Under the pieces are notes generated by a model, which saw only the letters and a program-made list of their open reading frames with translations, made no database searches and had not been told where the DNA came from. This document shows, piece after piece, positions 1 to 64,000 of a stretch of 64,000 nt of DNA. The stretch covers positions 1 through 64,000 of the forward strand of contig NZ_BONW01000030.1 in assembly GCF_016862915.1 (NCBI RefSeq), in the 5' to 3' direction. Made by a program: the position numbers and the translations under genes. The DNA is from Plantactinospora endophytica (lineage in GTDB: Bacteria; Actinomycetota; Actinomycetes; Mycobacteriales; Micromonosporaceae). Numbering within the stretch: the first letter of the stretch is position 1; every line of letters starts with the position of its first letter.

Positions 1-101
1 GGACCACCGATGGGACGGGTGATTAAGGACACCGCAGCCGATAGGTTCGGGGTGCAGCGAATCGACGGCGGCCGGCGTTAGGAGCCCGGAGGAGGAGCTG
101 G

Positions 102-596
102 ATGGCCCACGGTGCGTTCGGTGACGCCGAGGAGTTCGCCCGGGCCCGGCTGGACGCTTTGCGACGGTTCGCGTACCTGATCAGCGGCAGTGCGGCCGAG
201 GCGGACGACCTGGCCCAGATCGCCGTGGTCGAGGTCTGGCAGCGGTGGCGCAAGGCCGGGGAGAACCCGGAGGCGTACGCCCGGCAGGTGATCGTGACCC
301 GCAACGTGAGCCGGTGGCGACGGCGGCGCCGGGAGGTGCTGACCGACGACGTCGACAGCCGGCCCGACGACCCGGCCGCGACCGCCGTCGGCAACGGTGC
401 GCTGTGGCAGGCGTTGCAGCAGCTCGGCAAGGCCGAACGAACGGTCGTGGTGCTGCACGTGCTGTACCGGTACACGTTCAGCGAGATCGCCGGGATCTGC
501 GGTGAGCCACCGGGCACGGTCTCCAGCCGGTACGCGAGAGCCAAGCGTGTCCTGCGGTCGCACCTGGCCTCCGCCCAGCCAACGATTCGGAGCTGA
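102..596 (+). CDS. SigE-family RNA polymerase sigma factor (ECF-like)
   Basis: A 164-residue sigma-70 family factor that would direct RNA polymerase to a small regulon. A region 2 helix lies at about residues 10-50 (FAYLISGSAAEADDLAQ) and a region 4 helix-turn-helix at about 105-155 (FSEIAGICGEPPGTVSSR). There is no region 1 or 3, as usual for this short class. The ATG follows a strong purine-rich ribosome site (positions 88-100). The next gene starts five bases after the stop, so the two are surely co-transcribed. The partner gene is a membrane protein with an outer solute-binding domain, suggesting that this factor is controlled by an extracellular ligand. The family call is firm; the regulon is not known. 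Confidence 0.93.
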   Translation: MAHGAFGDAEEFARARLDALRRFAYLISGSAAEADDLAQIAVVEVWQRWRKAGENPEAYARQVIVTRNVSRWRRRRREVLTDDVDSRPDDPAATAVGNGALWQALQQLGKAERTVVVLHVLYRYTFSEIAGICGEPPGTVSSRYARAKRVLRSHLASAQPTIRS

Positions 597-600
597 CGTG

Positions 601-2055
601 GTGAACGAGGTAGGCCCGGTCGACGACCGGCGGCTCGGCCAGGAACTGGCCGCCACCCTGACCGAGGCGCAGCACGCCCTGCCGGCGGCCGGCCCCGAGG
701 CGATCGGCGCGATCCGTGCCCGCTACCGGCGGAAACGACGGCAGCGGGCCGGGCTGGCCGGCGCGGCGGTGGCGGTGCTGGTGCTGGCCGTGAGCCTGAC
801 CGGTGCGCAACTGACCCGGGGCGGAGGCGTGCCGCCGGTGCCGCCGGCCGAGGACGGGTCCCGGGGGGTGCTCCGGGTCTGGGCCGTCACGCCGCCGGAC
901 GCCGATCCCGCGCTGCGGAAACTGGTGAACCGCTACAACCGGACCGCCGAGGTCGACGTCGAACTGACCACCTTCGGCAACGAGGACTACAAGGAGAAGC
1001 TGCGTACCTCGGTCGGCACGGCGGACGGCCCGGACGTCTTCGCCAGTTGGGGCGGCGCCAACCTGCACCGGCTGGCCCGAGAGGGGCTGCTCACCGACCT
1101 GACCCCGGTGCGGGACGAGCCCGGGGTCGGTGACCGGTTCCTGCCCAGCGCGCTGGCCGGGGGCGTGGTGGACGGCCGGCAGTACGGCATCCCGATGAGC
1201 GGTACGCATCCGGTGGTGCTCTTCTACCACCGTGGCGTCTTCGCCGACGCCGGCGTACGCCCGCCACGCGACTACGCCGAGCTGCTCTCCCTGGTGGAGA
1301 CGTTCAAGGGCCGGGGGATCACGCCGATCTCGCTGGGCGGCGCCCAGGGCTGGACCGAGCTGATGTGGGTGATGTACCTGGCCGAGCGGACGGGTGGCCC
1401 CGGCACCACCGCCGACATCATCGCCGGTCGCCCCGACGCCTGGTCGAAGCCGGCAGTGCAGCAGGCGCTGCGGGAGGCGCGGGCGCTGGCCGAGCGGGGT
1501 GCCTTCGGGGCCAACTTCGCCTCGATCGGCTACGACGACGGCGACGCCTCCCGGCGGCTGGCCATCGGCGAGGCCGCGATGCAGTTGATGGGCACCTGGG
1601 AGTATCCGACCCAGCTCGCCCGGAACCCGGACTTCGTCGCCGACGGCGACCTTGGTTTCGTGCCGTTTCCGGCGGTCTCCGGCGGGGCCGGCGACCCCGC
1701 CGACCTGGTCGGGGTACCGACCAACTACTTCTCGGTGGCGGCCGGCAGCCCGCATCGGGCGGCGGCGTTGGAGTTCGTCCGGGCCGCCTCGTCCGACGAC
1801 TACGTGGCCGACCTGGTCGCCGACGGCGAGGTGCCACCGGTGACCGACGCGGCCGAGCGGTTGCGCGGTACCGAGCACGCGGAGTTCGCCACCTCGGTGC
1901 ACGAGTTGGTCGCCCGGGCGCCGTCGTACGGGCTGGCCTGGGATCAGGCGCTGGAGCCGAAGGCGGCCACCGCGCTCACCGCCAACCTGCAACGGCTGTT
2001 CCGGGCGGAACTCACCCCGGAGCAGTTCGCGGCGGCAATGGCGGCGACCGGCTGA
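601..2055 (+). CDS. Membrane-anchored solute-binding protein, putative sensor partner of the sigma factor
   Basis: About 484 residues from a GTG start. Residues 1-48 are cytoplasmic-looking and end in a basic stretch (RYRRKRRQRAG). One membrane span lies at about 50-70, followed by a Pro-rich linker. From about residue 90 to the end it is a family 1 extracellular solute-binding protein of the sugar-ABC type (LRVWAVTPPDADPALRKLVN; GPDVFASWGGANLHRLA; AMQLMGTWEYP). There is no lipobox or cleavable signal, and no permease or ATPase gene is adjacent, so ordinary ABC transport is unlikely here. The short inner end plus one span resembles proteins encoded beside SigE-type factors. I infer a ligand sensor acting on the upstream sigma factor; a simple orphan binding protein is the alternative. 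Confidence 0.85.
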   Translation: MNEVGPVDDRRLGQELAATLTEAQHALPAAGPEAIGAIRARYRRKRRQRAGLAGAAVAVLVLAVSLTGAQLTRGGGVPPVPPAEDGSRGVLRVWAVTPPDADPALRKLVNRYNRTAEVDVELTTFGNEDYKEKLRTSVGTADGPDVFASWGGANLHRLAREGLLTDLTPVRDEPGVGDRFLPSALAGGVVDGRQYGIPMSGTHPVVLFYHRGVFADAGVRPPRDYAELLSLVETFKGRGITPISLGGAQGWTELMWVMYLAERTGGPGTTADIIAGRPDAWSKPAVQQALREARALAERGAFGANFASIGYDDGDASRRLAIGEAAMQLMGTWEYPTQLARNPDFVADGDLGFVPFPAVSGGAGDPADLVGVPTNYFSVAAGSPHRAAALEFVRAASSDDYVADLVADGEVPPVTDAAERLRGTEHAEFATSVHELVARAPSYGLAWDQALEPKAATALTANLQRLFRAELTPEQFAAAMAATG

Positions 2056-2130
2056 CGCCGCCCCGGGCTCCCCGACTCCGGCCATTACCATCTCCGACAC
2101 CTCCCAAGGAATAACGATCCGCCTCCATGG

Positions 2131-2150
2131 ACTGTCGGATCTGCGACAGT
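2131..2150. promoter_or_regulatory. Perfect inverted repeat upstream of the xylanase gene (operator candidate)
   Basis: Two perfect 7-base arms, ACTGTCG and CGACAGT, separated by six bases, lie about 130 bases before the xylanase start and 75 bases after the upstream stop. No T-tract follows, so a terminator is less likely than a protein-binding site. Size and symmetry fit a dimeric helix-turn-helix repressor. No regulator gene for it is present in the window. Confidence 0.45.
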
Positions 2151-2280
2151 GCGTTCGGCAGCAAACGTGGGTCCGGCCCGCGTTCCGGTAGGGATCGACG
2201 CGCATCCGTCCCGCGCGCGGCGATCCCCGCCGGCTTTGGCCGGGGACTGACGTCGAACCACACCTGGAGGCCTTGTCTCG

Positions 2281-3447
2281 ATGAAGAAAATCCGGATAGC
2301 CATGGTCGGGGTACTCGCGGCCGGCGCCCTCTACACCGTCGGGCCGTCGACCGCCACCGCCGCCCCGACCCAGGTGCCGCTCGGCGCCGCCCAGGCACAG
2401 TCGAAGGGCAACTCCGCCGCGCGCACCTCCGGCGCGCCGAACACGGACCTTCCGCTCCGGCTGCTGGCCAAGCAGCACGGCCTGGGCATCGGCACCGCGG
2501 TCGACATGGCCGCGCTCGCCGCCGACACCGCGTACCGGGAGCGGGCCGCCCAGGAGTTCTCCGCGGTCACCGCCGAGAACGTGATGAAGTGGTCCGAGCT
2601 GGAGCCGACCCGGGGGCAGTACAACTGGGGTCCGGCGGACGAGTTGGTGCGGTTCGCCCAGCGCAACGGGCAGAAGGTGCACGGCCACACGCTGCTCTGG
2701 CACAGCCAACTTCCGGCCTGGCTGACCGACGGGGTCGCCGACGGCTCGATCGACTCCGCCGAGCTGCGGGAGATCGTGCGCAACCACATCACCACCGTGG
2801 TCAAGCACTTCCGGGGCAAGGTCCGGGCCTGGGACGTGGTCAACGAGGCGTTCACCGACGGCGACGCCCCGGTGCTCCGGGACACCATCTTCCGCCAGCA
2901 CCTCGGCCCGGACTACATCGCCCAGGCGCTGCGCTGGGCGCACGCGGCCGACCCGAAGGCCAAGCTCTTCCTCAACGACTACGCGATCGACAACATCAAC
3001 CCGAAGAGCACCGCGTACTACGAGCTGGCCAAGCAGCTCCGCAGGCAGCGGGTGCCACTGCACGGCCAGGGCTTCCAGGGCCACCTCGACCTCCAGTACC
3101 CGCTGCCGATCGACGCGCCGCAGAACCTGGCCCGGTTCGACAAGCTCGGCCTGGAGACCGCGTTCACCGAGGTCGACGTGCGGTTCTTCCTGCCGGGCGA
3201 CACCTACAAGGAGGCCGGGCAGGTGGGTAGCTTCAACACCCTGCTGTCGGCCTGCCTGCTCACCCCGCGCTGCGTGATGTTCACCGTGTGGGGCTTCACC
3301 GACAAGTACTCCTGGGTCCCCGGCTTCTTCGACGGACAGGGCTCGGCCACCCCGTTGGACGAGAACTTCCAGCCGAAGGCGGCCTACCGGGGTCTCCAGC
3401 AGGTCCTCGCCGTCGCCTCCGACCCGAACAACAGGCGCGGCTTCTAG
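2281..3447 (+). CDS. Secreted GH10 endo-1,4-beta-xylanase
   Basis: A 388-residue glycoside hydrolase family 10 enzyme that cuts internal beta-1,4 bonds of xylan outside the cell. Residues 1-28 form a Sec signal peptide (basic start, hydrophobic core, ATAA before the cut). The catalytic domain fills about residues 55-380. The acid/base Glu is E189 in WDVVNEAF and the nucleophile is E297 in FTEVDVRF. HGHTLLWHSQLPAWL is the family's substrate-binding stretch. There is no carbohydrate-binding module. The start is preceded by CTGGAGG. The gene lies 225 bases after the sigma factor/solute-binding pair on the same strand, with an inverted repeat between, so sugar-responsive control is plausible. Its stop codon overlaps the stop of the convergent gene. 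Confidence 0.96.
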   Translation: MKKIRIAMVGVLAAGALYTVGPSTATAAPTQVPLGAAQAQSKGNSAARTSGAPNTDLPLRLLAKQHGLGIGTAVDMAALAADTAYRERAAQEFSAVTAENVMKWSELEPTRGQYNWGPADELVRFAQRNGQKVHGHTLLWHSQLPAWLTDGVADGSIDSAELREIVRNHITTVVKHFRGKVRAWDVVNEAFTDGDAPVLRDTIFRQHLGPDYIAQALRWAHAADPKAKLFLNDYAIDNINPKSTAYYELAKQLRRQRVPLHGQGFQGHLDLQYPLPIDAPQNLARFDKLGLETAFTEVDVRFFLPGDTYKEAGQVGSFNTLLSACLLTPRCVMFTVWGFTDKYSWVPGFFDGQGSATPLDENFQPKAAYRGLQQVLAVASDPNNRRGF

Positions 3448-3779
3448 GAGGTCGGCCGGGAGCGGGTTCGGCCCGTGCCCGTTCCCGGCCACCTCGCCAC
3501 CGACCGTTCCACCACCACCCGGTCTCCGGCCGGCCCGGTCCCCCGTCCGGGCCGGCCGGAGCCGAGCAGGGCCGCCGAGACGAGTTGGCGGAGCGCGATC
3601 ACCACAGCCGCGCCGGCCAGGTCGCCCCAGTTCGTCAGCACGGCCAGCCGGACCAGACCGGCGGCGACCAGCAGGTCGAGCAGCAGCCGCAGCGCGGCCC
3701 GCCACGAGCCGGTGGTCAGCAGGGTCACCGCCGCCACCAGCAGCGCGAGCGCGGTGATCAGGGAGCCGAGTCCCTTCAC
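3444..3779 (-). CDS. Small membrane protein of unknown function
   Basis: A 111-residue protein with about three hydrophobic segments in the first 75 residues (SLITALALLVAAVTLL; LRLLLDLLVAAGLVRLAVL; AAVVIALRQLVSAALL), then an Arg/Gly-rich tail. I do not recognise a family. The GTG start overlaps the stop of the upstream DUF1622 gene by four bases (GTGA), so translation is probably coupled and the two membrane proteins may work together. The TAG stop shares bases with the TAG stop of the convergent xylanase gene. It would be the last gene of a five-gene run that starts with GH15. Confidence 0.62.
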   Translation of the reverse strand: MKGLGSLITALALLVAAVTLLTTGSWRAALRLLLDLLVAAGLVRLAVLTNWGDLAGAAVVIALRQLVSAALLGSGRPGRGTGPAGDRVVVERSVARWPGTGTGRTRSRPTS

Positions 3780-4183
3780 CGCCGCGTCGTCCCCTCGCCG
3801 ACCGGGGCGGCCCCGTCTGCCGGGCTGGTCCCGTCTCCCTCGCCGGCGAGCTTGCGCTTCTCCTCGCGGTTCTCCCGGCTGAGGAAGTAGTTCAGCGCCG
3901 TCCGGATGGCGGCGATCGCGGCCAGCCGGCCGAGCTGCCCGAAGCTCGGCGAGACGGCGGTACGCAGGAGGTCGGCGGCGAGCTGGAACTCCAGCCCCAG
4001 GGCGAGAAACCGGCCCAGCGTCAGCCGGACCGGGGTGAAGACGGCGCCCGACCGGTGCCGGATTCCCTCCACCACGAACCGGCCGGCGGCCCAGACGGCG
4101 CCCCCGAAGATCACCGCCGCGCCCACCGCCTCGATGACGGTGACCAGCACCTGGACGACGCGGTCCAGCAGTTCCTCGGCCAA
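3776..4183 (-). CDS. DUF1622 family membrane protein
   Basis: A 135-residue integral membrane protein. Hydrophobic helices lie at about residues 8-35 and 55-75, with a third near 85-100. The stretch RFLALGLEFQLAADLLRT followed by AIRTALNYFLSRE matches the DUF1622 family as I know it. The tail is charged and hydrophilic. No biochemical role is established for this family. It is encoded 12 bases after the DUF427 gene and overlaps the next gene by four bases, so it belongs to the same transcript. Confidence 0.8.
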   Translation of the reverse strand: MAEELLDRVVQVLVTVIEAVGAAVIFGGAVWAAGRFVVEGIRHRSGAVFTPVRLTLGRFLALGLEFQLAADLLRTAVSPSFGQLGRLAAIAAIRTALNYFLSRENREEKRKLAGEGDGTSPADGAAPVGEGTTRR

Positions 4184-4195
4184 CCGGCGCGACCC

Positions 4196-4999
4196 CTACC
4201 GCGACCAGCGGGTGTGCGGCCGGGGCAGCAGCTCGCCGTCCACGAAGACGTCGGTCCGCTCGTTGAAGAAGGCCACCATTCCGGAGATCGGCTGCATCAG
4301 GTGGCTCGGGAAGTCGTACGCCCAGGCGACGTCGTCGTGCATGTTGTCACCGATTCGCACCGACCAGTAGTTGCTGGTCCGGCCCTTGTACGGGCAGGCG
4401 GTCTCGGTGTCGGTGGGAATCAGCCGGCCGAGGTCCACCTCGGTGCGGTTCAGGTAGTACCGGGTGGGCAGGCCCGTTTCGAAGACCAGCACCGGCGAGT
4501 GCGACTCGGCCAGTACCTCCCCGTCGATCTCGATCCGGATCCGCCGGGTCGACCGCAGCGCGTCCACCCGGGTGTACGGGTCACGCGGGTGCACGAAGAC
4601 CTCCTCGTCCTCCTCGAACCAGGCGTCGAGCGCGTTCCACTCGAAGCGCACCATGTCGGCCAGCCCCTCGACGGACTTCTCGGTGTGCACCCGTACGGTG
4701 CCCGGCCGGTAGCTCTTGCGGACCCGCAGCCCGTACTGCCGGGCGGTACCCCCGCTGTACTGCTCGACGTCGTGCTCGTCGACCAGCAGTTCCTGGCGTA
4801 CGTCGTCGAGCGGTACGTAGTAGTGCGGGTAGTGCGGCCACTCCCAGACGTACCTGGCGTGGTTGGTGTCGAACACCCACTCACCGTTGAGCAGGCCGCG
4901 GATCCGCCGGGCACAGGGTTCGACGTGGTCGATCGGGACGATCTCCCGGGGATAGAGGGAGACGGGCTTCCTGGTCGCCACTCCGGTTCGGCTCGACAT
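4196..4999 (-). CDS. DUF427 domain-containing protein
   Basis: A 267-residue cytoplasmic protein with two DUF427-type beta-tent domains. The second, about residues 130-255, carries the typical stretches VLVFETGLPTRYYLNRTEV, TACPYKGRTSNYWS and DVAWAYDFP. The first half contains a degenerate copy (RGLLNGEWVFDTNHARYVWE). The function of DUF427 is not established. The gene begins three bases after the stop of the SDR gene and is followed closely by DUF1622, so it is part of a compact minus-strand operon. Confidence 0.88.
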   Translation of the reverse strand: MSSRTGVATRKPVSLYPREIVPIDHVEPCARRIRGLLNGEWVFDTNHARYVWEWPHYPHYYVPLDDVRQELLVDEHDVEQYSGGTARQYGLRVRKSYRPGTVRVHTEKSVEGLADMVRFEWNALDAWFEEDEEVFVHPRDPYTRVDALRSTRRIRIEIDGEVLAESHSPVLVFETGLPTRYYLNRTEVDLGRLIPTDTETACPYKGRTSNYWSVRIGDNMHDDVAWAYDFPSHLMQPISGMVAFFNERTDVFVDGELLPRPHTRWSR

Positions 5000-5002
5000 C
5001 CT

Positions 5003-5782
5003 TCACGCCCCCTGTCCCTGGTTCTGCATCAGACCGCCGTCCACGAAGTACGTCGACCCGGTGACGTAGTCGGCGTCGGAGCTGGCCAGGAAGACCGCCA
5101 CCCGGCCGATCTCGACCGGCTCGGCGGCCCGCTTGAACGGGATGCTCTGCACCTGCTCCTCAAGGTATTTCGGGTCGTCGATGGCGCGCTGGTTGAACGG
5201 CGTGAGCACCATGCCCGGCCCGATGTTGTTGACGTTGATCCCCATCGGTGCGAGTTCCAGCGCCATGCTCTTGGCGAGGTTGAGCAGGGCGCCCTTGCTG
5301 GCGTCGTAGTCCGAGCCGCCGGCCCGGGCCACCTCCTGGTGGATCGAGGTGATATTGATGATTTTGCCTTTGCCACCCTTGTCCCGCCGATGCCGGGCGA
5401 ACCGGCGCGAGCAGAAGAACGCCCCGTACACGTTGACCCGGATCGCCCGGTCCCAGGTCTCGGTGTCCAGGTCGATCACCGGGATGCCGGAGGCGTCCAC
5501 CCCGGCGTCGTTGATCAGTACGTTCAGCTCGCCGAACTCGGCCAGGGCGGTGTCGAACATCCCTTCGACCTGGTCCTCGTCGCTGATGTCGCCCCGCACC
5601 ACCACCGCCCGCCGGCCGGCCCGCTCGACCTGCTCCCGGGTGTGCTCCGCGCCGTCGTGGTCGTGCAGGTAGTGCACCACCACGTCGGCGCCCTCCCGGG
5701 CGAACTCGATCGCGCTCGCCTGACCGATCCCGGAGTCCGAGCCCGTGATCAACGCCGTCGTCCCGTCGAGCCGTCCAGCCAT
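5003..5782 (-). CDS. SDR family oxidoreductase, glucose 1-dehydrogenase-like
   Basis: A 259-residue classical short-chain dehydrogenase. The cofactor loop is TGSDSGIG, the NNAG equivalent is NDAG, the catalytic Ser lies in ITSIHQ, and the YxxxK pair in YDASKG. The C-terminal half (VFLASSDADYVTGSTYFVDGG) fits the glucose 1-dehydrogenase-like subgroup. The start ATG overlaps the GH15 stop by one base (TGATG), implying coupled translation. GH15 enzymes release glucose, so oxidation of that glucose to gluconolactone is a reasonable inference, but SDR substrates cannot be read from sequence. Confidence 0.88.
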   Translation of the reverse strand: MAGRLDGTTALITGSDSGIGQASAIEFAREGADVVVHYLHDHDGAEHTREQVERAGRRAVVVRGDISDEDQVEGMFDTALAEFGELNVLINDAGVDASGIPVIDLDTETWDRAIRVNVYGAFFCSRRFARHRRDKGGKGKIINITSIHQEVARAGGSDYDASKGALLNLAKSMALELAPMGINVNNIGPGMVLTPFNQRAIDDPKYLEEQVQSIPFKRAAEPVEIGRVAVFLASSDADYVTGSTYFVDGGLMQNQGQGA

Positions 5783-7581
5783 CAGCTTCCTCCCCCTGTC
5801 GGCACCGCCTCGCTCCGGGCGGTGGTGAGTTCCCAGGCCGCACTGATCAGTCCGATGTGGGAGAACGCCTGCGGGAAGTTGCCGAGCTGCTCCCCCGTGT
5901 ACGGGTCGACCTGCTCGGCGAGCAGCCCGAGGTCGTTGGCGACACCGGCCACGTTCTCGAACATCGCCGCCGCCCGGTCCCGCTCGCCGGCCAGTGCCAG
6001 GCACTGCACCAGCCAGAAGGAGCAGAGCGTGAAACCGGCCGGGTCCTCGGACCAGCGCCGGACCAGGCCGCCACGGGACAGCCGCTCCTCGACCAGCCGG
6101 ATGGTGGCCCGCATCCGTTCGTCGGTGGCGGGCACGATCCCGACGATCGGCATCAGCAGTACGCTGGCGTCGAGCTGGTCCGAGCCGAAGGCGCCGGTGT
6201 AGGCGCCCACCTTCGCGTTCCAGCCGTCCCGCAGCACCGTCTCCCGGATCTCGTCCCGCGTCGCCGCCCACCCGGTCAGGTCCGCTGCGTCGGCCAGCCG
6301 GTCGCCGAACCGCACCGCCCGGTCCAGCGCCGCCCAGCAGCCCACCTTGGACGACACGTAGTGCCGGGCCGCGTCCCGGGCCTCCCACATCCCGGCGTCC
6401 GGCTCGCGCCAGGTCGCCGCCGCCTGGTCGGCGAGGCTACGCAACAGGTCGCGTACCTCGGGCGGCATCGGATCGAGGTACTCCCGCAGCCGCCAGGCGG
6501 CGTCCAGTACCTCGCCCGGCACGTCGAGCTGGCGCTGCCGCCACGCCTCGTTGCCGACCCAGACCGGTCTGCTGTCCGCGTACCCGCGCAGTGTCTCGAT
6601 CCGGCGCTCGGTCAGGTCCCGCTCGCCCTCTACGCCGAACATGATCGGCACCGGCTGGCCGTCGATCCGGCCGACCGCCGAGGCGACCCAACTGAATAGC
6701 CGGTTCGTCTCGGTCGGGCAGGCCGCGACCCAGAGCGCCCGAAGGGTCAGACTGAAGTCGCGCAGCCAGGCGTACCGGTAGTCGTAGTTGCGGTCCCCGC
6801 CGATCGCCTCGGGCAGCGACGTGGTCGCCGCCGCCACCACCGCGCCGCTCGGCCCGTAGGTGAGTCCTTGCAGCACCAGCGCGTTGTGCCGCACCAGCTC
6901 CGGATATCGGCCCTGGTAGTCGTGGTGCGCCGCCCAGGACCGCCAACCCTCGACCGTGTCGGCGAGCGGGTCACCGCCGTCCACCGGCGCCGGCACCGGT
7001 TCGTGGAACGTCGGCCGGTACGCCAGCACGAACGACTCCCGCTGGCCGGCACCGACGGTGAACCGGGCGGTCGCCTCGGACCCCTGGCAGGTCAGCGGCA
7101 CCGGGGAGGTCATCGTCAACGTCGTCGGCCCGGAGGTCGCCACCAACTCCCCGTCCCGCCAGACGAGATACGAGGTGCGCCGGCCGTACTCGAAGCGCGG
7201 GCAGTAGGACATCTCCATCGGAACTGTCCCGGAGAGTCCCTCCACCACCCGGATCAGCACGCCGGGCGAGCGGAGGCCGATGTCGTGTCCCCGGGCACCG
7301 TGCTCCAGCATCAGCCCGTCGGTCACCGACACCTCGCCGTGCGCGGTGCGGAACACGGTACGCAGCACCAGGGTGTCCGGCAGGTAGCTCCGGCGTACCT
7401 CGGACCGTTCGGTGGGCCGGATCCACCAGTGCCCCCCGGTGACGTCGAGCAGGCGGCAGAAGACCGAGGGTGCGTCGAACCGCTCCGGGCACCACCAGTT
7501 GACCGAGCCGGACCGGTCGACCAACGCCGCGGTGCGCCCGTCGGCCAGCAGCCCGTGCTCGGCGATTCCCCCGGCCTCCAC
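5782..7581 (-). CDS. Glycoside hydrolase family 15 protein (glucoamylase or trehalase type)
   Basis: A 599-residue cytoplasmic enzyme without a signal peptide. Residues 1-220 form the N-terminal beta-sandwich (GLLADGRTAALVDRSGSVNW). Residues 240-590 form the alpha/alpha barrel, with DYRYAWLRDFSLTLRALW, the acid-bearing stretch GNEAWRQRQLDVPGEVLDA, and the base-bearing stretch EQVDPYTGEQLGNFPQAFSH. Actinobacterial members of this cytosolic group include trehalases and glucoamylases that release glucose, and the sequence does not separate them. It is the first gene of a five-gene minus-strand run and is divergent from the iron-regulated binding protein gene, with 168 bases between. Confidence 0.92.
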   Translation of the reverse strand: MEAGGIAEHGLLADGRTAALVDRSGSVNWWCPERFDAPSVFCRLLDVTGGHWWIRPTERSEVRRSYLPDTLVLRTVFRTAHGEVSVTDGLMLEHGARGHDIGLRSPGVLIRVVEGLSGTVPMEMSYCPRFEYGRRTSYLVWRDGELVATSGPTTLTMTSPVPLTCQGSEATARFTVGAGQRESFVLAYRPTFHEPVPAPVDGGDPLADTVEGWRSWAAHHDYQGRYPELVRHNALVLQGLTYGPSGAVVAAATTSLPEAIGGDRNYDYRYAWLRDFSLTLRALWVAACPTETNRLFSWVASAVGRIDGQPVPIMFGVEGERDLTERRIETLRGYADSRPVWVGNEAWRQRQLDVPGEVLDAAWRLREYLDPMPPEVRDLLRSLADQAAATWREPDAGMWEARDAARHYVSSKVGCWAALDRAVRFGDRLADAADLTGWAATRDEIRETVLRDGWNAKVGAYTGAFGSDQLDASVLLMPIVGIVPATDERMRATIRLVEERLSRGGLVRRWSEDPAGFTLCSFWLVQCLALAGERDRAAAMFENVAGVANDLGLLAEQVDPYTGEQLGNFPQAFSHIGLISAAWELTTARSEAVPTGGGS

Positions 7582-7637
7582 GCGACGGGCTACCCCCGGC
7601 CGGCAGCTCTAATCGCGCTGTCTCCGAGGTCGCCGGC

Positions 7638-7670
7638 TTGACAACGAGAACTTAGGTCAGGCTAACCTAA
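7638..7670 (+). promoter_or_regulatory. Iron-regulated promoter with IdeR/DtxR box
   Basis: A consensus -35 box TTGACA lies at 7638-7643. The 19-base TTAGGTCAGGCTAACCTAA at 7652-7670 differs by one base from the symmetrical IdeR/DtxR iron-box consensus. The box covers the expected -10 position (TAACCT at 7663-7668), so a metal-loaded repressor bound here would block RNA polymerase. The downstream gene is a siderophore-binding lipoprotein, as expected. The same site lies upstream of the divergent GH15 gene; an effect there is possible but unproven. Confidence 0.92.
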
Positions 7671-7749
7671 TGCCCCGACGGGCGGGGTTCGCCCGTACGG
7701 ACCGGACAGTTTCGCTGCGCCGCAGCGGTCAGCCAAGGAGCACCACGTC

Positions 7750-8769
7750 ATGCCGCACCCTCGTCAGTTCACCCGCCGGAACCTGCTCGGCGCGGCCGGC
7801 GCGCTCGGCCTCACCGCCCTACTCGGCGCCTGCGGCCAGGACGACGCCTCCACCGGGGACACCGGCAGCGACGGTGCGTGGAGCTTCACCGACGACCGGG
7901 GGCAGACCGCCTCCGCCGCCAGCCGCCCGAAGCGGGTCGTCGCGTTCGTCGGCACCGCCGCCGCGCTGTACGACTTCGGCGTCACCGAAGCGCTCGTCGG
8001 GGTCTTCGGGCCGACGAAGCGTGCCGACGGCAGCCCCGACGTGCAGGCCGGCAACCTGCCGGTGGCCGGGTTGACCGTCATCGGCAACACCTGGGGCGAG
8101 TTCAACATCGAGACGTACGCCTCGGTCAAACCCGAAGTGCTGGTCACGCACGAGTACGAGAAGAACTCGCTCTGGTACGTCCCGGACGAGAGCAAGGACA
8201 AAATCACCCCGTTGGCGCCGACCGTGGCCCTGGTCGCCTCGCGGGCGCCGCTGGACAAGGTGATCGGCCGACACGCGGAACTCGCCGCCGCGCTCGGCGC
8301 CGACCTGACCGCGTCTACGGTCACCGACGCCAAGGCGCGGTTCGAGGCCGCCGCCGCCAGCATCAGGGCGGCCGTGGCGGCCAATCCCGGGATCAGGGTG
8401 CTGGCCTGCTCCGCCTCCGCCGACCTCTTCTACGCCTCCAACCCGGGCGTGAACTCCGACATCCTCTACTACAAGTCGCTGGGCGTGGACGTCATCGTGC
8501 CGGGCAAGCCCGACGAGGGCGGCTACTTCGAGAGCCTGAGCTGGGAGAACGCCGACAAGTACCCGGCCGACGTGCTGCTGCTGGACAACCGCAGCAGCAC
8601 GCTCCAGCCGAAGGACCTGACAACCAAGCCGACCTGGGGCCAGCTCCCGGCGGTGAAGGCCAACCAGATCGTCGGCTGGAACAGCGAACCCCGATTCTCG
8701 TACGCCGGCAGCGCCGCCGCCCTGGAAACCCTGGCCACCGCGCTGCGCTCCGCCCGCAAGCTGGCCTGA
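7750..8769 (+). CDS. Iron-siderophore ABC transporter substrate-binding lipoprotein
   Basis: A 339-residue class III (FepB/FhuD-type) binding protein that captures ferric siderophores at the outer face of the membrane. The N-terminus carries a twin-arginine-like TRRNLLG and a lipobox LLGAC with C28 as the lipidated residue. The binding domain begins at about residue 42 (WSFTDDRGQTASAASRPKRV). AAGGAG precedes the ATG. An IdeR box sits in the promoter, so expression should rise when iron is scarce. No permease or ATPase genes are adjacent, so it probably shares a transporter encoded elsewhere. The last 19 bases, including the stop, recur 24 bases downstream. Confidence 0.93.
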   Translation: MPHPRQFTRRNLLGAAGALGLTALLGACGQDDASTGDTGSDGAWSFTDDRGQTASAASRPKRVVAFVGTAAALYDFGVTEALVGVFGPTKRADGSPDVQAGNLPVAGLTVIGNTWGEFNIETYASVKPEVLVTHEYEKNSLWYVPDESKDKITPLAPTVALVASRAPLDKVIGRHAELAAALGADLTASTVTDAKARFEAAAASIRAAVAANPGIRVLACSASADLFYASNPGVNSDILYYKSLGVDVIVPGKPDEGGYFESLSWENADKYPADVLLLDNRSSTLQPKDLTTKPTWGQLPAVKANQIVGWNSEPRFSYAGSAAALETLATALRSARKLA

Positions 8770-8812
8770 CACCCCGCCCGCAGCGCAGCCATCCGCCCGC
8801 AAGCCGGCCTGA
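8751..8812 (+). repeat. Gene-end duplication: two 19-base copies spanning a stop codon
   Basis: The final 19 bases of the siderophore-binding protein gene (8751-8769, CGCCCGCAAGCTGGCCTGA) recur at 8794-8812 with one base changed. The second copy lies wholly outside the gene. It is one of several stop-codon-spanning duplications in this window. Confidence 0.85.
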
Positions 8813-8839
8813 ACCGTCGGGCCCGGACGCCTCGCCGGG

Positions 8840-10030
8840 CTATCCGTTGAACGCGGAGAGCCCGGTGAGCCGCTGCCCGATCACCAACTGGTGGATCTCG
8901 GACGTCCCTTCGTAGGTCAGCACGCTCTCCAGGTTGTTGGCGTGCCGAAGCACCGGATACTCCCCGCTGATCCCGTTGGCGCCGAGGATCGTCCGGCACT
9001 CCCGGGCGATCGCGATCGCCTCCCGGACGTTGTTCAGCTTGCCGACGCTGACCTGCTCCGGCCGGAGCGTGCCGGCGTCGGCCAGCCGGCCCAGGTGCAG
9101 CGCCAGCAGATAGCCCTTCTGCAACTCGACCGCCATGTCGGCCAGCTTGGCCTGGGTGAGCTGGAAGCCGGCGATCGGCCGACCGAACTGCATCCGGCTG
9201 GTCGCGTAGTCGATCGCGGCGTGCAGACAGTCCCGGGCCGCACCGAGCGCACCCCAGACGATGCCGTAACGGGCCTCGGTCAGGCAGCTCAGCGGGGCCC
9301 GCAGGCCGGTCGCCGCCGGCAGTTGGGCGTCGGCCGGCAGCCGGACGTCGTCGAGCACGATCTCCCCGGTCGACGAGGCGCGCAGCGACATCTTGTGCCG
9401 GATCTCCCGGGCCGTCACCCCGGGCGTGGCCATGGGTACGACGAAACCCCGCACCCCCTCGTCGGTACGCGCCCAGACCACGGCCAGGTCGGCGACCGGT
9501 GCGTTGGTTATCCACATCTTGCCGCCGGTCAGCACCCAGTCCGTACCGTCCCGGCGGGCCCGGGTCGTCATCGAGGCGGGGTCGGAGCCGTGGTCCGGCT
9601 CGGTCAGCCCGAAGCAGCCGATCAGCTCGCCGGCCGCCATCCGGGGCAGCCACTGCTGCTTCTGCTCCTCGGAGCCGTACCGCCAGATGGCGTACATCGC
9701 CAGCGAACCCTGCACCGAGACCAGCGAGCGGACACCCGAGTCGCCCGCCTCCAACTCCAGGCAGGCCAGCCCGTACGCGACAGCCGAGGCACCGGCGCAG
9801 CCGTACCCGGTCAGGTGCATGCCGAGCAGGCCGACCTTGCCGAACTCGACGGCCAGTTCCCGGACCGGGGCCTGACCGATCTCGTACCAGCGGGCGACGT
9901 GCGGGCGTACCCGGGTCGCCACGAGCTGGCCCACGACGGACCGGATCTGCCGGTCCTCCTCGGTGAGCGAGCCGTCCAGGTCGAGCAGGTCGAGCGGGGG
10001 TGTCCCGGCCCTGGTGAATGCCTCGGTCAT
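8840..10030 (-). CDS. Acyl-CoA dehydrogenase (glutaryl-CoA dehydrogenase-like)
   Basis: A 396-residue FAD enzyme that introduces a double bond next to the CoA thioester. FAD/substrate stretches are seen at CFGLTEPDHGSDPASM and GGKMWITNAPVADLAVVW. The catalytic Glu lies in TYEGTSEIHQL near the C-terminus. The Arg in RMQFGRPIAGFQLTQ and the overall pattern are close to the glutaryl-CoA dehydrogenase branch; isobutyryl or other short-chain substrates are possible. I chose ATG 10030 because AGGGTGG precedes it at good spacing; a GTG nine bases upstream is weaker. No beta-oxidation partner is adjacent. Confidence 0.9.
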   Translation of the reverse strand: MTEAFTRAGTPPLDLLDLDGSLTEEDRQIRSVVGQLVATRVRPHVARWYEIGQAPVRELAVEFGKVGLLGMHLTGYGCAGASAVAYGLACLELEAGDSGVRSLVSVQGSLAMYAIWRYGSEEQKQQWLPRMAAGELIGCFGLTEPDHGSDPASMTTRARRDGTDWVLTGGKMWITNAPVADLAVVWARTDEGVRGFVVPMATPGVTAREIRHKMSLRASSTGEIVLDDVRLPADAQLPAATGLRAPLSCLTEARYGIVWGALGAARDCLHAAIDYATSRMQFGRPIAGFQLTQAKLADMAVELQKGYLLALHLGRLADAGTLRPEQVSVGKLNNVREAIAIARECRTILGANGISGEYPVLRHANNLESVLTYEGTSEIHQLVIGQRLTGLSAFNG

Positions 10031-10071
10031 GACCGCCACCCTAGCGGCCGGTCAGCCAGGCCCCGCCGCGC

Positions 10072-10374
10072 TCAGCCGGCGGCCGGCAGCACCAGCACCC
10101 GGGCGTGGATCTGGTTGCGCTGCTGGAGTGCGGCGCGCAGCGCACGGTGCAGCCCGTCCTCCAGATAGAGCCCGCCGCTCCACTGCACGACGTGCGGGAA
10201 GAGGTCGCCGTAGAAGGTGGAATCCTCGGCGAGCAGCTTGTCCAGCGCGAGTTCCCGCTTGGTCGTGATGAGCTGGTCGAGGCGCAGCGGGCGTGGCGGG
10301 ATCTCTGCCCACTGCTTCAACGTGAGCCCGTGGTCCGGGTAGGGACGCCCGTCCCGAACCGCTTTGAAGATCAC
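10072..10374 (-). CDS. Small conserved actinobacterial protein, function unknown
   Basis: A 100-residue cytoplasmic protein from a GTG start placed after GGAGGGGAG. Sequence stretches IFKAVRDGRPYPDHGLT, LDQLITTKRELALDKLLAED and SGGLYLEDGLHRALRAAL recall a protein widely kept in actinobacteria and sometimes labelled a VapB-like antitoxin. I see no toxin partner and no antitoxin-type DNA-binding motif, so I do not adopt that name. Length and motif order agree with relatives as I remember them. Upstream in-frame codons beyond the GTG lack coding character. Confidence 0.72.
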   Translation of the reverse strand: MIFKAVRDGRPYPDHGLTLKQWAEIPPRPLRLDQLITTKRELALDKLLAEDSTFYGDLFPHVVQWSGGLYLEDGLHRALRAALQQRNQIHARVLVLPAAG

Positions 10375-10541
10375 GACGGCACGCTCCCCTCCCCGTGGCC
10401 GTGCTGGCCCGACCCCTTGCTTCGCTACTCCGGCGGCCCGCCTCCCCGCAGGCCGCACCGTACCAATGACGCCCGTCAGCCTAGCGACCTCCGACGACCC
10501 CATGGTTTGTCCGTCGATGTCAGTTTCGTTACTACCGCCGG

Positions 10542-10573
10542 TGACATCCTGACCGTCTCCGGTCAGGATGTCA
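10542..10573 (-). terminator. Perfect 13-bp hairpin at the nitroreductase stop codon
   Basis: Arms TGACATCCTGACC (10542-10554) and GGTCAGGATGTCA (10561-10573) pair perfectly around a six-base loop. The inner arm contains the nitroreductase stop codon. No U-rich tract follows on either strand, so this would be the short-tailed type of terminator common in high-GC actinobacteria. An operator role cannot be excluded. Confidence 0.6.
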
Positions 10574-11230
10574 GCCCCATCGGCCCCGGTGCACCACCTG
10601 CTCCACCGACCGCCGGCCGCGCTTCAACGAGGGCGATCGATGGTCCGCCGCCGGGTAGCCGATGCTGAGCGCTCCGATCGGGGTGAACCCGTCCGGTACC
10701 CCGAACGCCGCCCGGAACGCCCCGGTCCGGTCGGGCGGAATGCCGAAGAAGCACGCCCCGAGCCCCTCGTCGACTGCCGTCAACAACATCAGCAGCGCGG
10801 CGAACCCGGTGTCGACGTACCAGTACGGCACCGGCCAGCGGGCCTCGTCGCGGTCCGTCCAACCCTTGTCCGGTTCGGCGTACCGATCCAGATAGGCGTC
10901 CCGGTCCGCCAGCGGTACGACGATCAGCGGCGCCCGCCGCATCCCGGTCAGCCACCGGTTCTGCCCCTCGGCAGCCGGGCTCACCTCAGCGGCCGGACTT
11001 CCCTCGGCAGCCGGATCGCGACGGACGGTGTCCGGGGTGGTCGCCGTCCAGAACAGCTCGCGGTCCGCCGGCTCGGTCAGCACCAGGAACGCCCAGCCCT
11101 GCGAGAACCCGGCCGACGGGGCCCGGACGGCGTGCTCCAGCAGCCGGTCGACGAGTTCCGGCGGCACCGGTCGGTCCGGGTCGTAGTTGCGCACCATCCG
11201 CCGTCGCCGGACGACCGTCGAGAACTCCAT
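10571..11230 (-). CDS. Nitroreductase family protein
   Basis: A 219-residue FMN-dependent oxidoreductase fold. The N-terminal stretch VVRRRRMVRNYDPDRPVP is the family signature that contacts FMN phosphate, followed by VRAPSAGFSQGWAFLVL. The C-terminal FMN region is GACFFGIPPDRTGAFRAAFG with the nearby PIGALSIGYP. Residues about 73-88 hold a low-complexity insert built from AAE-SP repeats. A 13-bp hairpin overlaps the stop codon. The substrate is unknown; relatives reduce nitro groups, flavins or quinones. Confidence 0.88.
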   Translation of the reverse strand: MEFSTVVRRRRMVRNYDPDRPVPPELVDRLLEHAVRAPSAGFSQGWAFLVLTEPADRELFWTATTPDTVRRDPAAEGSPAAEVSPAAEGQNRWLTGMRRAPLIVVPLADRDAYLDRYAEPDKGWTDRDEARWPVPYWYVDTGFAALLMLLTAVDEGLGACFFGIPPDRTGAFRAAFGVPDGFTPIGALSIGYPAADHRSPSLKRGRRSVEQVVHRGRWG

Positions 11231-11247
11231 CGCGTGCCCCTCCCCGC

Positions 11248-12189
11248 TCAGGCTCCGGGGCGGATGCCCCAGCTACCCTGCCAGGTCTGTCCCGGTTCGA
11301 GGGTGATCACGTCGCGGCCGGAGCGGAACGCGTCCGGCGGGCAGGTCATCGGCTCGACCGCCACCGACCGGCGGTACCGGTCGCCGACCAGGGTGTCCCC
11401 GGTGAAGACCTGCCACCAGCCGAACGACGGGTCCGCCCAGATGCTCACCGCGTCGTCCGAATCCGGGGCGGAGATGGTGACGCTGGAGCCCCAGTCGTGC
11501 ACCAGCGCCGGGTCGAGGTCCCCGAACGCCAGGTCGAGGACGGCCTCGCCGATCCGGCGCGGCTCGGTGAAGTCGTAGTCCCCGCCGGTCACCTTCGCCA
11601 CCCCGATCGGCAGCAGCCGGCCGTCGAGCAGCAGCCGACTGCGGCCCGGTACCCGCAGCCGCAGGTCGTCCACGGCCACCCCGGGCAGCCGCAGGTACGG
11701 GTGCACCGAGAAGCCGAACGGACACGGCACCCGGCCGACGTTCGTCGCCTCGTGCCGCACCCGCAGCCCGTCCGCGCCGATCCGCCACTCGGCCCGCAGC
11801 GCCAGCGGCCACGGATAGCCGACCTGGGCCGGCAGCTCACAGGCCACCACCACCGCGTCCGGCCGCTGCTCCACCAGCCGCCACGGCAGCCAGTTGACCA
11901 GCCCGTGGATCGCGGTGTGCCGCTGCGGCTCGGTCAGCGGAAGCTGCAACTCCTGGCCACCGAACGAGTACTGTCCGTCGCGGATCCGGTTCGGCCACGG
12001 TGCGAGTACCTGACCCGCGCTGCCGGCCGGCAACTCGTCCTCGCCGTACCCGTCGAGATAGTCGACGCCGTTCGCCCGGTACGCCCGCAGCCCTCCGCCG
12101 ACCTCGACCACCACGGCCTCCTGGCCGGCGGCGGAGATGGTCCACTGTGCACCGGAGAGCGGCCGGGCCGCCGTTGTGACGTTGTCCAT
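11248..12189 (-). CDS. Aldose 1-epimerase family protein
   Basis: A 313-residue galactose-mutarotase-fold protein that interconverts alpha and beta anomers of free aldoses. The catalytic His-containing stretch is RHTAIHGLVNWLPW, the second His lies in FGFSVHPYLRLPG, and the Glu base in VAVEPMTCPPDAF. ATG 12189 gives the expected length; further upstream the frame runs into the MFS gene. Seventeen bases separate it from the MFS gene stop, so the two may be co-transcribed, suggesting sugar handling, although the MFS relative is not a known sugar carrier. Confidence 0.9.
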   Translation of the reverse strand: MDNVTTAARPLSGAQWTISAAGQEAVVVEVGGGLRAYRANGVDYLDGYGEDELPAGSAGQVLAPWPNRIRDGQYSFGGQELQLPLTEPQRHTAIHGLVNWLPWRLVEQRPDAVVVACELPAQVGYPWPLALRAEWRIGADGLRVRHEATNVGRVPCPFGFSVHPYLRLPGVAVDDLRLRVPGRSRLLLDGRLLPIGVAKVTGGDYDFTEPRRIGEAVLDLAFGDLDPALVHDWGSSVTISAPDSDDAVSIWADPSFGWWQVFTGDTLVGDRYRRSVAVEPMTCPPDAFRSGRDVITLEPGQTWQGSWGIRPGA

Positions 12190-12205
12190 GCCGGGACGAT
12201 AGCCG

Positions 12206-13738
12206 CTACCCGGCCTTGGCGCCCGGCTGCCCGGACGTCGCGCCGCCCCCCGACCCGGAACCGGCACCCGCTCCGGACCCGGTGTCGGTATCTGCACCCG
12301 TATCGGCATCCGCATCCGTATCCGCACCGGGCGGTGCCGACCCGTCGGCGGTCTGGGGCGCCCGGTAGCGGGCCAGCGCCGGGAAGAGGACGCCCAGCAG
12401 CACCGCGAGCACGGCCGCCAGCACGCCGCCGCCGACCCAGGCGAAACCGACCCCGAAGGCGGCGGCGGTGCTGCCGGCGCGCAGGTCACCCAGGCGCGGG
12501 CCACCGGCCACCACGGTGATGTTCACCCCCTGCAACCGGCCGCGCAGCCGGTCCGGGGCGTAGACCTGCAACATCGACTGCCGGAAGACCGCGCTGACCA
12601 GGTCGGCCGCCCCGGCGACCGCGAGCAGCAGGACCGCCAGCCAGAGCTGCCGGGCCAGTCCGGCGGCGGCAATCGCCAGGCCCCAGCCGACCACCGCGCA
12701 GACCAGGGCCAGGCCCTGCCGGCGTACCCGGCTGATCCAGCCCGAGGTGAGGCCGCCGAGTACCGAACCGATGGCGATCGCGCTGAACAGCCAGCCGACC
12801 GCCGAACCGCCGCCGAACCGCTCCTGCGCCACCTCGGGGAAGAGCGCCCGGGGCATCGCCAGCACCATCGCGATGATGTCCACGGCGAAGGAGAGCAGCA
12901 GTACCGGCGTGGTGGCCAGATAGCGGAAGCCGTCCACCACGCTGGCCAGGCCGACCCGTCGGGGCGCCCCACCGTCGTCCAGCGGCGGCATCGAGGGCAG
13001 CCGGTAGGTGGCCCAGAGCGAGACGGTGAAGAGCAGTGCGTCCACCCCGTACGCCATCGGGAGTACGACCTCGACCGGGCCGGCCGAGAAGACCAGGCCG
13101 GCGGCGAGCGGTCCGAGTACGCCACCGGCGGTCGAGGTGGTGTAGCCCAGCGTGTTCGCGGCCGGCACCAGCGGGGTGGGTACCAGTCGAGCGATGATCG
13201 CCTGGCGGGTCGGCGAGCTGACCGCGAAGGCGATCGTCTGCACCGCGACCAGCACCAGCAGCAGTACCGGGCTGCCGACCCGGAACACCGCCTGGAGCAG
13301 CAGCCCGAGGGTGGACAGCCACATCAGCGCCGAGCTGGCCAGCAGCAGTTTGCGCCGGTCCACCGCGTCGGCGACGGCACCGCCCCAGAGACCGAAGATC
13401 AGCAACGGGACGAACCCGGCGATGCCCAGCAGACCGACCCAGAACGACTTCTCGGTCAGCGCGAACATCTCCACCGGTACGGCGACCGCGGTGAGCTGGA
13501 AGCCGAACATCGAGACGCCGTTGCCGACCCACAGCCGCCGGTACGCCGGCACCCGCAGCGGACGTACGTCCATCGCCCAGCGGGCGAACCGGCCCCCGGA
13601 GCGTGGGCTCGCGGCGGCGGCCGGCTCGGCGGTGTCCCCCGGTCCCGGTGCCAGCGTCCCGGCCGCCTCCGCAGCCGGCCCGACGGCGTCCCCGGGGTCG
13701 CCACTGCGCCGATCGGCGTCCTTGTCAACGCTGGTCAA
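12206..13738 (-). CDS. MFS transporter, EntS-like exporter family
   Basis: A major facilitator protein with about 12 membrane helices in residues 70-470. The cytoplasmic loop AVADAVDRRKLLLAS after helix 2 is the MFS motif A equivalent. The pattern resembles the EntS/enterobactin-exporter branch. The start is uncertain: a TTG at 13738 keeps a coding-like Ala/Pro/Asp-rich leader but lies inside a 32-base tandem repeat, while ATG 13573 would give 455 residues of normal MFS length. The C-terminal tail is a hydrophilic Asp-Thr-Gly-Ser-rich repeat (ADTDADADTGADTDTG). No substrate can be inferred. Confidence 0.82.
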   Translation of the reverse strand: MTSVDKDADRRSGDPGDAVGPAAEAAGTLAPGPGDTAEPAAAASPRSGGRFARWAMDVRPLRVPAYRRLWVGNGVSMFGFQLTAVAVPVEMFALTEKSFWVGLLGIAGFVPLLIFGLWGGAVADAVDRRKLLLASSALMWLSTLGLLLQAVFRVGSPVLLLVLVAVQTIAFAVSSPTRQAIIARLVPTPLVPAANTLGYTTSTAGGVLGPLAAGLVFSAGPVEVVLPMAYGVDALLFTVSLWATYRLPSMPPLDDGGAPRRVGLASVVDGFRYLATTPVLLLSFAVDIIAMVLAMPRALFPEVAQERFGGGSAVGWLFSAIAIGSVLGGLTSGWISRVRRQGLALVCAVVGWGLAIAAAGLARQLWLAVLLLAVAGAADLVSAVFRQSMLQVYAPDRLRGRLQGVNITVVAGGPRLGDLRAGSTAAAFGVGFAWVGGGVLAAVLAVLLGVLFPALARYRAPQTADGSAPPGADTDADADTGADTDTGSGAGAGSGSGGGATSGQPGAKAG

Positions 13739-13818
13739 GGCGCCAGCCGCTCGATGTCGAGGCTGGTCAAGGCGCCAGCCGCTCAATGTCAACGCTGGTC
13801 AAGGCGCCAGCCGCTCGA
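13723..13818. repeat. Three tandem 32-base copies of the pdxH gene end
   Basis: Units at 13723-13754, 13755-13786 and 13787-13818 are nearly identical. The rightmost unit contains the last codons and stop of pdxH (minus strand, residues IERLAP then TGA); the other two are copies downstream of the stop, running into the start region of the MFS gene. Each unit holds a small GCTGG/CCAGC inverted pair, so the array could fold into serial hairpins. Confidence 0.92.
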
Positions 13819-14455
13819 TGATCCAATCGTCCGCACCGGACCGACGGTAGCGCAGTCGATCGTGCAGCCTGCTCGCCCGTCCCTGCCAGAACTCCACCGT
13901 CGCCGGCACCACCCGCAGGCCGCCCCAGTGCGGCGGAGCCGGCACCGGCTCGCCGTCCGGAAACCGCCGTACGGCGTCCCGGAACCGGGCGTCCAGGGCG
14001 GCCCGGTCGGAAAGCACCTCCGACTGCGGGCTCGCCCAGGCTCCGAGCTGCGAACCGCGCGGCCGGGCGGCGAAGTACGCCTCCGTCTCGGCCCGCTCGA
14101 CCGGCCCGATCGTGCCGCAGATCACCACCTGCCGCTGCATCGGGAACCACGGCAGCAGCAGGCTGGCGTACGGGTTGACCCGTGCCTCGGTGCCCTTACG
14201 GGACCCGTAGTTGGTGTAGAAGACCAGCCCACGCCCGTCGTACCCCTTCAGCAGGACCGTCCGGGTGCTCGGCCGGCCCTCGGCGTCGGCGGTGGCCACC
14301 ACCATCGCGTTCGGCTCGGGCAGCCCGGCCGCGACCGCGTCGGCGAACCAGCGGTCGAACTGGGTCACCCAGTCCGGCGCCAGATCGGCCTCGGCGAGCC
14401 CGTCGACCGATCCGTACTCCCGGCGCAGTTCGGCCGGCGGCACTGTGTCCCGCAT
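13799..14455 (-). CDS. pdxH: Pyridoxamine/pyridoxine 5'-phosphate oxidase
   Basis: A 218-residue FMN enzyme that oxidises pyridoxamine or pyridoxine phosphate to pyridoxal phosphate. Family stretches are [39 protein letters not shown], the FMN/substrate motif [14 protein letters not shown], and the C-terminal [17 protein letters not shown], with RLHDR just after. GAGGA precedes the ATG. Divergent from the citrate synthase gene. The last 32 bases, including the stop codon, are present in three tandem copies. PLP-dependent SerC is encoded nearby. Confidence 0.95.
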
Positions 14456-14703
14456 CACGTCACATCCTCGTCCGTCTATCGGAAGCGCGGCACCCGCGCC
14501 GACCCGCCCCCGGGCCGGCAAACCCGGGGGGTGAGCAGCGCCCCCGGGCCGGTCGTGTCGCGCGTAGCACAACCGTGACCTCTCGCAAAGTTAGTTACCC
14601 AGCAGGCAAGATGGCACGAATACCTCGCTGAGTTCGCGGGGGCTCACGCCGGGCACCCGCCGGGTGGGCCCTGAATGCACGGACGACCGATCCAGGAGCG
14701 CTG

Positions 14704-15810
14704 ATGTCCGACTTCAAACCGGGGCTGGAAGGCGTGATCGCCTTCGAGACCGCCATCGCCGAGCCTGACAAGGAAGGAGGGTCGCTGCGCTACCGCGGAG
14801 TCGACATCGAGGACCTGATCGGCCAGGTCTCCTTCGGCAACGTGTGGGCGTTGCTCGTGGACGGCCGGTTCGGTCCCGGCCTGCCCCCGGCCGAGCCGTT
14901 CCCGGTGCCGGTGCACTCCGGCGACATCCGGGTCGACGTGCAGTCCGCGGTGGCGATGCTGGCGCCGTACTGGGGGTTGTCGCAGTTCCTCGACATCTCC
15001 GACGAGCAGGCCCGGGAGGACCTTGCCCGGGTCTCGGTGACCGCGCTCTCCTTCGTCGCCCAGTCGGCGCGCGGGCTCGGCCTGCCGGCCGTACCGCAGA
15101 AGGAGATCGACAAGGCGGAGACCATCGTCGAGCGGTTCATGAAGCGCTGGCGCGGCGAGCCAGACCCGCGACACGTCAAGGCCGTCGACGCGTACTTCAT
15201 CTCGGCCGCCGAGCACGGGCTGAACGCCTCCACCTTCACCGCCCGGATCGTCGCCTCCACCGGCGCCGACGCCGCCGCCTGCATCTCGTCGGGCATCGGC
15301 GCGCTCTCCGGCCCGCTGCACGGCGGTGCGCCGTCCCGGGTACTGCACATGATCGAGGCGGTCGAGCGCAGCGGCGACGCCGAGGGGTACGTCAAGGGCG
15401 TACTCGACCGGGGCGAGCGGCTGATGGGCTTCGGGCACCGGATCTACCGGGCCGAGGACCCGCGCGCCCGGGTGCTCCGGCGTACCGCCAAGGAGCTGGG
15501 CGCGCCCCGCTTCGAGATCGCCGAGGCGCTGGAGAAGGCCGCGCTGGAGGAGCTGCACGCCCGCAAGCCCGACCGGGTACTCGCCACCAACGTCGAGTTC
15601 TGGTCGGCCGTCGTACTCGACTTCGCCGAGGTACCGGCGCACATGTTCACCTCGATGTTCACCTGCGCCCGGATGGGCGGCTGGAGCGCGCACATCCTGG
15701 AGCAGAAGAAGCTGAAGCGGCTGGTCCGGCCGGCCGCCCGGTATCTCGGCCCCGGGCCGCGCAAGCCCACCCAGGTCGAGGGCTGGGACGCCGTCCCGCA
15801 CAACGCCTGA
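14704..15810 (+). CDS. Citrate synthase 2 (CitA-type)
   Basis: A 368-residue citrate synthase that condenses oxaloacetate and acetyl-CoA. Active-site regions are AAEHGLNASTFTAR, GALSGPLHGGAPSR and GFGHRIYRAEDPRARV. The last catalytic stretch reads NVEFWSAVVLDFAEVP, with Glu where classical enzymes have Asp; I recall the same change in actinobacterial CitA-type enzymes, so it is probably a subgroup trait. AGGAG precedes the start. A strong hairpin terminator follows the stop. Divergent from pdxH with about 250 bases between. Confidence 0.92.
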   Translation: MSDFKPGLEGVIAFETAIAEPDKEGGSLRYRGVDIEDLIGQVSFGNVWALLVDGRFGPGLPPAEPFPVPVHSGDIRVDVQSAVAMLAPYWGLSQFLDISDEQAREDLARVSVTALSFVAQSARGLGLPAVPQKEIDKAETIVERFMKRWRGEPDPRHVKAVDAYFISAAEHGLNASTFTARIVASTGADAAACISSGIGALSGPLHGGAPSRVLHMIEAVERSGDAEGYVKGVLDRGERLMGFGHRIYRAEDPRARVLRRTAKELGAPRFEIAEALEKAALEELHARKPDRVLATNVEFWSAVVLDFAEVPAHMFTSMFTCARMGGWSAHILEQKKLKRLVRPAARYLGPGPRKPTQVEGWDAVPHNA

Positions 15811-17265
<1,455 letters not shown>

Positions 17266-17273
17266 GTCGAATC

Positions 17274-17321
17274 GATCACTCGGGTCGGGCCGGTCGGCCG
17301 GACCACCCGACCCGAGTGATC
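17274..17321 (+). terminator. Rho-independent terminator after serC
   Basis: A perfect 16-bp stem (17274-17289 with 17306-17321, arms beginning GATCACTCGGGTCGGG) and a 16-base GC-rich loop that can pair further. It starts eight bases after the serC stop and is followed by AATTCTTG, a short T-containing tail. Confidence 0.93.
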
Positions 17322-17455
17322 AATTCTTGCAGCTCACCCGCGACATGCGGGCGCGCCTCTCCCCAACGGGTGACGGACCGGCGTACCGTGTGACGAGGAC
17401 GCCCGGGTGTCTGACCTGTGGCGTGGGCCCAGCGAGGCGGGACGGAGGCAACGCG

Positions 17456-18529
17456 ATGCGGCCAGTACGCTTCGTCGCCCTCTCCGAGGACGGCCAAGCT
17501 ATGGTGCTCACCGACGAGGTGGGCCGACTTCTCGCGCTGCCGATCGACGAGCGGGTCGCAACCGTCCTGCACAACGAGCCCGGCAGCCCTCCACTGACAG
17601 CGGTCGGTCCCGGCACCGAGCCGGCACCCTCGCTGTCACCCCGGGACATCCAGGCCCGGATCCGTTCCGGCGAGTCGGCCGAGGACGTCGCCCGGATCGC
17701 CGGAGTGCCGGTCGACCGCGTGCTGCGCTACGCCGGCCCGGTGCTCCAGGAGCGGGCGATGCTCGCCCAGCACGCCCGGCGGACCAGGCTGAAGAACGCC
17801 GAGAACCAGTCCCCGCTCGCCGAGATCGTCGACGGCCGGCTCTCCCAGCACGGCATCGACACCGAGAAGATCTCCTGGGACGCCTACCGGCGCGACGACG
17901 GCACCTGGCGGATCATCGCGACCTGGCCCTCCGGCAAGGCCACCGCCCAGGCGATCTGGGATCTCGACAAGGCGCGCCAGTCGGTGACGCCGCACGACGA
18001 CATGGCGCAATACCTCTGCGCCGAGCGTCCCGCGCCGCTGCTCGGCCAGGAGCCCGCTCCGGAGCGCGGCGGACACGCGCTGCCCGGTCCGTCCCGGGTG
18101 GAGCCGGGTCGTGGCGGGCACGGCCTGCCGGCGGCAGCCGCCGACCACGCGCGTCCCGTCCGGGACCCGATCCGGGCCGGCCGCGACGCGCTGCTGGCCG
18201 GGCTCGACCGGCCGCTCGGCTCGACCGCCGGGCGCGGGCTCGACCCGGCCGCGTCGATGGCGTCACCCGACGCACCCCGGCAACGGCCGGTCTCGGGCGG
18301 CGCCGCCGCGCTGCTCGGCGGCGGTCCCGGCTCCGCGTTCGACGACGACGCCGACGCCCCGAAGGAGGTCCCGGCGGTTCCCTCGCTGGCCGTCCTCCGG
18401 CCGCGCCGCGCCGCCACCGGGCCGGGCTCCGGCGAGTCCGGTGACGCTGCGGGCAAGCCGCGCAAGCGCCTGCCGAGTTGGGACGACGTCCTCTTCGGCA
18501 GCGGTCCCGCCGCCCGCGAGTCCTCCTGA
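17456..18529 (+). CDS. sepH: Septation protein SepH
   Basis: A 357-residue actinobacterial cell-division regulator; SepH is known to bind FtsZ and stimulate Z-ring assembly. The N-terminal DUF3071 domain spans about residues 1-170, with the helix-turn-helix core GESAEDVARIAGVPVDRVLRY. A long disordered Ala/Pro/Gly/Arg linker follows. The conserved C-terminal tail motif KRLPSWDDVLFG lies near residue 340. GGAGG precedes the ATG. It has its own transcription unit after the serC terminator. Confidence 0.95.
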   Translation: MRPVRFVALSEDGQAMVLTDEVGRLLALPIDERVATVLHNEPGSPPLTAVGPGTEPAPSLSPRDIQARIRSGESAEDVARIAGVPVDRVLRYAGPVLQERAMLAQHARRTRLKNAENQSPLAEIVDGRLSQHGIDTEKISWDAYRRDDGTWRIIATWPSGKATAQAIWDLDKARQSVTPHDDMAQYLCAERPAPLLGQEPAPERGGHALPGPSRVEPGRGGHGLPAAAADHARPVRDPIRAGRDALLAGLDRPLGSTAGRGLDPAASMASPDAPRQRPVSGGAAALLGGGPGSAFDDDADAPKEVPAVPSLAVLRPRRAATGPGSGESGDAAGKPRKRLPSWDDVLFGSGPAARESS

Positions 18530-18601
18530 CGCCACCGCACGTCCGCCGGTCCGCCCGCCTCATGATCGACATCGGGCGGATCGGCGTGGCAGGGTGAGGA
18601 G

Positions 18602-19588
18602 ATGGAATACACCAATCTCGGCCGGACCGGCCTCTCGGTGAGCAGGCTCTGCCTGGGCACCATGAACTTCGGGCCGGAAACCGACGAAGCGGACAGCTTC
18701 GCCATCATGGACCGGGCACTGGAACACGGAATCAACTTCTTCGACACCGCAAACGTCTACGGGCGCAAGACCGGCGAGGGCGTCACCGAGAGCATCCTCG
18801 GACGCTGGTTCGACCAGGGCGCCGGCCGGCGGGAAAAGGTCGTACTGGCCACCAAGGTCTACGGCCGGATGGGTGACTGGCCCAACGAGCAGGGACTCTC
18901 GGCCCGGCACATCGTCCGGGCCTGCGACGAGTCGCTCCGCCGGATGCGGACCGACTGGATAGACCTCTACCAGATGCACCACATCTCCCGTACCACGCCG
19001 TGGGAGGAGATCTGGCAGGCGATGGAGACCCTGGTCGCCCAGGGCAAGGTGCTCTACGTCGGGTCGTCCAACTTCGCCGGCTGGCACCTGACCCGGGCCC
19101 AGGAGTCCGCGTACCGGCGGAACTTCCTCGGGCTCGTCTCCGAGCAGTGCATCTACAACCTGATGAACCGCTTCGTCGAGTTGGAGGTGCTGCCCGCCGC
19201 CGAGGAGTACGGCCTCGGCGTCATCCCGTGGTCGCCGCTCCAGGGCGGGCTGCTCGGCGGCGCGCTCCGCAAGCTCGCCGAGGGCGGGGCGGCCCGGACC
19301 AGGAACGAGCACGCCAGCAAGCTGCTCGCCGAACACCGGCCGGCGATCGAGGCGTACGAGAAGTTGTGTGCCGAACTCGGCCACGATCCGGCGGACGTCG
19401 CGCTCGGCTGGCTGCTGACCCGACCGGCGGTGACCGCCCCGATCATCGGCCCCCGGACCCTGGCCCAGCTCGACGCGTCGCTCGGCGCGCTGGCCGTCGA
19501 GTTCTCCGCCGACACCCTGGCCCGGCTGGACGAACTCTTTCCGCCGCTCGGCAAGGGCGGCCCCGGCCCGGAGGCATGGGCCTGGTAA
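18602..19588 (+). CDS. Aldo/keto reductase
   Basis: A 328-residue NADPH-dependent TIM-barrel oxidoreductase. The catalytic tetrad is visible: Asp in FFDTANVYG, Tyr in the same stretch, Lys in VLATKVYG and His in DLYQMHHIS. NADPH-binding residues lie in TAPIIGPRTLAQLDASL. It resembles the YajO/YghZ-type group acting on small aldehydes and ketones; the substrate is unknown. GAGGAG precedes the ATG. The last bases including the stop TAA are followed by a diverged second copy. Confidence 0.92.
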   Translation: MEYTNLGRTGLSVSRLCLGTMNFGPETDEADSFAIMDRALEHGINFFDTANVYGRKTGEGVTESILGRWFDQGAGRREKVVLATKVYGRMGDWPNEQGLSARHIVRACDESLRRMRTDWIDLYQMHHISRTTPWEEIWQAMETLVAQGKVLYVGSSNFAGWHLTRAQESAYRRNFLGLVSEQCIYNLMNRFVELEVLPAAEEYGLGVIPWSPLQGGLLGGALRKLAEGGAARTRNEHASKLLAEHRPAIEAYEKLCAELGHDPADVALGWLLTRPAVTAPIIGPRTLAQLDASLGALAVEFSADTLARLDELFPPLGKGGPGPEAWAW

Positions 19589-19630
19589 CCCCTCTCCGGC
19601 GGATGGGTTTGGTAGCCCCCGTTCCGGCGG
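19576..19630 (+). repeat. Gene-end duplication after the aldo/keto reductase
   Basis: A 27-base unit beginning ATGGGCCTGGTAACCCC (19576-19602), which contains the stop TAA, is followed at once by a diverged 28-base copy (19603-19630, beginning ATGGGTTTGGTAGCCCC). About 23 of 28 positions agree, and the copy carries TAG at the stop position. Confidence 0.78.
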
Positions 19631-19638
19631 CCGGACTG

Positions 19639-20310
19639 CTAGAGCGGCCAGGCCGCCAGTCGGTCGTACGTCGGCCGGGGGCCGAGGTGGCTGCGCATCA
19701 GCACCAGTTCGGTCGCCGGCCAGGACGGCCCGAGATAGCCGTCGAGGGTGCGCAGGTCCTCGGCGAGACTTTCCGGGTCCAGCCGGTCGCCGGGTCGGGC
19801 CAGGGTGAGGTGCGGGCGCAGCGGCCGGAAGTCGAACGGCAGCCGGGACCGGCGCAACTCCCGCCGGACCGTCGCCCCCAGCCGGTGCAGGGCGTCGACC
19901 TCGCCGAGCAGCCCCACCCAGAGCACGGTGAACCGGCCCCGGCCGAACCGCCCACCGCCGCCGAGCTGGAGCCGGGGCGCCGTCCGAACATCAGACAGCG
20001 CCCGCTCCGCGTGTTGCCCGGGCTGTTCGGCGGGGGATGCGGCGGTGGTCGCGCGCCGACGTCGGGCGGGCGGATGGTGCCACGCCTCGACGGCCCGGGC
20101 GAGGGTCTCCTCCACTGTGGGCAGCCGGTCGTCCGGTACCTCGCCGAGGAACGCGACGGTCACGTGCAGGGTCGACGGGGCGGCGAGCCGGACGTTGATC
20201 CCGGCGTCGGCCGCCGCACCGATCCGGAGCCGGTTCGTCTGCGCGACGATGTCGTCCAGCGCCTCCGGCGGCGGATAGAGGGCGACGAAGAGCCGCACGT
20301 CAGCGTCCAC
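19639..20310 (-). CDS. thpR: RNA 2',3'-cyclic phosphodiesterase (2'-5' RNA ligase family)
   Basis: A 223-residue member of the two-histidine phosphoesterase superfamily. The two HxT motifs are LHVTVAF near residue 50 and RPHLTLAR near residue 165, as needed for catalysis on 2',3'-cyclic RNA ends. Between them, residues about 78-110 form an Arg/Ala/Pro-rich insert that makes it longer than the usual 180-190 residues. It sits upstream of no obvious partner. The family is clear; the cellular RNA substrate is not. Confidence 0.88.
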   Translation of the reverse strand: MDADVRLFVALYPPPEALDDIVAQTNRLRIGAAADAGINVRLAAPSTLHVTVAFLGEVPDDRLPTVEETLARAVEAWHHPPARRRRATTAASPAEQPGQHAERALSDVRTAPRLQLGGGGRFGRGRFTVLWVGLLGEVDALHRLGATVRRELRRSRLPFDFRPLRPHLTLARPGDRLDPESLAEDLRTLDGYLGPSWPATELVLMRSHLGPRPTYDRLAAWPL

Positions 20311-20376
20311 CGTGCCGTGGTCGACGGGTGACGGGGCCGGCGGGCGGCTGCGGGCGCCGGAGCACCAGCGGGCGGG

Positions 20377-20886
20377 TCAACTGCTGCCCTGGCGCGGCCC
20401 GGCGTGCGGGGACGGCAGGATCAGGCCGGCCGCCTGCAACTCGCCCTCGACGCGTACCCGCTCGATTTCCAGGTCGACGCCGTCGAGATCGCCGAGGTGT
20501 TCCGCCACCCCCAGGCACCGGCTGGCCAGTCGCAGTCGGTCGTCGTACGCCTCCAGCACCGCGTCCTGCCACATCCGGGACCGGCCGGCGACGCTGAGCC
20601 GCTGGTCGCCCAGCCGGCGCAGGTCGGCGGCGATCCGTTCGATCGCCGGATGGTCCACCCGGTCGAGGTCGGCGGGACCGACCTCGTGGGCCGGCGCGTC
20701 CACTTCGAACGCCCGGTCCAGGCGGTTGATCGCCCTCCGGAACCGGCGGCTGTCGCGACGGTCGGCGAACCAGTGAAAGCAGCGGTCGGCCAACTCGTCG
20801 GCGAAGATCAGCGCGGCCACGACCGCCGGCAGGCCGACTACGGCAAGAAGGGCCAGCGGCAGCGCGAAAGCATGCACGATGGCCAC
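20377..20886 (-). CDS. Putative single-span membrane protein, function unknown
   Basis: A 169-residue protein with one N-terminal hydrophobic segment at about residues 5-28 (ALLAVVGLPAVVAALIFADE). The rest is a charged, helical, Arg/Asp/Leu-rich region (FRRAINRLDRAFEVD; ADLRRLGDQRLSVAGRSRMW; LASRCLGVAEHLGD) probably facing the cytoplasm. I recognise no domain. Codon use is normal for the genome. It is encoded about 60 bases from the thpR start on the same strand with no overlap. Confidence 0.7.
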   Translation of the reverse strand: MAIVHAFALPLALLAVVGLPAVVAALIFADELADRCFHWFADRRDSRRFRRAINRLDRAFEVDAPAHEVGPADLDRVDHPAIERIAADLRRLGDQRLSVAGRSRMWQDAVLEAYDDRLRLASRCLGVAEHLGDLDGVDLEIERVRVEGELQAAGLILPSPHAGPRQGSS

Positions 20887-20946
20887 ATCGTCCGACGTTA
20901 ACCGCCGGTAACCCGCCCCGCCACCGGTTTTGCAATCACCGAATAT

Positions 20947-21798
20947 TCACCGGGTGGCCGCAGCGAGTACCAGCCGCAGCCGGTCGACCGCCGCCCGGTC
21001 GCCGGACCAGTCGACCGCGTCGTCGGCGGAGCGCCGCCACAGCCAGAGCAGCACCCGCTCCGGGGTCGCGCTGACGGTGGCCGCCGCTCCGCCCTCGGAC
21101 GCGTCGTCGGTGGTCCCACCACCCGGCGGGACCGGGCCGGCTGCCGGCGGTGGCCCGCCGTTCTCCCTCGACGCCGACGTCCCGGCGCGGGCGACTCCGC
21201 CCCGGTCGGCGGCGACCGTCGCACCCGGCGGCCCGAGCCGGACCAGCCAGCTCGCCGGCCCGGCGTTGACCACGACCTGTACGGCGGTGTCCGGCAGCAC
21301 CTCGGCGAACTCCTCGGGCCACCGCCGGCTGCCGTAGCCCAGGAAGATCCGGAGGATCTCGTCGATGCCGTCGGCGGCCAGGTCGGCCGGGATCTCCGCC
21401 ACCGGTTGGGCGGTCGCCAACTCCGCGTCGACCCGGTGCACTACCGTCTCCTGCGCCATCCGGCGGAGCCAGAAACCGACGGTCTGGTCCGGGTCGTACC
21501 AGGTGGGGGCGAGCGCGGCCGGGTCGCGGCCGTCGAACTCGCCGCGCAGCGCGAGGTAGGCGCGATCGAGCAGGGCGAGCGGCTCCGTTCCGGACAGGTC
21601 CGGTGGCCACGCGGTGGGCATCCGCCCGGTCCGCATGCACTCGACCTTGTGCAGGTAGACCAGGGCGACGTGTCGGACCAGGTCGGCGACGGTCCAGTCC
21701 GGACAGCTCGGCACGGCGGCGGTGAGGTCGGCGGAGGCCACCTGCCGCAGCCGGGCCTGGTCGGCGGCCAGGCACTCCAGGAGTCGCACACGCAGCAT
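20947..21798 (-). CDS. Maleylpyruvate isomerase family mycothiol-dependent enzyme (DinB-like)
   Basis: A 283-residue protein of the DinB/MDMPI fold. The N-terminal four-helix metal-binding domain has the expected His-Glu-His-type ligands in CPDWTVADLVRHVALVYLHK and AQETVVHRVDAE. The C-terminal domain from about residue 170 (QVVVNAGPASWLVRLGPP; LLWLWRRSADDAVDWSGDR) matches the MDMPI C-terminal type. Residues about 203-245 are a low-complexity Gly/Pro/Ala insert. Members use mycothiol or act on small-molecule adducts; no substrate can be assigned. Confidence 0.87.
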   Translation of the reverse strand: MLRVRLLECLAADQARLRQVASADLTAAVPSCPDWTVADLVRHVALVYLHKVECMRTGRMPTAWPPDLSGTEPLALLDRAYLALRGEFDGRDPAALAPTWYDPDQTVGFWLRRMAQETVVHRVDAELATAQPVAEIPADLAADGIDEILRIFLGYGSRRWPEEFAEVLPDTAVQVVVNAGPASWLVRLGPPGATVAADRGGVARAGTSASRENGGPPPAAGPVPPGGGTTDDASEGGAAATVSATPERVLLWLWRRSADDAVDWSGDRAAVDRLRLVLAAATR

Positions 21799-21912
21799 GA
21801 GGTCAGCTAACCAGAGGGGTCCGACTGCCGCAGGTCGCCGAGCCGGCCGCCGCCGGGTGGCGGACGCCGACGCCAGCCCGCCAGGTACGGAAGGCGCCCG
21901 GCCGGCGCTACG

Positions 21913-23232
21913 TCACATGTCGGCCGGGTGCACCACGTAGAACCGGGGCATCGGGAGGATGCGCAGCCGAAGCCGGGTACCGGTGCGGTGCAGTTGCCAG
22001 ATCAGCGCCGTACCGGCGGTGGCCAGTGAGATCAGTCCACCGATCCAGATGCTCGCCCCGGCACCGAAACGCTCGGCGATCCACCCGATGATCGGCGCAC
22101 CGACCGGGTTGCTGCCGAGGAACACCAACACCCAGAGCGCCATCACCCGGCCCCGGAACGCCGCGTCGACACCGAGCTGCACCCGCTGGTTGGACGCCTG
22201 GGCGAAGAAGACCATGAAGAACCCGGTCAGCGGCAGCAGCAGCACGACCAGCCAGTACGTCGGAGCGAGCCCGACCAGGGTGCCGCAGACGCCGGTGGCC
22301 ACGGCGGCGCCCAACACCGTCCAGACCGACGGCCGGCTGCGCCGGCCGCTGCCGGCCAGTGCCCCGGCCAGCGCGCCCACCGCGAGTGCGGTGGTGAACA
22401 GGCCGAACGAGGCCGCCCCGGTGTTGAAGGTGGTCTTGGCCAGTGCCGAGAGGGTGAGCTGGAAGTTGAACAGGGCCAGCCCCATCACCGACATCAGCAC
22501 CATCGGCAGTATCAGGTCGGAGCGGCGGGCGACGTACCGGAGGCCGTCGATGACCCGGGCGGAGCCCCGCTCGGCGAGCGGCGGCAGTTCCTCGCGGTGC
22601 AGTTCGGCCGGGCGCATCAGCACCACGAAGATCACCGGAGCGACCGAGCAGAGCGCGCTGAACACGAAGACCGGGCCGACGTCGAAGAGGGCGATCGAGA
22701 CGCCGGCCACCGCCGGGCCGATGATCCGGGCGGAGTTGAAGGTGGCGGCGGAGAGCGCGAGCGCGTTGGGCAGCAGCGGGGTGCCGACGAGTTCGGAGAC
22801 GAAGGACTGGCGTACCGGGGTCTCGACGGCGTTCGCCACCCCGAGCAGTCCGGCGAAGACGAAGACGTGCCACAACTGCACGATGCCGGTGATCACCAGC
22901 ACGCTCATCCCGAGCGCCAGGACGCTCCAGGTGCAGTTGGCGACGAAGAGCAGTACGCGTTTGTCGTACCGGTCGGCGAGGCGGCCGGAGAGCAGGGTGA
23001 GCAGGAGCACCGGGGTGAACTGCAACGCGATGACCACACCGAGCGCGGAGGCCGAGTTGTCCGATAGATCGAGGACGAGCCAGTCCTGCGTGGTGAACAT
23101 CATCCACACACCGATCAGCTTGATGAGCTGGCCGGTGGCGAAGAGCCGGTAGTTGCGAACCGTCAGGGACTGGAAGGTGGTGCTCAGCTTTGCCCGCACT
23201 CGGGGTGCGCCTCCTCGGGTCGTACGCGTCAT
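21913..23232 (-). CDS. MFS transporter, EntS-like
   Basis: A 439-residue major facilitator protein with about 12 helices. The loop GRLADRYDKRVLLFVAN after helix 2 is the motif A equivalent. The N-terminus LTVRNYRLFATGQLIKLIGVW is typical of the EntS/YbdA-like exporters. ATG 23232 has GGAGG at ideal spacing. It lies about 70 bases downstream of a MarR-family gene on the same strand, so it is probably the drug or metabolite exporter controlled by that regulator. Confidence 0.9.
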   Translation of the reverse strand: MTRTTRGGAPRVRAKLSTTFQSLTVRNYRLFATGQLIKLIGVWMMFTTQDWLVLDLSDNSASALGVVIALQFTPVLLLTLLSGRLADRYDKRVLLFVANCTWSVLALGMSVLVITGIVQLWHVFVFAGLLGVANAVETPVRQSFVSELVGTPLLPNALALSAATFNSARIIGPAVAGVSIALFDVGPVFVFSALCSVAPVIFVVLMRPAELHREELPPLAERGSARVIDGLRYVARRSDLILPMVLMSVMGLALFNFQLTLSALAKTTFNTGAASFGLFTTALAVGALAGALAGSGRRSRPSVWTVLGAAVATGVCGTLVGLAPTYWLVVLLLPLTGFFMVFFAQASNQRVQLGVDAAFRGRVMALWVLVFLGSNPVGAPIIGWIAERFGAGASIWIGGLISLATAGTALIWQLHRTGTRLRLRILPMPRFYVVHPADM

Positions 23233-23303
23233 CCCGACCTCCGGCCTCGGCATTGCGGCCGGAAGGTCCTAGCGGACGAAGCGGACCCGGTCCTCTGCGG
23301 CGG

Positions 23304-23735
23304 TCAGTCGCGCGCCACCTTCTGCAGGATCTCGGCGGCGCGCTGGAGCGCGTCGCGGTCCTCCGGGGTCAACTCGGCGAGCCGGCCGGCCAGCCACTCG
23401 TTGCGGGCCCGGTCGAACTGGGCGAGCATCGCGCGGCCGGTGTCGGTGGTCGACAGGATGACCTGCCGACCGTCGGTCGGATGGGGGGTGCGCTGCACGA
23501 GGCCGCGCTCCTCCAACTTCGCGACGATCTTGGTCATCGTCGGCGGCTGTACCCGTTCGGTGTCGGCCAGCTCGCGAGGTGTCAGCGCGCCGGCCAGCTC
23601 CAGGCTGGTCAACGCGGAGAGTTGGGTCCCCGTGAGGTCGCCGACCGGCCGGGTCTGCCGTACCCGTCGGTTGAGTCGGGTGATCGCGTCGCGCAGCAAC
23701 GTCGCAAGCTGCGCCGGTGGCATGCGCTTCGCCAT
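23304..23735 (-). CDS. MarR family transcriptional regulator
   Basis: A 143-residue winged-helix regulator. The recognition region is LTPRELADTERVQPPTMTKIVA and the wing ERGLVQRTPHPTDGRQVILS, with dimerisation helices at both ends. ATG 23735 follows GGAG at nine bases; GTG 23753 is an alternative. Upstream lies a perfect 9-base inverted repeat (23757-23765/23778-23786) across the likely promoter, fitting autoregulation. The MFS gene follows directly, as usual for MarR-controlled efflux. The inducing compound is unknown. Confidence 0.92.
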   Translation of the reverse strand: MAKRMPPAQLATLLRDAITRLNRRVRQTRPVGDLTGTQLSALTSLELAGALTPRELADTERVQPPTMTKIVAKLEERGLVQRTPHPTDGRQVILSTTDTGRAMLAQFDRARNEWLAGRLAELTPEDRDALQRAAEILQKVARD

Positions 23736-23756
23736 CACCGTCCACTCCGTCACGAT

Positions 23757-23786
23757 CGTTAGCCTAACTAATAAGCCAGGCTAACG
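23757..23786. promoter_or_regulatory. Inverted repeat at the MarR promoter (operator)
   Basis: Perfect arms CGTTAGCCT (23757-23765) and AGGCTAACG (23778-23786) separated by 12 bases lie immediately upstream of the MarR gene. The spacer is AT-rich for this genome (AACTAATAAGCC) and could hold the -10 region. Size and place fit a MarR dimer site. Confidence 0.8.
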
Positions 23787-23839
23787 ACCACCGATTATGA
23801 CCACTGTCACCGAGACCCGGCGCCGTACTGTTCCACAGG

Positions 23840-25309
23840 CTAGAACAGCACGGTCTCGATCGGGCCGCGCAGGAAGTAGAGCACGAAGAGCGCGGCCACC
23901 CCGTAGAGGAGCGGATGCACCTCCCGGGCCTTGCCCCGGGCCACCTTGACCAGCACGTAGCTGATCACCCCGGCCCCGATGCCGTTTGAGATCGAGTAGG
24001 TGAACGGCATCAACACGATGGTCAGGAACGCCGGGATCGCGATCTCGTAGTCGTTCCAGTCGATGGTCTTCACCGCGGTCATCATCAGGAACCCGACGAT
24101 CACCAGCGCCACCGAGGCCGCCTCGAACGGCACCACCACGACCAGCGGGGCCAGGAACATCGCCAGCAGGAACAACCCGCCGGTGACCAGGTTGGCCGCG
24201 CCGGTCCGGGCACCCTCCGCGACCCCGGCGGCACTCTCGATGTACGACGTGTTGCTCGACGTGCTCGCCGCACCGCCGGCCGCCGCCGCGATCGAGTCCA
24301 CCAGCAGGATCTCCCGGGTACGCGGCGGCATCTTCTCCTCGTCGAGCAGCCCGCCCTCCTGGCCGACCGCCACCATCGTGCCCATGGTGTCGAAGAAGTC
24401 CGTGATCAGCAGCGTGAAGACGAACATGATCGCCACCAGCACACCGGCCCGCTGCCAGGAGCCGAGCAGGTCGAACTGGCCGAGCAGGGAGAGGTCGGGA
24501 GTGTCCGCCACCCGGTCCGGCAACGCCGGCACGTTCAGCGACCAGCCGGCCGGATTCGGCTTGCCGTCCACCACCGACGGGCCGACCTTGGCGATCGCCT
24601 CCACCACGATCGCCAGCACGGTCGAGGCGAGGATGCCGATCAGGATCGCGCCCCTGACCCGGCGTACCACCAGGACCAGCGTGACCAGCAGCCCGAGTAC
24701 GAAGACCAGGGCCGGCCAGGTGACCAGCTTGCCGCCGATGCCCAGCCCGACCGGCACGGTGGTGTTGGCGACGTCCGGGATCCGCCGCACGAACCCGGCG
24801 TCGACCAGCCCGATGATCGTCAGGAACAGCCCGATGCCCACCCCGATCGCGGTCTTCAACTGGGTCGGCACCGCCCGGAACACGGCGGTACGCAGCCCGG
24901 TCAGCACCAGCACCGCGATGATCACGCCCTCGATCACCACCAGGCCCATCGCGTCGGCCCAGGTCATCTGCGGCGCGATCTCGAACGCCACCAGCGCGTT
25001 GACGCCGAGTCCGGCGGCCAGCGCCAGCGGGAACCGGCCGACGACGCCCATCAGGATCGTCATCACCCCGGCGACCAGGGCGGTCGCCGCAGCCAGCGCC
25101 GGGATGGCCAGCCGGGCGCCGTCACCGTCGACGGCGTTGCCCAGGATGAGCGGGTTGAGCACCACGATGTAGGCCATCGTGAAGAAGGTGGCGAGGCCGC
25201 CGCGCACCTCCCGGCCCAGCGTCGAGCCGCGCGCCGTGATCTCGAAGTACCGGTCGAAGGCGTTACCGGCGTCGGATCGGCCCGCCGGCTTTGTCGGGGC
25301 GTTGTCCAT
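23840..25309 (-). CDS. NCS2 family nucleobase permease (purine type)
   Basis: A 489-residue NCS2 transporter with about 13 helices, of the AzgA-like branch that takes up adenine, guanine or hypoxanthine by proton symport. Visible marks are GGLATFFTMAYIVVLNPLIL near residue 45, LGVNALVAFEIAPQMTWADA, FFDTMGTMVAVG and SNTSYIESAAGVAEGARTG. ATG 25309 has AGGA at good spacing. The DUF2530 gene is divergent with about 130 bases between, an arrangement I recall as common in actinobacteria. Confidence 0.93.
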   Translation of the reverse strand: MDNAPTKPAGRSDAGNAFDRYFEITARGSTLGREVRGGLATFFTMAYIVVLNPLILGNAVDGDGARLAIPALAAATALVAGVMTILMGVVGRFPLALAAGLGVNALVAFEIAPQMTWADAMGLVVIEGVIIAVLVLTGLRTAVFRAVPTQLKTAIGVGIGLFLTIIGLVDAGFVRRIPDVANTTVPVGLGIGGKLVTWPALVFVLGLLVTLVLVVRRVRGAILIGILASTVLAIVVEAIAKVGPSVVDGKPNPAGWSLNVPALPDRVADTPDLSLLGQFDLLGSWQRAGVLVAIMFVFTLLITDFFDTMGTMVAVGQEGGLLDEEKMPPRTREILLVDSIAAAAGGAASTSSNTSYIESAAGVAEGARTGAANLVTGGLFLLAMFLAPLVVVVPFEAASVALVIVGFLMMTAVKTIDWNDYEIAIPAFLTIVLMPFTYSISNGIGAGVISYVLVKVARGKAREVHPLLYGVAALFVLYFLRGPIETVLF

Positions 25310-25375
25310 CAGGTCCTCGCGAGGGGTGTACGAGCGTGCTCGGGGCATCGTTGATCGGGGCATCGTCCCAGATCA

Positions 25376-25406
25376 CCGGTTACCGGCAAAGACCTTCCCG
25401 GTTACC
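25376..25406. promoter_or_regulatory. Two direct copies of CCGGTTACC between the permease and DUF2530 genes
   Basis: CCGGTTACC occurs at 25376-25384 and 25398-25406, 22 bases apart, about two helical turns. Both lie in the short divergent promoter region. This spacing fits cooperative binding by one protein on one face of the DNA. The regulator is unknown. Confidence 0.35.
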
Positions 25407-25438
25407 AACCATTACCAGCCCGGCCGTACGCTGGAACG

Positions 25439-25687
25439 ATGTCGGAGGAGGAGCCGCGGATCGAGCCGCTCGACCCGCCGATGGTCCCGTTCGCCGTCGC
25501 CGGGATCGTGGTCTGGGCGGTCGTCGGGCTGGTGCTGTTGATCTTCTTCCGGGACTGGCTCGCGGCACACGACCGCGAACACTGGCTCTGGACCTGCCTG
25601 GCCGGCTTCCTCGTCGGATTTCCGGGGCTGGCCGTGATGCTCCGACACGACGCCAACCGCCGCCGCCGTCGCGCCGGTACCCGCTGA
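25439..25687 (+). CDS. DUF2530 domain-containing membrane protein
   Basis: An 82-residue protein with two membrane helices at about residues 17-37 and 49-66, ending in a basic tail (RHDANRRRRRAGTR). The first residues EEEPRIEPLDPPMVPF and the stretch EHWLWTCLAGFLVGFPGL match DUF2530 as I know it. Function not known. The gene lies between a divergent nucleobase permease and a convergent DUF3027 gene. Confidence 0.88.
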   Translation: MSEEEPRIEPLDPPMVPFAVAGIVVWAVVGLVLLIFFRDWLAAHDREHWLWTCLAGFLVGFPGLAVMLRHDANRRRRRAGTR

Positions 25688-25724
25688 ACACGCCCGCCCC
25701 GACGCCCGCCAGGGCGACCCCCGG

Positions 25725-26546
25725 TCAGCCGTGCCCGTACGGCTCCGGCGGCTCGGCGGCCTCGACCGAGCCGGGTGCCCGGCTGACCGCGACCGCCTCG
25801 ACCTCGCTGTCGTCGTAGATCGTCGGCAGCTCGTCGACCGGCGTCTCGGCCGACTCGACAAGCGTCTCGGAATGCGCGCCGCAGCCGTGGTCGGCGCTGA
25901 CCGCCCGGCCGTCGTCGGGGGCGAAGAAGTTTCCGCAGACCCCGAAGGACTGGCGCAGCGCACCGGCCAGCGGGAGATAGAAGCCACAGGTGCCGCAGCG
26001 GGCGCTCCGGGGCGCGGCGACCGCGATCGGCGCGCTGGGCCCGTGGTCACCGTCATACCAGCGCTGGGCGGTCTCGATCCGGCCCTCCCGGGACATCACC
26101 CGGGACCGCCCGAGGCCCAGCTCCCAGGCCGTCTCCTCCACCGCGGGATCGTCGGAGAGCAGGTAGCCGGGGGCGAGCCGCTCGTCGTCCGCCGGGGTCG
26201 GCAGCAGGTCGCCGACCCCGAGGTCACCCGGCTGGAGACGCTCCTGCCAGGGCAGCCAGCTCGGCGCCAGCAGGGCGTCCGGACCGGGCAGCAGGAAGGT
26301 CTCGCAGACCGTGACGTGCCGGCTGCGCGGCACCCGGGTCACCGTGACCGCCCACCGCCAGCCCTGGTAGCCGGCGAGCCGACACTCGAAGAGATGCGTC
26401 ACGAGCCGGTCGCCCTCGGCGATCGCCCCCTGGTGGTCACCGACGTCGGCCGGGTCGACCTCGGTGATGCCGTCCCGCGCCACGTCGACGGCGTTGGCGC
26501 AGACCTGGTCGAGACGGGCCGCGCGCGCCGTGGTGCTCCTGGTCAC
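25725..26546 (-). CDS. DUF3027 domain-containing protein with a zinc-ribbon-like motif
   Basis: A 273-residue cytoplasmic protein. The N-terminal part (GYQGWRWAVTVTRVPRSRHV; ALLAPSWLPWQERLQPGDLG) and the C-terminal cysteine region match DUF3027. The cysteines are arranged as CGTC, then FGVCGNFF, then HGCGAHSE, probably a metal site. An acidic tail follows. Function is not established. It is conserved in actinobacteria near cold-shock and helicase genes, which also occur further right in this window. Confidence 0.87.
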   Translation of the reverse strand: MTRSTTARAARLDQVCANAVDVARDGITEVDPADVGDHQGAIAEGDRLVTHLFECRLAGYQGWRWAVTVTRVPRSRHVTVCETFLLPGPDALLAPSWLPWQERLQPGDLGVGDLLPTPADDERLAPGYLLSDDPAVEETAWELGLGRSRVMSREGRIETAQRWYDGDHGPSAPIAVAAPRSARCGTCGFYLPLAGALRQSFGVCGNFFAPDDGRAVSADHGCGAHSETLVESAETPVDELPTIYDDSEVEAVAVSRAPGSVEAAEPPEPYGHG

Positions 26547-26664
26547 TCACCCATTCTTGCCTATCCTTGACGACGGGTCGGCGGCACTCCCCGGCACAGG
26601 CCACCACAGAGATATCTCGGCACAGATCCGACGGTCGTCGACCGGATGGGCGAGGATGATGCTC

Positions 26665-28440
26665 ATGCCGCTGTTCACCCGCTCTGGGCGATCGGTTCCC
26701 GGGCGTGTCGTCGGTACGGCGATCCGGGCCGTCAGGCTGCTCTTCCGGGGTTCGGTGGGCAGTGCACGCTGGACGACCCGCCGGGTCGCCCGGGTACGCG
26801 CCAAGGGTGCCGGCGGCGAGGCCGGGATGGTCCGGCTCTTCGACCTGCACGCCGCCTCGTGTGCCGGCGACACGCTGATCACCATCGGCCTGGCCGGGAC
26901 GATCTTCTTCAACGCCCCGCTGGGCGAGGCGCGGAGCAAGGTCGCGCTCTACCTGCTGATCACCATGGTCCCGTTCGCGCTGCTCGCCCCGGTGGTCGGG
27001 CCGCTGCTCGACCACTTCCGGCACGGCCGCCGGTACGCACTGGCCGCCACCATGCTCGGGCGGGCCTTCCTGGCCTGGCTGATCTCGGACTACATCCACG
27101 GCTTCGGCCTCTATCCGGCCGCGTTCGGCGTACTGGCGCTGTCCCGGGCGTACGGGGTGGCCCGGTCGGCGGCGGTGCCCCGGCTGCTGCCGGAGGGAAT
27201 CGGCCTGTCCCAGGCCGGCGCCCGGGCCAGCGTGTACGGCTCGATCGCCGGTGGCGTGGTCGCGCCGATCGGGCTGGCCGCGTTCTGGTTCGGTCCACAG
27301 TGGCCGCTCCGGGTCGCCTCGGTGATCTTCCTGGTCGGCATGGTGATCGCACTGCGGCTGCCACCCCGGGCCGACTCCGACGCGCCGGAGACGATGCCGA
27401 GAGCCTTCCAGGCGCTCCGCCCCGGCCGGAACGGGCGGGAACGGGCACTCAGCCGCAGCGGCCCCGGCGGCCGACTGGTGATCTCCGCGCTGATCGGCAG
27501 CGCCGCGCTGCGCGCCGTCTACGGCTTCCTGCTGCTCTTCCTGGCCTTCGCGATCAAGGCCGGTGACCTGGACACCGAACTCTTCGGCCGGCGGCACGGC
27601 GCGGAGGTGGCGCTCGGGGTGGTCGGCGTCGGGCTCGGCCTCGGAACCTTCCTGGCCACCGCCCTGGGTACCCGGCTGCGGATAGTCCGCCCGGTCGTAC
27701 TCCAGGCCGCCGGACTGGTCGTGGTCACCGGGATCGGGGTACTCGCCACGCTCTGGTTCTCGCTGCTGCTGGTCGCCCTGCTCTGCCTGGTCACCGCCGT
27801 GACCAGCGGGATCGCGAAGCTGGCCGTCGACGCCTCCATCCAGGAGCGGGTGCCGGAGCGGCTTCGGGCGACCGGGTTCGCGCACTCCGAGACGGTGCTC
27901 ATGCTGGCCTTCGTGGCCGGTGGCGGGCTCGGCCTCGTACCGCTGGCCGGCCGGGTCGGGATCGGCCTGCTCACCGGCCTCGCCGCCGTCGGCACCGTCT
28001 GGGCGTTGGTCGTGGCCACCCGGCTGCGCGGCGAGCGGCTCTCCGGGCGGGCCATGGCCGACGGCGAGTCGCCCGAGGAGACCCGACCCGATGCGGCCCG
28101 GTCCGACACAGCCCGGCCCGACGCGGCCCGTACAGGCCCGGCCCGGTCCGACACAGCCCGGTCCGACGCGGCCCGTCCCGCCCCGAACCGGGTCGACGCG
28201 GGTCGGTCCGAGCCGGACCAGCCCGGTGAGCAGCGGGTGAGCGGCGACCCGGCACCCACCTCACCCGCGCCCACGGTCAACCGGCGCCCCGACGGCGAGC
28301 CGCCGGCCGCCGCACCGGAGGATGACGGCGAGGATCCGGAACTGGCGCCGCCGGGCTACCACATCTATCGGCCGTCCTCCGCCGTACCCGGCCCGGGGCC
28401 GGGCGACGAGGGCTCGCGCCGGGAAACCCGGGGGAAGTAG
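26665..28440 (+). CDS. MFS transporter with a long repetitive cytoplasmic tail
   Basis: A 591-residue protein. Residues about 55-460 hold some 12 membrane helices. The N-terminal leader is basic, and residues about 55-85 read EAGMVRLFDLHAASCAGDTL. The last 120 residues are hydrophilic and include a near-repeat of Ser/Pro-Asp-Ala/Thr-Ala-Arg units encoded by a GC-rich DNA repeat (about 28084-28190). ATG 26665 has GAGG at nine bases. Its TAG stop overlaps the GTG of mqnB by one base, so the two are co-translated. The substrate is unknown. Confidence 0.85.
   Translation: MPLFTRSGRSVPGRVVGTAIRAVRLLFRGSVGSARWTTRRVARVRAKGAGGEAGMVRLFDLHAASCAGDTLITIGLAGTIFFNAPLGEARSKVALYLLITMVPFALLAPVVGPLLDHFRHGRRYALAATMLGRAFLAWLISDYIHGFGLYPAAFGVLALSRAYGVARSAAVPRLLPEGIGLSQAGARASVYGSIAGGVVAPIGLAAFWFGPQWPLRVASVIFLVGMVIALRLPPRADSDAPETMPRAFQALRPGRNGRERALSRSGPGGRLVISALIGSAALRAVYGFLLLFLAFAIKAGDLDTELFGRRHGAEVALGVVGVGLGLGTFLATALGTRLRIVRPVVLQAAGLVVVTGIGVLATLWFSLLLVALLCLVTAVTSGIAKLAVDASIQERVPERLRATGFAHSETVLMLAFVAGGGLGLVPLAGRVGIGLLTGLAAVGTVWALVVATRLRGERLSGRAMADGESPEETRPDAARSDTARPDAARTGPARSDTARSDAARPAPNRVDAGRSEPDQPGEQRVSGDPAPTSPAPTVNRRPDGEPPAAAPEDDGEDPELAPPGYHIYRPSSAVPGPGPGDEGSRRETRGK
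28084..28190 (+). repeat. In-frame imperfect repeat in the MFS tail
   Basis: Repeated 15-base blocks around GCCCGGTCCGACACA and GGCCCGACGCGGCCC encode Arg-(Ser/Pro)-Asp-(Thr/Ala)-Ala units. The reading frame is kept, so the array changes only tail length. Confidence 0.7.
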
Positions 28441-29084
28441 TGGGCGACGGGATACTCGTGGTCACGGCCGTCGAGGCCGAGGCCGAGGCGGTACGCGCCG
28501 GTCTGGTCTCCGACGTGCTCACCGTCGCGCCGGTCGGGGTGGGTCCGGCCGCTGCCGCCGCCGGCACCGCCCGGCTGGTCGCGCTCGCCGAGGCGGCCGG
28601 ACGACCGTACCGGGGGGTGCTCAGCGCAGGCATCGGCGGCGGCTTCCCCGGCCGGGCCCCGGTCGGCGGGACCGTGCTCGCGACCCGCAGCGTCGCGGCC
28701 GACCTCGGCGCCGAGTCGCCGGACGGCTTCCTCACCCTCGACGAGCTGGGCTTCGGCACCACCAGCCTGCCCGCCGACCCGGCCCTGCTGGAGGTGCTCC
28801 GGGCCGGGCTGCCGCAGGCGGTCACCGGGGCGGTCCTCACCCTCAACACCGTGACCGGCACCGCCGCGTCCAGCGCCGCCCTGCTGGCCCGGCACCCGGA
28901 CGCGGTGGCCGAGGCGATGGAGGGGTACGGGGTGGCGACCGCCGCAGCCGCAGCCGGTCTGCCCTTCGCCGAGCTGCGTACGATCTCCAACCCGATCGGG
29001 CCCCGGGACCGCTCGGCCTGGCGGATCGGCGACGCCTTCGCCGCGCTCACCGCCGCCTTCGCCACGGTCGGCCAGAAGCTCTGA
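28440..29084 (+). CDS. mqnB: Futalosine hydrolase
   Basis: A 214-residue nucleoside-phosphorylase-fold hydrolase that removes the base from futalosine in the futalosine route to menaquinone. The sequence GILVVTAVEAEAEAV, SAGIGGGFPGRAPVGGTVLA, the active-site stretch EAMEGYGVATAAAAAGLPFA and ELRTISNPIGPRDRSAW match MqnB. The GTG start overlaps the upstream stop (TAGTG). mqnD is encoded 1.3 kb downstream on the same strand, supporting the pathway call. Confidence 0.93.
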   Translation: MGDGILVVTAVEAEAEAVRAGLVSDVLTVAPVGVGPAAAAAGTARLVALAEAAGRPYRGVLSAGIGGGFPGRAPVGGTVLATRSVAADLGAESPDGFLTLDELGFGTTSLPADPALLEVLRAGLPQAVTGAVLTLNTVTGTAASSAALLARHPDAVAEAMEGYGVATAAAAAGLPFAELRTISNPIGPRDRSAWRIGDAFAALTAAFATVGQKL

Positions 29085-29113
29085 GTCGATCTGTGAGCTG
29101 ATCTTCGGTCACT

Positions 29114-30004
29114 TCAGTCGGGCCGGTGCAGGGTCAGCCGCATCGGCCGGCTCGCCTGCGGAAGGAAGCCACAACGGATCAGAAACTCCACTCCGTGGAA
29201 CTCGGTGACCGCCTGGGCCACCCGGATTCCGGTCCGGTCCATCTCGGCCAGCAGTTCGGCGAGGAGGCGACGCCCGATGCCCAGCCCTCGGCACTCCGCC
29301 ACGACCACCACCCCGTCCAGCAGCACCTCCCGGTCCGGCTCCGCCGGTGAACGGAATTCGGTCGGGCACCGCCCGCGCAGGTGTGCCCGCAGTTCACCGA
29401 TCAGCTCACCGTCGGGCAGTTCGGCCACCCACTGCCAGCCATCCGGTGGGAGGTCATCGGTCACCGCACGCACTCGGACCCGACGGCGGACGTCCTCCCG
29501 CCAGCGTCGCCGGTCCCGCCGGTCCCGGCACAGGTCGAAGGTCGCGGTCGGCACCCTGATCGGCCAGCGCTCGGGCGGCAGCGTGTACCAGTGCGCCCAC
29601 CAGGCACCCGGCCAGTCCTTCGGCTCGTGCACGTCCCGCACGTCGAGATGTGCCGGGTAGCGTCGGCCGCGCTCGTCACGCCGCTCCTCGTGCGGGTGCG
29701 GCGCCAACCCGCCCAGCCCGAACCCGCCACCGGCCGCCAGCACCAGCCGCTCGACAGTGCGAAACTTCGGGTCCCTGGCCCGGCCCGCCTCGATCCGCGA
29801 AATCGTGCTCTTCGGCACGCCCGCCCGGTCCGCCAGCTCGCGCTGGCTGAGATCGGCCCGTCGGCGAAGCGTCCGCAACAGCCCACCCAGGTCGAGCGGC
29901 TCGTCCTGCTGCCCAACTCCGAACGCCGGCTGCTCCGCCACAGGCACCGCCTGCTCCGCCACAGGCACCGCCTGCCCCGCCACCGACGTCCCCTGCCCCG
30001 TCAT
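29114..30004 (-). CDS. XRE helix-turn-helix fused to a GNAT acetyltransferase domain
   Basis: A 296-residue protein. Residues 1-35 contain a Val-Ala-Glu-Gln repeat. Residues about 38-95 form an XRE-type helix-turn-helix (LRTLRRRADLSQRELADRAG, VPKSTISRIEAGRARDP). The C-terminal 150 residues are a GNAT domain with the acetyl-CoA loop ECRGLGIGRRLLAELL and the final GVEFLIRCGFLP. It may bind DNA and acetylate a partner, or a metabolite may modulate binding. ATG 30004 is the most likely start; the frame stays open further upstream but through repetitive, non-coding-looking DNA. Confidence 0.78.
   Translation of the reverse strand: MTGQGTSVAGQAVPVAEQAVPVAEQPAFGVGQQDEPLDLGGLLRTLRRRADLSQRELADRAGVPKSTISRIEAGRARDPKFRTVERLVLAAGGGFGLGGLAPHPHEERRDERGRRYPAHLDVRDVHEPKDWPGAWWAHWYTLPPERWPIRVPTATFDLCRDRRDRRRWREDVRRRVRVRAVTDDLPPDGWQWVAELPDGELIGELRAHLRGRCPTEFRSPAEPDREVLLDGVVVVAECRGLGIGRRLLAELLAEMDRTGIRVAQAVTEFHGVEFLIRCGFLPQASRPMRLTLHRPD
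29930..29983. repeat. In-frame 21-base tandem repeat in the XRE-GNAT gene
   Basis: Two full 21-base copies (29930-29950 and 29951-29971, beginning CTGCTCCGCCACAGG) and a partial third encode repeated PVAEQAV residues near the N-terminus. The frame is kept. Confidence 0.85.
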
Positions 30005-30402
30005 GGACGTCGATGATTCCGGGTCGTGCCAACCCTGCCAACCCCGATCCGTCAACCTGTGGACAACCCTGCGGACAGGCGTGTGCGAGACGCCTCGGAA
30101 CTGCCAACGACCTCCTGGTTTGAAGACTGTCGAGCTGCCCCGCTTGTGCACCCGCCTCCCTGCGCACTTCCACCTCCGCACCACCTCCGCACCATCGCTG
30201 CCCCCTCCCCCGCTGCCCCGCCTGTGCACCCAGCTCTACAGTCCCGCACCACACCACCCACCGACGCCAGCCATCCGCTGCCCCACCCTGCACCCAGCTC
30301 GACAGTCTTCGCACGGGTAGCGGTACGGCAGCGAGGGTGACCTAGTCAACCGGTGGTGGCCGGCCCGGTGGCGGCGGGAGCGACCGGGGATACGGTGGGC
30401 GC
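30005..30402. other. Gene-free, C-rich stretch with repeats upstream of mqnD
   Basis: 398 bases with a strong pyrimidine bias on the plus strand and fewer coding features than its neighbours. It contains a 16-base inverted repeat pair (30122-30137 and 30295-30310) and three related internal blocks resembling GCTGCCCCGCCTGTGCACCC. Promoters for the XRE-GNAT gene and mqnD must lie here. No protein-coding signal was convincing. Confidence 0.6.
30122..30310. repeat. Segment bounded by perfect 16-base inverted repeats
   Basis: GAAGACTGTCGAGCTG (30122-30137) and its exact complement CAGCTCGACAGTCTTC (30295-30310) enclose 157 bases. Inside are further related blocks (for example CAGCTCTACAGTC near 30231). 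I see no target-site duplication at the ends and no transposase, so a miniature mobile element is possible but unproven. Confidence 0.6.
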
Positions 30403-31269
30403 GTGGCGCTCTCCCTGGCGATCTCGCCCTGCCCCAACGACACCTTCGTGTTCCACGCTCTGGTGCACGGGCTGGTGCCCGGCGCCCCGCCGGTGGACCT
30501 CACCTACGCCGACGTGGACGTCACCAACACCGCCGCCGAGCGTGGTGCGTACGACCTGGTGAAGGTGAGTTACGCGGCGCTGCCCTGGCTGCTCGACGAC
30601 TACCACCTGCTGCCCTGTGGCGGGGCGCTCGGCCGGGGCTGCGGACCACTGGTGCTGACCCGGGGCGACGGGCCTGACGGCGGATCTGGCAACGGCACCG
30701 GCAGCCGCGCCGACCTGACCGGGGCGACGGTGGCGGTACCCGGCGACCGGACCACGGCGTACCTGCTGTTCCGGCTCTGGTCGGCCCAGCGGCCTCCGGC
30801 CCGGATCGAGGTGGTCCCGTTCCACGAGATCATGCCGGGCGTGGCGGCCGGCCGGTACGACGCCGGGCTGGTCATCCACGAGGCCCGGTTCACGTACCCC
30901 CGGCACGGGCTGACCGCCCTGGTCGACCTCGGCGAGTGGTGGGAGGCCGACACCGGCCTGCCGATCCCGCTCGGCGCGATCCTGGCCCGGAAGGGCGCCG
31001 TCGACCCGGCCGAGGCGACCGGCTGGATCCGCGAGTCGGTACGCCGGGCCTGGGCCGACCCGGCCGGCACCGAGGCGTACGTGCTCGCGCACGCCCAGGA
31101 GATGGAGCGCGACGTGGTCGACCGGCACATCGCGCTCTACGTCAACGAGTTCACCGCCGAGCTGGGCGCCGAGGGTCAGGCTGCGGTCGACGCCCTGCTC
31201 GGCCGGGCGGCGGCGGCCGGGCTGACCCCTCAGATCTCCAGTTCGCGGGCGACCGCGTGGACGAGCTGA
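30403..31269 (+). CDS. mqnD: 1,4-dihydroxy-6-naphthoate synthase
   Basis: A 288-residue periplasmic-binding-fold enzyme that converts cyclic dehypoxanthine futalosine to 1,4-dihydroxy-6-naphthoate in menaquinone synthesis. The start [20 protein letters not shown] is the MqnD signature. [40 protein letters not shown] and [20 protein letters not shown] are typical. A short Gly/Asp-rich insert lies near residues 88-102. The GTG start is standard. The 3' end overlaps the convergent cold-shock gene by 40 bases. Confidence 0.95.
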
Positions 31270-31616
31270 GCCACCGTCTGCGCGGTCTTGCGGTCGGGGA
31301 ACCGGCCCCGGCGCAGGTCCGGCTGGACCTTCGCCTCCAGTACCTTGATCATGTCTTCGACCAGGCCGTGCAGCTCCTCGGCCGGCCGGCGGCGAAGCTC
31401 CGCCATGGACGGTGGCGCGTCGAGCAGCTTCACCCCGAGCGCCTGTGCGCCCCGGCGGCTGTCCACCACGCCGAACTCGACCCGCTGGCCGCCCTTCAGG
31501 TCGGTGACACCAGCCGGCAGCGCGCCCTTCGGCAGGAACACGTCGCCACCCTCGTCACTGGTGACGAACCCGTATCCCTTGGCCGCGTCGTACCACTTCA
31601 CTCGACCCGTCGGCAC
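31230..31616 (-). CDS. Cold-shock domain protein with C-terminal extension
   Basis: A 128-residue protein. Residues 1-65 are a cold-shock domain with the RNA-binding stretches [15 protein letters not shown] and [11 protein letters not shown]. Residues 70-128 form an actinobacterial helical extension ([40 protein letters not shown]). It binds single-stranded nucleic acid. Its last 40 bases overlap the end of mqnD on the opposite strand, so transcription of the two genes collides. Confidence 0.93.
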
Positions 31617-31652
31617 CTGAAGACCTCGACTCCCCTGATGAGATTGCTGTCC

Positions 31653-32270
31653 TCACAAGGCTAGCCGCATCAGCCGCCGAAGCGCCTGTGGGAATCCGCT
31701 AAGGTCGGCGACCACCAGATCGGCACCGGCCGCCCGCAGCTCGTCGGCGTCGTGCGCGCCGGTGGTCACGCCGAGCCCGGGGATCCCGGCGGTCCGCGCG
31801 GCCAGCATGTCGGCCACGTGGTCACCGACGTACAGTTCCGCGCCGTGCATGGTCAGCGCGGTCGCCTTCTCCGCCGCGAAGAGATCGCCGACCAGCTCGT
31901 CCACCCGCATGCCGAGGTGTTCCAGGTGCAGCCGGGCCAGCGGTCCGTGCTTGGCGGTGACCACCATCGATCGCAGGCCGGCCGCGCGCAGCTCGTCGAG
32001 CGCCTCGACCGCACCGGGCAGCGGCCGGGACATCGTGATCGCGTGCTCCGGATAGAGCGACCGGTAGATCGAGACCACCTCGTCCAGCCGGTCGGCCGGA
32101 AACCAGTTCCGCAGTTCGGTGGCGAGCGGCGGGCCGAGCCGGCTCACCACGAGATCGGTGTCGACGTACACCCCGGTCGCGGCGGAGAGCGCCCGGAAGG
32201 CGGCGGCGATCCCGGGTCGGGTGTCGAGCAGGGTCATGTCGAGGTCGAACCCGACCGCAGGGGGTGTCAC
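31653..32270 (-). CDS. HAD family hydrolase
   Basis: A 205-residue haloacid-dehalogenase-fold phosphatase. Motif I is FDLDMTLLDTRPG, motif II Thr lies in MVVTAKHGP with the adjacent Lys, and motif IV is LYVGDHVADMLAARTAG. The cap between residues 15 and 80 is the helical PGP-like type. The Asp-x-Asp is followed by Met-Thr, consistent with an active phosphatase. The GTG start is the only in-frame choice that leaves a normal length, but its ribosome site is weak. The substrate is unknown. Confidence 0.88.
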   Translation of the reverse strand: MTPPAVGFDLDMTLLDTRPGIAAAFRALSAATGVYVDTDLVVSRLGPPLATELRNWFPADRLDEVVSIYRSLYPEHAITMSRPLPGAVEALDELRAAGLRSMVVTAKHGPLARLHLEHLGMRVDELVGDLFAAEKATALTMHGAELYVGDHVADMLAARTAGIPGLGVTTGAHDADELRAAGADLVVADLSGFPQALRRLMRLAL

Positions 32271-32418
32271 GCGGCCATGGTCGCATGATCTCCCAGCCCG
32301 ACCCCACCGCTCCTCGGCGAGCGACCGCGGGACCGACGCAGCCGACGGACCCGGACCACCGACCGACCGCGTGACCGACGCGCACGACCGGCGCCTGGCC
32401 GGATAGCGTGGAAAGACG

Positions 32419-34881
32419 ATGACCACACTCGCCGACACCCTGCGGGCGCTGCCCGACGAGGCGCTGGCCGCCCTGTTCCGGCTGCGTCCGGACCTCGTCG
32501 TGCCGGTACCGACCGATCTGTCCGCCCTGGCGGTCCGCGCCCAGTCCCGGGTGTCGGTGGCCCGGGCGCTGGACGGGCTCGACGAGTTCACCCTGCGGAT
32601 CCTGGACGCGGCGCGGCTCACCCGTGACGAAGATCATGGCGAGACGTCGACGGAGAGCATTCTCACCCTGTCCGCCGGGGCCGCCCGCCGGGTGGACCGG
32701 GCTGCGGTCCGGTCCGCCGTCGACCGGCTGCGGGCGCTCTTCCTGCTGTACGGGCCGACGGAGTCGCTGCACGTGGTGCCGGGCGTGGACGAGGTCTGCT
32801 CGCCGTACCCGGCAGGGCTGGGCCGACCGGCGGCGGAGCTGGACCCGGAGACGGCCGCGCTGGTCGCGGACCCGGCGAAGCTGCGCCGGACGCTGCTCGC
32901 GGCACCGCCACCGGCCCGGGCGATCCTGGACCGGCTCGCCGCCGGGCCCCCGGTCGGCACGCTGCCGGCCACCGCCGCGCCCGGCGAGGGCGCCGCCGCA
33001 CCGGTCTCCTGGCTGGTCGACAACCGCCTGCTGGTGCCGGTCACCGAGCCCAGCGGCCTGGCCGGCAAGCCGACCGCCGTCGAGCTGCCCCGGGAGATCG
33101 GCCTGCTGCTGCGCCGCGAGTCCGGCCCGCTCGGCCCGCTGCGTCCGACGCCGCCGCCGGTGGCCGGCGCGGCCCGGGAGCCGAAGGCCGCCGACTCGGC
33201 CGGGGCCGGCCAGGCGATGGAGGCGGTACGGCACACCGAGGCACTGCTCGAACAGCTCGCCGCCGAACCCGCCCCGGTACTCCGCTCCGGCGGTCTCGGG
33301 GTACGCGACCTGCGCCGGCTGGCCCGGGGCGGCGGGCTGGACGAGTCGACCACCGCCCTGCTGCTGGAGGTGGCGTACGCGGCGGGGCTGGTCGGCGAGG
33401 TGGACCTGCCCGGCACCGTCACCGCCCGGAACGGTGCGGACCAGCAGATGCTGCCGGCCGCCGGGTACGAGGGCTGGCGGGACGGCTCGCTGGCGCACCG
33501 CTGGGAGCACCTGGCGCGGGCCTGGCTCACCATGACCCGACAGGTGGGACTCGTCGGCCAGCGCGACGACCGGGACCGGCCGATCACGGTGCTCTCCGCC
33601 GAGGCGGAGCGGGCCGGGGTGCCGGCGGTACGCCGGGCCGTCCTCGACGTGCTGGCCGACCTCGAACCGGGTACCGCGCCGGGGCCGGACGAGGTGGTCG
33701 ACCTGCTCGCCTGGCGGGCACCCCGGCGCAGCCTGGGCCGGGACACCGGCCAGCGGGAGGTACTCGCCGAGGCGGCGTTGCTCGGCGTCACCGGGCTCGG
33801 CGCGCTCACCACGTACGGGCGGCTGCTGCTGGCGCAGTGGACCGCCGGGGACACCCGGATCGGCGAGACCGGCGACGACCCGCTCGGCGTCCGGCCGGAC
33901 GCGGACGGGGCGGCCGGCGGTGGTTCGGCGGCGGTCCGGGCCCTGGACGCGCTGCTGCCGGCACCGGTCGACCACTTCCTGGTGCAGGCCGACCTGACCG
34001 TGGTGGTACCCGGGCCGCCGGAGCCGACCGTCGCCGCCGAACTGGCCACGGTGGCCGAACACGAGTCGGCCGGCGGCGCCAGCGTCTACCGGGTGACCGG
34101 GGCGAGCGTGCGCCGGGCGCTGGACGTCGGCTACGCCGCCGAGGACCTGCACTCGCTCTTCGCCCGCCGGTCCCGGACCCCGGTGCCGCAGGGCCTGACA
34201 TATCTGATCGACGACGTGGCCCGCAAGCACGGCGGGCTCCGGGTCGGCTCCGCCGGGGCGTACCTGCGCAGCGACGACGAGGCACTGCTCGCCGAGGTAC
34301 TCGCCGACCGCCGGCTCGCCCCGATGTCGCTGCGCCGGCTGGCGCCGACGGTGCTGACCACTCCGCACCTGGTGGGGCGGCTGCTCACCGCGCTGCGCGA
34401 GGCCGGGTACGCGCCGGTCTCCGAGGACGCCAGCGGGGCGACGGTGCTGAACCGGCCGAAGGTGCGCCGGGCGGCGGCCCGGGGCTCGGTGGCGAACCGG
34501 GTCACCGATCCGCTCGCCACCCCGAGGCTGAGCACGCCCCGGCTGCTCGGCATCGTGGAGCAGATCCGCCGGGGCGACGCGGCGGCCCGGGCGGCCCGCC
34601 GGGCGCCGAGCACGGTCCGTGGGGCGGGTCGGCCGGGCGGGGCCGGGCCGGGGATGCCGACGGCGCACGCGCACAGCCAGGCGCTGGCCGTACTCCAGCA
34701 GGCGGTCCGGGACAAGGCACTGGTCTGGGTCGGGTACGTCGACGCGCACGGCGCGACCGCGTCCCGGCTGGTCCGGCCGGTGTCGATCGGCGGCGGTTAC
34801 CTGCGCGCCGAGGACGAGCGCACCGAGATGCTGCACACCTTCGCACTGCACCGGATCACGGCGGCCGTACTCGACGAGTGA
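32419..34881 (+). CDS. Helicase-associated (Helicase_C_3-type) domain protein
   Basis: An 820-residue protein of the type found beside XPB-like helicases in actinobacteria. Residues 1-120 are helical (ADTLRALPDEALAALFRLRP; ARALDGLDEFTLRILDAARL). Residues about 510-680 hold the helicase-associated region (PAPVDHFLVQADLTVVVPGP; HGGLRVGSAGAYLRSDDEAL). The C-terminal 70 residues (DKALVWVGYVDAHGATASRL) resemble a WYL-like fold. No Walker motifs are seen, so it is probably a companion of the XPB helicase encoded 1.4 kb further right on the same strand. Confidence 0.82.
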   Translation: MTTLADTLRALPDEALAALFRLRPDLVVPVPTDLSALAVRAQSRVSVARALDGLDEFTLRILDAARLTRDEDHGETSTESILTLSAGAARRVDRAAVRSAVDRLRALFLLYGPTESLHVVPGVDEVCSPYPAGLGRPAAELDPETAALVADPAKLRRTLLAAPPPARAILDRLAAGPPVGTLPATAAPGEGAAAPVSWLVDNRLLVPVTEPSGLAGKPTAVELPREIGLLLRRESGPLGPLRPTPPPVAGAAREPKAADSAGAGQAMEAVRHTEALLEQLAAEPAPVLRSGGLGVRDLRRLARGGGLDESTTALLLEVAYAAGLVGEVDLPGTVTARNGADQQMLPAAGYEGWRDGSLAHRWEHLARAWLTMTRQVGLVGQRDDRDRPITVLSAEAERAGVPAVRRAVLDVLADLEPGTAPGPDEVVDLLAWRAPRRSLGRDTGQREVLAEAALLGVTGLGALTTYGRLLLAQWTAGDTRIGETGDDPLGVRPDADGAAGGGSAAVRALDALLPAPVDHFLVQADLTVVVPGPPEPTVAAELATVAEHESAGGASVYRVTGASVRRALDVGYAAEDLHSLFARRSRTPVPQGLTYLIDDVARKHGGLRVGSAGAYLRSDDEALLAEVLADRRLAPMSLRRLAPTVLTTPHLVGRLLTALREAGYAPVSEDASGATVLNRPKVRRAAARGSVANRVTDPLATPRLSTPRLLGIVEQIRRGDAAARAARRAPSTVRGAGRPGGAGPGMPTAHAHSQALAVLQQAVRDKALVWVGYVDAHGATASRLVRPVSIGGGYLRAEDERTEMLHTFALHRITAAVLDE

Positions 34882-34892
34882 GGCGGCCGGCC

Positions 34893-35159
34893 TCAGTCGC
34901 GGCGGTGCTGGCGGACCGAGCCGACCACCGAGACGATCAGCAGCAGGGTGAAGGCGGCGCCGAGCCCCTCACCGAGCGAGGTGACGAAGCCCTGCTGCTG
35001 CACCAGCCAGCCGAAGAGCACCCAACTGGCCAGCAGCACCGCCACGGCGGCGTACGCCAGCACGGTGGCCCGGGAAACGGGCGCCGGAACGGGCGCCGGA
35101 ACGGGCGCCGGGGCGGTCGGGGGGTCTGTCTCGGACCTGACCTCGCCGTCGACCGTCAT
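34893..35159 (-). CDS. Small two-span membrane protein, function unknown
   Basis: An 88-residue protein. A Pro/Ala-rich N-terminus (TAPAPVPAPVPAPVSR) precedes two hydrophobic helices (VLAYAAVAVLLASWVLFGWL and LGAAFTLLLIVSVVGSV), joined by QQQGFVTSLGEG. ATG 35159 follows GGGAGG at seven bases. No domain was recognised. It is convergent with the helicase-associated gene, with only 11 bases between the stops. Confidence 0.72.
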   Translation of the reverse strand: MTVDGEVRSETDPPTAPAPVPAPVPAPVSRATVLAYAAVAVLLASWVLFGWLVQQQGFVTSLGEGLGAAFTLLLIVSVVGSVRQHRRD

Positions 35160-35251
35160 CTGCGAACCTCCCGCCACGGGCTGTCTGCTCCGAGATTCCA
35201 GATTCGCACCTGGCCGGCCGATATGACAGGTTCACCGGCCCGCAAGGCGCG

Positions 35252-36127
35252 TCAGGTCCCCGGGCGGCGGCCCATCACGTGCACCCGGGTACCCACCTTG
35301 CCGAGTTGCCACATCCGTCGGGCGTCGCTCGGCAGCAGGTTGACGCAGCCGTGCGAGCCGATCGGCATGTTGTGCAGATAGGTGGTGGTCTCGTGGAACC
35401 CGATTCCGCCGACGAAACGCTGCCAGTACGGCAACCACACCTCGTACGGGTCGGACCACTCCTTGGTGTTCCGGAAGTTGATTTTGTAGGTGCCGGCCGG
35501 CGTGGCGTACCCGGACATGCCGGTCCGGGTGACGGTGGGCGCCATCACCACCGTGCCGCCGCGCATCGCCCAGACGGTTTGCAGGGTCAGGTCGACGCAG
35601 AACGTCGTACCGCTGCCGGTCTTGCACTTTCCGGTGTTGGTCCGGGCCAGCCGGCGGGCGACGTCGGCGGTGGTCGGTCCGGCCCGGCCCTCGGCCGGCC
35701 GGATGTCGTAGCGGCGCTGGAACTTCTTGATCGCCGAGCAGTCGGCGGCGGACTGCCGGCCGTCCACAACGATCTTGCCGAAGCCGCCCAGCTTGGCCAG
35801 GTAGCCCTCGACCTCCCGCTGCCGGTCTCCCTGCGGGCAGCCGGCCGGCGGCTTCGGCGAACTGCTCCGAGCGGGCTTCTTCGTCGGCGCCTTGGTCGTC
35901 GGCGTGGTCTTGCGCGGGGTGGTACGCGGACTCGGCGTGGCGGCCTCTCCCCGGTCCGGCGCGGGCGGCGCGCTCGCCCCCGTTGCGTTCTCCGCCGCCG
36001 CCTCGACCGGGGGAAGCCCCTCGGCTCCCGACTGGTCCGACTGCGGATCAAACGCGCACGCACCGGCGCCGAACAGGGCGACTGCCACTAGAGTGATCAG
36101 ACCGGTGCCGAGACGCGTCAGTACCAT
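35252..36127 (-). CDS. L,D-transpeptidase lipoprotein with peptidoglycan-binding domain
   Basis: A 291-residue cell-wall enzyme that forms 3-3 peptidoglycan crosslinks outside the membrane. The lipobox FGAGAC lies near residue 24. A Thr/Pro/Lys-rich linker spans about 60-95. A peptidoglycan-binding domain follows (REVEGYLAKLGGFGKIVVDG; IKKFQRRYDIRPAEGRAGPT). The YkuD domain fills the C-terminal 125 residues, with the catalytic motif HNMPIGSHGCVNLL and C261 as nucleophile. Confidence 0.94.
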   Translation of the reverse strand: MVLTRLGTGLITLVAVALFGAGACAFDPQSDQSGAEGLPPVEAAAENATGASAPPAPDRGEAATPSPRTTPRKTTPTTKAPTKKPARSSSPKPPAGCPQGDRQREVEGYLAKLGGFGKIVVDGRQSAADCSAIKKFQRRYDIRPAEGRAGPTTADVARRLARTNTGKCKTGSGTTFCVDLTLQTVWAMRGGTVVMAPTVTRTGMSGYATPAGTYKINFRNTKEWSDPYEVWLPYWQRFVGGIGFHETTTYLHNMPIGSHGCVNLLPSDARRMWQLGKVGTRVHVMGRRPGT

Positions 36128-36282
36128 CTGCCCCTCCCCAGAAGCCGTCGACAGCTAGACGCACAGGGGTACCGGTCCGGTTGCACCAGTTGAAGAATTT
36201 TTCCGGTTCGTTATCCATCGTGCAAGACTGGAGGGTCGGTGCGTGGGACGCCCGACCTCGGACGACGGGGAGGGCGTGCAGC

Positions 36283-37962
36283 GTGAGCGGCGGACCACTG
36301 ATCGTGCAGTCGGACAAGACCCTGCTGCTGGAGGTCGACCATCCGGACGCGCTGGCCTGCCGGATGGCGATCGCGCCCTTCGCCGAGCTGGAGCGCTCGC
36401 CGGAGCACGTGCACACCTACCGGTTGACCCCGCTGGGCCTGTGGAACGCGCGGGCGGCCGGGCACGACGCCGAGGGCGTGGTCGACGCGCTGCTGCGCTA
36501 CTCCCGCTATCCGGTGCCGCACGCGCTGCTGGTCGACGTCGCCGAGACGATGGACCGGTACGGCCGGCTGCAACTCGTCGCGCACCCCACGCACGGGCTG
36601 GTGCTGCGCGCCCTGGACCGGCTGGTCCTGATCGAGGTGGCCAAGAGCAAGAAGCTGGCCGGCATGCTCGGCGCGAAACTGGACGACGACACCGTGATCG
36701 TCCACCCGTCCGAGCGCGGCCGGCTCAAGCAGGCGCTGCTGAAGCTCGGCTGGCCGGCCGAGGACCTGGCCGGCTACGTCGACGGCGAGGCGCACCCGAT
36801 CGAGCTGGCCACCGAGGGCACCGACGGGCGGCCCGGCTGGGAGCTGCGGTCGTACCAGCGGGAGGCGGTGCAGAGCTTCTGGGCCGGCGGGTCGGGCGTG
36901 GTGGTGCTGCCCTGTGGCGCCGGCAAGACGCTGGTCGGGGCCGCCGCGATGGCCGAGGCGAAGGCGACCACGCTGATCCTGGTCACCAACACCGTCGCCG
37001 GCCGGCAGTGGAAGCGGGAACTGATCGCCCGTACCTCGCTGACCGAGGAGGAGATCGGGGAATACTCCGGCGAGCGCAAGGAGATCCGTCCGGTCACCAT
37101 CGCGACGTACCAGGTGCTGACCGCGCGGCGCGGCGGCGCCTTCACCCACCTGGACCTGTTCGGCGCCCGGGACTGGGGTCTGGTGATCTACGACGAGGTG
37201 CACCTGCTGCCGGCGCCGATCTTCCGGTTCACCGCCGACCTCCAGGCCCGCCGCCGGCTCGGCCTGACCGCCACGCTGGTCCGGGAGGACGGTCGGGAGG
37301 GCGACGTCTTCTCGCTGATCGGCCCGAAGCGGTACGACGCGCCGTGGAAGGACATCGAGGCGCAGGGCTGGATCGCCCCGGCCGACTGCACCGAGGTACG
37401 CGTCACGCTGACCGAGGCCGAGCGGATGGCGTACGCGGTCGCCGAGCCCGAGGAGCGCTACCGGGTGGCGGCGACCGCCCGCACCAAGCTGCCGGTGGTG
37501 AAGGCGCTGGTCGAGCGGCACTCCGCCGACCAGGTGTTGGTGATCGGCGGCTACATCGACCAGCTCCACGAGTTGGGCGAGACGCTGGACGCGCCGATCG
37601 TGCAGGGCTCGACCACCAACAAGGAACGCGAACGCCTCTTCGACGCGTTCCGGGCCGGCGAGATCTCCACGCTGGTCATCTCCAAGGTCGGCAACTTCTC
37701 CATCGACCTGCCGGAGGCGGCGGTGGCGATCCAGGTCTCCGGCACCTTCGGCTCCCGGCAGGAGGAGGCGCAGCGGCTCGGCCGGGTACTCCGACCGAAG
37801 GCCGACCGTCGGCAGGCGCACTTCTACACAGTCGTCTCCCGGGACACCATCGACACCGAGTACGCCGCACACCGACAGCGCTTCCTCGCCGAGCAGGGGT
37901 ACGCGTACACGATCGTGGACGCCGACGACGTGCTCGGGCCGTCGCTGCCCAGCGTCGACTGA
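36283..37962 (+). CDS. XPB/Ssl2-like DNA repair helicase
   Basis: A 559-residue superfamily 2 helicase that unwinds DNA using ATP. The N-terminal domain covers residues 1-170. The Walker A motif is LPCGAGKT, the DEAD-box equivalent DEVH in VIYDEVHLLPAP, motif III LGLTATLVRED, and motif VI EAQRLGRVLRPKADRRQ. The thumb-like and RED-like stretches are consistent with bacterial XPB as described in mycobacteria. GTG 36283 follows GGGGAGG. It pairs functionally with the helicase-associated gene at 32.4 kb. Confidence 0.95.
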   Translation: MSGGPLIVQSDKTLLLEVDHPDALACRMAIAPFAELERSPEHVHTYRLTPLGLWNARAAGHDAEGVVDALLRYSRYPVPHALLVDVAETMDRYGRLQLVAHPTHGLVLRALDRLVLIEVAKSKKLAGMLGAKLDDDTVIVHPSERGRLKQALLKLGWPAEDLAGYVDGEAHPIELATEGTDGRPGWELRSYQREAVQSFWAGGSGVVVLPCGAGKTLVGAAAMAEAKATTLILVTNTVAGRQWKRELIARTSLTEEEIGEYSGERKEIRPVTIATYQVLTARRGGAFTHLDLFGARDWGLVIYDEVHLLPAPIFRFTADLQARRRLGLTATLVREDGREGDVFSLIGPKRYDAPWKDIEAQGWIAPADCTEVRVTLTEAERMAYAVAEPEERYRVAATARTKLPVVKALVERHSADQVLVIGGYIDQLHELGETLDAPIVQGSTTNKERERLFDAFRAGEISTLVISKVGNFSIDLPEAAVAIQVSGTFGSRQEEAQRLGRVLRPKADRRQAHFYTVVSRDTIDTEYAAHRQRFLAEQGYAYTIVDADDVLGPSLPSVD

Positions 37963-38432
37963 GCTGTCTCCCGGCTCAGCGAAATCCACATGCTGTCTGA
38001 TCGACGTCGGTCGCCCTGAGGGCTGCCATCAGCGCCAGGACATGGCCTGAACTTGCTACGTTCGGTTACCGCATAGCGGAGGTACGCGAGCGGATCGCGG
38101 CAGACCAGTGCGCCTTCTGGAGCCTCGAACCTGCAGAACAGCACGTTGCTTGGCGTCGGCAGTTGCAGATGAGCGAGTCACCATATTGCCGATGTACATT
38201 GCGCGCGTGGAGCTCGGTCATCTTGCCAGCATCCTGCGGCGCAACGGTGAAGCGTGGGCACAAAGGAGGCCCTCCTCACGTCGCACCTGGAGATCGTGCT
38301 AGTTCAGGGCAGGAGTGCCTTCCGGCCGATTGTGAAGGCACTCTTTCCCTGAACCAGTACGACCCTGCCTCGGTGCTCTCGGCTCGCGCCTCCACAAAGG
38401 AGGTCGAGTGGGTTTCGGCGGGCGGGTGCCGG
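37963..38432. other. Lower-GC gene-free stretch with an orphan terminator
   Basis: About 470 bases whose composition is clearly less GC-rich than the neighbouring genes. A short frame ends with TAG at 38300-38302 (tail EWAQRRPSSRRTWRSC-like) 11 bases before a hairpin terminator on the plus strand. Another frame around 38066-38170 reads RIAEVRERIAADQCAFWSLE and runs out without a good start. These may be remnants of a decayed gene or a small RNA locus. I see no convincing intact CDS. Confidence 0.5.
38313..38349 (+). terminator. Rho-independent terminator without an assigned gene
   Basis: Arms GAGTGCCTTC (38313-38322) and GAAGGCACTC (38334-38343) pair perfectly around an 11-base loop and are followed by TTTCCCT. 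The orientation is plus. The nearest recognised upstream plus-strand gene, the XPB helicase, ends 350 bases earlier. Confidence 0.75.
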
Positions 38433-38801
38433 TCAGTACCCGTCGGGGTGGTCGCGCCACCAGCGTTCGCGGTCGCGGCGCTCCCGCTCCAACCGCTCCC
38501 GCAGCGCGGCGAACTCCCGCTCGCCCCGGGCCGCCAGCTCGGCCCGCTCCTCCTCGGAGGTCTCCGCCCAGCGCTGCGCGAACTGCTCCATCCGGGGGTT
38601 GAGCGCCGAGGCGAAGACCGGCGAGGTGGCCACCTCGCGCAGCCCGCGCCGGCCGTCCAGCACGTCGGCCACCAGCCGGCGGAACTCGGGGTCGTCGGTG
38701 CGTTCGCCGAGAGTCTTCAGCGAGTCGCGCAGGTGCCGGGAGAGCGCCGGGTCGCCCCCGGCGACGTCGAGCAGCGGTTCGTCGTCCGTCGGTGGTCTCA
38801 T
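38433..38801 (-). CDS. Small charged protein of the ESX-linked cluster, function unknown
   Basis: A 122-residue soluble protein, highly charged and mostly helical. It ends with a Glu/Arg-rich probable coiled coil (ERAELAARGEREFAALRERL then ERERRDRERWWRDHPDGY). I recognise no domain. The start lies 13 bases from the stop of the WXG-like gene on the same strand, so it belongs to the same transcript and could be a chaperone-like or cytoplasmic partner of the secreted proteins. Confidence 0.68.
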   Translation of the reverse strand: MRPPTDDEPLLDVAGGDPALSRHLRDSLKTLGERTDDPEFRRLVADVLDGRRGLREVATSPVFASALNPRMEQFAQRWAETSEEERAELAARGEREFAALRERLERERRDRERWWRDHPDGY

Positions 38802-38814
38802 CTGGTACTCCGGC

Positions 38815-39570
38815 TCAGTCGCGGTGGTGGGAGACGGGCGGTTCGGCCGGCGGGCGTACGGCTGGATGGTCGTACTCCCTGGCCGGCAGGAGCGGCAGCC
38901 TGTTGTCGTCCACCTGGCCGAGCAATCCGGCGACCACCCCGCTGAACGCCTGCACGAGGTTCCAGATGTTGCTGTGCAGGCTCAGGATCTGCTGCCACTT
39001 CGCGACGGCCTGACTGGCGGTGAACGCGATGGTGGCGCCACCGATGATCGGGCCGATCACGGTCGGCGCCGACGCCGCCGTCGCGGCCATCTCGATGCCG
39101 ATCGCGATCAGCAAATCCACGAGCCCTTCCAACAGGCCCTTCAGTGCACCGGCCGTCTCGTAGACGCTGAACGCCGTCACGTCCAACTGCCAACCGAGCT
39201 GGACGAGAACGCTGATCTGGCCCCTGAGCACCTGCCCGACGCCGCTGAAGTACTCGTCGGCGGCGTCCCGGGCGTTGCCCTCCCAGCCGTAGCCGACGGT
39301 GGCAACCGCAGAGTTGAGGGCGCCGGCACACGCGTCGTTGAAGTTGGCCAGGGTCTGCACCGCCTTGCCGGCCGTCTGCACCGCCTGCCAGTCGCCGGTG
39401 AACTGCTCGGCGGCCCACTGGAACGGGTTGGTGCCGATGACGAGGTTCATCGCCTCACCCAGCCAGTACGACGGACTGATGTACTGGGAGACGCCGAGAT
39501 AGTTCTCCAAGCTGTCCGGGATCGGGTCCTCGACCTTCGGGTCGATGAGTTCGTCCAACGGGTCGGCCAT
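38815..39570 (-). CDS. WXG100-superfamily-like protein, putative type VII substrate
   Basis: A 251-residue helical protein. Residues about 40-150 look like a WXG/PPE-type helical hairpin with a W-x-G turn at YGWEGNARDAADEYFSGV. It is followed by a hydrophobic Ala/Ile-rich segment (LIAIGIEMAATAASAPTVIG) and a Pro-rich C-terminus. No toxin domain is evident. It is encoded 26 bases after the EspC-like gene. I infer that it is exported by an ESX system together with that protein. Confidence 0.75.
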   Translation of the reverse strand: MADPLDELIDPKVEDPIPDSLENYLGVSQYISPSYWLGEAMNLVIGTNPFQWAAEQFTGDWQAVQTAGKAVQTLANFNDACAGALNSAVATVGYGWEGNARDAADEYFSGVGQVLRGQISVLVQLGWQLDVTAFSVYETAGALKGLLEGLVDLLIAIGIEMAATAASAPTVIGPIIGGATIAFTASQAVAKWQQILSLHSNIWNLVQAFSGVVAGLLGQVDDNRLPLLPAREYDHPAVRPPAEPPVSHHRD

Positions 39571-39596
39571 GTCGTCTCCTTCCTCCCCGCCGGCGC

Positions 39597-39899
39597 TCAG
39601 TAGGTCCGGTCGAGCTGTTCGGCCGCCGCCGCGTCCGTGGTCTCGTAGTACTGCGCGACCCGCTCGATCTCCTCGGCGGAGAGTCTGAGCACGTTCTCAA
39701 GCTGCATGTACGAGAGCAGCAACTGGTTCCTGATCGCGGCGACGGCGTCGAACACCGTCTGGAACAGTGGCCCCGAGGAAGCGCTGATCTCCAGCCATCG
39801 CTCGTCGTACTGCTGTGCCCCCACCGAGTCGTTGACCAGGTCGGTGAGTGCGGCACCGAACTCGCGGATGACCGCCGGATCGGCCTTGAACGACGACAC
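39597..39899 (-). CDS. EspC-like ESX (type VII) secretion-associated protein
   Basis: A 100-residue helical protein of the EspC/DUF2580 kind. It starts SSFKADPAVIREFGAALTDL, has a central turn near residue 40, and ends with the type VII export signal pattern YxxxD (Y85-ETT-D89). Such proteins form exported helical partners of WXG-type proteins. It is the first of three tightly spaced genes, 94 bases downstream of the beta-lactamase-fold gene. No ESX ATPase or membrane genes are in the window. Confidence 0.82.
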   Translation of the reverse strand: MSSFKADPAVIREFGAALTDLVNDSVGAQQYDERWLEISASSGPLFQTVFDAVAAIRNQLLLSYMQLENVLRLSAEEIERVAQYYETTDAAAAEQLDRTY

Positions 39900-39993
39900 G
39901 TTTCCCCCATGCGTTTTGCTGCGCAGTTGGGTGGAGGGTGCCAGCCGCCGACTTCAGATCGGCTTCACGCTGTCGACAGGTCGGGGCCGGGCG

Positions 39994-41325
39994 TCAGCCG
40001 TTCGCCGGTGGGTCGGCTGGCTGGCCGGTGATGGCCTGCATCTCTCGCTGGAGGATCTCCTGCAACGGGATGTCGTCGTAGTTGCTCAGGACGACGCTGA
40101 CCCAACCGGTGTCCGGGTAGATGTTCCAGTTGGCGCCGCTGCCGGCCCCACCGCCGCCGCGTCCGAACACCCACTGGCGGCCGTTGACGAGGCGGAGCGG
40201 ACCTGAGTACGCCCTGAACGACGTGGGCGTGCGGCCGGGGAGCTTGGCGCCGGTCAACAACTCGGCGAAGGGACGATCCAGTACCCTGCCGTCGCGCAGC
40301 GCATGCGCGAACCGGACCAGGTCCGGAGCGGTGGCGAAACCGTCGCCCGAGGCGTGGCCGATGAAGCTGCGGCCCGGGTTCCTGCCTGCTATAGCTGGGT
40401 GCACGCTGCCCTTGTCCAGGTTGCGAACGGCGTCGACACGGCTGCCGTCCGCCTGCCGCATGTACGAGTGCGCGATGTGCTCGTCGGTGAGCCACTGCGT
40501 TCTGGTGTAGAAGGCCGAGCCGGTCATGCCGGAGCGCCCGAAGACGTGCTCGTGCACGTAGTCCCAGTACGTGGTGCCGGTCACGGCCTCCACGATCTGC
40601 GCGGCGATGGCCAGGCCGGCACCGGCGCCGGGAAGGTGGGCCTGGTCGCCCGCACCGGGGGCGACCACCAGCCTCGCCTGCCGGGTCCACTGCTGGTACT
40701 GCTCGTGCACCTCCGCCCGGCTATGGAAGACGCGTTGCCAGTCCGGCATCGGGGCGTCCAGTCCGGCGGTGCTGGTGAGCAGGTGGTGGATGGTCACTTT
40801 CTCGGCGATCTCCGTGGCGAAGCCCGACAGGTGCGCGCCCACCGTCTCCGACAGGCTCAGCCTGCCCTGCTGCACCAGTTGCAGGACGGCCACCGCCAGG
40901 AACGGCTGGATCGCCGAGCTGAGGTTGACGGCAACGTCTTCGTGGTTGCGGATCCCTCGTTCCTTGTCGGCCATGCCGTAACTGCGCGACAGGATGGTCC
41001 GGCCCCGGTGCGACAGCAGCACCACGCCGGAGAACCTGTCCTGCGCGGCCAGTTCCGCCACGTACCGGTCGAAGGCTCCGCCGGGCCGGGTGTCCGGCGG
41101 GATCCGCTCGTGCCCAGGTGCCTCGGGCGCCAAGGGTGCCTCAGGGGCGAGGGGTGCCTCGGGGGCGAAGGGTGCCTCGGGGGCGATCGGGGCCGAGGCG
41201 GCCTGGCCGCGCTCCGCGCCGACGAGTGGCGCGCCGGCCGCCACGCCGGCGGCCACCAACCCGCCCCATCCGACCAGCCGCCGCCGATCGATACCACGTA
41301 CCGAGTCCGAGTCGAAAACCATCAC
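39994..41325 (-). CDS. Beta-lactamase-fold (class C type) exported protein lacking most catalytic residues
   Basis: A 443-residue serine-hydrolase-fold protein. The N-terminus has a twin-arginine signal (DRRRLVGWGGLVAAG), then a four-copy APEAP spacer at about 45-70. The fold is clear from FSGVVLLSHRGRTILSRSYG and VAVLQLVQQGRLSL. The SxxK motif reads S137-A-I-Q140, so the Lys is lost. The YxN site aligns with G-A-G (233-235), and the usual HGG reads R389-G-G. I infer a non-catalytic, ligand- or wall-binding protein. It may share a transcript with the ESX genes. Confidence 0.85.
   Translation of the reverse strand: MMVFDSDSVRGIDRRRLVGWGGLVAAGVAAGAPLVGAERGQAASAPIAPEAPFAPEAPLAPEAPLAPEAPGHERIPPDTRPGGAFDRYVAELAAQDRFSGVVLLSHRGRTILSRSYGMADKERGIRNHEDVAVNLSSAIQPFLAVAVLQLVQQGRLSLSETVGAHLSGFATEIAEKVTIHHLLTSTAGLDAPMPDWQRVFHSRAEVHEQYQQWTRQARLVVAPGAGDQAHLPGAGAGLAIAAQIVEAVTGTTYWDYVHEHVFGRSGMTGSAFYTRTQWLTDEHIAHSYMRQADGSRVDAVRNLDKGSVHPAIAGRNPGRSFIGHASGDGFATAPDLVRFAHALRDGRVLDRPFAELLTGAKLPGRTPTSFRAYSGPLRLVNGRQWVFGRGGGGAGSGANWNIYPDTGWVSVVLSNYDDIPLQEILQREMQAITGQPADPPANG
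41117..41188. repeat. Four in-frame 18-base tandem copies encoding APEAP spacers
   Basis: Units at 41117-41134, 41135-41152, 41153-41170 and 41171-41188 all begin GGTGCCTC. They encode repeated Ala-Pro-Glu-Ala-Pro residues directly after the signal peptide of the beta-lactamase-fold protein, a probable wall-spanning spacer. Confidence 0.93.
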
Positions 41326-41445
41326 CGCACCCTATGGATGGGGTGTGAAAATCCATTGAAGAATCCGTATGGCATCTCTGTGGCTTGTGGACGACCTGCC
41401 ACCGCGTTCAGTCTGCGGCAGATCCGGATGGGTCAGAATGTGTCG

Positions 41446-41862
41446 ATGACGAGCTCCGCTGACGACTCCGGTCCGGTCCGGATTGTTACCGCCGTTCTTC
41501 GCGACGGCGATCGGGTCCTGCTGTGTCATCGAAGCGCCGGACGCCGTTGGTACCCCGATGTGTGGGACCTGCCGGGCGGTCATGTCGACGAGGGGGAGGA
41601 TCCGAAGGAGAGCCTTGTCCGCGAGCTTCGGGAGGAGTTGGGGATCACGGCGCCGGAGCCGTCCAGCCCGCCGTTGCACGAGATCCGGACCGCGACGTTC
41701 GACATGCAGATCTGGTTGGTCGACAGGTGGACCGGAACACCCGTCAACGCCGCGCCGGACGAACACGACGCTGTGGCGTGGTTCGAGACGTCCGACCTTG
41801 ACGGCCTGCGTCTCGCCCACGAGCCGTACCTCTCGATGCTCACCGCCGTGCTCGCCACGTGA
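41446..41862 (+). CDS. Nudix hydrolase
   Basis: A 138-residue Nudix enzyme that hydrolyses a nucleoside diphosphate linked to another group. The Nudix box is complete: GHVDEGEDPKESLVRELREE followed by LGI. The MutT-like preceding sequence GDRVLLCHRSAGRRWYPDVW suggests nucleotide cleaning. ATG 41446 gives normal length; an in-frame ATG at 41428 is possible. It is divergent from the beta-lactamase-fold gene. The substrate is unknown. Confidence 0.9.
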   Translation: MTSSADDSGPVRIVTAVLRDGDRVLLCHRSAGRRWYPDVWDLPGGHVDEGEDPKESLVRELREELGITAPEPSSPPLHEIRTATFDMQIWLVDRWTGTPVNAAPDEHDAVAWFETSDLDGLRLAHEPYLSMLTAVLAT

Positions 41863-42004
41863 CCTCGCTCCGCGAGCCCGGGGTGCGCGCTCGTCAGGAC
41901 TGCCCGGCTCCGCGATCGGGTCAGCAGCCCTGACCGGGCACGGTGACGACGAGCCACCGGGCGGGCCACGCCGGCGCGGGGTAGCCGCCGGGCAACCGCC
42001 GGGG

Positions 42005-42916
42005 CTACGGCAGTTCGGGGCCGCCGTCGAGCAGCTCGATCAGCAGGTCGCCGTACTCCTCGATCCGGGACAGCGCCTCGGCGGCGGGAAACTGGCGGAC
42101 GGCGCCCGGCTCGCCCTCGGCCGCCGCCTCGACCTCGGCCCAGTGCAGCGGGGTGGATACGGCGGGGGCGGGCTGCGCCCGCAGTGAGTACGGCGCCACC
42201 GTCGTCTTCGCCGCGTTGTTCTGGCTCCAGTCGATGAAGACCTTGCCGGGGCGGAGCCGCTTGGCCATCTGGGCGGTGACCGACTTCGGTGCCTTCCGGG
42301 CCAGTTCGTCGGCGATCCGCTTGGCGTACGCCGAGACGGTGTCGGCAGACTGCCGCCCGGAGATCGGGCAGAGCAGTTGCATGCCCTTGCGGCCGGAGGT
42401 CTTCGGATAGCTGTCGACGCCGTCGGCGGCCAGCCGTTCCCGGATCATCAGGGCGACTCCGCAGCACTCGACGAGCCCGGCCGGGGCGCCCGGGTCCAGG
42501 TCCATCACCATCAGGTCGGGGTCGGCGCCGACCTGCCACTGCGGGCTGTGCAGTTCCAGCGCGGCGAGGTTGGCCAGCCAGACCAGCGTCGGCAGGTCGT
42601 CGCAGACCACGTAGTCCAGCATGTCCCGGTCCTTGGACGAGCCGGGTGACGGCAGCCGCTCCAGGCGTACCCAGTCCGGGGTGCCGGCCGGGGCGTTCTT
42701 CTCGAAGAAGGAGGCGCCGTCGACGCCGTTCGGGTAGCGGATCCGGGTCAGCGGCCGGTTCCGCAGGTGCGGCAGCAGGGCCGCCGAGACCCGGGTGTAG
42801 TAGTCGATCACCTCCCCCTTGGTGAACCCGGACGCCGGATAGAGCACCTTGTCCAGGTTGGACAGTTCGAGGGCCCGTCCCTCGACCTCGACGCGTACCC
42901 GCTGCTCACGTGCCAT
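42005..42916 (-). CDS. LigD-type primase/polymerase (NHEJ polymerase)
   Basis: A 303-residue archaeo-eukaryotic-primase-fold polymerase used in non-homologous end joining to fill gaps. The metal-binding DxD lies in LMVMDLDPGAP. Other marks are FTKGEVIDYYTRVSAALLPH, TRIRYPNGVDGASFFEKNAP, SGRKGMQLLCPI and KVFIDWSQNNAAKTTVAPYS. It is a stand-alone protein, not fused to ligase or nuclease as in mycobacterial LigD. Its start overlaps the end of the ligase gene by 11 bases, so the two are translationally coupled. Confidence 0.94.
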   Translation of the reverse strand: MAREQRVRVEVEGRALELSNLDKVLYPASGFTKGEVIDYYTRVSAALLPHLRNRPLTRIRYPNGVDGASFFEKNAPAGTPDWVRLERLPSPGSSKDRDMLDYVVCDDLPTLVWLANLAALELHSPQWQVGADPDLMVMDLDPGAPAGLVECCGVALMIRERLAADGVDSYPKTSGRKGMQLLCPISGRQSADTVSAYAKRIADELARKAPKSVTAQMAKRLRPGKVFIDWSQNNAAKTTVAPYSLRAQPAPAVSTPLHWAEVEAAAEGEPGAVRQFPAAEALSRIEEYGDLLIELLDGGPELP

Positions 42917-43868
42917 CGACGTCCGCCACCGTCTTGTCGGCGCGCAGCCGGCGGATCCGGGGGAACCGCAGCCGGCCGTCCGGCGTGCGCTGGCCGTACT
43001 TCACCTCCACCACGATCCGGGGGGTTACCCAGATCGCGCCCCGGGCATCCTCCCGGGGCACCGGGGTCACGAACGGCGAGCCGCCGGTGCGCAGCGGCTC
43101 CAGCACGGCCAGCAACTCCCGCTCGATCGCCGCGCCGATGCCGCCGCCGACCCGGCCCCGGTAGACCAGGCCGCCGGCCGGTGCCGGCACCCCGACCAGC
43201 AGCCCGCCGATCCGGCGTACGCCGGGGCGCCAGCCGCCGACCACGAAGTCGTCGGTGACCTCCAGTTTCACCTTGACCCAGTCCGGCGACCGGACCCCGG
43301 GCCGGTAGACCGCGTCGACCCGTTTGGAGACCACGCCCTCCAGCCCGTGCTCGCCGGCCGCCTGGTAGGTGGCCCGGCCGTCCGGGAAGACCGGCGGTAC
43401 CGCCCAGCGCGGTCCGGCCAGCCCCAGTTCCTCCAGCGCCTCCCGGCGCCGCCGGTACGGCCACCCGGTCAGCTCGGTACCGTCCCGCCGCAGCAGATCG
43501 AAGATCATGTACGTCACCGGCAGGCTGGCCGCCAGCCGAGCCGCCCGGGCCGGTTCCCGGACGTGCATCCGCTCGGCGAGCGCGGTGAACGACGGCTGCC
43601 CCGACTCGGTCAACACCACCACCTCGCCGTCGAGCACCGCGTCGGACAGCCCCCGGTCGGCGAGCTGCGCCCCCAGCGGGGCGAGTTCCGGATAGGCGGC
43701 GGTGATCTCCACGCCGGAGCGGGCGTACAGTCTCAGCCCGCCCTCGGCGAAGTCGCCGATTGCCCGCACCCCGTCCCACTTGAACTCATGCACCCAGCCG
43801 GGGCCTGCGGGCAGCTCCCCGGTGACCGCGAGCATCGGCTTGACCGGGGTGCCGGGCACGATCCTCAC
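42906..43868 (-). CDS. ATP-dependent DNA ligase (LigC/LigD ligase type)
   Basis: A 320-residue NHEJ-type DNA ligase. The adenylated Lys lies in the KxDG motif HEFKWDGVRAIGDF. Other motifs are YARSGVEITAAYPEL, VLDGEVVVL, GLEGVVSKRVDAVYRPG and WVKVKLE. The OB domain is at about 215-320 (PRIVVEVKYGQRTPDGRLRF). I chose GTG 43868; GTG 43859 is an alternative. It is divergent from Ku, with a 12-base inverted repeat between them. Confidence 0.93.
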   Translation of the reverse strand: MRIVPGTPVKPMLAVTGELPAGPGWVHEFKWDGVRAIGDFAEGGLRLYARSGVEITAAYPELAPLGAQLADRGLSDAVLDGEVVVLTESGQPSFTALAERMHVREPARAARLAASLPVTYMIFDLLRRDGTELTGWPYRRRREALEELGLAGPRWAVPPVFPDGRATYQAAGEHGLEGVVSKRVDAVYRPGVRSPDWVKVKLEVTDDFVVGGWRPGVRRIGGLLVGVPAPAGGLVYRGRVGGGIGAAIERELLAVLEPLRTGGSPFVTPVPREDARGAIWVTPRIVVEVKYGQRTPDGRLRFPRIRRLRADKTVADVDGT

Positions 43869-43895
43869 TCTAGGTCCGCGCCGAAACACTCGCGT

Positions 43896-43930
43896 CCGGT
43901 TCGATCCGGTGCGATCCTGGATCGAACCGG
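43896..43930. promoter_or_regulatory. Perfect 12-base inverted repeat between ligase and Ku genes
   Basis: CCGGTTCGATCC (43896-43907) and GGATCGAACCGG (43919-43930) are exact complements with 11 bases between. CGATCC also occurs at 43912-43917, giving a second symmetric site CGATCC-T-GGATCG (43912-43924) and a 10-base direct spacing. Its position in the divergent NHEJ promoter suggests a regulator site; a hairpin in the ligase leader is the alternative. Confidence 0.6.
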
Positions 43931-44026
43931 TCGGGCACACCGGCGAACGGCCGGGTACCGGCTGCTCAGGGGCACAATTTCACTCGACGGGGTGAACAGC
44001 CGCCCGGATGGGGGAAGGTACGGATC

Positions 44027-45055
44027 ATGCGGGCTATCTGGCGGGGGGCCGTCTCGTTCGGGCTGGTCTCCATCGGCGTACGGGTCTACTCGGCGACCGA
44101 GGAGAAGGACATCCGGTTCCACCAGGTGCACCGCACGGACGGTGGCCGGATCCGCTACAAGCGGGTCTGCTCGATCGACGGCGAGGAGGTCAGCTACGAC
44201 GACATCGCCAAGGGGTACGACATCGGCGGCGGCGAGATGGTCATCCTCACCGACGAGGACTTCGCCGAGCTGCCGCTGAGCACCTCGCACGCGATCGACG
44301 TGCTGGAGTTCGTCCCGGCCGAGCAGGTCGACCCGATCCTCTACAACAAGGCGTACTTCCTGGAGCCGGAGAACGCGGCGATGAAGCCGTACGTGCTGCT
44401 CCGGGACGCGCTTACCGACTCGGAGCGGGTGGCGATCGTCAAGGTGGCGCTGCGGCAGCGGGAACAGCTCGCCACGTTGCGGGTCCGGGAGGGCGTACTG
44501 CTGCTCAACACCATGCTCTGGCCGGACGAGATCCGCCGACCCGACTTCGGCTTCCTGGACGAGGACATCCGGGTACGCCCTCCTGAGCTGGCAATGGCGA
44601 GTTCGCTGATCGACTCGATGGCCGGCGAGTTCGAGCCGGACGTCTTCACCGACGACTACCGGACCGCCCTCCAGGAGGTGATCGACGCCAAGGTCGAGGG
44701 CCGGGAGGTGGTGCAGCCGGAGGAGGTCGAGGAGGCTCCGGCGGCGGCGGTCGACCTGATGGCGGCGCTGCGCGCGTCGGTGGACCGGGCCCGGGCGGCC
44801 CGGGGCGAGGAGCCGGCCGGGGCCGGCGCCGGCCAGCCCACCCCGATCTCGGCGGCGAAGTCCGCCAAGGCCGCCGCGGCGAAGAAGGCCACCCCGGCCG
44901 CGAAGAAGGCGGCGGGAGCGAAGAAGGCCACCGGGGCGAAGAAGGCGGCCGGGGCGAAGAAGACCGCCGCCAAGTCGGGGACGGCCAAGCAGGCCGGCGG
45001 CAAGGCCGCGACCAAGAAGGCCGCCCCGAAGAAGGCGCCGCGCAAGACCGCCTGA
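44027..45055 (+). CDS. ku: Ku protein for non-homologous end joining
   Basis: A 342-residue bacterial Ku that forms a ring dimer on DNA ends and recruits ligase. The core at residues 1-255 is typical (MRAIWRGAVSFGLVSIGVRV; FHQVHRTDGGRIRYKRVCSI; VALRQREQLATLRVREGVLL). The C-terminal 65 residues are a Lys/Ala-rich tail of KKA repeats (AAKKAAGAKKATGAKKAAGA), the extended basic kind that binds DNA in some actinobacteria. It is divergent from the NHEJ ligase and polymerase genes, giving a full three-gene NHEJ set. Confidence 0.96.
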   Translation: MRAIWRGAVSFGLVSIGVRVYSATEEKDIRFHQVHRTDGGRIRYKRVCSIDGEEVSYDDIAKGYDIGGGEMVILTDEDFAELPLSTSHAIDVLEFVPAEQVDPILYNKAYFLEPENAAMKPYVLLRDALTDSERVAIVKVALRQREQLATLRVREGVLLLNTMLWPDEIRRPDFGFLDEDIRVRPPELAMASSLIDSMAGEFEPDVFTDDYRTALQEVIDAKVEGREVVQPEEVEEAPAAAVDLMAALRASVDRARAARGEEPAGAGAGQPTPISAAKSAKAAAAKKATPAAKKAAGAKKATGAKKAAGAKKTAAKSGTAKQAGGKAATKKAAPKKAPRKTA

Positions 45056-45127
45056 GCCCGCCGGGCACGTCCGGGGCGCCACACCCGGTTCCGGCAACCC
45101 GACGGCGACGCGGAACACCGGTCCGGC

Positions 45128-46054
45128 TCAGTAGGCCGGCGGCACCCCGAACGGGTACGCCACCGGCGGTGCCGCGCCGTTGTGCTCTGCGCAGTACGCA
45201 GCCCGGGGGCCGGGGCCGGTGAACGGCGGGACGTAGCCGGTCAGCGTGGCGAGTCCGGTGGCGATCGCCAGCGCGCTGGACTCGATGTCGAACTCGACGA
45301 ACGCCCGCGCGAAGGGCGTACGGGCGTTTGCCAGCCGTACGGCGTTCCGCCACGCCTGCTCCCGCCAACCGACGATCACGCCGAGCACCGTGCTGGTGGG
45401 TATCCCGGTGTCGAAGCCGTCCTGGTCCAGCCGGGCCAGCAGTTCGGCCAGCAACGGGTCCATCACGGCGGCCAGGATCTCGTTGACCTTGTCGTGGTCG
45501 GGCTTGCGGCTGCTGCCGTCCGGTGCGGTCAGTCCGACGCGTTCGAGCACGTACGGCAGGTCCCGGTTGATGTGCGCGTTCATCCCGAGCATCAGGTCAC
45601 CGGCGCCGCTGAGCCGGCGGGACCGGGCCGCGTCCAGGGCGGCCAGCCAGGCGGCGGGTACCGCCGAGCGGCGGCCGGCGGCCCAGTCGTCGTACGCCCG
45701 GTGGTAGTACTCGGCGAAGAGCGCGCCCTCCCGGTTGACCCAGGCGTTGTCGGCGAAGTATCCGTCCTGGTCCCGCCCCCACTTGAAGCCCTGGGTCGTA
45801 CGCAGGTAGGCGAGGGCGAAGGTGGCGTGGTGGTCGCAGGACCGGCCGAGGGTGGCGAACTGTTCCCGGAGCCGGGCGATGGTGTCGTCCACACATCCCG
45901 CCCCGCCGTCCGGGCAGGTGTCGGGGATGGCGGCCCGGGCCGTCGGTCCGGCCGGCCGGGGTGGGGCGGCGGCGGCCGGTGGGGCTGGCGGCAGCACTCC
46001 GGTCACGCCCAGCGTGGCCACCAGCAGAGCCCGCGCCGCCGCTCGCCATCCCAT
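45128..46054 (-). CDS. DUF5995 family secreted protein
   Basis: A 308-residue exported protein. Residues 1-33 are a Sec signal peptide (RAAARALLVATLGVTGVLPP then AxA). The mature part is helical and His-rich. SCDHHATFALAYLRTTQGFK, NREGALFAEYYHRAYDDW and LMLGMNAHINRDLPYVL match the DUF5995 family, suggesting a metal site. The start follows AGGGGG. Function not established. Confidence 0.82.
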   Translation of the reverse strand: MGWRAAARALLVATLGVTGVLPPAPPAAAAPPRPAGPTARAAIPDTCPDGGAGCVDDTIARLREQFATLGRSCDHHATFALAYLRTTQGFKWGRDQDGYFADNAWVNREGALFAEYYHRAYDDWAAGRRSAVPAAWLAALDAARSRRLSGAGDLMLGMNAHINRDLPYVLERVGLTAPDGSSRKPDHDKVNEILAAVMDPLLAELLARLDQDGFDTGIPTSTVLGVIVGWREQAWRNAVRLANARTPFARAFVEFDIESSALAIATGLATLTGYVPPFTGPGPRAAYCAEHNGAAPPVAYPFGVPPAY

Positions 46055-46434
46055 GTCCCGCCCCCTGAAGATGATGATGATCGACGTCAATGTCAGACAT
46101 CATTGCGAATCTGAGTAGTCAGTCAGGATCATTGGTCCGATACCCGACTCGACCAGCGAAAAGAGCCAGATTAACCGCTATCCTGGCGGCCAATCCGGCT
46201 GTTGCCGTCGCCGACAGTGTTGGCGCGGCGCCGGATTCCCCGGCCGGCCCGCCGGGTCAGGGCGGAGCGGGCCGGCCGGGGCAATCGGTCACGGGCCGAC
46301 CCGGGCAATCAGTCGCGGACAGGCTCGGGCAGTCGGTCACGGGCCGGCTCGGGCAGTCGGTCCGGCCGGCCGGGGCAGTCGGTCAACGGGTTGCCGAGCA
46401 CGCCCGAGGCGGCCGGCTGAGGCAGGATGGAACC
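46055..46434. other. Gene-free stretch with a 24-base tandem repeat upstream of the HAD fusion gene
   Basis: 380 bases between two divergent genes. The left part (46055-46200) is less GC-rich, contains a short GATGAT run, and should hold the DUF5995 promoter. The right part holds five copies of a 24-base repeat (46279-46384). A frame open through the repeats joins the HAD frame but lacks a ribosome site; the GTG at 46435 after AGGA is the better start. Confidence 0.6.
46279..46384. repeat. Five tandem copies of a 24-base repeat
   Basis: The core GGGCARTCRGTC starts at 46279, 46303, 46327, 46351 and 46373, a period of 24, 24, 24 and 22 bases. The array ends 51 bases before the HAD start. If translated it would encode R-(P/L)-G-Q-S-V units, but I judge it to be noncoding. 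Confidence 0.9.
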
Positions 46435-47439
46435 GTGGTAGACGCGGTGATCTTCGACCTGGACGGCGTACTGGTGGACTCGGAACCGGTCTGGGAGCGG
46501 GTCCGACGGCGCTACGTCGACGTATCCGGCGGCCGGTGGCAGCCCGACACCCAGCGCCGGCTGATGGGGATGAACACCGAGGAGTGGACCCGCTACCTCG
46601 GCGAACTCGGCGTACCGGGCGGCGCCGAGAAGATCGCGACGGACGTGATCGACGCGATGGCCGAGGAGTACCGGACCCACCTGCCGGTCATCGACGGCGC
46701 GCCGGAGGTGGTCCGCCGGCTCGGCCGGCACTGGCCGCTCGGGCTGGCCAGCTCGTCCCCGCGCCGGCTGATCGACGTGGCACTGGCCGCGATGGAGCTG
46801 ACCGACGAGTTCCGGGTGACGCTCTCCACCGAGGAGGTGGCCCGGGGCAAACCGGCCCCGGACGCCTATCTCGAAGTCGCCCGGCGGCTGGGCGTACCGG
46901 CCGACCGCTGCGTCGCGGTCGAGGACTCCAGCAACGGGGTACGCTCGGCCGCCGCCGCCGGCATGCGGGTGGCGGCGGTGCCGCACGGGTCGTACCCGCT
47001 CGACCCGGATGCCGAACAGCTCGCCGCGCTGGTCCTGTCGCACGTCACCGAGCTGACCGAGGAGACGGTGCCGCCGGCCCGGTCGCCACGGATCCAGCAG
47101 GTCGACTGGGGCCGGATGACCGTCGACGGGCTCGGCGAAGGCAAGGACTTCAAGCTGTACCCGGGCGGCGGCCGACCGTGGGACTGGTCCGAGACCGGCA
47201 CCCGGCACGAGCCCGGGATCCAGCCGGCGGACGTCGAGGAACTGCTCGACCACGGGGCGACCCAGGTGGTGCTCTCCGAGGGCTTCGACGGCCGGCTCCG
47301 GGTCGACCCGGCCACCCTGCTCTTCCTCCAGGAGCGGGCGGTCGACGTGCACGTGGCCCGGACCGGCGAGGCCGTCGAGCTCTACAACACCCTCGCCGCC
47401 CGGGAACCGGTGGGCGGCCTCTTCCACTCCACCTGCTGA
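46435..47439 (+). CDS. HAD hydrolase (beta-phosphoglucomutase-like) fused to an Mth938-like domain
   Basis: A 334-residue two-domain protein. Residues 1-205 form a HAD-IA phosphatase: FDLDGVLVDSEPVWERV, GLASSSPRRLIDVALAAMEL, GKPAPDAYLEVARRLG, AVEDSSNGVRSAAAAGM. Residues about 222-334 form an Mth938/AAMDC-type domain, with WGRMTVDGLGEGKDFKLYPG, HGATQVVLSEGFDGRLRVDP and a conserved-looking end LFHSTC. The two are in one frame with no ribosome site between. The Mth938 domain's role is unknown. The gene end is repeated downstream. Confidence 0.88.
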   Translation: MVDAVIFDLDGVLVDSEPVWERVRRRYVDVSGGRWQPDTQRRLMGMNTEEWTRYLGELGVPGGAEKIATDVIDAMAEEYRTHLPVIDGAPEVVRRLGRHWPLGLASSSPRRLIDVALAAMELTDEFRVTLSTEEVARGKPAPDAYLEVARRLGVPADRCVAVEDSSNGVRSAAAAGMRVAAVPHGSYPLDPDAEQLAALVLSHVTELTEETVPPARSPRIQQVDWGRMTVDGLGEGKDFKLYPGGGRPWDWSETGTRHEPGIQPADVEELLDHGATQVVLSEGFDGRLRVDPATLLFLQERAVDVHVARTGEAVELYNTLAAREPVGGLFHSTC

Positions 47440-47567
47440 CCGCCGCCCGAAAGCTCCACCTGCTGACCACCGCTGACCGCCGCCCGAAAGCTCCACCTGC
47501 TGACCGCTGCCCGAAAGCTCCACCTGCTGACTACCGCTGCTCGCTGCCCGAAGGCTCCACCTGTTGG
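47427..47567 (+). repeat. Gene-end duplication array after the HAD-Mth938 gene
   Basis: CTCCACCTGCTGAC, which contains the last codons and stop of the gene, occurs at 47427, 47454, 47491 and 47518, with a variant at 47554. Spacings alternate between 27 and 36-37 bases, with CCGAAAGCTCCACC between. All copies after the first are noncoding. Confidence 0.9.
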
Positions 47568-47595
47568 CCGCCGACCCGACGGCCCGGTCATGGGC

Positions 47596-48567
47596 TCAAC
47601 CGGGCAGCAGCAGGGACTTTCCGCTGGTCCGTCGGCCCTCCAGGTCGGCGTGCGCCCGGGACGCGTCGGCGAGCGGGTACGTCGCACCGATCCGGATCGA
47701 CAGCCGGCCGGCGGCGATCCAGCCGAACACGTCGGCGGCCCGGGCCAGCAACTCGGCGCGACTTCCGATGTGCTGCGGCAGGGTGGGCCGGGTCAGGTAG
47801 AGCGAGCCTCCGGCGGCCAGCCGCTCGGTCTCCAGTGGCGGCACCGGCCCACTGCTCGCCCCGTACGCCACCAGCAGGCCCCGAGGGCGCAGGGCCGCCA
47901 GGCTGTCGTCGAAGGTGGCCCGGCCGACACCGTCGTACACCACCGCCGCACCGGCACCGTCGGTCACCTTACGAACCGTGTCGAGGAAGGTGTCGTACCT
48001 GGCGACGTGGTCGGCGCCGGCCTGGCGGGCCAGCTCGGCCTTCCTGTCGCTCGAGGTGGTGCCGAGCACGACACCGCCGCGCAGCTTGACGAGTTGGGTG
48101 AGCAGCCCGCCGACCCCTCCGGCCGCCGCGTGCACCACCACCGGCTCGCCGGACGCCACCGGATGGGTGGTGTGCGACAGGTAGTGCGCGGTCAGGCCCT
48201 GCATCATCGCCGCCGCCGCGACCCGGAAGTCGACCTCCTCCGGTACCGGCACGGCCCGCTCGGCCGGGATCGCGGCCTGCTCGGCGTAACCACCGGGCAC
48301 GCTCACCCAGGCCACCCGGTCGCCCATGGCGAAGCCGTCGACGCCCGGCCCGATCCCCGCGACCGTGCCGGCGCCCTCCTGCCCCGGCACCGCCGGCAGG
48401 TTCCCCGCGTACGACGGGACGCCCTGCCGCTGGTAGACGTCGGCGAAGTTGACCCCGACGGCGGCGACGTCGACGAGGATCTGGCCGGCGCCGAGTTGCG
48501 GCGTCGGCACGTCCACGCTCTCCAGGACCTCCGGCCCGCCGTGTCGGCGCATCAGTACCGCCCGCAT
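47596..48567 (-). CDS. Quinone oxidoreductase family protein (MDR superfamily)
   Basis: A 323-residue zinc-independent medium-chain reductase. The N-terminal catalytic domain starts MRAVLMRRHGGPEVLE and contains VGVNFADVYQRQGVPSY. The NADPH-binding motif is VHAAAGGVGGLLTQLVK, followed by TTSSDRKAELARQAGADHV. Zinc ligands are absent, as usual for this group. It reduces quinones or enals with NADPH. The start has GGGGGA upstream. Its 3' side borders the HAD gene-end repeat array. Confidence 0.92.
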   Translation of the reverse strand: MRAVLMRRHGGPEVLESVDVPTPQLGAGQILVDVAAVGVNFADVYQRQGVPSYAGNLPAVPGQEGAGTVAGIGPGVDGFAMGDRVAWVSVPGGYAEQAAIPAERAVPVPEEVDFRVAAAAMMQGLTAHYLSHTTHPVASGEPVVVHAAAGGVGGLLTQLVKLRGGVVLGTTSSDRKAELARQAGADHVARYDTFLDTVRKVTDGAGAAVVYDGVGRATFDDSLAALRPRGLLVAYGASSGPVPPLETERLAAGGSLYLTRPTLPQHIGSRAELLARAADVFGWIAAGRLSIRIGATYPLADASRAHADLEGRRTSGKSLLLPG

Positions 48568-48696
48568 GCGGTCATCGTCCCCCGTGGCCGGCCACACCGC
48601 CCCGGGATCGTCGGGATCGGCGAGCCGCTCTGGCGTGTCGTCGCCCGGCGCGTCCGGTCGCGCGTACCGGTGGAACCGCCCCGGTCGGCCGGGGTG

Positions 48697-48784
48697 CCGA
48701 GCCGATGCGGCTAACGGCCCGAGCCGATGCGGTTAACGGCCCGAGCCGATGCGGTTAACGGCCCGAGCCGATGCGGCTACCGGT
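48697..48784. repeat. Four 22-base tandem copies at the end of the HxlR gene
   Basis: Units start at 48697, 48719, 48741 and 48763, each beginning CCGAGCCGATGCGG. The last unit contains the HxlR stop codon (minus strand, 48777-48779); the other three lie beyond it and carry TTA or CTA at the same place. Units differ by only one or two bases, except the genic one. Confidence 0.93.
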
Positions 48785-49178
48785 GCGTTCCGGCGTCGTG
48801 CCGGGCGCGGGCCCGGTCGATCGCGGGCTGGTTGGCCACCGCCCACTCGCCGAGCGCCACCACCAGCGGCAGCAGCGAGCGTCCCAGCCCGGTGAGGGCG
48901 TACTCGACCCGGCCGGCGACCACCACCGGGCCGGTACGGCTGACCAGCCCGTCCCGGACCAGCCCGTGCAGCGTACGGGTCAGCATCCGGCGGCTCAGCC
49001 CGACGACGGCCCGGTCGAGTTCGTTGAAGCCGTAGCTCCGCCGGCTGAGCAGCGACAGCACCAGCAGACTCCACCTGTCGCCGACCCGGTGCAGCACGTC
49101 CTGCGCCGAGCAGGCCGCCCGGTCCTCCTCGGTGACCGGCACCTGGATCAGTTCGGTCGACAGCTCGCCAGGGGACAT
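48777..49178 (-). CDS. HxlR family transcriptional regulator
   Basis: A 133-residue winged-helix regulator. The conserved N-terminal Cys lies in RAACSAQDVLHRVGDRWSLL, and the recognition region in YGFNELDRAVVGLSRRMLTR with the wing LVSRTGPVVVAGRVEYALTG. Such proteins sense aldehydes, quinones or oxidants through the Cys. It is divergent from an SDR gene with 81 bases between, the usual arrangement for an HxlR regulator and its target. The gene end is duplicated four times. Confidence 0.92.
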   Translation of the reverse strand: MSPGELSTELIQVPVTEEDRAACSAQDVLHRVGDRWSLLVLSLLSRRSYGFNELDRAVVGLSRRMLTRTLHGLVRDGLVSRTGPVVVAGRVEYALTGLGRSLLPLVVALGEWAVANQPAIDRARARHDAGTHR

Positions 49179-49259
49179 CGATGTGCCTTCTTTCGCCCGT
49201 CCGGCAGCAACCCGAGGATCAGGTTAGCCGGGACGGGGACGGGGACGGGAGCGCGACGG

Positions 49260-50096
49260 ATGCGGACAGTGGTGATCACCGGGGGTACCCGGGGCATCGG
49301 GGGCGGGCTGGCGCGACAGCTTCTGGACCGTGGTGACCGGGTGGTGGCGATCGGCAGCGGCGCCGCCGGTGGTGCGTCGCTGCGGGCCGAGGCGGCCCGA
49401 CGGGGTACCGCCGACCGGCTCGCCTTCCACCGGGTGGACCTCGGCTCGGTGGCCCGGACGGTGGCGCTCGCCGAGGAGCTGCGCGCCCGGTACGAGGTCG
49501 TCGACGCGCTCGTCCTCTGCGCCGGCCGGTACCGGACCGGGCGGGCCGAGACCGTCGAAGGCTTCGAACAGACCTTCGCGCTGTACGTGCTCAACCGGTT
49601 CCTGCTGCCGGAACTGCTCCGCGAGCCGCTGGCCCGGGCCGACCGGCCGGTGATCCTGAACCTCTGCGGCACCGGCGGTCGGGCGGGCCGGATCAACTGG
49701 GACGACCTGCAACTGCGGCACCGGTACGGCGGCTTCCGGGCCACCATGCAGGGGGCGCGGGCCAACGACCTGCTCGGGGTCTCCTTCGCGGCCCGGCACG
49801 CCGGCAGCGGAATCCGGTACGTGCTCTACAACCCGCTCTTCGTCGACACCGGGCTGTCCGAACCGTTCCGGCAGCCGACCAGGGCCCTGGTCCGGGTACT
49901 GGCCCGGCTGTTCGCGGCGCGGGTGGACCAGGCCGTCCCGCCGCTGCTCGACCTGCTGGCCGACCCGCCCGACCGACCGCTCTCGGCCTTCCGCCGGAGT
50001 ACGCCGGTCGACCTGGGCCGCCGGGAGTTCGACGCGGAGACCGCCGTACGCCTGCACCGCGTCCTCACCGGGCTGCTGCCGGGTCCGGCCGTCTGA
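49260..50096 (+). CDS. SDR family oxidoreductase (HxlR-linked)
   Basis: A 278-residue short-chain dehydrogenase-like protein. The cofactor motif TGGTRGIGGGLARQL is at the N-terminus, and LVLCAGRYRTGRAET replaces the NNAG region. The usual YxxxK pair is not evident: the segment where it should lie reads FRATMQGARANDLLGVSFAA, so the active site differs from classical SDRs, and the protein may be atypical or bind NADP without the usual chemistry. It starts 81 bases from the divergent HxlR gene; a short GGGGAC microsatellite precedes the start. Confidence 0.85.
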   Translation: MRTVVITGGTRGIGGGLARQLLDRGDRVVAIGSGAAGGASLRAEAARRGTADRLAFHRVDLGSVARTVALAEELRARYEVVDALVLCAGRYRTGRAETVEGFEQTFALYVLNRFLLPELLREPLARADRPVILNLCGTGGRAGRINWDDLQLRHRYGGFRATMQGARANDLLGVSFAARHAGSGIRYVLYNPLFVDTGLSEPFRQPTRALVRVLARLFAARVDQAVPPLLDLLADPPDRPLSAFRRSTPVDLGRREFDAETAVRLHRVLTGLLPGPAV

Positions 50097-50454
50097 CCGC
50101 CGGGGCGGCGCGTCGGCGTACCGGAGGCGGTGTCGGCTTTCCGTCAGGGGCGGTACCGGCGGCTGGGGCGGACGCCCTCCGACCTAGATCATCAGCGCGG
50201 CGGAACAGTGCCGGAGAACAGCGTTTGTGCGGCGTACGCCCGGGTCCGCCGGGACTGTTCCCCACCCCCGCAACGACCAGGGAAAACGCGAGGACTTTCC
50301 GCGTATCACTCCGTTGCGTATCGGGCCTGTTGCTCTAGGTGATTGTCTGCGTAACATGCCCGAGGAGCAGGCCCCACCGGAGCCCGTCCGGGAGCGCGGA
50401 CGGGCCACCCGACGTGCGACAACCCCCAAACGATCAGCGAGAACGGTCAACGGT
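50097..50454. other. Gene-free leader region upstream of the FkbM gene
   Basis: 358 bases, less GC-rich towards the right. It contains a 13-base inverted repeat with one mismatch (50202-50214 and 50249-50261), and in its loop the palindrome GGCGTACGCC at 50231-50240. The FkbM promoter or a leader hairpin probably lies here. A frame extends upstream from the FkbM gene to 50227, including ATG 50356, but has no ribosome site. Confidence 0.55.
50202..50261. promoter_or_regulatory. Long imperfect hairpin in the FkbM leader
   Basis: GGAACAGTGCCGG (50202-50214) and CCGGGACTGTTCC (50249-50261) pair at 12 of 13 positions across a 34-base loop that contains its own perfect 10-base palindrome. It could be an operator pair, an attenuator, or a terminator of the upstream SDR transcript. 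Confidence 0.4.
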
Positions 50455-51282
50455 ATGCCAACTTTTCGATCGACGCTGCGCCGCGCCTACCACCAGTCCG
50501 GTGCACACCACGTCCGTCGGGCCGCCCACCGGATCGCCCTCCGTACCCGGGCAGGAGCGTTCCGGAACGAGATAGGTGTGGTGCTGCACGCCGACCACAC
50601 CGACATCAGAGGCACCGAACTCGCCGTCTACAAGGGGAACCTGGACCGCAAGGCGGTCGCCGCCTGGCGGCGGCTGGTCTCCGAGGTCCGGCCCACCGTC
50701 GCGGTCGACGTCGGCGCCAACTACGGCGAGGTCGCCTTCTCCACCTGCTACTACGGCCTGCGGGAACTGCACCTCGTCGAGCCGAACCCGGCCGTGCTCC
50801 CCTGGCTGCGCAAGACGATCGCGGCGGCCACCGGCGACTACCCGGGTACCGTGCTGCACGCCGGCGCCGCCAGCGACCGGCCCGGCACCGCCCGGCTCAA
50901 CCTGCACGAGCACACCGGCGTCGCGTCGCTGCGGGTGCACAACGACCGGGGCGTCGAGGTGGAGTGCTTCCGGCTGGACGAGCGGATCCACCTCGGCGGC
51001 GACGACTCGCTGCTGTTCAAGATCGACGTGGAGGGCCACGAGCAGGCCGCGCTGGAAGGGATGGCCGGGCTGTTCCACCGCCGCCGGGTCGCCGGCATCT
51101 GCGAGGTGCTGCACGCCGACGACGACCTGCTGAAATACCTCTGCGCGCAGTTCACGGTCGCGCTCCAGCAGGCCGGCCGGGAACTGCCGGTGAACGAGGC
51201 GCAACTCCGGGACACCGTCGCGCGGGCCAGGGAGGACGGCTGGGGCGACCTCAGCAAGGACGTGGTGCTCCGGTCCCACTGA
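50455..51282 (+). CDS. FkbM family methyltransferase
   Basis: A 275-residue SAM-dependent methyltransferase. Motif I is VAVDVGANYGEVAFSTCYY, the acidic strand end HLVEPNPAVLPWL, and the FkbM hallmark LLFKIDVEGHEQAALEGMAG. The substrate is likely a hydroxyl of a sugar or glycan. The acyltransferase-NPCBM gene lies nearby on the other strand, fitting surface polysaccharide modification. The start is uncertain (ATG 50455 chosen; ATG 50356 would add 33 residues). Confidence 0.87.
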   Translation: MPTFRSTLRRAYHQSGAHHVRRAAHRIALRTRAGAFRNEIGVVLHADHTDIRGTELAVYKGNLDRKAVAAWRRLVSEVRPTVAVDVGANYGEVAFSTCYYGLRELHLVEPNPAVLPWLRKTIAAATGDYPGTVLHAGAASDRPGTARLNLHEHTGVASLRVHNDRGVEVECFRLDERIHLGGDDSLLFKIDVEGHEQAALEGMAGLFHRRRVAGICEVLHADDDLLKYLCAQFTVALQQAGRELPVNEAQLRDTVARAREDGWGDLSKDVVLRSH

Positions 51283-51343
51283 CCGGGCGCAGCGTGCGCG
51301 CCTGGGCGAAGCCGGCGATGGTCAGCGGTGCGGCGGCCCGGCT

Positions 51344-51414
51344 GCTCACGGGGCGCAGGCGAAGCCTGGTTACGGGCGCAGGCGAGGCGTGGTTACGAGG
51401 CGCAGACGAAGCGG
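51344..51414. repeat. Three imperfect 23-24 base copies at the acyltransferase gene end
   Basis: Units beginning near 51344, at 51368 and at 51391 share a GGTTACGRGGCGCAGRCGA core. The rightmost holds the acyltransferase stop codon (minus strand, 51393-51395). The other two lie downstream of the gene. Confidence 0.78.
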
Positions 51415-53129
51415 GGATCGGCCCAGACCCCGACCGCGCCGCCGAACGGACTGCTCGTCACCAGGTCGACGAAGCTGGCGCTGGCGATCGGTACGTCGAT
51501 CTGCTCGGCGGTGTCCGCCCGACTCCGTACGCCCGACTCGAAGACGGTCACGTCGTCGGCCCGTACCACGAAGGCGACCTGTACGTCGTCGGTGCCGACG
51601 TCGATCACGGCCCGGAGCCGCTCGCAGCCGGCGGGCGGTTGCACCCGGACCCGGCTCGGCGCGGCGGTGAGCACCGCCCGGGGATAGACCTGCCCGTGCA
51701 CGGTGACGGAGCCGGGCGTCGCCCCGGCCGCCGGAGGCGTCGACGGCCGCTCCGAACTGCCGTCCACCAGCATCGGCAGGTCGGAGAGCGGATAGGTGAC
51801 CTCGGCCGGGGACGACTGTGCGGGGCTGCGCGTCGTCACCCCCGGCCACAGGTTGAGCGCCATCACCCCCAGCCCGACGGCCAGCACCGCGACGGTCGAG
51901 GCCATCGCCCGGTGCCAGTGCCGGGCCGCCCCGACCGACGCCACCGCGATCGTCGACGGCACCGCGATCGTCGACGGCGCGGGCCGGGCGGTCCGGGCCC
52001 GGTCCGGGCTGACCCGGGCCGGCACCAGCGCCGGCCGGCGGCGGGCGGCGAGGTCCTCGATCCAGCCGAACAGCGCCACCGCCACGGCCACCAGCAGCCA
52101 GACGGCGGCCAGCCGGACGGCGACGATCTGCACCCAGCCGGAGACGGCCAGCGGGGTGACCAGCGAATTGGCCAGCACCCCGGCCGGCAGGTGCCACAGG
52201 TAGATGGTGACCGCGCGGGCGTTCAGCAGCTCCACGAGCCGGTCCAGCGGCCGGATCCGGGCCAGCCAGTCGAGTCGCGGCCGGAACCGGAGCACCGTCG
52301 CGACGAAGGCCATCGACCACAGGGTGTTGCCACCGGCGATCCGGTTCAGGTCGTAGTTCCCGCTCGACCAGCCGACCAGCAGTACCCAGCCGGCGCCGGT
52401 CACGGCCAGCCCGGCGACGGCGAGCGCGTACCGCCGGGCGGGGATCCGGCGCAGCAGCCCGTCGTGGTGCGCGAAGCCGAGCAGCCAGCAGGCCAGGTAC
52501 GTGCTGACGTTGGTGGCCTGCTCGTTGAAGTACCCGCCGACGTTCACCACGCCGAACCGGAAGGCGATCGGCAGCGCCACCGCCAGCGCCAGGCTGTACC
52601 AGGGCCAGCGGCGGAACGCGGCGAGCAGTGCCGGCGAGAGCAGCACCAGCCACAGGTAGGTGACGATGTACCAGAGCACCACGTTGTAGGCCCAGGCCCA
52701 CGACTGGTCGCCGACCGGCGGGGTACGGGCCGGGAAGACCCACCAGACCAGCTCGCCCCAGCCGAGCGCCGCGCTCGGCGCCACCCGCCAGCCGGTCACC
52801 AGCAGCAGCGTGACCGCCACCGCCCCGAACCCCCACAGCGGTGGCAGCAGCCGGCGCAACCGGCGGCCGACCGCGCCCGCTCCGGTACGGTCCAGCGAGC
52901 TGGCCATCAGCGAACCGGCGAGCGCGAACATCAGCCCCATCGCCGGGAACAGCACGGTCAGCCAGATCCAGCCGAGGACGTGGTACGTCACCACCCGGAC
53001 CAGCGCCGCCGCCCGCCACAGGTCGAGGTATCGGTCCCGACCTCCCGCCGAGCCGCCCGCCCGGCCGGCCACCGGTACGACCGCAGCCGGCACCGTGGGC
53101 TCGGCTGAGGTTCCCATCGGCGTCTCCAC
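51393..53129 (-). CDS. Membrane acyltransferase fused to an extracytoplasmic NPCBM-like domain
   Basis: A 578-residue protein. Residues about 30-370 form an acyltransferase-3 membrane domain with some 10 helices. The conserved His lies in LVRVVTYHVLGWIW, and the Arg-rich loop RRLRRLLPPLWG. A further helix is near 425-445, and the C-terminal 110 residues are an outer NPCBM-like carbohydrate-binding fold (RVRVQPPAGCERLRAVIDVG; DVTVFESGVRSRADTAEQI; GVWADPRFVC). I infer acylation of a surface glycan recognised by the outer domain. Start ATG 53129 or the Met at residue 5. Confidence 0.87.
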   Translation of the reverse strand: METPMGTSAEPTVPAAVVPVAGRAGGSAGGRDRYLDLWRAAALVRVVTYHVLGWIWLTVLFPAMGLMFALAGSLMASSLDRTGAGAVGRRLRRLLPPLWGFGAVAVTLLLVTGWRVAPSAALGWGELVWWVFPARTPPVGDQSWAWAYNVVLWYIVTYLWLVLLSPALLAAFRRWPWYSLALAVALPIAFRFGVVNVGGYFNEQATNVSTYLACWLLGFAHHDGLLRRIPARRYALAVAGLAVTGAGWVLLVGWSSGNYDLNRIAGGNTLWSMAFVATVLRFRPRLDWLARIRPLDRLVELLNARAVTIYLWHLPAGVLANSLVTPLAVSGWVQIVAVRLAAVWLLVAVAVALFGWIEDLAARRRPALVPARVSPDRARTARPAPSTIAVPSTIAVASVGAARHWHRAMASTVAVLAVGLGVMALNLWPGVTTRSPAQSSPAEVTYPLSDLPMLVDGSSERPSTPPAAGATPGSVTVHGQVYPRAVLTAAPSRVRVQPPAGCERLRAVIDVGTDDVQVAFVVRADDVTVFESGVRSRADTAEQIDVPIASASFVDLVTSSPFGGAVGVWADPRFVCAS

Positions 53130-53656
53130 GTCTCCGGTCGGACCGTACGCCCGTCGGTCCCGGGCGACTCGTACGTCGTCAGCACGGGTGACCCGGACCG
53201 GCCCGGCGACTTTCCGCCACCGTCGCCCGTCCGGCCGCCGCCCCGGCGAAACCGCCCGGACAGGCCGACGCCCTCGACAGACGACCCTTGCCCACCAGTC
53301 CTACCCGACAAACCTGAACGATCCCTGACCGGTGCCGTCCGGCGTGTTCCTCGTCGCTCCCCGGCAGGACGACGCCGGCCGTCCCACCGGACCGACCCGC
53401 CGACCACCAGCGCGGACGGGCGCCACCGGCCGCTCGACACCGGGCGGCACCGCCCCCTTTGTGATGTCACCCACCCGCCACCCGCGCGGAAACCCCGACG
53501 AGCCACCCGGACGGGCAGCAAGATGGTGGTCGGCCGGAGCGCGTGCGAGGCTCAGCGCGGAAGTAGGGGCACAGCGCGGAAGTAGAGGCTCGGGGCGGAA
53601 GTAGGGGCTCGGGGCGGAAGAGGTGATCGGGCGTGGCAGCACCGGAGCGATCGACG
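53130..53656. other. Gene-free stretch between two divergent genes
   Basis: About 500 bases, very C/G-rich. Several frames are open, as expected at this GC content, but none has a ribosome site with plausible residues. The right end holds a 19-base tandem repeat (53553-53609 plus a partial copy). Promoters for the acyltransferase and the oxidoreductase must lie here; I see no clear -35/-10 pair. Confidence 0.5.
53553..53625. repeat. 19-base tandem repeat upstream of the oxidoreductase gene
   Basis: Units at 53553-53571, 53572-53590 and 53591-53609, plus a partial unit from 53610, share GCGGAAGTAGGGGCT. The partial unit supplies the GAAGAGG that could serve as ribosome site for the GTG at 53633. 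Confidence 0.85.
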
Positions 53657-54682
53657 ATGAGGGCGGCCGTCTACCGCCGTACGGGTGATCCGTCCGTGCT
53701 CGAGGTGGTCGACCGGCCGGTGCCGGAGCCGGGCCCGGGCGAGGTCCTGGTCCGGGTCGCCGTCTCCGGGGTGAACCCCACCGACTGGAAGTCCCGGCAG
53801 GGCGACGGGTCCGGGGCGCCGCCCCGGCACGGCTGGCAGATCCCGAACCAGGACGGTGCGGGGATCATCGAGTCGGTCGGCACCGGTGTCGACGCGAAGC
53901 TCACCGGCGAGCGGGTGTGGATCTGGGAGGCGGCCTGGCAGCGGCCGTGGGGCACCGCGGCGGAATACACAGTGGTGCCGGTCCGGCAGGTCGTCCGGCT
54001 CGGCTCGGCCTCGTTCGACCTCGGGGCGGCGCTCGGCATCCCGTTCCTGACCGCGCACCGCTGCCTGACGGTCGGCGAGACGATGCCGGACCGCCTCGAC
54101 GTCGGTGCGCTCACCGGGCGCACCGTGCTGGTGCAGGGCGGGGCGGGCGCGGTCGGCAACGCCGCCATCCAGCTCGCCCGGTGGGCCGACGCCACCGTCG
54201 TCGCCACGGTCAGCAGCGCGGAGAAGGCCCAACTCGCGGTCGCGGCCGGTGCGTCGTACGTGGTCAACTATCGGGAACAGGACGTGGTGGCCGAGGTCCG
54301 CAAGATCGTGCCGGACGGGGTGGACGCGATCGTCGAGGTCGCCGCCGCCCGCAACGCCGAGATCGACTGCCAGGTGATCGGCGCCAACGGCGCGGTCGCG
54401 GTGTACGCCGACGACGGCGGCGCCTCGCTCACCCTGCCGGTACGCCCGCTGATGATGCCGAACATCCGCTGGCAGTTCGTGCTGGTCTACACCCTGCCGA
54501 CGGTGGCCAAGGCGCACGCCGTGACCGACGTCGCCGCCGCCGCGTCGTCCGGGGTGCTCCGGCTCGGCGCCGAGGCGGGCCTGCCGTTGCACCACTACCC
54601 GCTGGACGAGGTCGCCCGGGCGCACGCCGCCGTGCAGGACTCGGCCGTCGGCAAGGTACTGGTGGTGACCAGCCAGTCCTGA
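53657..54682 (+). CDS. NADPH:quinone reductase family protein (MDR superfamily)
   Basis: A 341-residue zinc-free medium-chain reductase. It starts MRAAVYRRTGDPSVLEVVDR; the substrate region is VSGVNPTDWKSRQGDG, and the NADPH motif VQGGAGAVGNAAIQLARWAD is followed by SSAEKAQLAVAAGASYVV. Quinones or enones are likely substrates. ATG 53657 follows CGGAG. GTG 53633, which has AGAGG upstream, would add eight residues and is equally possible. Confidence 0.9.
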   Translation: MRAAVYRRTGDPSVLEVVDRPVPEPGPGEVLVRVAVSGVNPTDWKSRQGDGSGAPPRHGWQIPNQDGAGIIESVGTGVDAKLTGERVWIWEAAWQRPWGTAAEYTVVPVRQVVRLGSASFDLGAALGIPFLTAHRCLTVGETMPDRLDVGALTGRTVLVQGGAGAVGNAAIQLARWADATVVATVSSAEKAQLAVAAGASYVVNYREQDVVAEVRKIVPDGVDAIVEVAAARNAEIDCQVIGANGAVAVYADDGGASLTLPVRPLMMPNIRWQFVLVYTLPTVAKAHAVTDVAAAASSGVLRLGAEAGLPLHHYPLDEVARAHAAVQDSAVGKVLVVTSQS

Positions 54683-54734
54683 GCACGCCGCTTCCGGCCT
54701 GTCCCGCTGCCACCGGCCGCATCCGTACCGGGCC

Positions 54735-56090
54735 TCAGCGGCTGATGGTGGGCGGGCCGACGTACGACCAGGTGATGCCGTCCGGGGAGAGCCACCCGCC
54801 GGAGGAGTCCTGGTTGCCGGGCTGGGCGAGTCCACCGGGTACGGCCACCGCCGAGGCGCCCGGCCCGACCGGGACCTCACGCAGCCGCTCACCCCGGTCG
54901 AGGCCCTCGAACATGATCGGGTTTTCGCCGGCCAGGATGCCGGCCTGGATCAGCAACACCCCGTCGGGCCGGACGGCGGCGTCGATCATCCGGTCACCGA
55001 CCTGGGCCCGAGCGGCCGTACCCTGCCACGTCCGTCCCTGGTCGACACTGCGGTACACCCGCAGCACCCCGTCGACCTGGCCGACCGCGTACGCCACCTC
55101 GTCGCCGATGGCCAGCGCGGCGGCCCCCGCGTTGCCGCCCGCGTCGAGTTCCTCGGGCAGCGCCGACTGGTGCCAGCTACGTCCGCCGTCCCGGCTGACC
55201 CGAACGGCGCTGCCGCTGTAGATGACCTTGTCGGTCGAGACGGTGCCGTTCTCCTCCTGCACCGAGCCGACCCGCTCGTCGGTCCAGCCGGTGATCCACA
55301 GTCCGGCACCCACCGACCGACCCTCGATCACCCGCGCATGCTCCAACGGCTGCCGCTCGGCCAGCCGGACGATCGCCCCGCTCGCCGGATCCGCCGCCAG
55401 TACGGTCAGCCCGTCGAGGTCGGGAATCCACTCGATCGGCCGGTACGTCGCCGGCACGGCGGGGACCTCGGTGATCTGGACCTCCCGCCAGCTCACCCCG
55501 CCGTCGGTGCTGGTGAGCCAGATGTCCTGGATCCGGAGGCTGTCGATCATGCCGTCCCGCATCGGCCGTGTCTGCGCCTCGGCGATCAGCGTCTGCGGTC
55601 CCACCACGCGCAGGTCGACCAGGCTGTTGTCCGGCACCGGTATCGGCCGGGACCGCCAACTCGCGCCACCGTCGGCGCTGGCCGCCAGCCGGATCGCGCA
55701 GTTGCCGCCCTGACAGTCGCGGTAGCGCAGGTAGAGGTGGTCCAGGTCGCCGGCCATCATCCGGCCGGCGACGGTGGCCGGCCCCGGGGTGACGGTCGGT
55801 GGCGGATCCAGCCCCGGCGTGGCGCTCGGCCCCGGCGTCGGAACGAAGTCGGGCGTACGGTCGAGCCGTACCGGCGGGCCGAGGGTGCCGTACCGGGGGG
55901 TGTCGTCCCCCGAGGGCAGGCCGCGCCAGGCCACCCCGGCGCCGACGGCGACCACGGCAACCAGCGCCGCCGCCCCGGCCACCCGGGTACGCTGCCGCCG
56001 GCCCCGCGCCCGGCGTTCCACCTCGGCGAAGTGCGGCCTGAACGCGGCCTGCGCCGCCTGGGCCAGTCCGGAGAAGTCGGGTTCGGGCAT
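54735..56090 (-). CDS. Membrane-anchored Asp-box beta-propeller protein, partner of a sigma factor
   Basis: A 451-residue protein. Residues 1-36 are cytoplasmic and end basic (VERRARGRRQRTRVAG); one membrane span is at about 37-55. Residues 110-451 form an exo-sialidase-like propeller with four Asp-boxes: SADGGASW (138-145), STDGGVSW (194-201), SRDGGRSW (299-306) and SVDQGRTW (348-355). The sialidase arginine triad and FRIP motif are not seen, so catalysis is doubtful. It lies 52 bases after the sigma factor gene on the same strand. I infer a sensor or anti-sigma-like partner. Confidence 0.85.
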   Translation of the reverse strand: MPEPDFSGLAQAAQAAFRPHFAEVERRARGRRQRTRVAGAAALVAVVAVGAGVAWRGLPSGDDTPRYGTLGPPVRLDRTPDFVPTPGPSATPGLDPPPTVTPGPATVAGRMMAGDLDHLYLRYRDCQGGNCAIRLAASADGGASWRSRPIPVPDNSLVDLRVVGPQTLIAEAQTRPMRDGMIDSLRIQDIWLTSTDGGVSWREVQITEVPAVPATYRPIEWIPDLDGLTVLAADPASGAIVRLAERQPLEHARVIEGRSVGAGLWITGWTDERVGSVQEENGTVSTDKVIYSGSAVRVSRDGGRSWHQSALPEELDAGGNAGAAALAIGDEVAYAVGQVDGVLRVYRSVDQGRTWQGTAARAQVGDRMIDAAVRPDGVLLIQAGILAGENPIMFEGLDRGERLREVPVGPGASAVAVPGGLAQPGNQDSSGGWLSPDGITWSYVGPPTISR

Positions 56091-56142
56091 GGCAGATCCT
56101 CCCGTTCGGATCGGTGAAGTCGTGGCTGGAGGGATCGACGGG

Positions 56143-56667
56143 TCAGTGCGGGTTCGACCGGCCGGTGACGAACTGTTCCGCCCCGGGTTCGGCCAGGTGC
56201 CCGGCGAGGGCCTGCCGGCCGCGTACGAGTCGGGTCTTGACGGCCCCCACCGAGCAGCCCAGCGCGGCGGCGACCTCGGCCACCGGCAGGTCGCCGATGT
56301 GGTGCAGCACCACGGTCTCCCGGGTGGCCCTGGGTAGCCGTTGCAGCGCGGCGACCAGCGCCACGTGGTCGGGCGACAACTCGGGGCCGTCCCGTTCGGC
56401 ACCGGCCAGCCGGCCGGACCGGATCAGCCGGTCCAGCCGGATCCGGCGGCGGAACCGGGACCGGGCCACGTTCAACGCGACGGTACGCAGCCACGCCTCC
56501 GGGTTGTCGACCTGCCGGAACCGGCCCGGCCGGGCCAACGCCCGGACGAACGCCTCCTGCACGGCGTCCTGCGCCTCGGCGTAGTCCGCGGTCACCGCGA
56601 AGAGCTGCGCCACCAGTCGGGCCGCCGAAGCGGCGTACACGTCTCGGATTGCCTGCTGTCCGTCCAC
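56143..56667 (-). CDS. ECF/SigE-like RNA polymerase sigma factor
   Basis: A 174-residue sigma-70 family factor. Region 2 lies at about 10-75 (LVAQLFAVTADYAEAQDAVQ; ALARPGRFRQVDNPEAWLRT) and region 4 at about 105-155 (LQRLPRATRETVVLHHIGDL; AALGCSVGAVKTRLVRGRQA). The GTG start follows AGGGGA. The downstream gene is a membrane-anchored propeller, so this pair repeats the layout of the sigma/solute-binding pair at the window's left end. The regulon is unknown. Confidence 0.92.
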   Translation of the reverse strand: MDGQQAIRDVYAASAARLVAQLFAVTADYAEAQDAVQEAFVRALARPGRFRQVDNPEAWLRTVALNVARSRFRRRIRLDRLIRSGRLAGAERDGPELSPDHVALVAALQRLPRATRETVVLHHIGDLPVAEVAAALGCSVGAVKTRLVRGRQALAGHLAEPGAEQFVTGRSNPH

Positions 56668-56798
56668 ACCATCCCCTGCCCGCCGACCGCGTCCACCCAG
56701 TACGACCGCCGGGGGCGTCGCCCGGTGACATCCGATTTGCCGACGGTGGACGGTGCGGGCGGAACCACCCCCGGAGGGGCAGGTGGCGAGCGGCCCGG

Positions 56799-57959
56799 TC
56801 AGTCGGCGACGACCGCCCCGGTCGACAGAATGGCGGTGAGCCGGGGGCCGAACCGGGCGAGCGAGGCCGGGTCCTCGGCCGGCCGTACCCCGGACACCGT
56901 CGACCGGGCGACCAGCACCGCGCAGAGCCGGCCGGCCGCCAGCCCCCAACCGGCCGTGTCCCGGGCCGGACGGCACGCCGCTCCGGCGATCGTCGCCGCG
57001 TCCTCGGCGGTGGCCGCCTCGACCAGGAACAGCAGCAGGACCTGCTGCTCGGCACCGACGCCGGCACCGTCCGGCTCGGCGTGCAGACAGACGCATCCGG
57101 TCAGCCCGCGCAGTGCCTCCACCACCGCCGACTCCACCACCGCCGACTCCGCCCGATCGGCGCCCAGCGGCTCCGTCGGGTCGACGCCCAGTGGCTCCGT
57201 CGGGTCGACATCCAGCGACTCCGGCGGGTCGGCGCCCGGCCAGCCGGTCGGCGGCGTCGCCGCCACCGACACCTGCCCGACCTGGTAGTTGTCCCGTTCC
57301 AGCAGCGTCGCGGCGCGGAAGGCGAGGCCGGCCAGGTCGGCCGTCGGGGCGTACGGGTCGCCCTCGTCGTCGACCAGGACCCGACCGGTCGGCGTCTCCA
57401 GTACCCGGTAACCGCACTCCTCGGCGAGGTCGACACTGTCCCGGGTCACCTCGAACAGCAGTGCCGCGAGTTCCGGGTCCGCCCGGTTGGCTGCGGCGCG
57501 TACCGTCTCGGGTGGTGCCAGGCCGAGCCACTCGGCCGCGTACGACGCCAGCGCGGTGCTGACCCAGACGTCCCGCCAGTCGATCCGGTGCAGTTCGATC
57601 GCGGAGAACGCGTCGAACGCGGCCAGCACCTCGGCCTCGTCCCCGGTACGGATCGCCGCGAGTGCGCGTCGACGGGCGAAGGTCAGCAGCGTGTAGAGGT
57701 CGTCCGGGCACAGTCCGGCGCGAAGTCTGCGCCGGCCGGCGGCGGACTGCCGGACGTACCCGGTCAGGAAGGCCCGCACCGCCGCGTCGGCCGGTGCCGC
57801 CACCCACCGCCACAGACACTCGGCCGCCGGGGCGTAGTCCACCCCGCGCAGCGGCGAGTCCGGCGATCCTGGCCAAGGGGTCGGGTCGGGACCGGGGATG
57901 GTGCGATCGGCGCCGCCGTCACCCGGCGCCGCGCGGCCCGTCGGCCACGGCTCGCTCAT
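56799..57959 (-). CDS. Hypothetical protein with internal repeats
   Basis: A 386-residue soluble protein with no recognised domain. Residues 1-35 are Pro/Gly-rich. The middle is helical (CLWRWVAAPADAAVRAFLTG; LCPDDLYTLLTFARRRALAA; LASYAAEWLGLAPPETVRAA). Residues about 225-260 carry short repeats (DPTEPLG twice, then AVVE twice) matching repeats in the DNA. Codon use is normal. It is transcribed towards the sigma factor gene with 131 bases between, so an operon is possible but not certain. Confidence 0.75.
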   Translation of the reverse strand: MSEPWPTGRAAPGDGGADRTIPGPDPTPWPGSPDSPLRGVDYAPAAECLWRWVAAPADAAVRAFLTGYVRQSAAGRRRLRAGLCPDDLYTLLTFARRRALAAIRTGDEAEVLAAFDAFSAIELHRIDWRDVWVSTALASYAAEWLGLAPPETVRAAANRADPELAALLFEVTRDSVDLAEECGYRVLETPTGRVLVDDEGDPYAPTADLAGLAFRAATLLERDNYQVGQVSVAATPPTGWPGADPPESLDVDPTEPLGVDPTEPLGADRAESAVVESAVVEALRGLTGCVCLHAEPDGAGVGAEQQVLLLFLVEAATAEDAATIAGAACRPARDTAGWGLAAGRLCAVLVARSTVSGVRPAEDPASLARFGPRLTAILSTGAVVAD

Positions 57960-58019
57960 ACCCGAGGACGCTATCCCATCCCGCCCAACATCGGCGGACT
58001 TCCATGTGTCAACAGCCCA

Positions 58020-58091
58020 CCGTCGTTGCTGGCGCGAGGCGCTACGACATCGAAGACCGGCCCGCCGTCGTTGGTGGCGTGACGCGCTACG
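58020..58091. repeat. Gene-end duplication: two 27-base copies
   Basis: Units at 58020-58046 and 58065-58091 both begin CCGTCGTTG and end GCGCTACG. The right copy contains the stop codon of the oxidoreductase (minus strand, 58087-58089). The left copy lies beyond it, 18 bases away, with four differences. Confidence 0.85.
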
Positions 58092-59001
58092 GCACGAGGA
58101 CGATCTTTCCGCGCAGCCGTCCCGCCTCCACCAGCCGGTGCGCGTGGGCCGCCTCGGCCAGCGGCAGCGAGGCCGCGACCCGGGTACGCAGTCGTCCCTT
58201 GGCCACCTCGGCCATCAGCTCGGCCAGCATCGGCTGGTCGAGTCGGACCAGCACGGTCTCCTGGCGTACGTCACGGGTCGGGTCGAGGGGTGCACCGGGC
58301 CGGGTCGCCACCAGCGTCCCGCCGTCGGCGACCGCCGCTGCCGCCGCCGCGCCGACCGGTACCGCGTCGAAGACCGCCGGGACCGGCCCGACCTCGGCCA
58401 GGTCGGCCGACCTCGGCAACACCTCGGCGGCACCGAGGCTGCCCACCCACTCCTCGTCGTCGGAGCTGGCGACCGCGATCACCCGGTGGCCGGCCCGGGC
58501 CGCCAACTGGACGGCGAAGCCGCCGACTCCGCCGCTGGCACCGGTGACCAGCAGCGTCGATCCGGCGGCCAGCGGCATCATCGCCAGCGCCTGCCGGGCG
58601 GTCAGCGCGTTCAGCGCCACGGTGGCCGCCTCCGCCGCGTCCACCTCGTCCGGTACGCCGACCAGCCAGTCCCGCCGGGCGACCACCAGTTCGGCGTACG
58701 CCCCGACGGCGCCCCGGGTGAGGTGCCACGGCACCATTCCGGCGACCCGGTTGCCGGGGCGGTAGTCGGTGACGTCGTCGCCGACCGCCAGCACGTCACC
58801 GGCGAAGTCCCAGCCGAGCAGGAACGGCGGCTCGATCGGGCCGCCGGGGATCCGTCCGACCCGGGCGGCGATGTCGGCGGGCTGCACCGCCGTCGCGCGT
58901 ACCCGAACCAGGATCTCGTCGGGGCCGGCGACCGGGTCCGGCCGCTCGACCACCCGGAGCACACCGGGACCGCCCAGTGCCGTCACCGCCACCGCTCGCA
59001 T
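58087..59001 (-). CDS. NADP-dependent zinc-free oxidoreductase (MDR superfamily)
   Basis: A 304-residue medium-chain reductase. It starts MRAVAVTALGGPGVLRVVER; RATAVQPADIAARVGRIPGG and GWDFAGDVLAVGDDVTDYRP mark the catalytic domain, and LLVTGASGGVGGFAVQLAAR is the NADPH motif. No zinc ligands are seen. It is the third relative of this superfamily in the window. AAGGGG precedes ATG 59001. The stop-codon region is duplicated downstream. Confidence 0.9.
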   Translation of the reverse strand: MRAVAVTALGGPGVLRVVERPDPVAGPDEILVRVRATAVQPADIAARVGRIPGGPIEPPFLLGWDFAGDVLAVGDDVTDYRPGNRVAGMVPWHLTRGAVGAYAELVVARRDWLVGVPDEVDAAEAATVALNALTARQALAMMPLAAGSTLLVTGASGGVGGFAVQLAARAGHRVIAVASSDDEEWVGSLGAAEVLPRSADLAEVGPVPAVFDAVPVGAAAAAAVADGGTLVATRPGAPLDPTRDVRQETVLVRLDQPMLAELMAEVAKGRLRTRVAASLPLAEAAHAHRLVEAGRLRGKIVLVP

Positions 59002-59096
59002 CGCTCGCCCCTTCCGCGTGGTCAACATCCTTCCCGCCCCGACATCGGGTTGGCAACGGGTCGATCGCGGCGGTTCCGGGGCGCCGAACGGCCCGG

Positions 59097-59194
59097 TTGT
59101 CGAGCCGTCGGTCAGCCGGGTTGTCGAGCCGTCGGACGGTCGGGTTGTCGAGCCGTCGGACGGTTCGGCTTGTTGAGCCGTCGGTCAGCCGGGG
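59097..59194. repeat. Four 24-25 base tandem copies at the acyl-CoA synthetase gene end
   Basis: Units begin TTGTCGAGCCGTCGG at 59097, 59121 and 59145, with TTGTTGAGCCGTCGG at 59170. The last contains the stop codon of the synthetase (minus strand, 59185-59187). First and last end GTCAGCCGGG; the middle two end ACGGT. Units hold a CCGTC-G-GACGG palindrome in two copies. Confidence 0.93.
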
Positions 59195-60831
59195 AGTTCG
59201 GTGACGGCGAGGATGCCGGCGGCGTAGTCGGCGCGTACCCGCTTCTTGTCGAACTTGCCCACCGAGGTCTTCGGTACGGCGTCGACGAAGGCCCACCGCT
59301 CCGGCAACTGCCAGCGGGCGAGCTGGCCGGCGAGGAAGTCCCGCAGTTCCTCGGCGCTCGCGTCGGCTCCCTCTCGCCGTACCACCGTCGCTAGTGGACG
59401 CTCGTCCCAGCGCGGGTCCGGTACGCCGACCACGCACGCCTCCAGCACCGCCGGATGCGCCATCAGCGCGTTCTCCAACTCGACCGAGGAGATCCACTCG
59501 CCACCGGACTTGATCACGTCCTTGGCGCGGTCGGTGAGGGTGATGAAGCCGTCCGCCGAGAGCGTGCCGACGTCACCGGTACGCAGCCAGCCGTTCCGGA
59601 ACTTCTCCGGGTCGGGTTCGTCGTCACCGACGTACCGGCCGGTCACCCACGGGCCACGGACCTCCAACTCACCGACGGTCGTACCGTCGGCGGGCAACGG
59701 TTTGCCGTCCGGGCCGACGATCCGGGCGGCGACGCCGGCCGGCACCCGGCCCTGGGTGTAGCGGTAGCGCCATGCCGCGTCGCCGGTCGCCCCAGCCGGC
59801 ACCCGGGCGACCGAGCCGAGCGGGGACATCTCGGTCATCCCCCAGGCGTGGATCACGTCGATCTGGTGCCGTTCCGCGAAGGCGTGCATCAGCGCGGGCG
59901 GGCAGGCCGAACCGCCGACGATCACCTCGGTCAGCGAGGAGGTGTCGACCTCGTTGTTGTCCAGGTAGTTGAGCAGGTCGGTCCAGATGGTCGGCACCGC
60001 GCCGGCCAGGGTCGGCCGCTCGGCGGCGATCATCGCGGCGATCGGGGCACCCTGGAGGAACCGGTCCGGCATCACCAGCGACGCGCCGGTGAGGAAGGCG
60101 GCGTACGGGATGCCCCAGGACATCGCGTGGAACATCGGCACGATGGCGAGTTCCCGGGTGGTCGGGCCGAGCCCGAAGGACTCCGGCAGGCAGATCTGCA
60201 CCGAGTGCAGCCAGATGGACCGGTGCGAGTAGGCGACGCCCTTCGGGTTGCCGGTGGTGCCCGAGGTGTAGCAGAGGGCGGCGGCGTCGCGCTCGTCCAA
60301 CTCCGGCCAGTCGTACCGGTCCGGCTTGTCGCGCAGCAGGTCGTCCCACCGGTGTACGGCGATCCGCCCGTCCCCGGCCGCCAGCAGCGGCGCCGGGTCG
60401 GCACCACCGACCACCACCACGTGCTCCACAGTGGACATCTCGGGTAACGCCTTGGCCAGCAGCGGGATCAGCGTAGAGTCGACCAGCACCACCCGGTCCT
60501 CGGCGTGCGTGGCGATGTAGGCCACCTGGTCCGGAAAGAGACGGATGTTCAGCGTGTGCAGCACGGCACCCATGCTCGGCACCGCGAAGTAGGCGACCAG
60601 GTGCTCGGCGTTGTTCCACATGAAGGTGGCCACCCGCTGGTCACCGGTCACCCCGAGGTCGTCCCGGAGCGCGTGCGCGAGCCGGGCCGCCGTCGCGCCC
60701 ACCTCGGCGTACGTCATCCGGCTGGCGCCGTCGCCCCGCCAGGTGGCCACCTCGGCGGTGCCGTGCACCGTGCTGCCGTGTTCGAGGATCCGGGAAACCA
60801 GCAGGGGCGCGTCCATCATCGTGCTACGCAT
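59185..60831 (-). CDS. Long-chain fatty acid-CoA ligase (AMP-binding)
   Basis: A 548-residue adenylate-forming enzyme that activates fatty acids with ATP and CoA. The P-loop is YTSGTTGNPKGVAYSHRS. HAWGMTEMSPLGSV is the A5 motif, GWLRTGDVGTLSADGFITLT A7, DRAKDVIKSGGEWISSVELE A8, and the catalytic Lys is in KTSVGKFDKKRVR. The closest type is the medium/long-chain FadD group. The acyl chain cannot be read from sequence. The gene-end is repeated four times. Confidence 0.94.
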   Translation of the reverse strand: MRSTMMDAPLLVSRILEHGSTVHGTAEVATWRGDGASRMTYAEVGATAARLAHALRDDLGVTGDQRVATFMWNNAEHLVAYFAVPSMGAVLHTLNIRLFPDQVAYIATHAEDRVVLVDSTLIPLLAKALPEMSTVEHVVVVGGADPAPLLAAGDGRIAVHRWDDLLRDKPDRYDWPELDERDAAALCYTSGTTGNPKGVAYSHRSIWLHSVQICLPESFGLGPTTRELAIVPMFHAMSWGIPYAAFLTGASLVMPDRFLQGAPIAAMIAAERPTLAGAVPTIWTDLLNYLDNNEVDTSSLTEVIVGGSACPPALMHAFAERHQIDVIHAWGMTEMSPLGSVARVPAGATGDAAWRYRYTQGRVPAGVAARIVGPDGKPLPADGTTVGELEVRGPWVTGRYVGDDEPDPEKFRNGWLRTGDVGTLSADGFITLTDRAKDVIKSGGEWISSVELENALMAHPAVLEACVVGVPDPRWDERPLATVVRREGADASAEELRDFLAGQLARWQLPERWAFVDAVPKTSVGKFDKKRVRADYAAGILAVTELPG

Positions 60832-60899
60832 GGATCACAACCTAGTGTCGCGGATCACATCCTGACCACCCTCTTCACTCCCACCCGAAAGGCAGGCCG

Positions 60900-61394
60900 A
60901 TGAGCAGCATCCCGTGGGCGGAGTCGTACCTCGGTCAGCTCCGCGCGCTCGCCGGTGACCGTGTGCTGATGTTCGTCGGAGCCCGGGGCGTGGTACGCGA
61001 CGCGACCGGCCAGGTGCTGCTGATCGAACGCTCCGACAACGGTTACTGGGCGTTGCCGGCCGGTGCGATGGAACTCGGCGAGTCGATCGCCCAGTGCGCG
61101 ATCCGCGAGGTCTGGGAGGAGACCGGGCTGACCGCCACCGCCGTCACCCCCTTCGCCATGTACACCGGCCCGGACCGCACCTTCACCAACATGTACGGCG
61201 ACACGTACCAGCTCTTCGTGGTCGCCTTCCGGGTCGACGCCTGGTCCGGCGAGTTGCTCACCAGCACCGACGAGACCACCAACGCCGGCTTCTTCGCCCC
61301 CCGGTCGCTGCCCGCCCCGGTCTCCTCCACCGTGCTGGAGACCCTGGACGACCTGGCCGTCTTCGAGCAGACCGGCCAGGTCGTCCTGAAATAG
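60900..61394 (+). CDS. Nudix hydrolase
   Basis: A 164-residue Nudix enzyme. The box is complete: GAMELGESIAQCAIREVWEE followed by TGL. The N-terminal SSIPWAESYLGQLRALAGDR and GDTYQLFVVAFRVDAWSGEL resemble the actinobacterial group acting on nucleotide-sugar or ADP-ribose compounds. It is divergent from the acyl-CoA synthetase with 68 bases between. The substrate is unknown. Confidence 0.9.
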   Translation: MSSIPWAESYLGQLRALAGDRVLMFVGARGVVRDATGQVLLIERSDNGYWALPAGAMELGESIAQCAIREVWEETGLTATAVTPFAMYTGPDRTFTNMYGDTYQLFVVAFRVDAWSGELLTSTDETTNAGFFAPRSLPAPVSSTVLETLDDLAVFEQTGQVVLK

Positions 61395-61540
61395 CGAGGA
61401 TAAGGCGAGAGCGACAAGAGGCTTAATCGGATTCTCCAATATCCACCCTGGACTATCATCCGAACTCGGCGGAAAATGGGCGGCGGTCAGCCTCGTCTAC
61501 CATTCCGGCTCCGGGCCGCCGCGAGAAAGTTCGAGAATAA

Positions 61541-62326
61541 ATGAGTAACAATGGTGTTCCGCAGATCCTGAAGTTCCTGCGTACCCTCAACGGCGGCATG
61601 ACGCAGGAACAGGTCGCCGCACGGCTGAACGTCTCCACGTCCTTGATCGCCAAATTCGAGACGAGTCGCCTGGTGCCCATGCCGGACACCGCGAAACAGA
61701 TAGACGAACTGTTCGGCAGCGGCGATCTTGTCCAGAGCACGGCAGCCGCCGCCCGGAAGACCACGCCGCAGGAGTGGTTCCGTCAATGGCCCGACGTCGA
61801 GCGCGAAGCGGTCGCCATTCGGTGGCACGAGGCAAACTACGTGCCCGGCCTGCTCCAGACGGAGGCGTACGCTCGGGCGGTCCTGACCTCCGGTCTGTTC
61901 GACGCCGACGAGGTCGAGGAGCAGTTGACGCTTCGGATGGAGCGCCAGGCTGCCGTGTTCGGCCGCGAGAAGCCACCGGTCGGCACCTTCGTTGTCGACG
62001 AACTGGCGCTGATGCGCGGCGAGCCCCGGCCGATGCTGAAGGAACAGTTGGCGCACCTGGTCGAGATGTCGACCCGGCAACTGGTCTTCATCCACGTCGT
62101 GCCGCGATCCGCCGGGCTGTATGCCGGGCAGATGGGCCCGCTGATCCTCGCCTCCCTGCCCGGCGGAGGCGACGTGGCGTTCCTCGAAGACCAGGCGGCG
62201 GGACGGCTGCTGGCCGAGCCGGACCAGGTTGCCGCGATGGCGCGGGCCTGGGACGCGATACGCTCGGTAGCACTTCCCCGAGACATGTCCCGAGACCTGA
62301 TCGTGAGGATGGCGAACGAGCAATGA
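61541..62326 (+). CDS. XRE helix-turn-helix protein with DUF5753 domain
   Basis: A 261-residue regulator of a type abundant in actinomycetes. Residues about 8-60 form the helix-turn-helix (MTQEQVAARLNVSTSLIAKF). DUF5753 covers about 85-260 (EAVAIRWHEANYVPGLLQTE; PPVGTFVVDELALMRGEPRP; VVPRSAGLYAGQMGPLILAS). Its ATGA end overlaps the start of a DUF397 gene; the two form the standard pair, in which the small protein modulates the DNA-binding one, as in WhiJ-type systems. The upstream region is less GC-rich. Confidence 0.93.
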   Translation: MSNNGVPQILKFLRTLNGGMTQEQVAARLNVSTSLIAKFETSRLVPMPDTAKQIDELFGSGDLVQSTAAAARKTTPQEWFRQWPDVEREAVAIRWHEANYVPGLLQTEAYARAVLTSGLFDADEVEEQLTLRMERQAAVFGREKPPVGTFVVDELALMRGEPRPMLKEQLAHLVEMSTRQLVFIHVVPRSAGLYAGQMGPLILASLPGGGDVAFLEDQAAGRLLAEPDQVAAMARAWDAIRSVALPRDMSRDLIVRMANEQ

Positions 62327-62502
62327 CTCCCAACTGGCGAAAGTCGACCCGCAGCAACGCGAACGGCGGCGCCTGCGTCGAGGTCGCCGACAACCTCCCC
62401 GGCCGCGTACTCGTCCGGGACAGCAAGGACCCACACGGACCAGCCCTGACCTTCGGCCCGGCCGCCTGGCGGCACTTCGTGCACCGCGTCGCCGCCCGCT
62501 GA
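62323..62502 (+). CDS. DUF397 domain-containing small protein
   Basis: A 59-residue protein: TPNWRKSTRSNANGGACVEV, then VLVRDSKDPHGPALTFGPAA, then W-R-H-F. It matches DUF397, a small partner of XRE-DUF5753 regulators. The ATG overlaps the regulator's stop by four bases (ATGA), so both are made together. It probably antagonises or tunes the regulator. Confidence 0.94.
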   Translation: MTPNWRKSTRSNANGGACVEVADNLPGRVLVRDSKDPHGPALTFGPAAWRHFVHRVAAR

Positions 62503-62581
62503 CAGCCCGAGCCCTCGGTGACCGGCGCGGTGCCGGGGCGTCGCCGTTGCCGTACCCCTTGAAGCAGCCCGGCCCACGGCC

Positions 62582-64000
62582 TCAGATCATCGTCTGGGCG
62601 TTGGCCTCCATCTCGGTGGCCGCGTCGCCCTTGCGGTCCCTGGCCAGGGCCTCGGCGGAGCCGGCCGGCGGTCCGCCGCGCAGTTCGCGGTTCGGCATCG
62701 CCAGGGTGACCGCGACCGCCAGGATCGCGACCAGCCCGGCCACCAGGAAGACGGTGTGCAGCGCGCCGACGAACGACTCCTGGACGGCGGCCCGGATCGG
62801 CTCCGGCAGGGCCAGGATCCGGGACGGCTCGTTGACCGAGAACTCCATGGTGGCTCCGGCGAACTGGGCGCGCTGCTCCGGCGGAAGCTGCCCGATCGCG
62901 CCGGGCAGCCGGTCGGCCAGTCCCCGGGAGAGTCCGGCGGAGAGCACCGCACCGAGGATCGCCACCCCGAACGAACCGCCCAGCGACCGGAAGAAGGTCG
63001 CGGCCGAGGTACCGGCGCCGAGGTCGCGTACCTCGACCGCGTTCTGCACGGCGAGGACCAGCGACTGCATGCAGAGGCCGAGGCCGACACCGATGATCAC
63101 CATGTAGATGAAGGCGTTCCAGAGCGGCGTGTCCACCTGCAACTGGGTGAAGAGCAGCATGCCGGCGACCAGCACCGCCGCCCCGGCCACCGGGAACCAC
63201 TTGTACCGGCCGATCTGGCTGATCGCCCGGCCGGAGAGTACCGAGGTGACGATCACGCCGGCCATCATCGGCAGCATCAGCAGACCGCTGTCCGTCGGCG
63301 ACGCGCCCTTGACGATCTGGAGGTAGAGCGGGATGAAGATGATCGACCCGAACATCACCAGACCGAGGATGAAGCCCGCCGTGTTGGCCAGCGCGAAGGT
63401 GGGTCGGCGGAACAGCGAGATCGGCAGGATCGGCTCGGCCACCCGGGCCTCCTGGACCAGGAACAGTACGCCGAACACCGCGCCGGCCACGAACAGCCCG
63501 ATGATGACGCCGGAACCCCAGGCGTACTCGTTGCCACCCCAGCTCAGCGCGAGCAGCAGGGCGCTCACCCCGGCGACCAGCAGGCCGGCGCCGAGCCAGT
63601 CGATGGCGTGCTTCCGCCGCTGGAACGGGATCAGCCGCATCACGTGGTAGCAGACGATGATGGCCACCACCGCCAGCGGCACGTTCAGGAAGAAGATCCA
63701 CCGCCAGTCGTGCTCGGCGAAGTACCCGCCGACCAGCGGCCCGGCGACCGAGGAGAGCCCGAACACCGCACCGAAGAGGCCCTGGTAACGGCCGCGTTCC
63801 CGGGGCGACACGACGTCCGAGATGATGGTGAAGGCCAGCGTCATCAGACCGCCGGCGCCGAGCCCCTGCACGCCACGGGTGATGATGAGCTGGGTCATGT
63901 CCTGCGAGAAGCCGGCGGCGAGCGAGCCGACCAGGAACGCCCCGATGGAGAAGAGGAAGACCGGGCGGCGGCCGAAGAGGTCGGCCATCTTCCCGTACAG
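62582..64000 (-). CDS. DHA2-type MFS drug exporter (partial, 5' end outside)
   Basis: The C-terminal 473 residues of an EmrB/QacA-family exporter; the start lies beyond the right edge. The visible part begins in loop 2-3 with motif A, LYGKMADLFGRRPVFLFSIG. Motif C-like GAVFGLSSVAGPLVGGYFAE and motif B-like ITRGVQGLGAGGLMTLAFTI are present. It has about 12 remaining helices and an Arg/Asp/Glu tail. Such exporters expel drugs or secondary metabolites using the proton gradient. No regulator is seen on this side. Confidence 0.92.
   Translation of the reverse strand: MYGKMADLFGRRPVFLFSIGAFLVGSLAAGFSQDMTQLIITRGVQGLGAGGLMTLAFTIISDVVSPRERGRYQGLFGAVFGLSSVAGPLVGGYFAEHDWRWIFFLNVPLAVVAIIVCYHVMRLIPFQRRKHAIDWLGAGLLVAGVSALLLALSWGGNEYAWGSGVIIGLFVAGAVFGVLFLVQEARVAEPILPISLFRRPTFALANTAGFILGLVMFGSIIFIPLYLQIVKGASPTDSGLLMLPMMAGVIVTSVLSGRAISQIGRYKWFPVAGAAVLVAGMLLFTQLQVDTPLWNAFIYMVIIGVGLGLCMQSLVLAVQNAVEVRDLGAGTSAATFFRSLGGSFGVAILGAVLSAGLSRGLADRLPGAIGQLPPEQRAQFAGATMEFSVNEPSRILALPEPIRAAVQESFVGALHTVFLVAGLVAILAVAVTLAMPNRELRGGPPAGSAEALARDRKGDAATEMEANAQTMI

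Follow-up and report, generated by a model that had tools for sequence, protein, structure and literature searches.

How does a sugar-binding domain of the ABC-importer type come to lie between a sigma factor gene and a xylanase gene, and does it serve uptake or signalling? The question is raised by the beginning of the window, by which we mean the whole stretch of 64,000 nucleotides from Plantactinospora endophytica that was analyzed. The best explanation, to which we assign a probability of about 0.7, is that the whole module is a sigma factor/receptor switch for xylan breakdown, in which the receptor sequesters the sigma factor until a xylo-oligosaccharide binds.

Organization and distribution of the locus

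Three consecutive open reading frames lie on the forward strand. Pfam searches and reading of the frames confirmed them as the trio named in the preliminary description: an ECF sigma factor, a single-span protein with a sugar solute-binding domain, and a GH10 xylanase.

102–596, + strand: ECF sigma factor, SigE-like, 164 aa (PF04542 and PF08281 above cut-off)
601–2055 (or from GTG 598), + strand: membrane receptor and presumed anti-sigma factor, 484 aa (Pfam, hydropathy, structure model)
2281–3447, + strand: GH10 endo-xylanase, 388 aa (PF00331, E = 2.4e-96)

Regions 2 and 4 alone are recognizable in the sigma factor (PF04542, Sigma70_r2, 37.5 bits against a cut-off of 24; PF08281, Sigma70_r4_2, 44.5 bits against 25.7), which places it among the ECF sigma factors. 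Its best NCBIfam match is SigE-fam_strep (TIGR02983). Because the score of 114.2 bits is under the cut-off of 141.55, the earlier label “SigE-type” holds in the sense of a near neighbor and fails in the sense of strict membership. The fusion starts at GTG 598 or at 601, 1 or 4 bases past the sigma stop. At the 12 other loci where starts were read (13 including the window), the two genes overlap by 4 or 8 bases; a fourteenth locus, L047, was placed by match positions only. The receptor gene thus adjoins the sigma gene and is coupled to it, the arrangement of an anti-sigma gene.

The three-gene row is kept in each of the seven genus genomes analyzed (those with a name are Plantactinospora) and is therefore not a chance arrangement. 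In the six relatives the fusion is 69–82% identical, and a GH10 orthologue with 83–89% identity occupies the same position. As window base 1 is the end of the contig, the upstream genes were read in a relative (L043), where a folD-like gene and DUF4230 are found. The preliminary description had proposed a survey of neighborhoods for the same fusion; across 354 Micromonosporaceae genomes, with the ten best candidates per genome scored, a sigma orthologue was present at E 1e-35 in 14, and in every one of these the receptor domain lies directly behind it.

The GH10 protein has an N-terminus that by eye resembles a signal peptide, and it carries VVNEA and TEVD motifs, which we take to be catalytic. 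It adjoins the sigma/fusion pair only in genomes of the genus. Next to the fusion in four non-genus genomes (Actinoplanes group) is a gene for an alpha/beta-hydrolase-like protein, which gave weak family matches only, no PDB sequence match, and a model with a mean pLDDT of 35.9. At this position nothing clear was found in the two Micromonospora fusion genomes, and no next gene was seen in G519.

A single-span protein with a BxlE-type outer domain

The receptor can be divided into four parts.

601–744, + strand: predicted cytoplasmic segment, residues 1–48 (helix 6–26, a turn, and the start of helix 32–70; basic patch at the end)
748–810, + strand: single transmembrane span, residues ~50–70 (hydropathy 2.11; helix 32–70)
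811–864, + strand: flexible linker, residues 71–88 (pLDDT below 50 for residues 65–86; fast-evolving)
865–2052, + strand: solute-binding domain, residues 89–484 (BxlE 3vxb/3vxc, E = 6.3e-94; Foldseek to 3vxc_A)

The predicted topology is N-in/C-out, with eight R/K residues in the 14 positions preceding the hydrophobic stretch (from about residue 50) and one after it. Block pLDDT values of the inner segment are 67–76 for residues 11–50 and 46 for residues 1–10. The dN/dS ratio is 0.53 for the inner segment, 0.27 for the basic patch, and 0.88 for the linker, in an analysis whose residue numbering is one higher. At a Pfam threshold of E 0.001, only SBP_bac_1 (residues 100–401, E = 1.8e-38) and SBP_bac_8 were found in the receptor, and no known anti-sigma family, including the zinc-binding (class I) and RsgI types, was matched in the inner segment. 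This segment is presumed to hold the sigma factor, making the receptor its presumed anti-sigma factor.

The outer domain is closest to the xylobiose-binding protein BxlE, with 39% identity in the structure alignment. Its model matches the xylobiose-bound crystal structure 3vxc_A with a TM-score of 0.95 by target length and 1.4 Å (Foldseek), and the top seven Foldseek entries, representing four proteins and led by BxlE, are all xylo-oligosaccharide- or xylan-related binding proteins. Being closest to xylo-oligosaccharide-binding proteins in both sequence and fold, the domain is of the BxlE type. For the oligosaccharide ligand suggested earlier, this homology supports the xylo-oligosaccharide class, and the domain may bind xylobiose or a relative.

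Similar pairs occur elsewhere in this genome. Among 31 sigma paralogue matches, two had no locus and 29 were read; 28 of these are coupled to a gene for a single-span protein of like layout (N-in/C-out), the exception being L205, with no parsable partner. A profile of the cytoplasmic part alone recovered 2 of the 28 partners below E 0.01, and homology of the bare cytoplasmic segment can be claimed for only these two. A wider profile found 22 of the 28; it relies on the stretch of basic and hydrophobic residues.

Absence of importer features and origin of the fusion

A BxlF- or BxlG-type permease is encoded in all 92 lipoprotein records, several of which are second copies of one locus (e.g. L023/L048, L025/L049, L027/L052, L026/L055), against none of the 22 fusion records, which represent 14 loci with flanks reaching from 1.5 kb or less to 7 kb per side. 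The absence of an ABC permease noted in the preliminary description is thereby borne out, and the fusions lack the permease genes that stand beside an importer's binding protein. They likewise lack its lipid attachment signal. Eight of the 14 fusions, the window's included, have no Cys in residues 1–110; in the other six it is located at 51–55, early in the span (three), or at 94–105 (five), two having both. In none of the 14 does the span end in a lipobox-like Cys. Such a residue is present in at least 15 of 21 family lipoprotein N-termini, the other six ending, as read, before that position. Because neighboring permease and lipobox are both absent, we judge an uptake function unlikely. One record, L006, was considered as a second fusion in one genome and set aside; by eye, its frames encode an ordinary lipoprotein followed by a permease-like gene.

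In a quick tree of 64 of the 109 sequences, computed after removal of lipoprotein near-copies, the 14 fusions group together as a single clade nested within the BxlE-like lipoproteins (SH-aLRT 99); 71 records were classed as non-fusion by the absence of a preceding sigma match, and the N-termini of part of them were read. Apparently, a small group of soil bacteria has converted a sugar-binding protein that normally feeds a transporter into a membrane sensor, and this sensor probably governs the genetic switch of a secreted xylanase. The balance leans towards a broader reading as well: an ABC-importer binding protein would have become, a single time and within the Micromonosporaceae, the outer domain of a transmembrane sigma factor receptor, losing lipid anchor and permease, and would now be a dedicated xylo-oligosaccharide receptor controlling a xylanase through an ECF promoter. 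It would be one of some thirty pairs with diversified outer domains, together a large, modular and mostly uncharacterized sensing family.

A promoter-like element common to the sigma operon and the xylanase gene

Candidate regulatory sites precede both the sigma gene and the xylanase gene.

54–79, + strand: putative ECF promoter of the sigma operon, no palindrome (GCAGC 54–58, GCGTT 75–79)
2133–2148, + strand: 16-bp palindrome-like site, TGTCG-N6-CGACA, 5' of the xylanase promoter core (part of the composite match)
2158–2184, + strand: putative ECF promoter of the xylanase (GCAGC 2158–2162, GCGTT 2180–2184; 7/7 genus loci)

The composite promoter-like element reads TGTCGG-N6-GACA-N9-GCAGC-N15-18-GCGT(T/C). 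It is located before the xylanase in the seven genus genomes and before the sigma gene in the seven others, and its single exact match in this genome covers the palindrome at 2133–2148. The portion TGTCGGN6GACAN9GCAGC occurs in 14/14 sigma-bearing genomes versus 7/340 others (Fisher 2.7e-20; the reversed-pattern control matched 11 genomes); these figures carry two caveats, as 13 of the 14 loci served to design the element, leaving G519 as the sole blind match, and related genomes are not independent. GCGT(T/C) follows at the correct spacing at 14/14 fusion-linked sites versus 0/8 background sites. The −35/−10 core GCAGC...GCGT(T/C) alone is common, occurring 13 times in the 64 kb on both strands. 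Within the genus, the sigma promoters have no palindrome; their core is GCAGCGAATC at four of the seven loci and CAACGGATTG at two, and was not found at the seventh (L017). The proposed link from sigma factor to xylanase gains support from this common element.

Allowing one mismatch, a search for further regulon sites in the seven genus genomes gave six extra sites, whereas the reversed control gave 16. The sites G000:C37:30984 and G004:C1:1638048, both among the six, resemble each other and could represent one place shared by two genomes. A palindrome site at C1:529477 (L126) was left uncounted because it lies inside an open frame and has no GCAGC at the fixed distance.

Proposed mechanism and alternative readings

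We propose that the sigma factor and receptor, whose genes overlap or abut, are co-produced and that, without ligand, the short two-helix inner segment would tether the sigma factor to the membrane. Outside the cell, the domain derived from a xylo-oligosaccharide importer would capture its sugar and close. The closed, ligand-bound form would switch the receptor to another state, most likely one in which the flexible linker (residues 65–88) is accessible to a first protease; a second cleavage within the membrane would then release the sigma factor. The freed sigma factor could read GCAGC-N15-18-GCGT(T/C) at its own operon and, in Plantactinospora, at the adjoining xylanase, with a second, probably dimeric protein acting at the palindrome before the promoter.

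Three other readings were weighed; their odds overlap and need not total one together with the best explanation. The protein might be an ordinary importer component on an uncleaved signal anchor, with its permease encoded elsewhere and its place after the sigma gene incidental or a matter of mere co-regulation. Homology to ABC binding proteins speaks for this, as do five Actinoplanes-group fusion genomes that encode, elsewhere in the genome, a permease about 50% identical to BxlF. However, no BxlF relative was detected at E 1e-40 in 7/7 genus and 2/2 Micromonospora fusion genomes (controls 3/3 positive), a search for the very permease that would have spoken against signalling; in G148, the one genome of the five that was examined, the permease adjoins a different binding protein (C44:83358 and C44:84290); and the fusions have neither a lipobox nor, in any of the 14, a gene other than that of the sigma factor directly upstream. 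We regard this reading as very improbable.

Less improbable, though still unlikely, is that the palindrome is the operator of an unrelated regulator (for example of xylan or catabolite response) governing the sigma operon and the GH10 gene, the sigma factor having other targets. In favor of this, the palindrome stands out more than any other part of the element, and it is missing from the genus sigma promoters; yet what those promoters have in common with the GH10 promoters is the core, exact at four of the seven sigma genes, and the core spacing is kept at every fusion-linked site and at no background site. A shade more credible, but again unlikely, is the same module with another logic: the receptor might activate or deliver the sigma factor, the ligand might tighten sequestration as feedback, or a conformational or dimer switch might operate without proteolysis. 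Nothing in the sequence fixes the sign of the response, and a single span below a clamshell domain offers no clear route for a transmembrane change of shape, although dimers are possible. Against this logic, sequestration by an anti-sigma factor is the commonest control of ECF sigma factors according to the available portions of two reviews (PMC8999054, PMC5826349).

Comparison with known systems

If sequestration with ligand-triggered release is correct, a transport protein domain has been recruited as the sensor of a sigma factor switch. The presumed ligand, target gene, and promoter can all be predicted from sequence and are therefore directly testable, and the locus provides a way into the many comparable sigma/single-span pairs that this genome encodes. 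The preliminary description considered a solute-binding fold in sigma/anti-sigma sensing to be new; this stands uncontradicted among the literature matches listed, a scope outside which the main two ECF surveys fall.

The following comparisons draw on the accessible parts of each source. The clostridial SigI/RsgI systems (PMC12203970) likewise pair a sigma factor with a single-span inhibitor that has an inner sigma-binding part (predicted in our case), an outer polysaccharide sensor, and glycoside hydrolase targets. RsgI, however, carries an N-terminal domain of its own and, in the periplasm, a domain that cleaves itself, and Pfam found no RsgI-type domains in the receptor; the sensors named for RsgI range over carbohydrate-binding modules and glycosidase, peptidase-like or unknown domains, whereas here the sensor is an ABC-type clamshell. 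ECF52/ECF53 (PMC5826349, PMC8999054, PMC10766802) also tie an actinobacterial ECF sigma factor to the membrane and to carbohydrate binding, but as one polypeptide of sigma factor, zinc finger, membrane part, and carbohydrate-binding module; here there are two separate genes in different frames, no zinc finger was found, and the binding domain differs. In the three-component systems CuaDSR and XylFII-LytS (PMC10384115), a sugar solute-binding protein similarly serves signalling, but as a separate protein acting on a histidine kinase, whereas here the binding domain is within a membrane protein coupled to a sigma factor. BxlE of Streptomyces thermoviolaceus (PDB 3vxb/3vxc; PMC8233162) shares the fold and the WGG, MG(T/S)WEY, and WDQA stretches; it is an importer's binding lipoprotein, while the fusion has a span and inner segment in place of the lipobox. 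The locus is best read as a variant of sigma/anti-sigma sensing with a transport-derived sensor domain.

A conserved row of three genes

Window position 1 is also the end of contig C30 (NZ_BONW01000030.1) in the 9.7-Mb genome of P. endophytica, and the features considered here are the following:

102-596, + strand, ECF sigma factor
601 (GTG start; alternatively 598) to 2055, + strand, solute-binding fusion protein of 484 residues
2133-2148, palindrome of 16 bp, separated from a -35-like GCAGC by a constant 9 bases
2281-3447, + strand, GH10 xylanase

The fusion protein starts with a short inner segment that leads into a basic patch, crosses the membrane once at approximately residues 50-70 and continues, from about residue 89, as a sugar-type solute-binding domain; no cysteine occurs in residues 1-110 of the window protein. 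The preliminary description had placed a sigma factor, a single-span solute-binding protein and a GH10 enzyme in a row, and the same genes were recovered in the same order in all seven genomes examined from the genus-level group. Genomes with this row include Plantactinospora mayteni, P. alkalitolerans and Micromonospora sp. HM5-17. The sigma factor and the fusion also occur in Micromonospora sp. KC723 and KC213, Nucisporomicrobium flavum, Amorphoplanes auranticolor, A. nipponensis and Jidongwangia harbinensis, all six without GH10 in the available flanks of the fusion, and in G519, a genome outside the genus in which the downstream DNA is short. Starts were read in 13 loci: in 12 of them the receptor gene begins before the sigma stop, with an overlap of 4 or 8 bases, and in the thirteenth, the window, it begins 1 or 4 bases after that stop.

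A survey of homologous neighborhoods for the same fusion, proposed in the preliminary description, identified a sigma orthologue (E 1e-35 or better) in 14 of 354 Micromonosporaceae genomes. An order-wide draw yielded an orthologue at E 1e-45 in 2 of 397 genomes, both Micromonosporaceae. Among the best 80 of 414 relatives from a GTDB-wide scan, nine are fusions, all Micromonosporaceae by name, and the other 71 have no sigma match upstream of the gene.

Several neighboring genes were also observed. In the window, 7750-8769 encodes what looks by eye like an iron-siderophore binding lipoprotein, with apparent counterparts downstream in records L043 and L045. In Micromonospora sp. KC213, the sigma gene and a gene for a GH43 enzyme with CBM4_9 and CBM6 (L047:1423-3873) are about 2.6 kb apart. 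In the Actinoplanes group, a conserved protein of about 535 residues with a signal peptide-like start directly follows the fusion gene:

L054:8434-10050
L056:3601-5205
L071:8458-10068
L061, identified by eye

No family match above cut-off was obtained for this protein; a GGASQG motif and weak alpha/beta-hydrolase signals suggest that it is possibly an esterase.

Origin of the outer domain

Among solved proteins, BxlE of Streptomyces thermoviolaceus, the xylobiose-binding lipoprotein of an ABC importer, is the closest to the outer domain (E 6.3e-94). An AlphaFold2 model of the fusion, built from 43 sequences, has a mean pLDDT of 86.1, with values of 46 for residues 1-10, 67-76 for residues 11-50 and below 50 for the linker (65-86). 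The model superposes on xylobiose-bound BxlE (3vxc_A) at 1.4 Å and on the BxlE entry 3vxb at 3.5 Å, and the top seven Foldseek entries, representing four proteins, are all xylo-oligosaccharide- or xylan-related binding proteins. In a 64-row tree, computed by a quick method without bootstrap, the 14 fusions form one side of a branch (support 99) placed inside the BxlE-like lipoproteins, the nearest of which are from the same family.

The absence of an ABC permease near the fusion, noted in the preliminary description, held across the records: 0 of 22 fusion records versus 92 of 92 lipoprotein records contain a gene for a BxlF- or BxlG-type permease. At E 1e-40, no BxlF relative was found in the seven genus genomes, KC723 or KC213, while three control genomes were positive. 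The five Actinoplanes-group fusion genomes carry a BxlF relative (about 50% identity); in the fusion-bearing genome G148 it adjoins a different binding protein. GH10 matches also flank 26 of the 71 non-fusion GTDB relatives, mostly from Streptomyces and Pseudonocardiaceae rather than from the closest Micromonosporaceae relatives, and lipoprotein record L051 has, by eye, a GH43-like gene 3' of the permeases. Based on the homology, the single fusion clade and the permease distribution, it seems that the binding domain was recruited from transport into a receptor on a single occasion.

The fusion is best read as a receptor whose inner helices would hold the sigma factor until the outer domain closes on a xylo-oligosaccharide. 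Release would perhaps proceed by two successive cuts, first in the flexible linker and then within the membrane. We infer sigma binding, the identity of the ligand, the sign of the response and proteolysis. The dN/dS values are 0.53 for the inner segment, 0.27 for the basic patch, 0.43 for the binding domain and 0.88 for the linker, placing the inner segment under stronger purifying selection than the linker.

A composite promoter-like element upstream of the sigma or xylanase gene

Alignment of the fusion-GH10 gap across the seven genus loci revealed a conserved block, whose palindrome recurs 5' of the sigma gene in the other fusion genera. The pattern TGTCGG-N6-GACA-N9-GCAGC has 22 sites in 21 of 354 family genomes. 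All 14 sigma-bearing genomes contain it, seven before GH10 and seven before the sigma gene, versus eight sites in 7 of the other 340; a reversed control pattern occurs in 11 family genomes, at one site each. The association with the sigma orthologue (Fisher's exact p 2.7e-20) involves non-independent relatives and a pattern derived from 13 of the 14 loci, with the G519 site, outside the pattern design, as the single blind success. Furthermore, GCGT(T/C) follows GCAGC by 15-18 bases at 14 of 14 fusion-linked sites versus 0 of 8 background sites. This arrangement resembles an ECF promoter, with GCAGC as the putative -35 and GCGTY as the putative -10 element. The core alone is common (13 occurrences in 64 kb, both strands); upstream of the seven genus sigma genes, the core without the palindrome is present in four cases, a CAACG variant in two and neither in one. 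The palindrome resembles a dimeric activator site, with CRP-like spacing, and may be bound by another regulator that acts as a dimer.

Related pairs across the genome

A sigma-alignment search at E 1e-8 identified 32 places in the window genome, including the window's own. In 28 of the 29 paralogue loci read (among L178-L206), the sigma gene has a coupled downstream gene at a gap of -20 to +52 bases, and these 28 partners share the fusion layout, with a single span that begins at residue 34-92, a basic patch before it and a long outer part after it. A profile of fusion residues 1-75 matched 22 of the 28 below E 0.01, versus 0 of 28 shuffled controls; a profile of the cytoplasmic part only matched two. 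Among 20 partners searched with Pfam, beta-propeller-type repeats were above cut-off in five and weak in four, a LytR-CpsA-Psr domain was found in one, ten gave nothing telling, and no further solute-binding domain was detected. Because the layout is shared and the outer domains vary, the window pair is one member of a large set. The roughly thirty sigma genes of this type, with partners whose outer domains differ and are often unannotated, would represent a large unexplored receptor family. The window holds a second SigE-like sigma gene (56188-56601, within 54738-56601, minus strand), whose single-span partner has the same layout and an outer part with BNR/Asp-box repeats.

Comparison with known systems

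The two main ECF surveys aside, none of the titles and abstract openings covered describes a solute-binding fold in a sigma-factor inhibitor, and the single mention of the term in each of PMC10880074 and PMC6767563 is unrelated. In RsgI-type receptors, polysaccharides are sensed by binding modules or by domains that resemble enzymes (PMC12203970), and in ECF52/53 proteins the sigma factor and a carbohydrate-binding module form one polypeptide (PMC5826349, PMC8999054, PMC10766802). Signalling by solute-binding proteins is described with histidine kinases as the partners (PMC10384115, PMC9602780), and in Streptomyces BxlEFG takes up xylobiose, with BxlR as a LacI-type regulator (PMC12772271).
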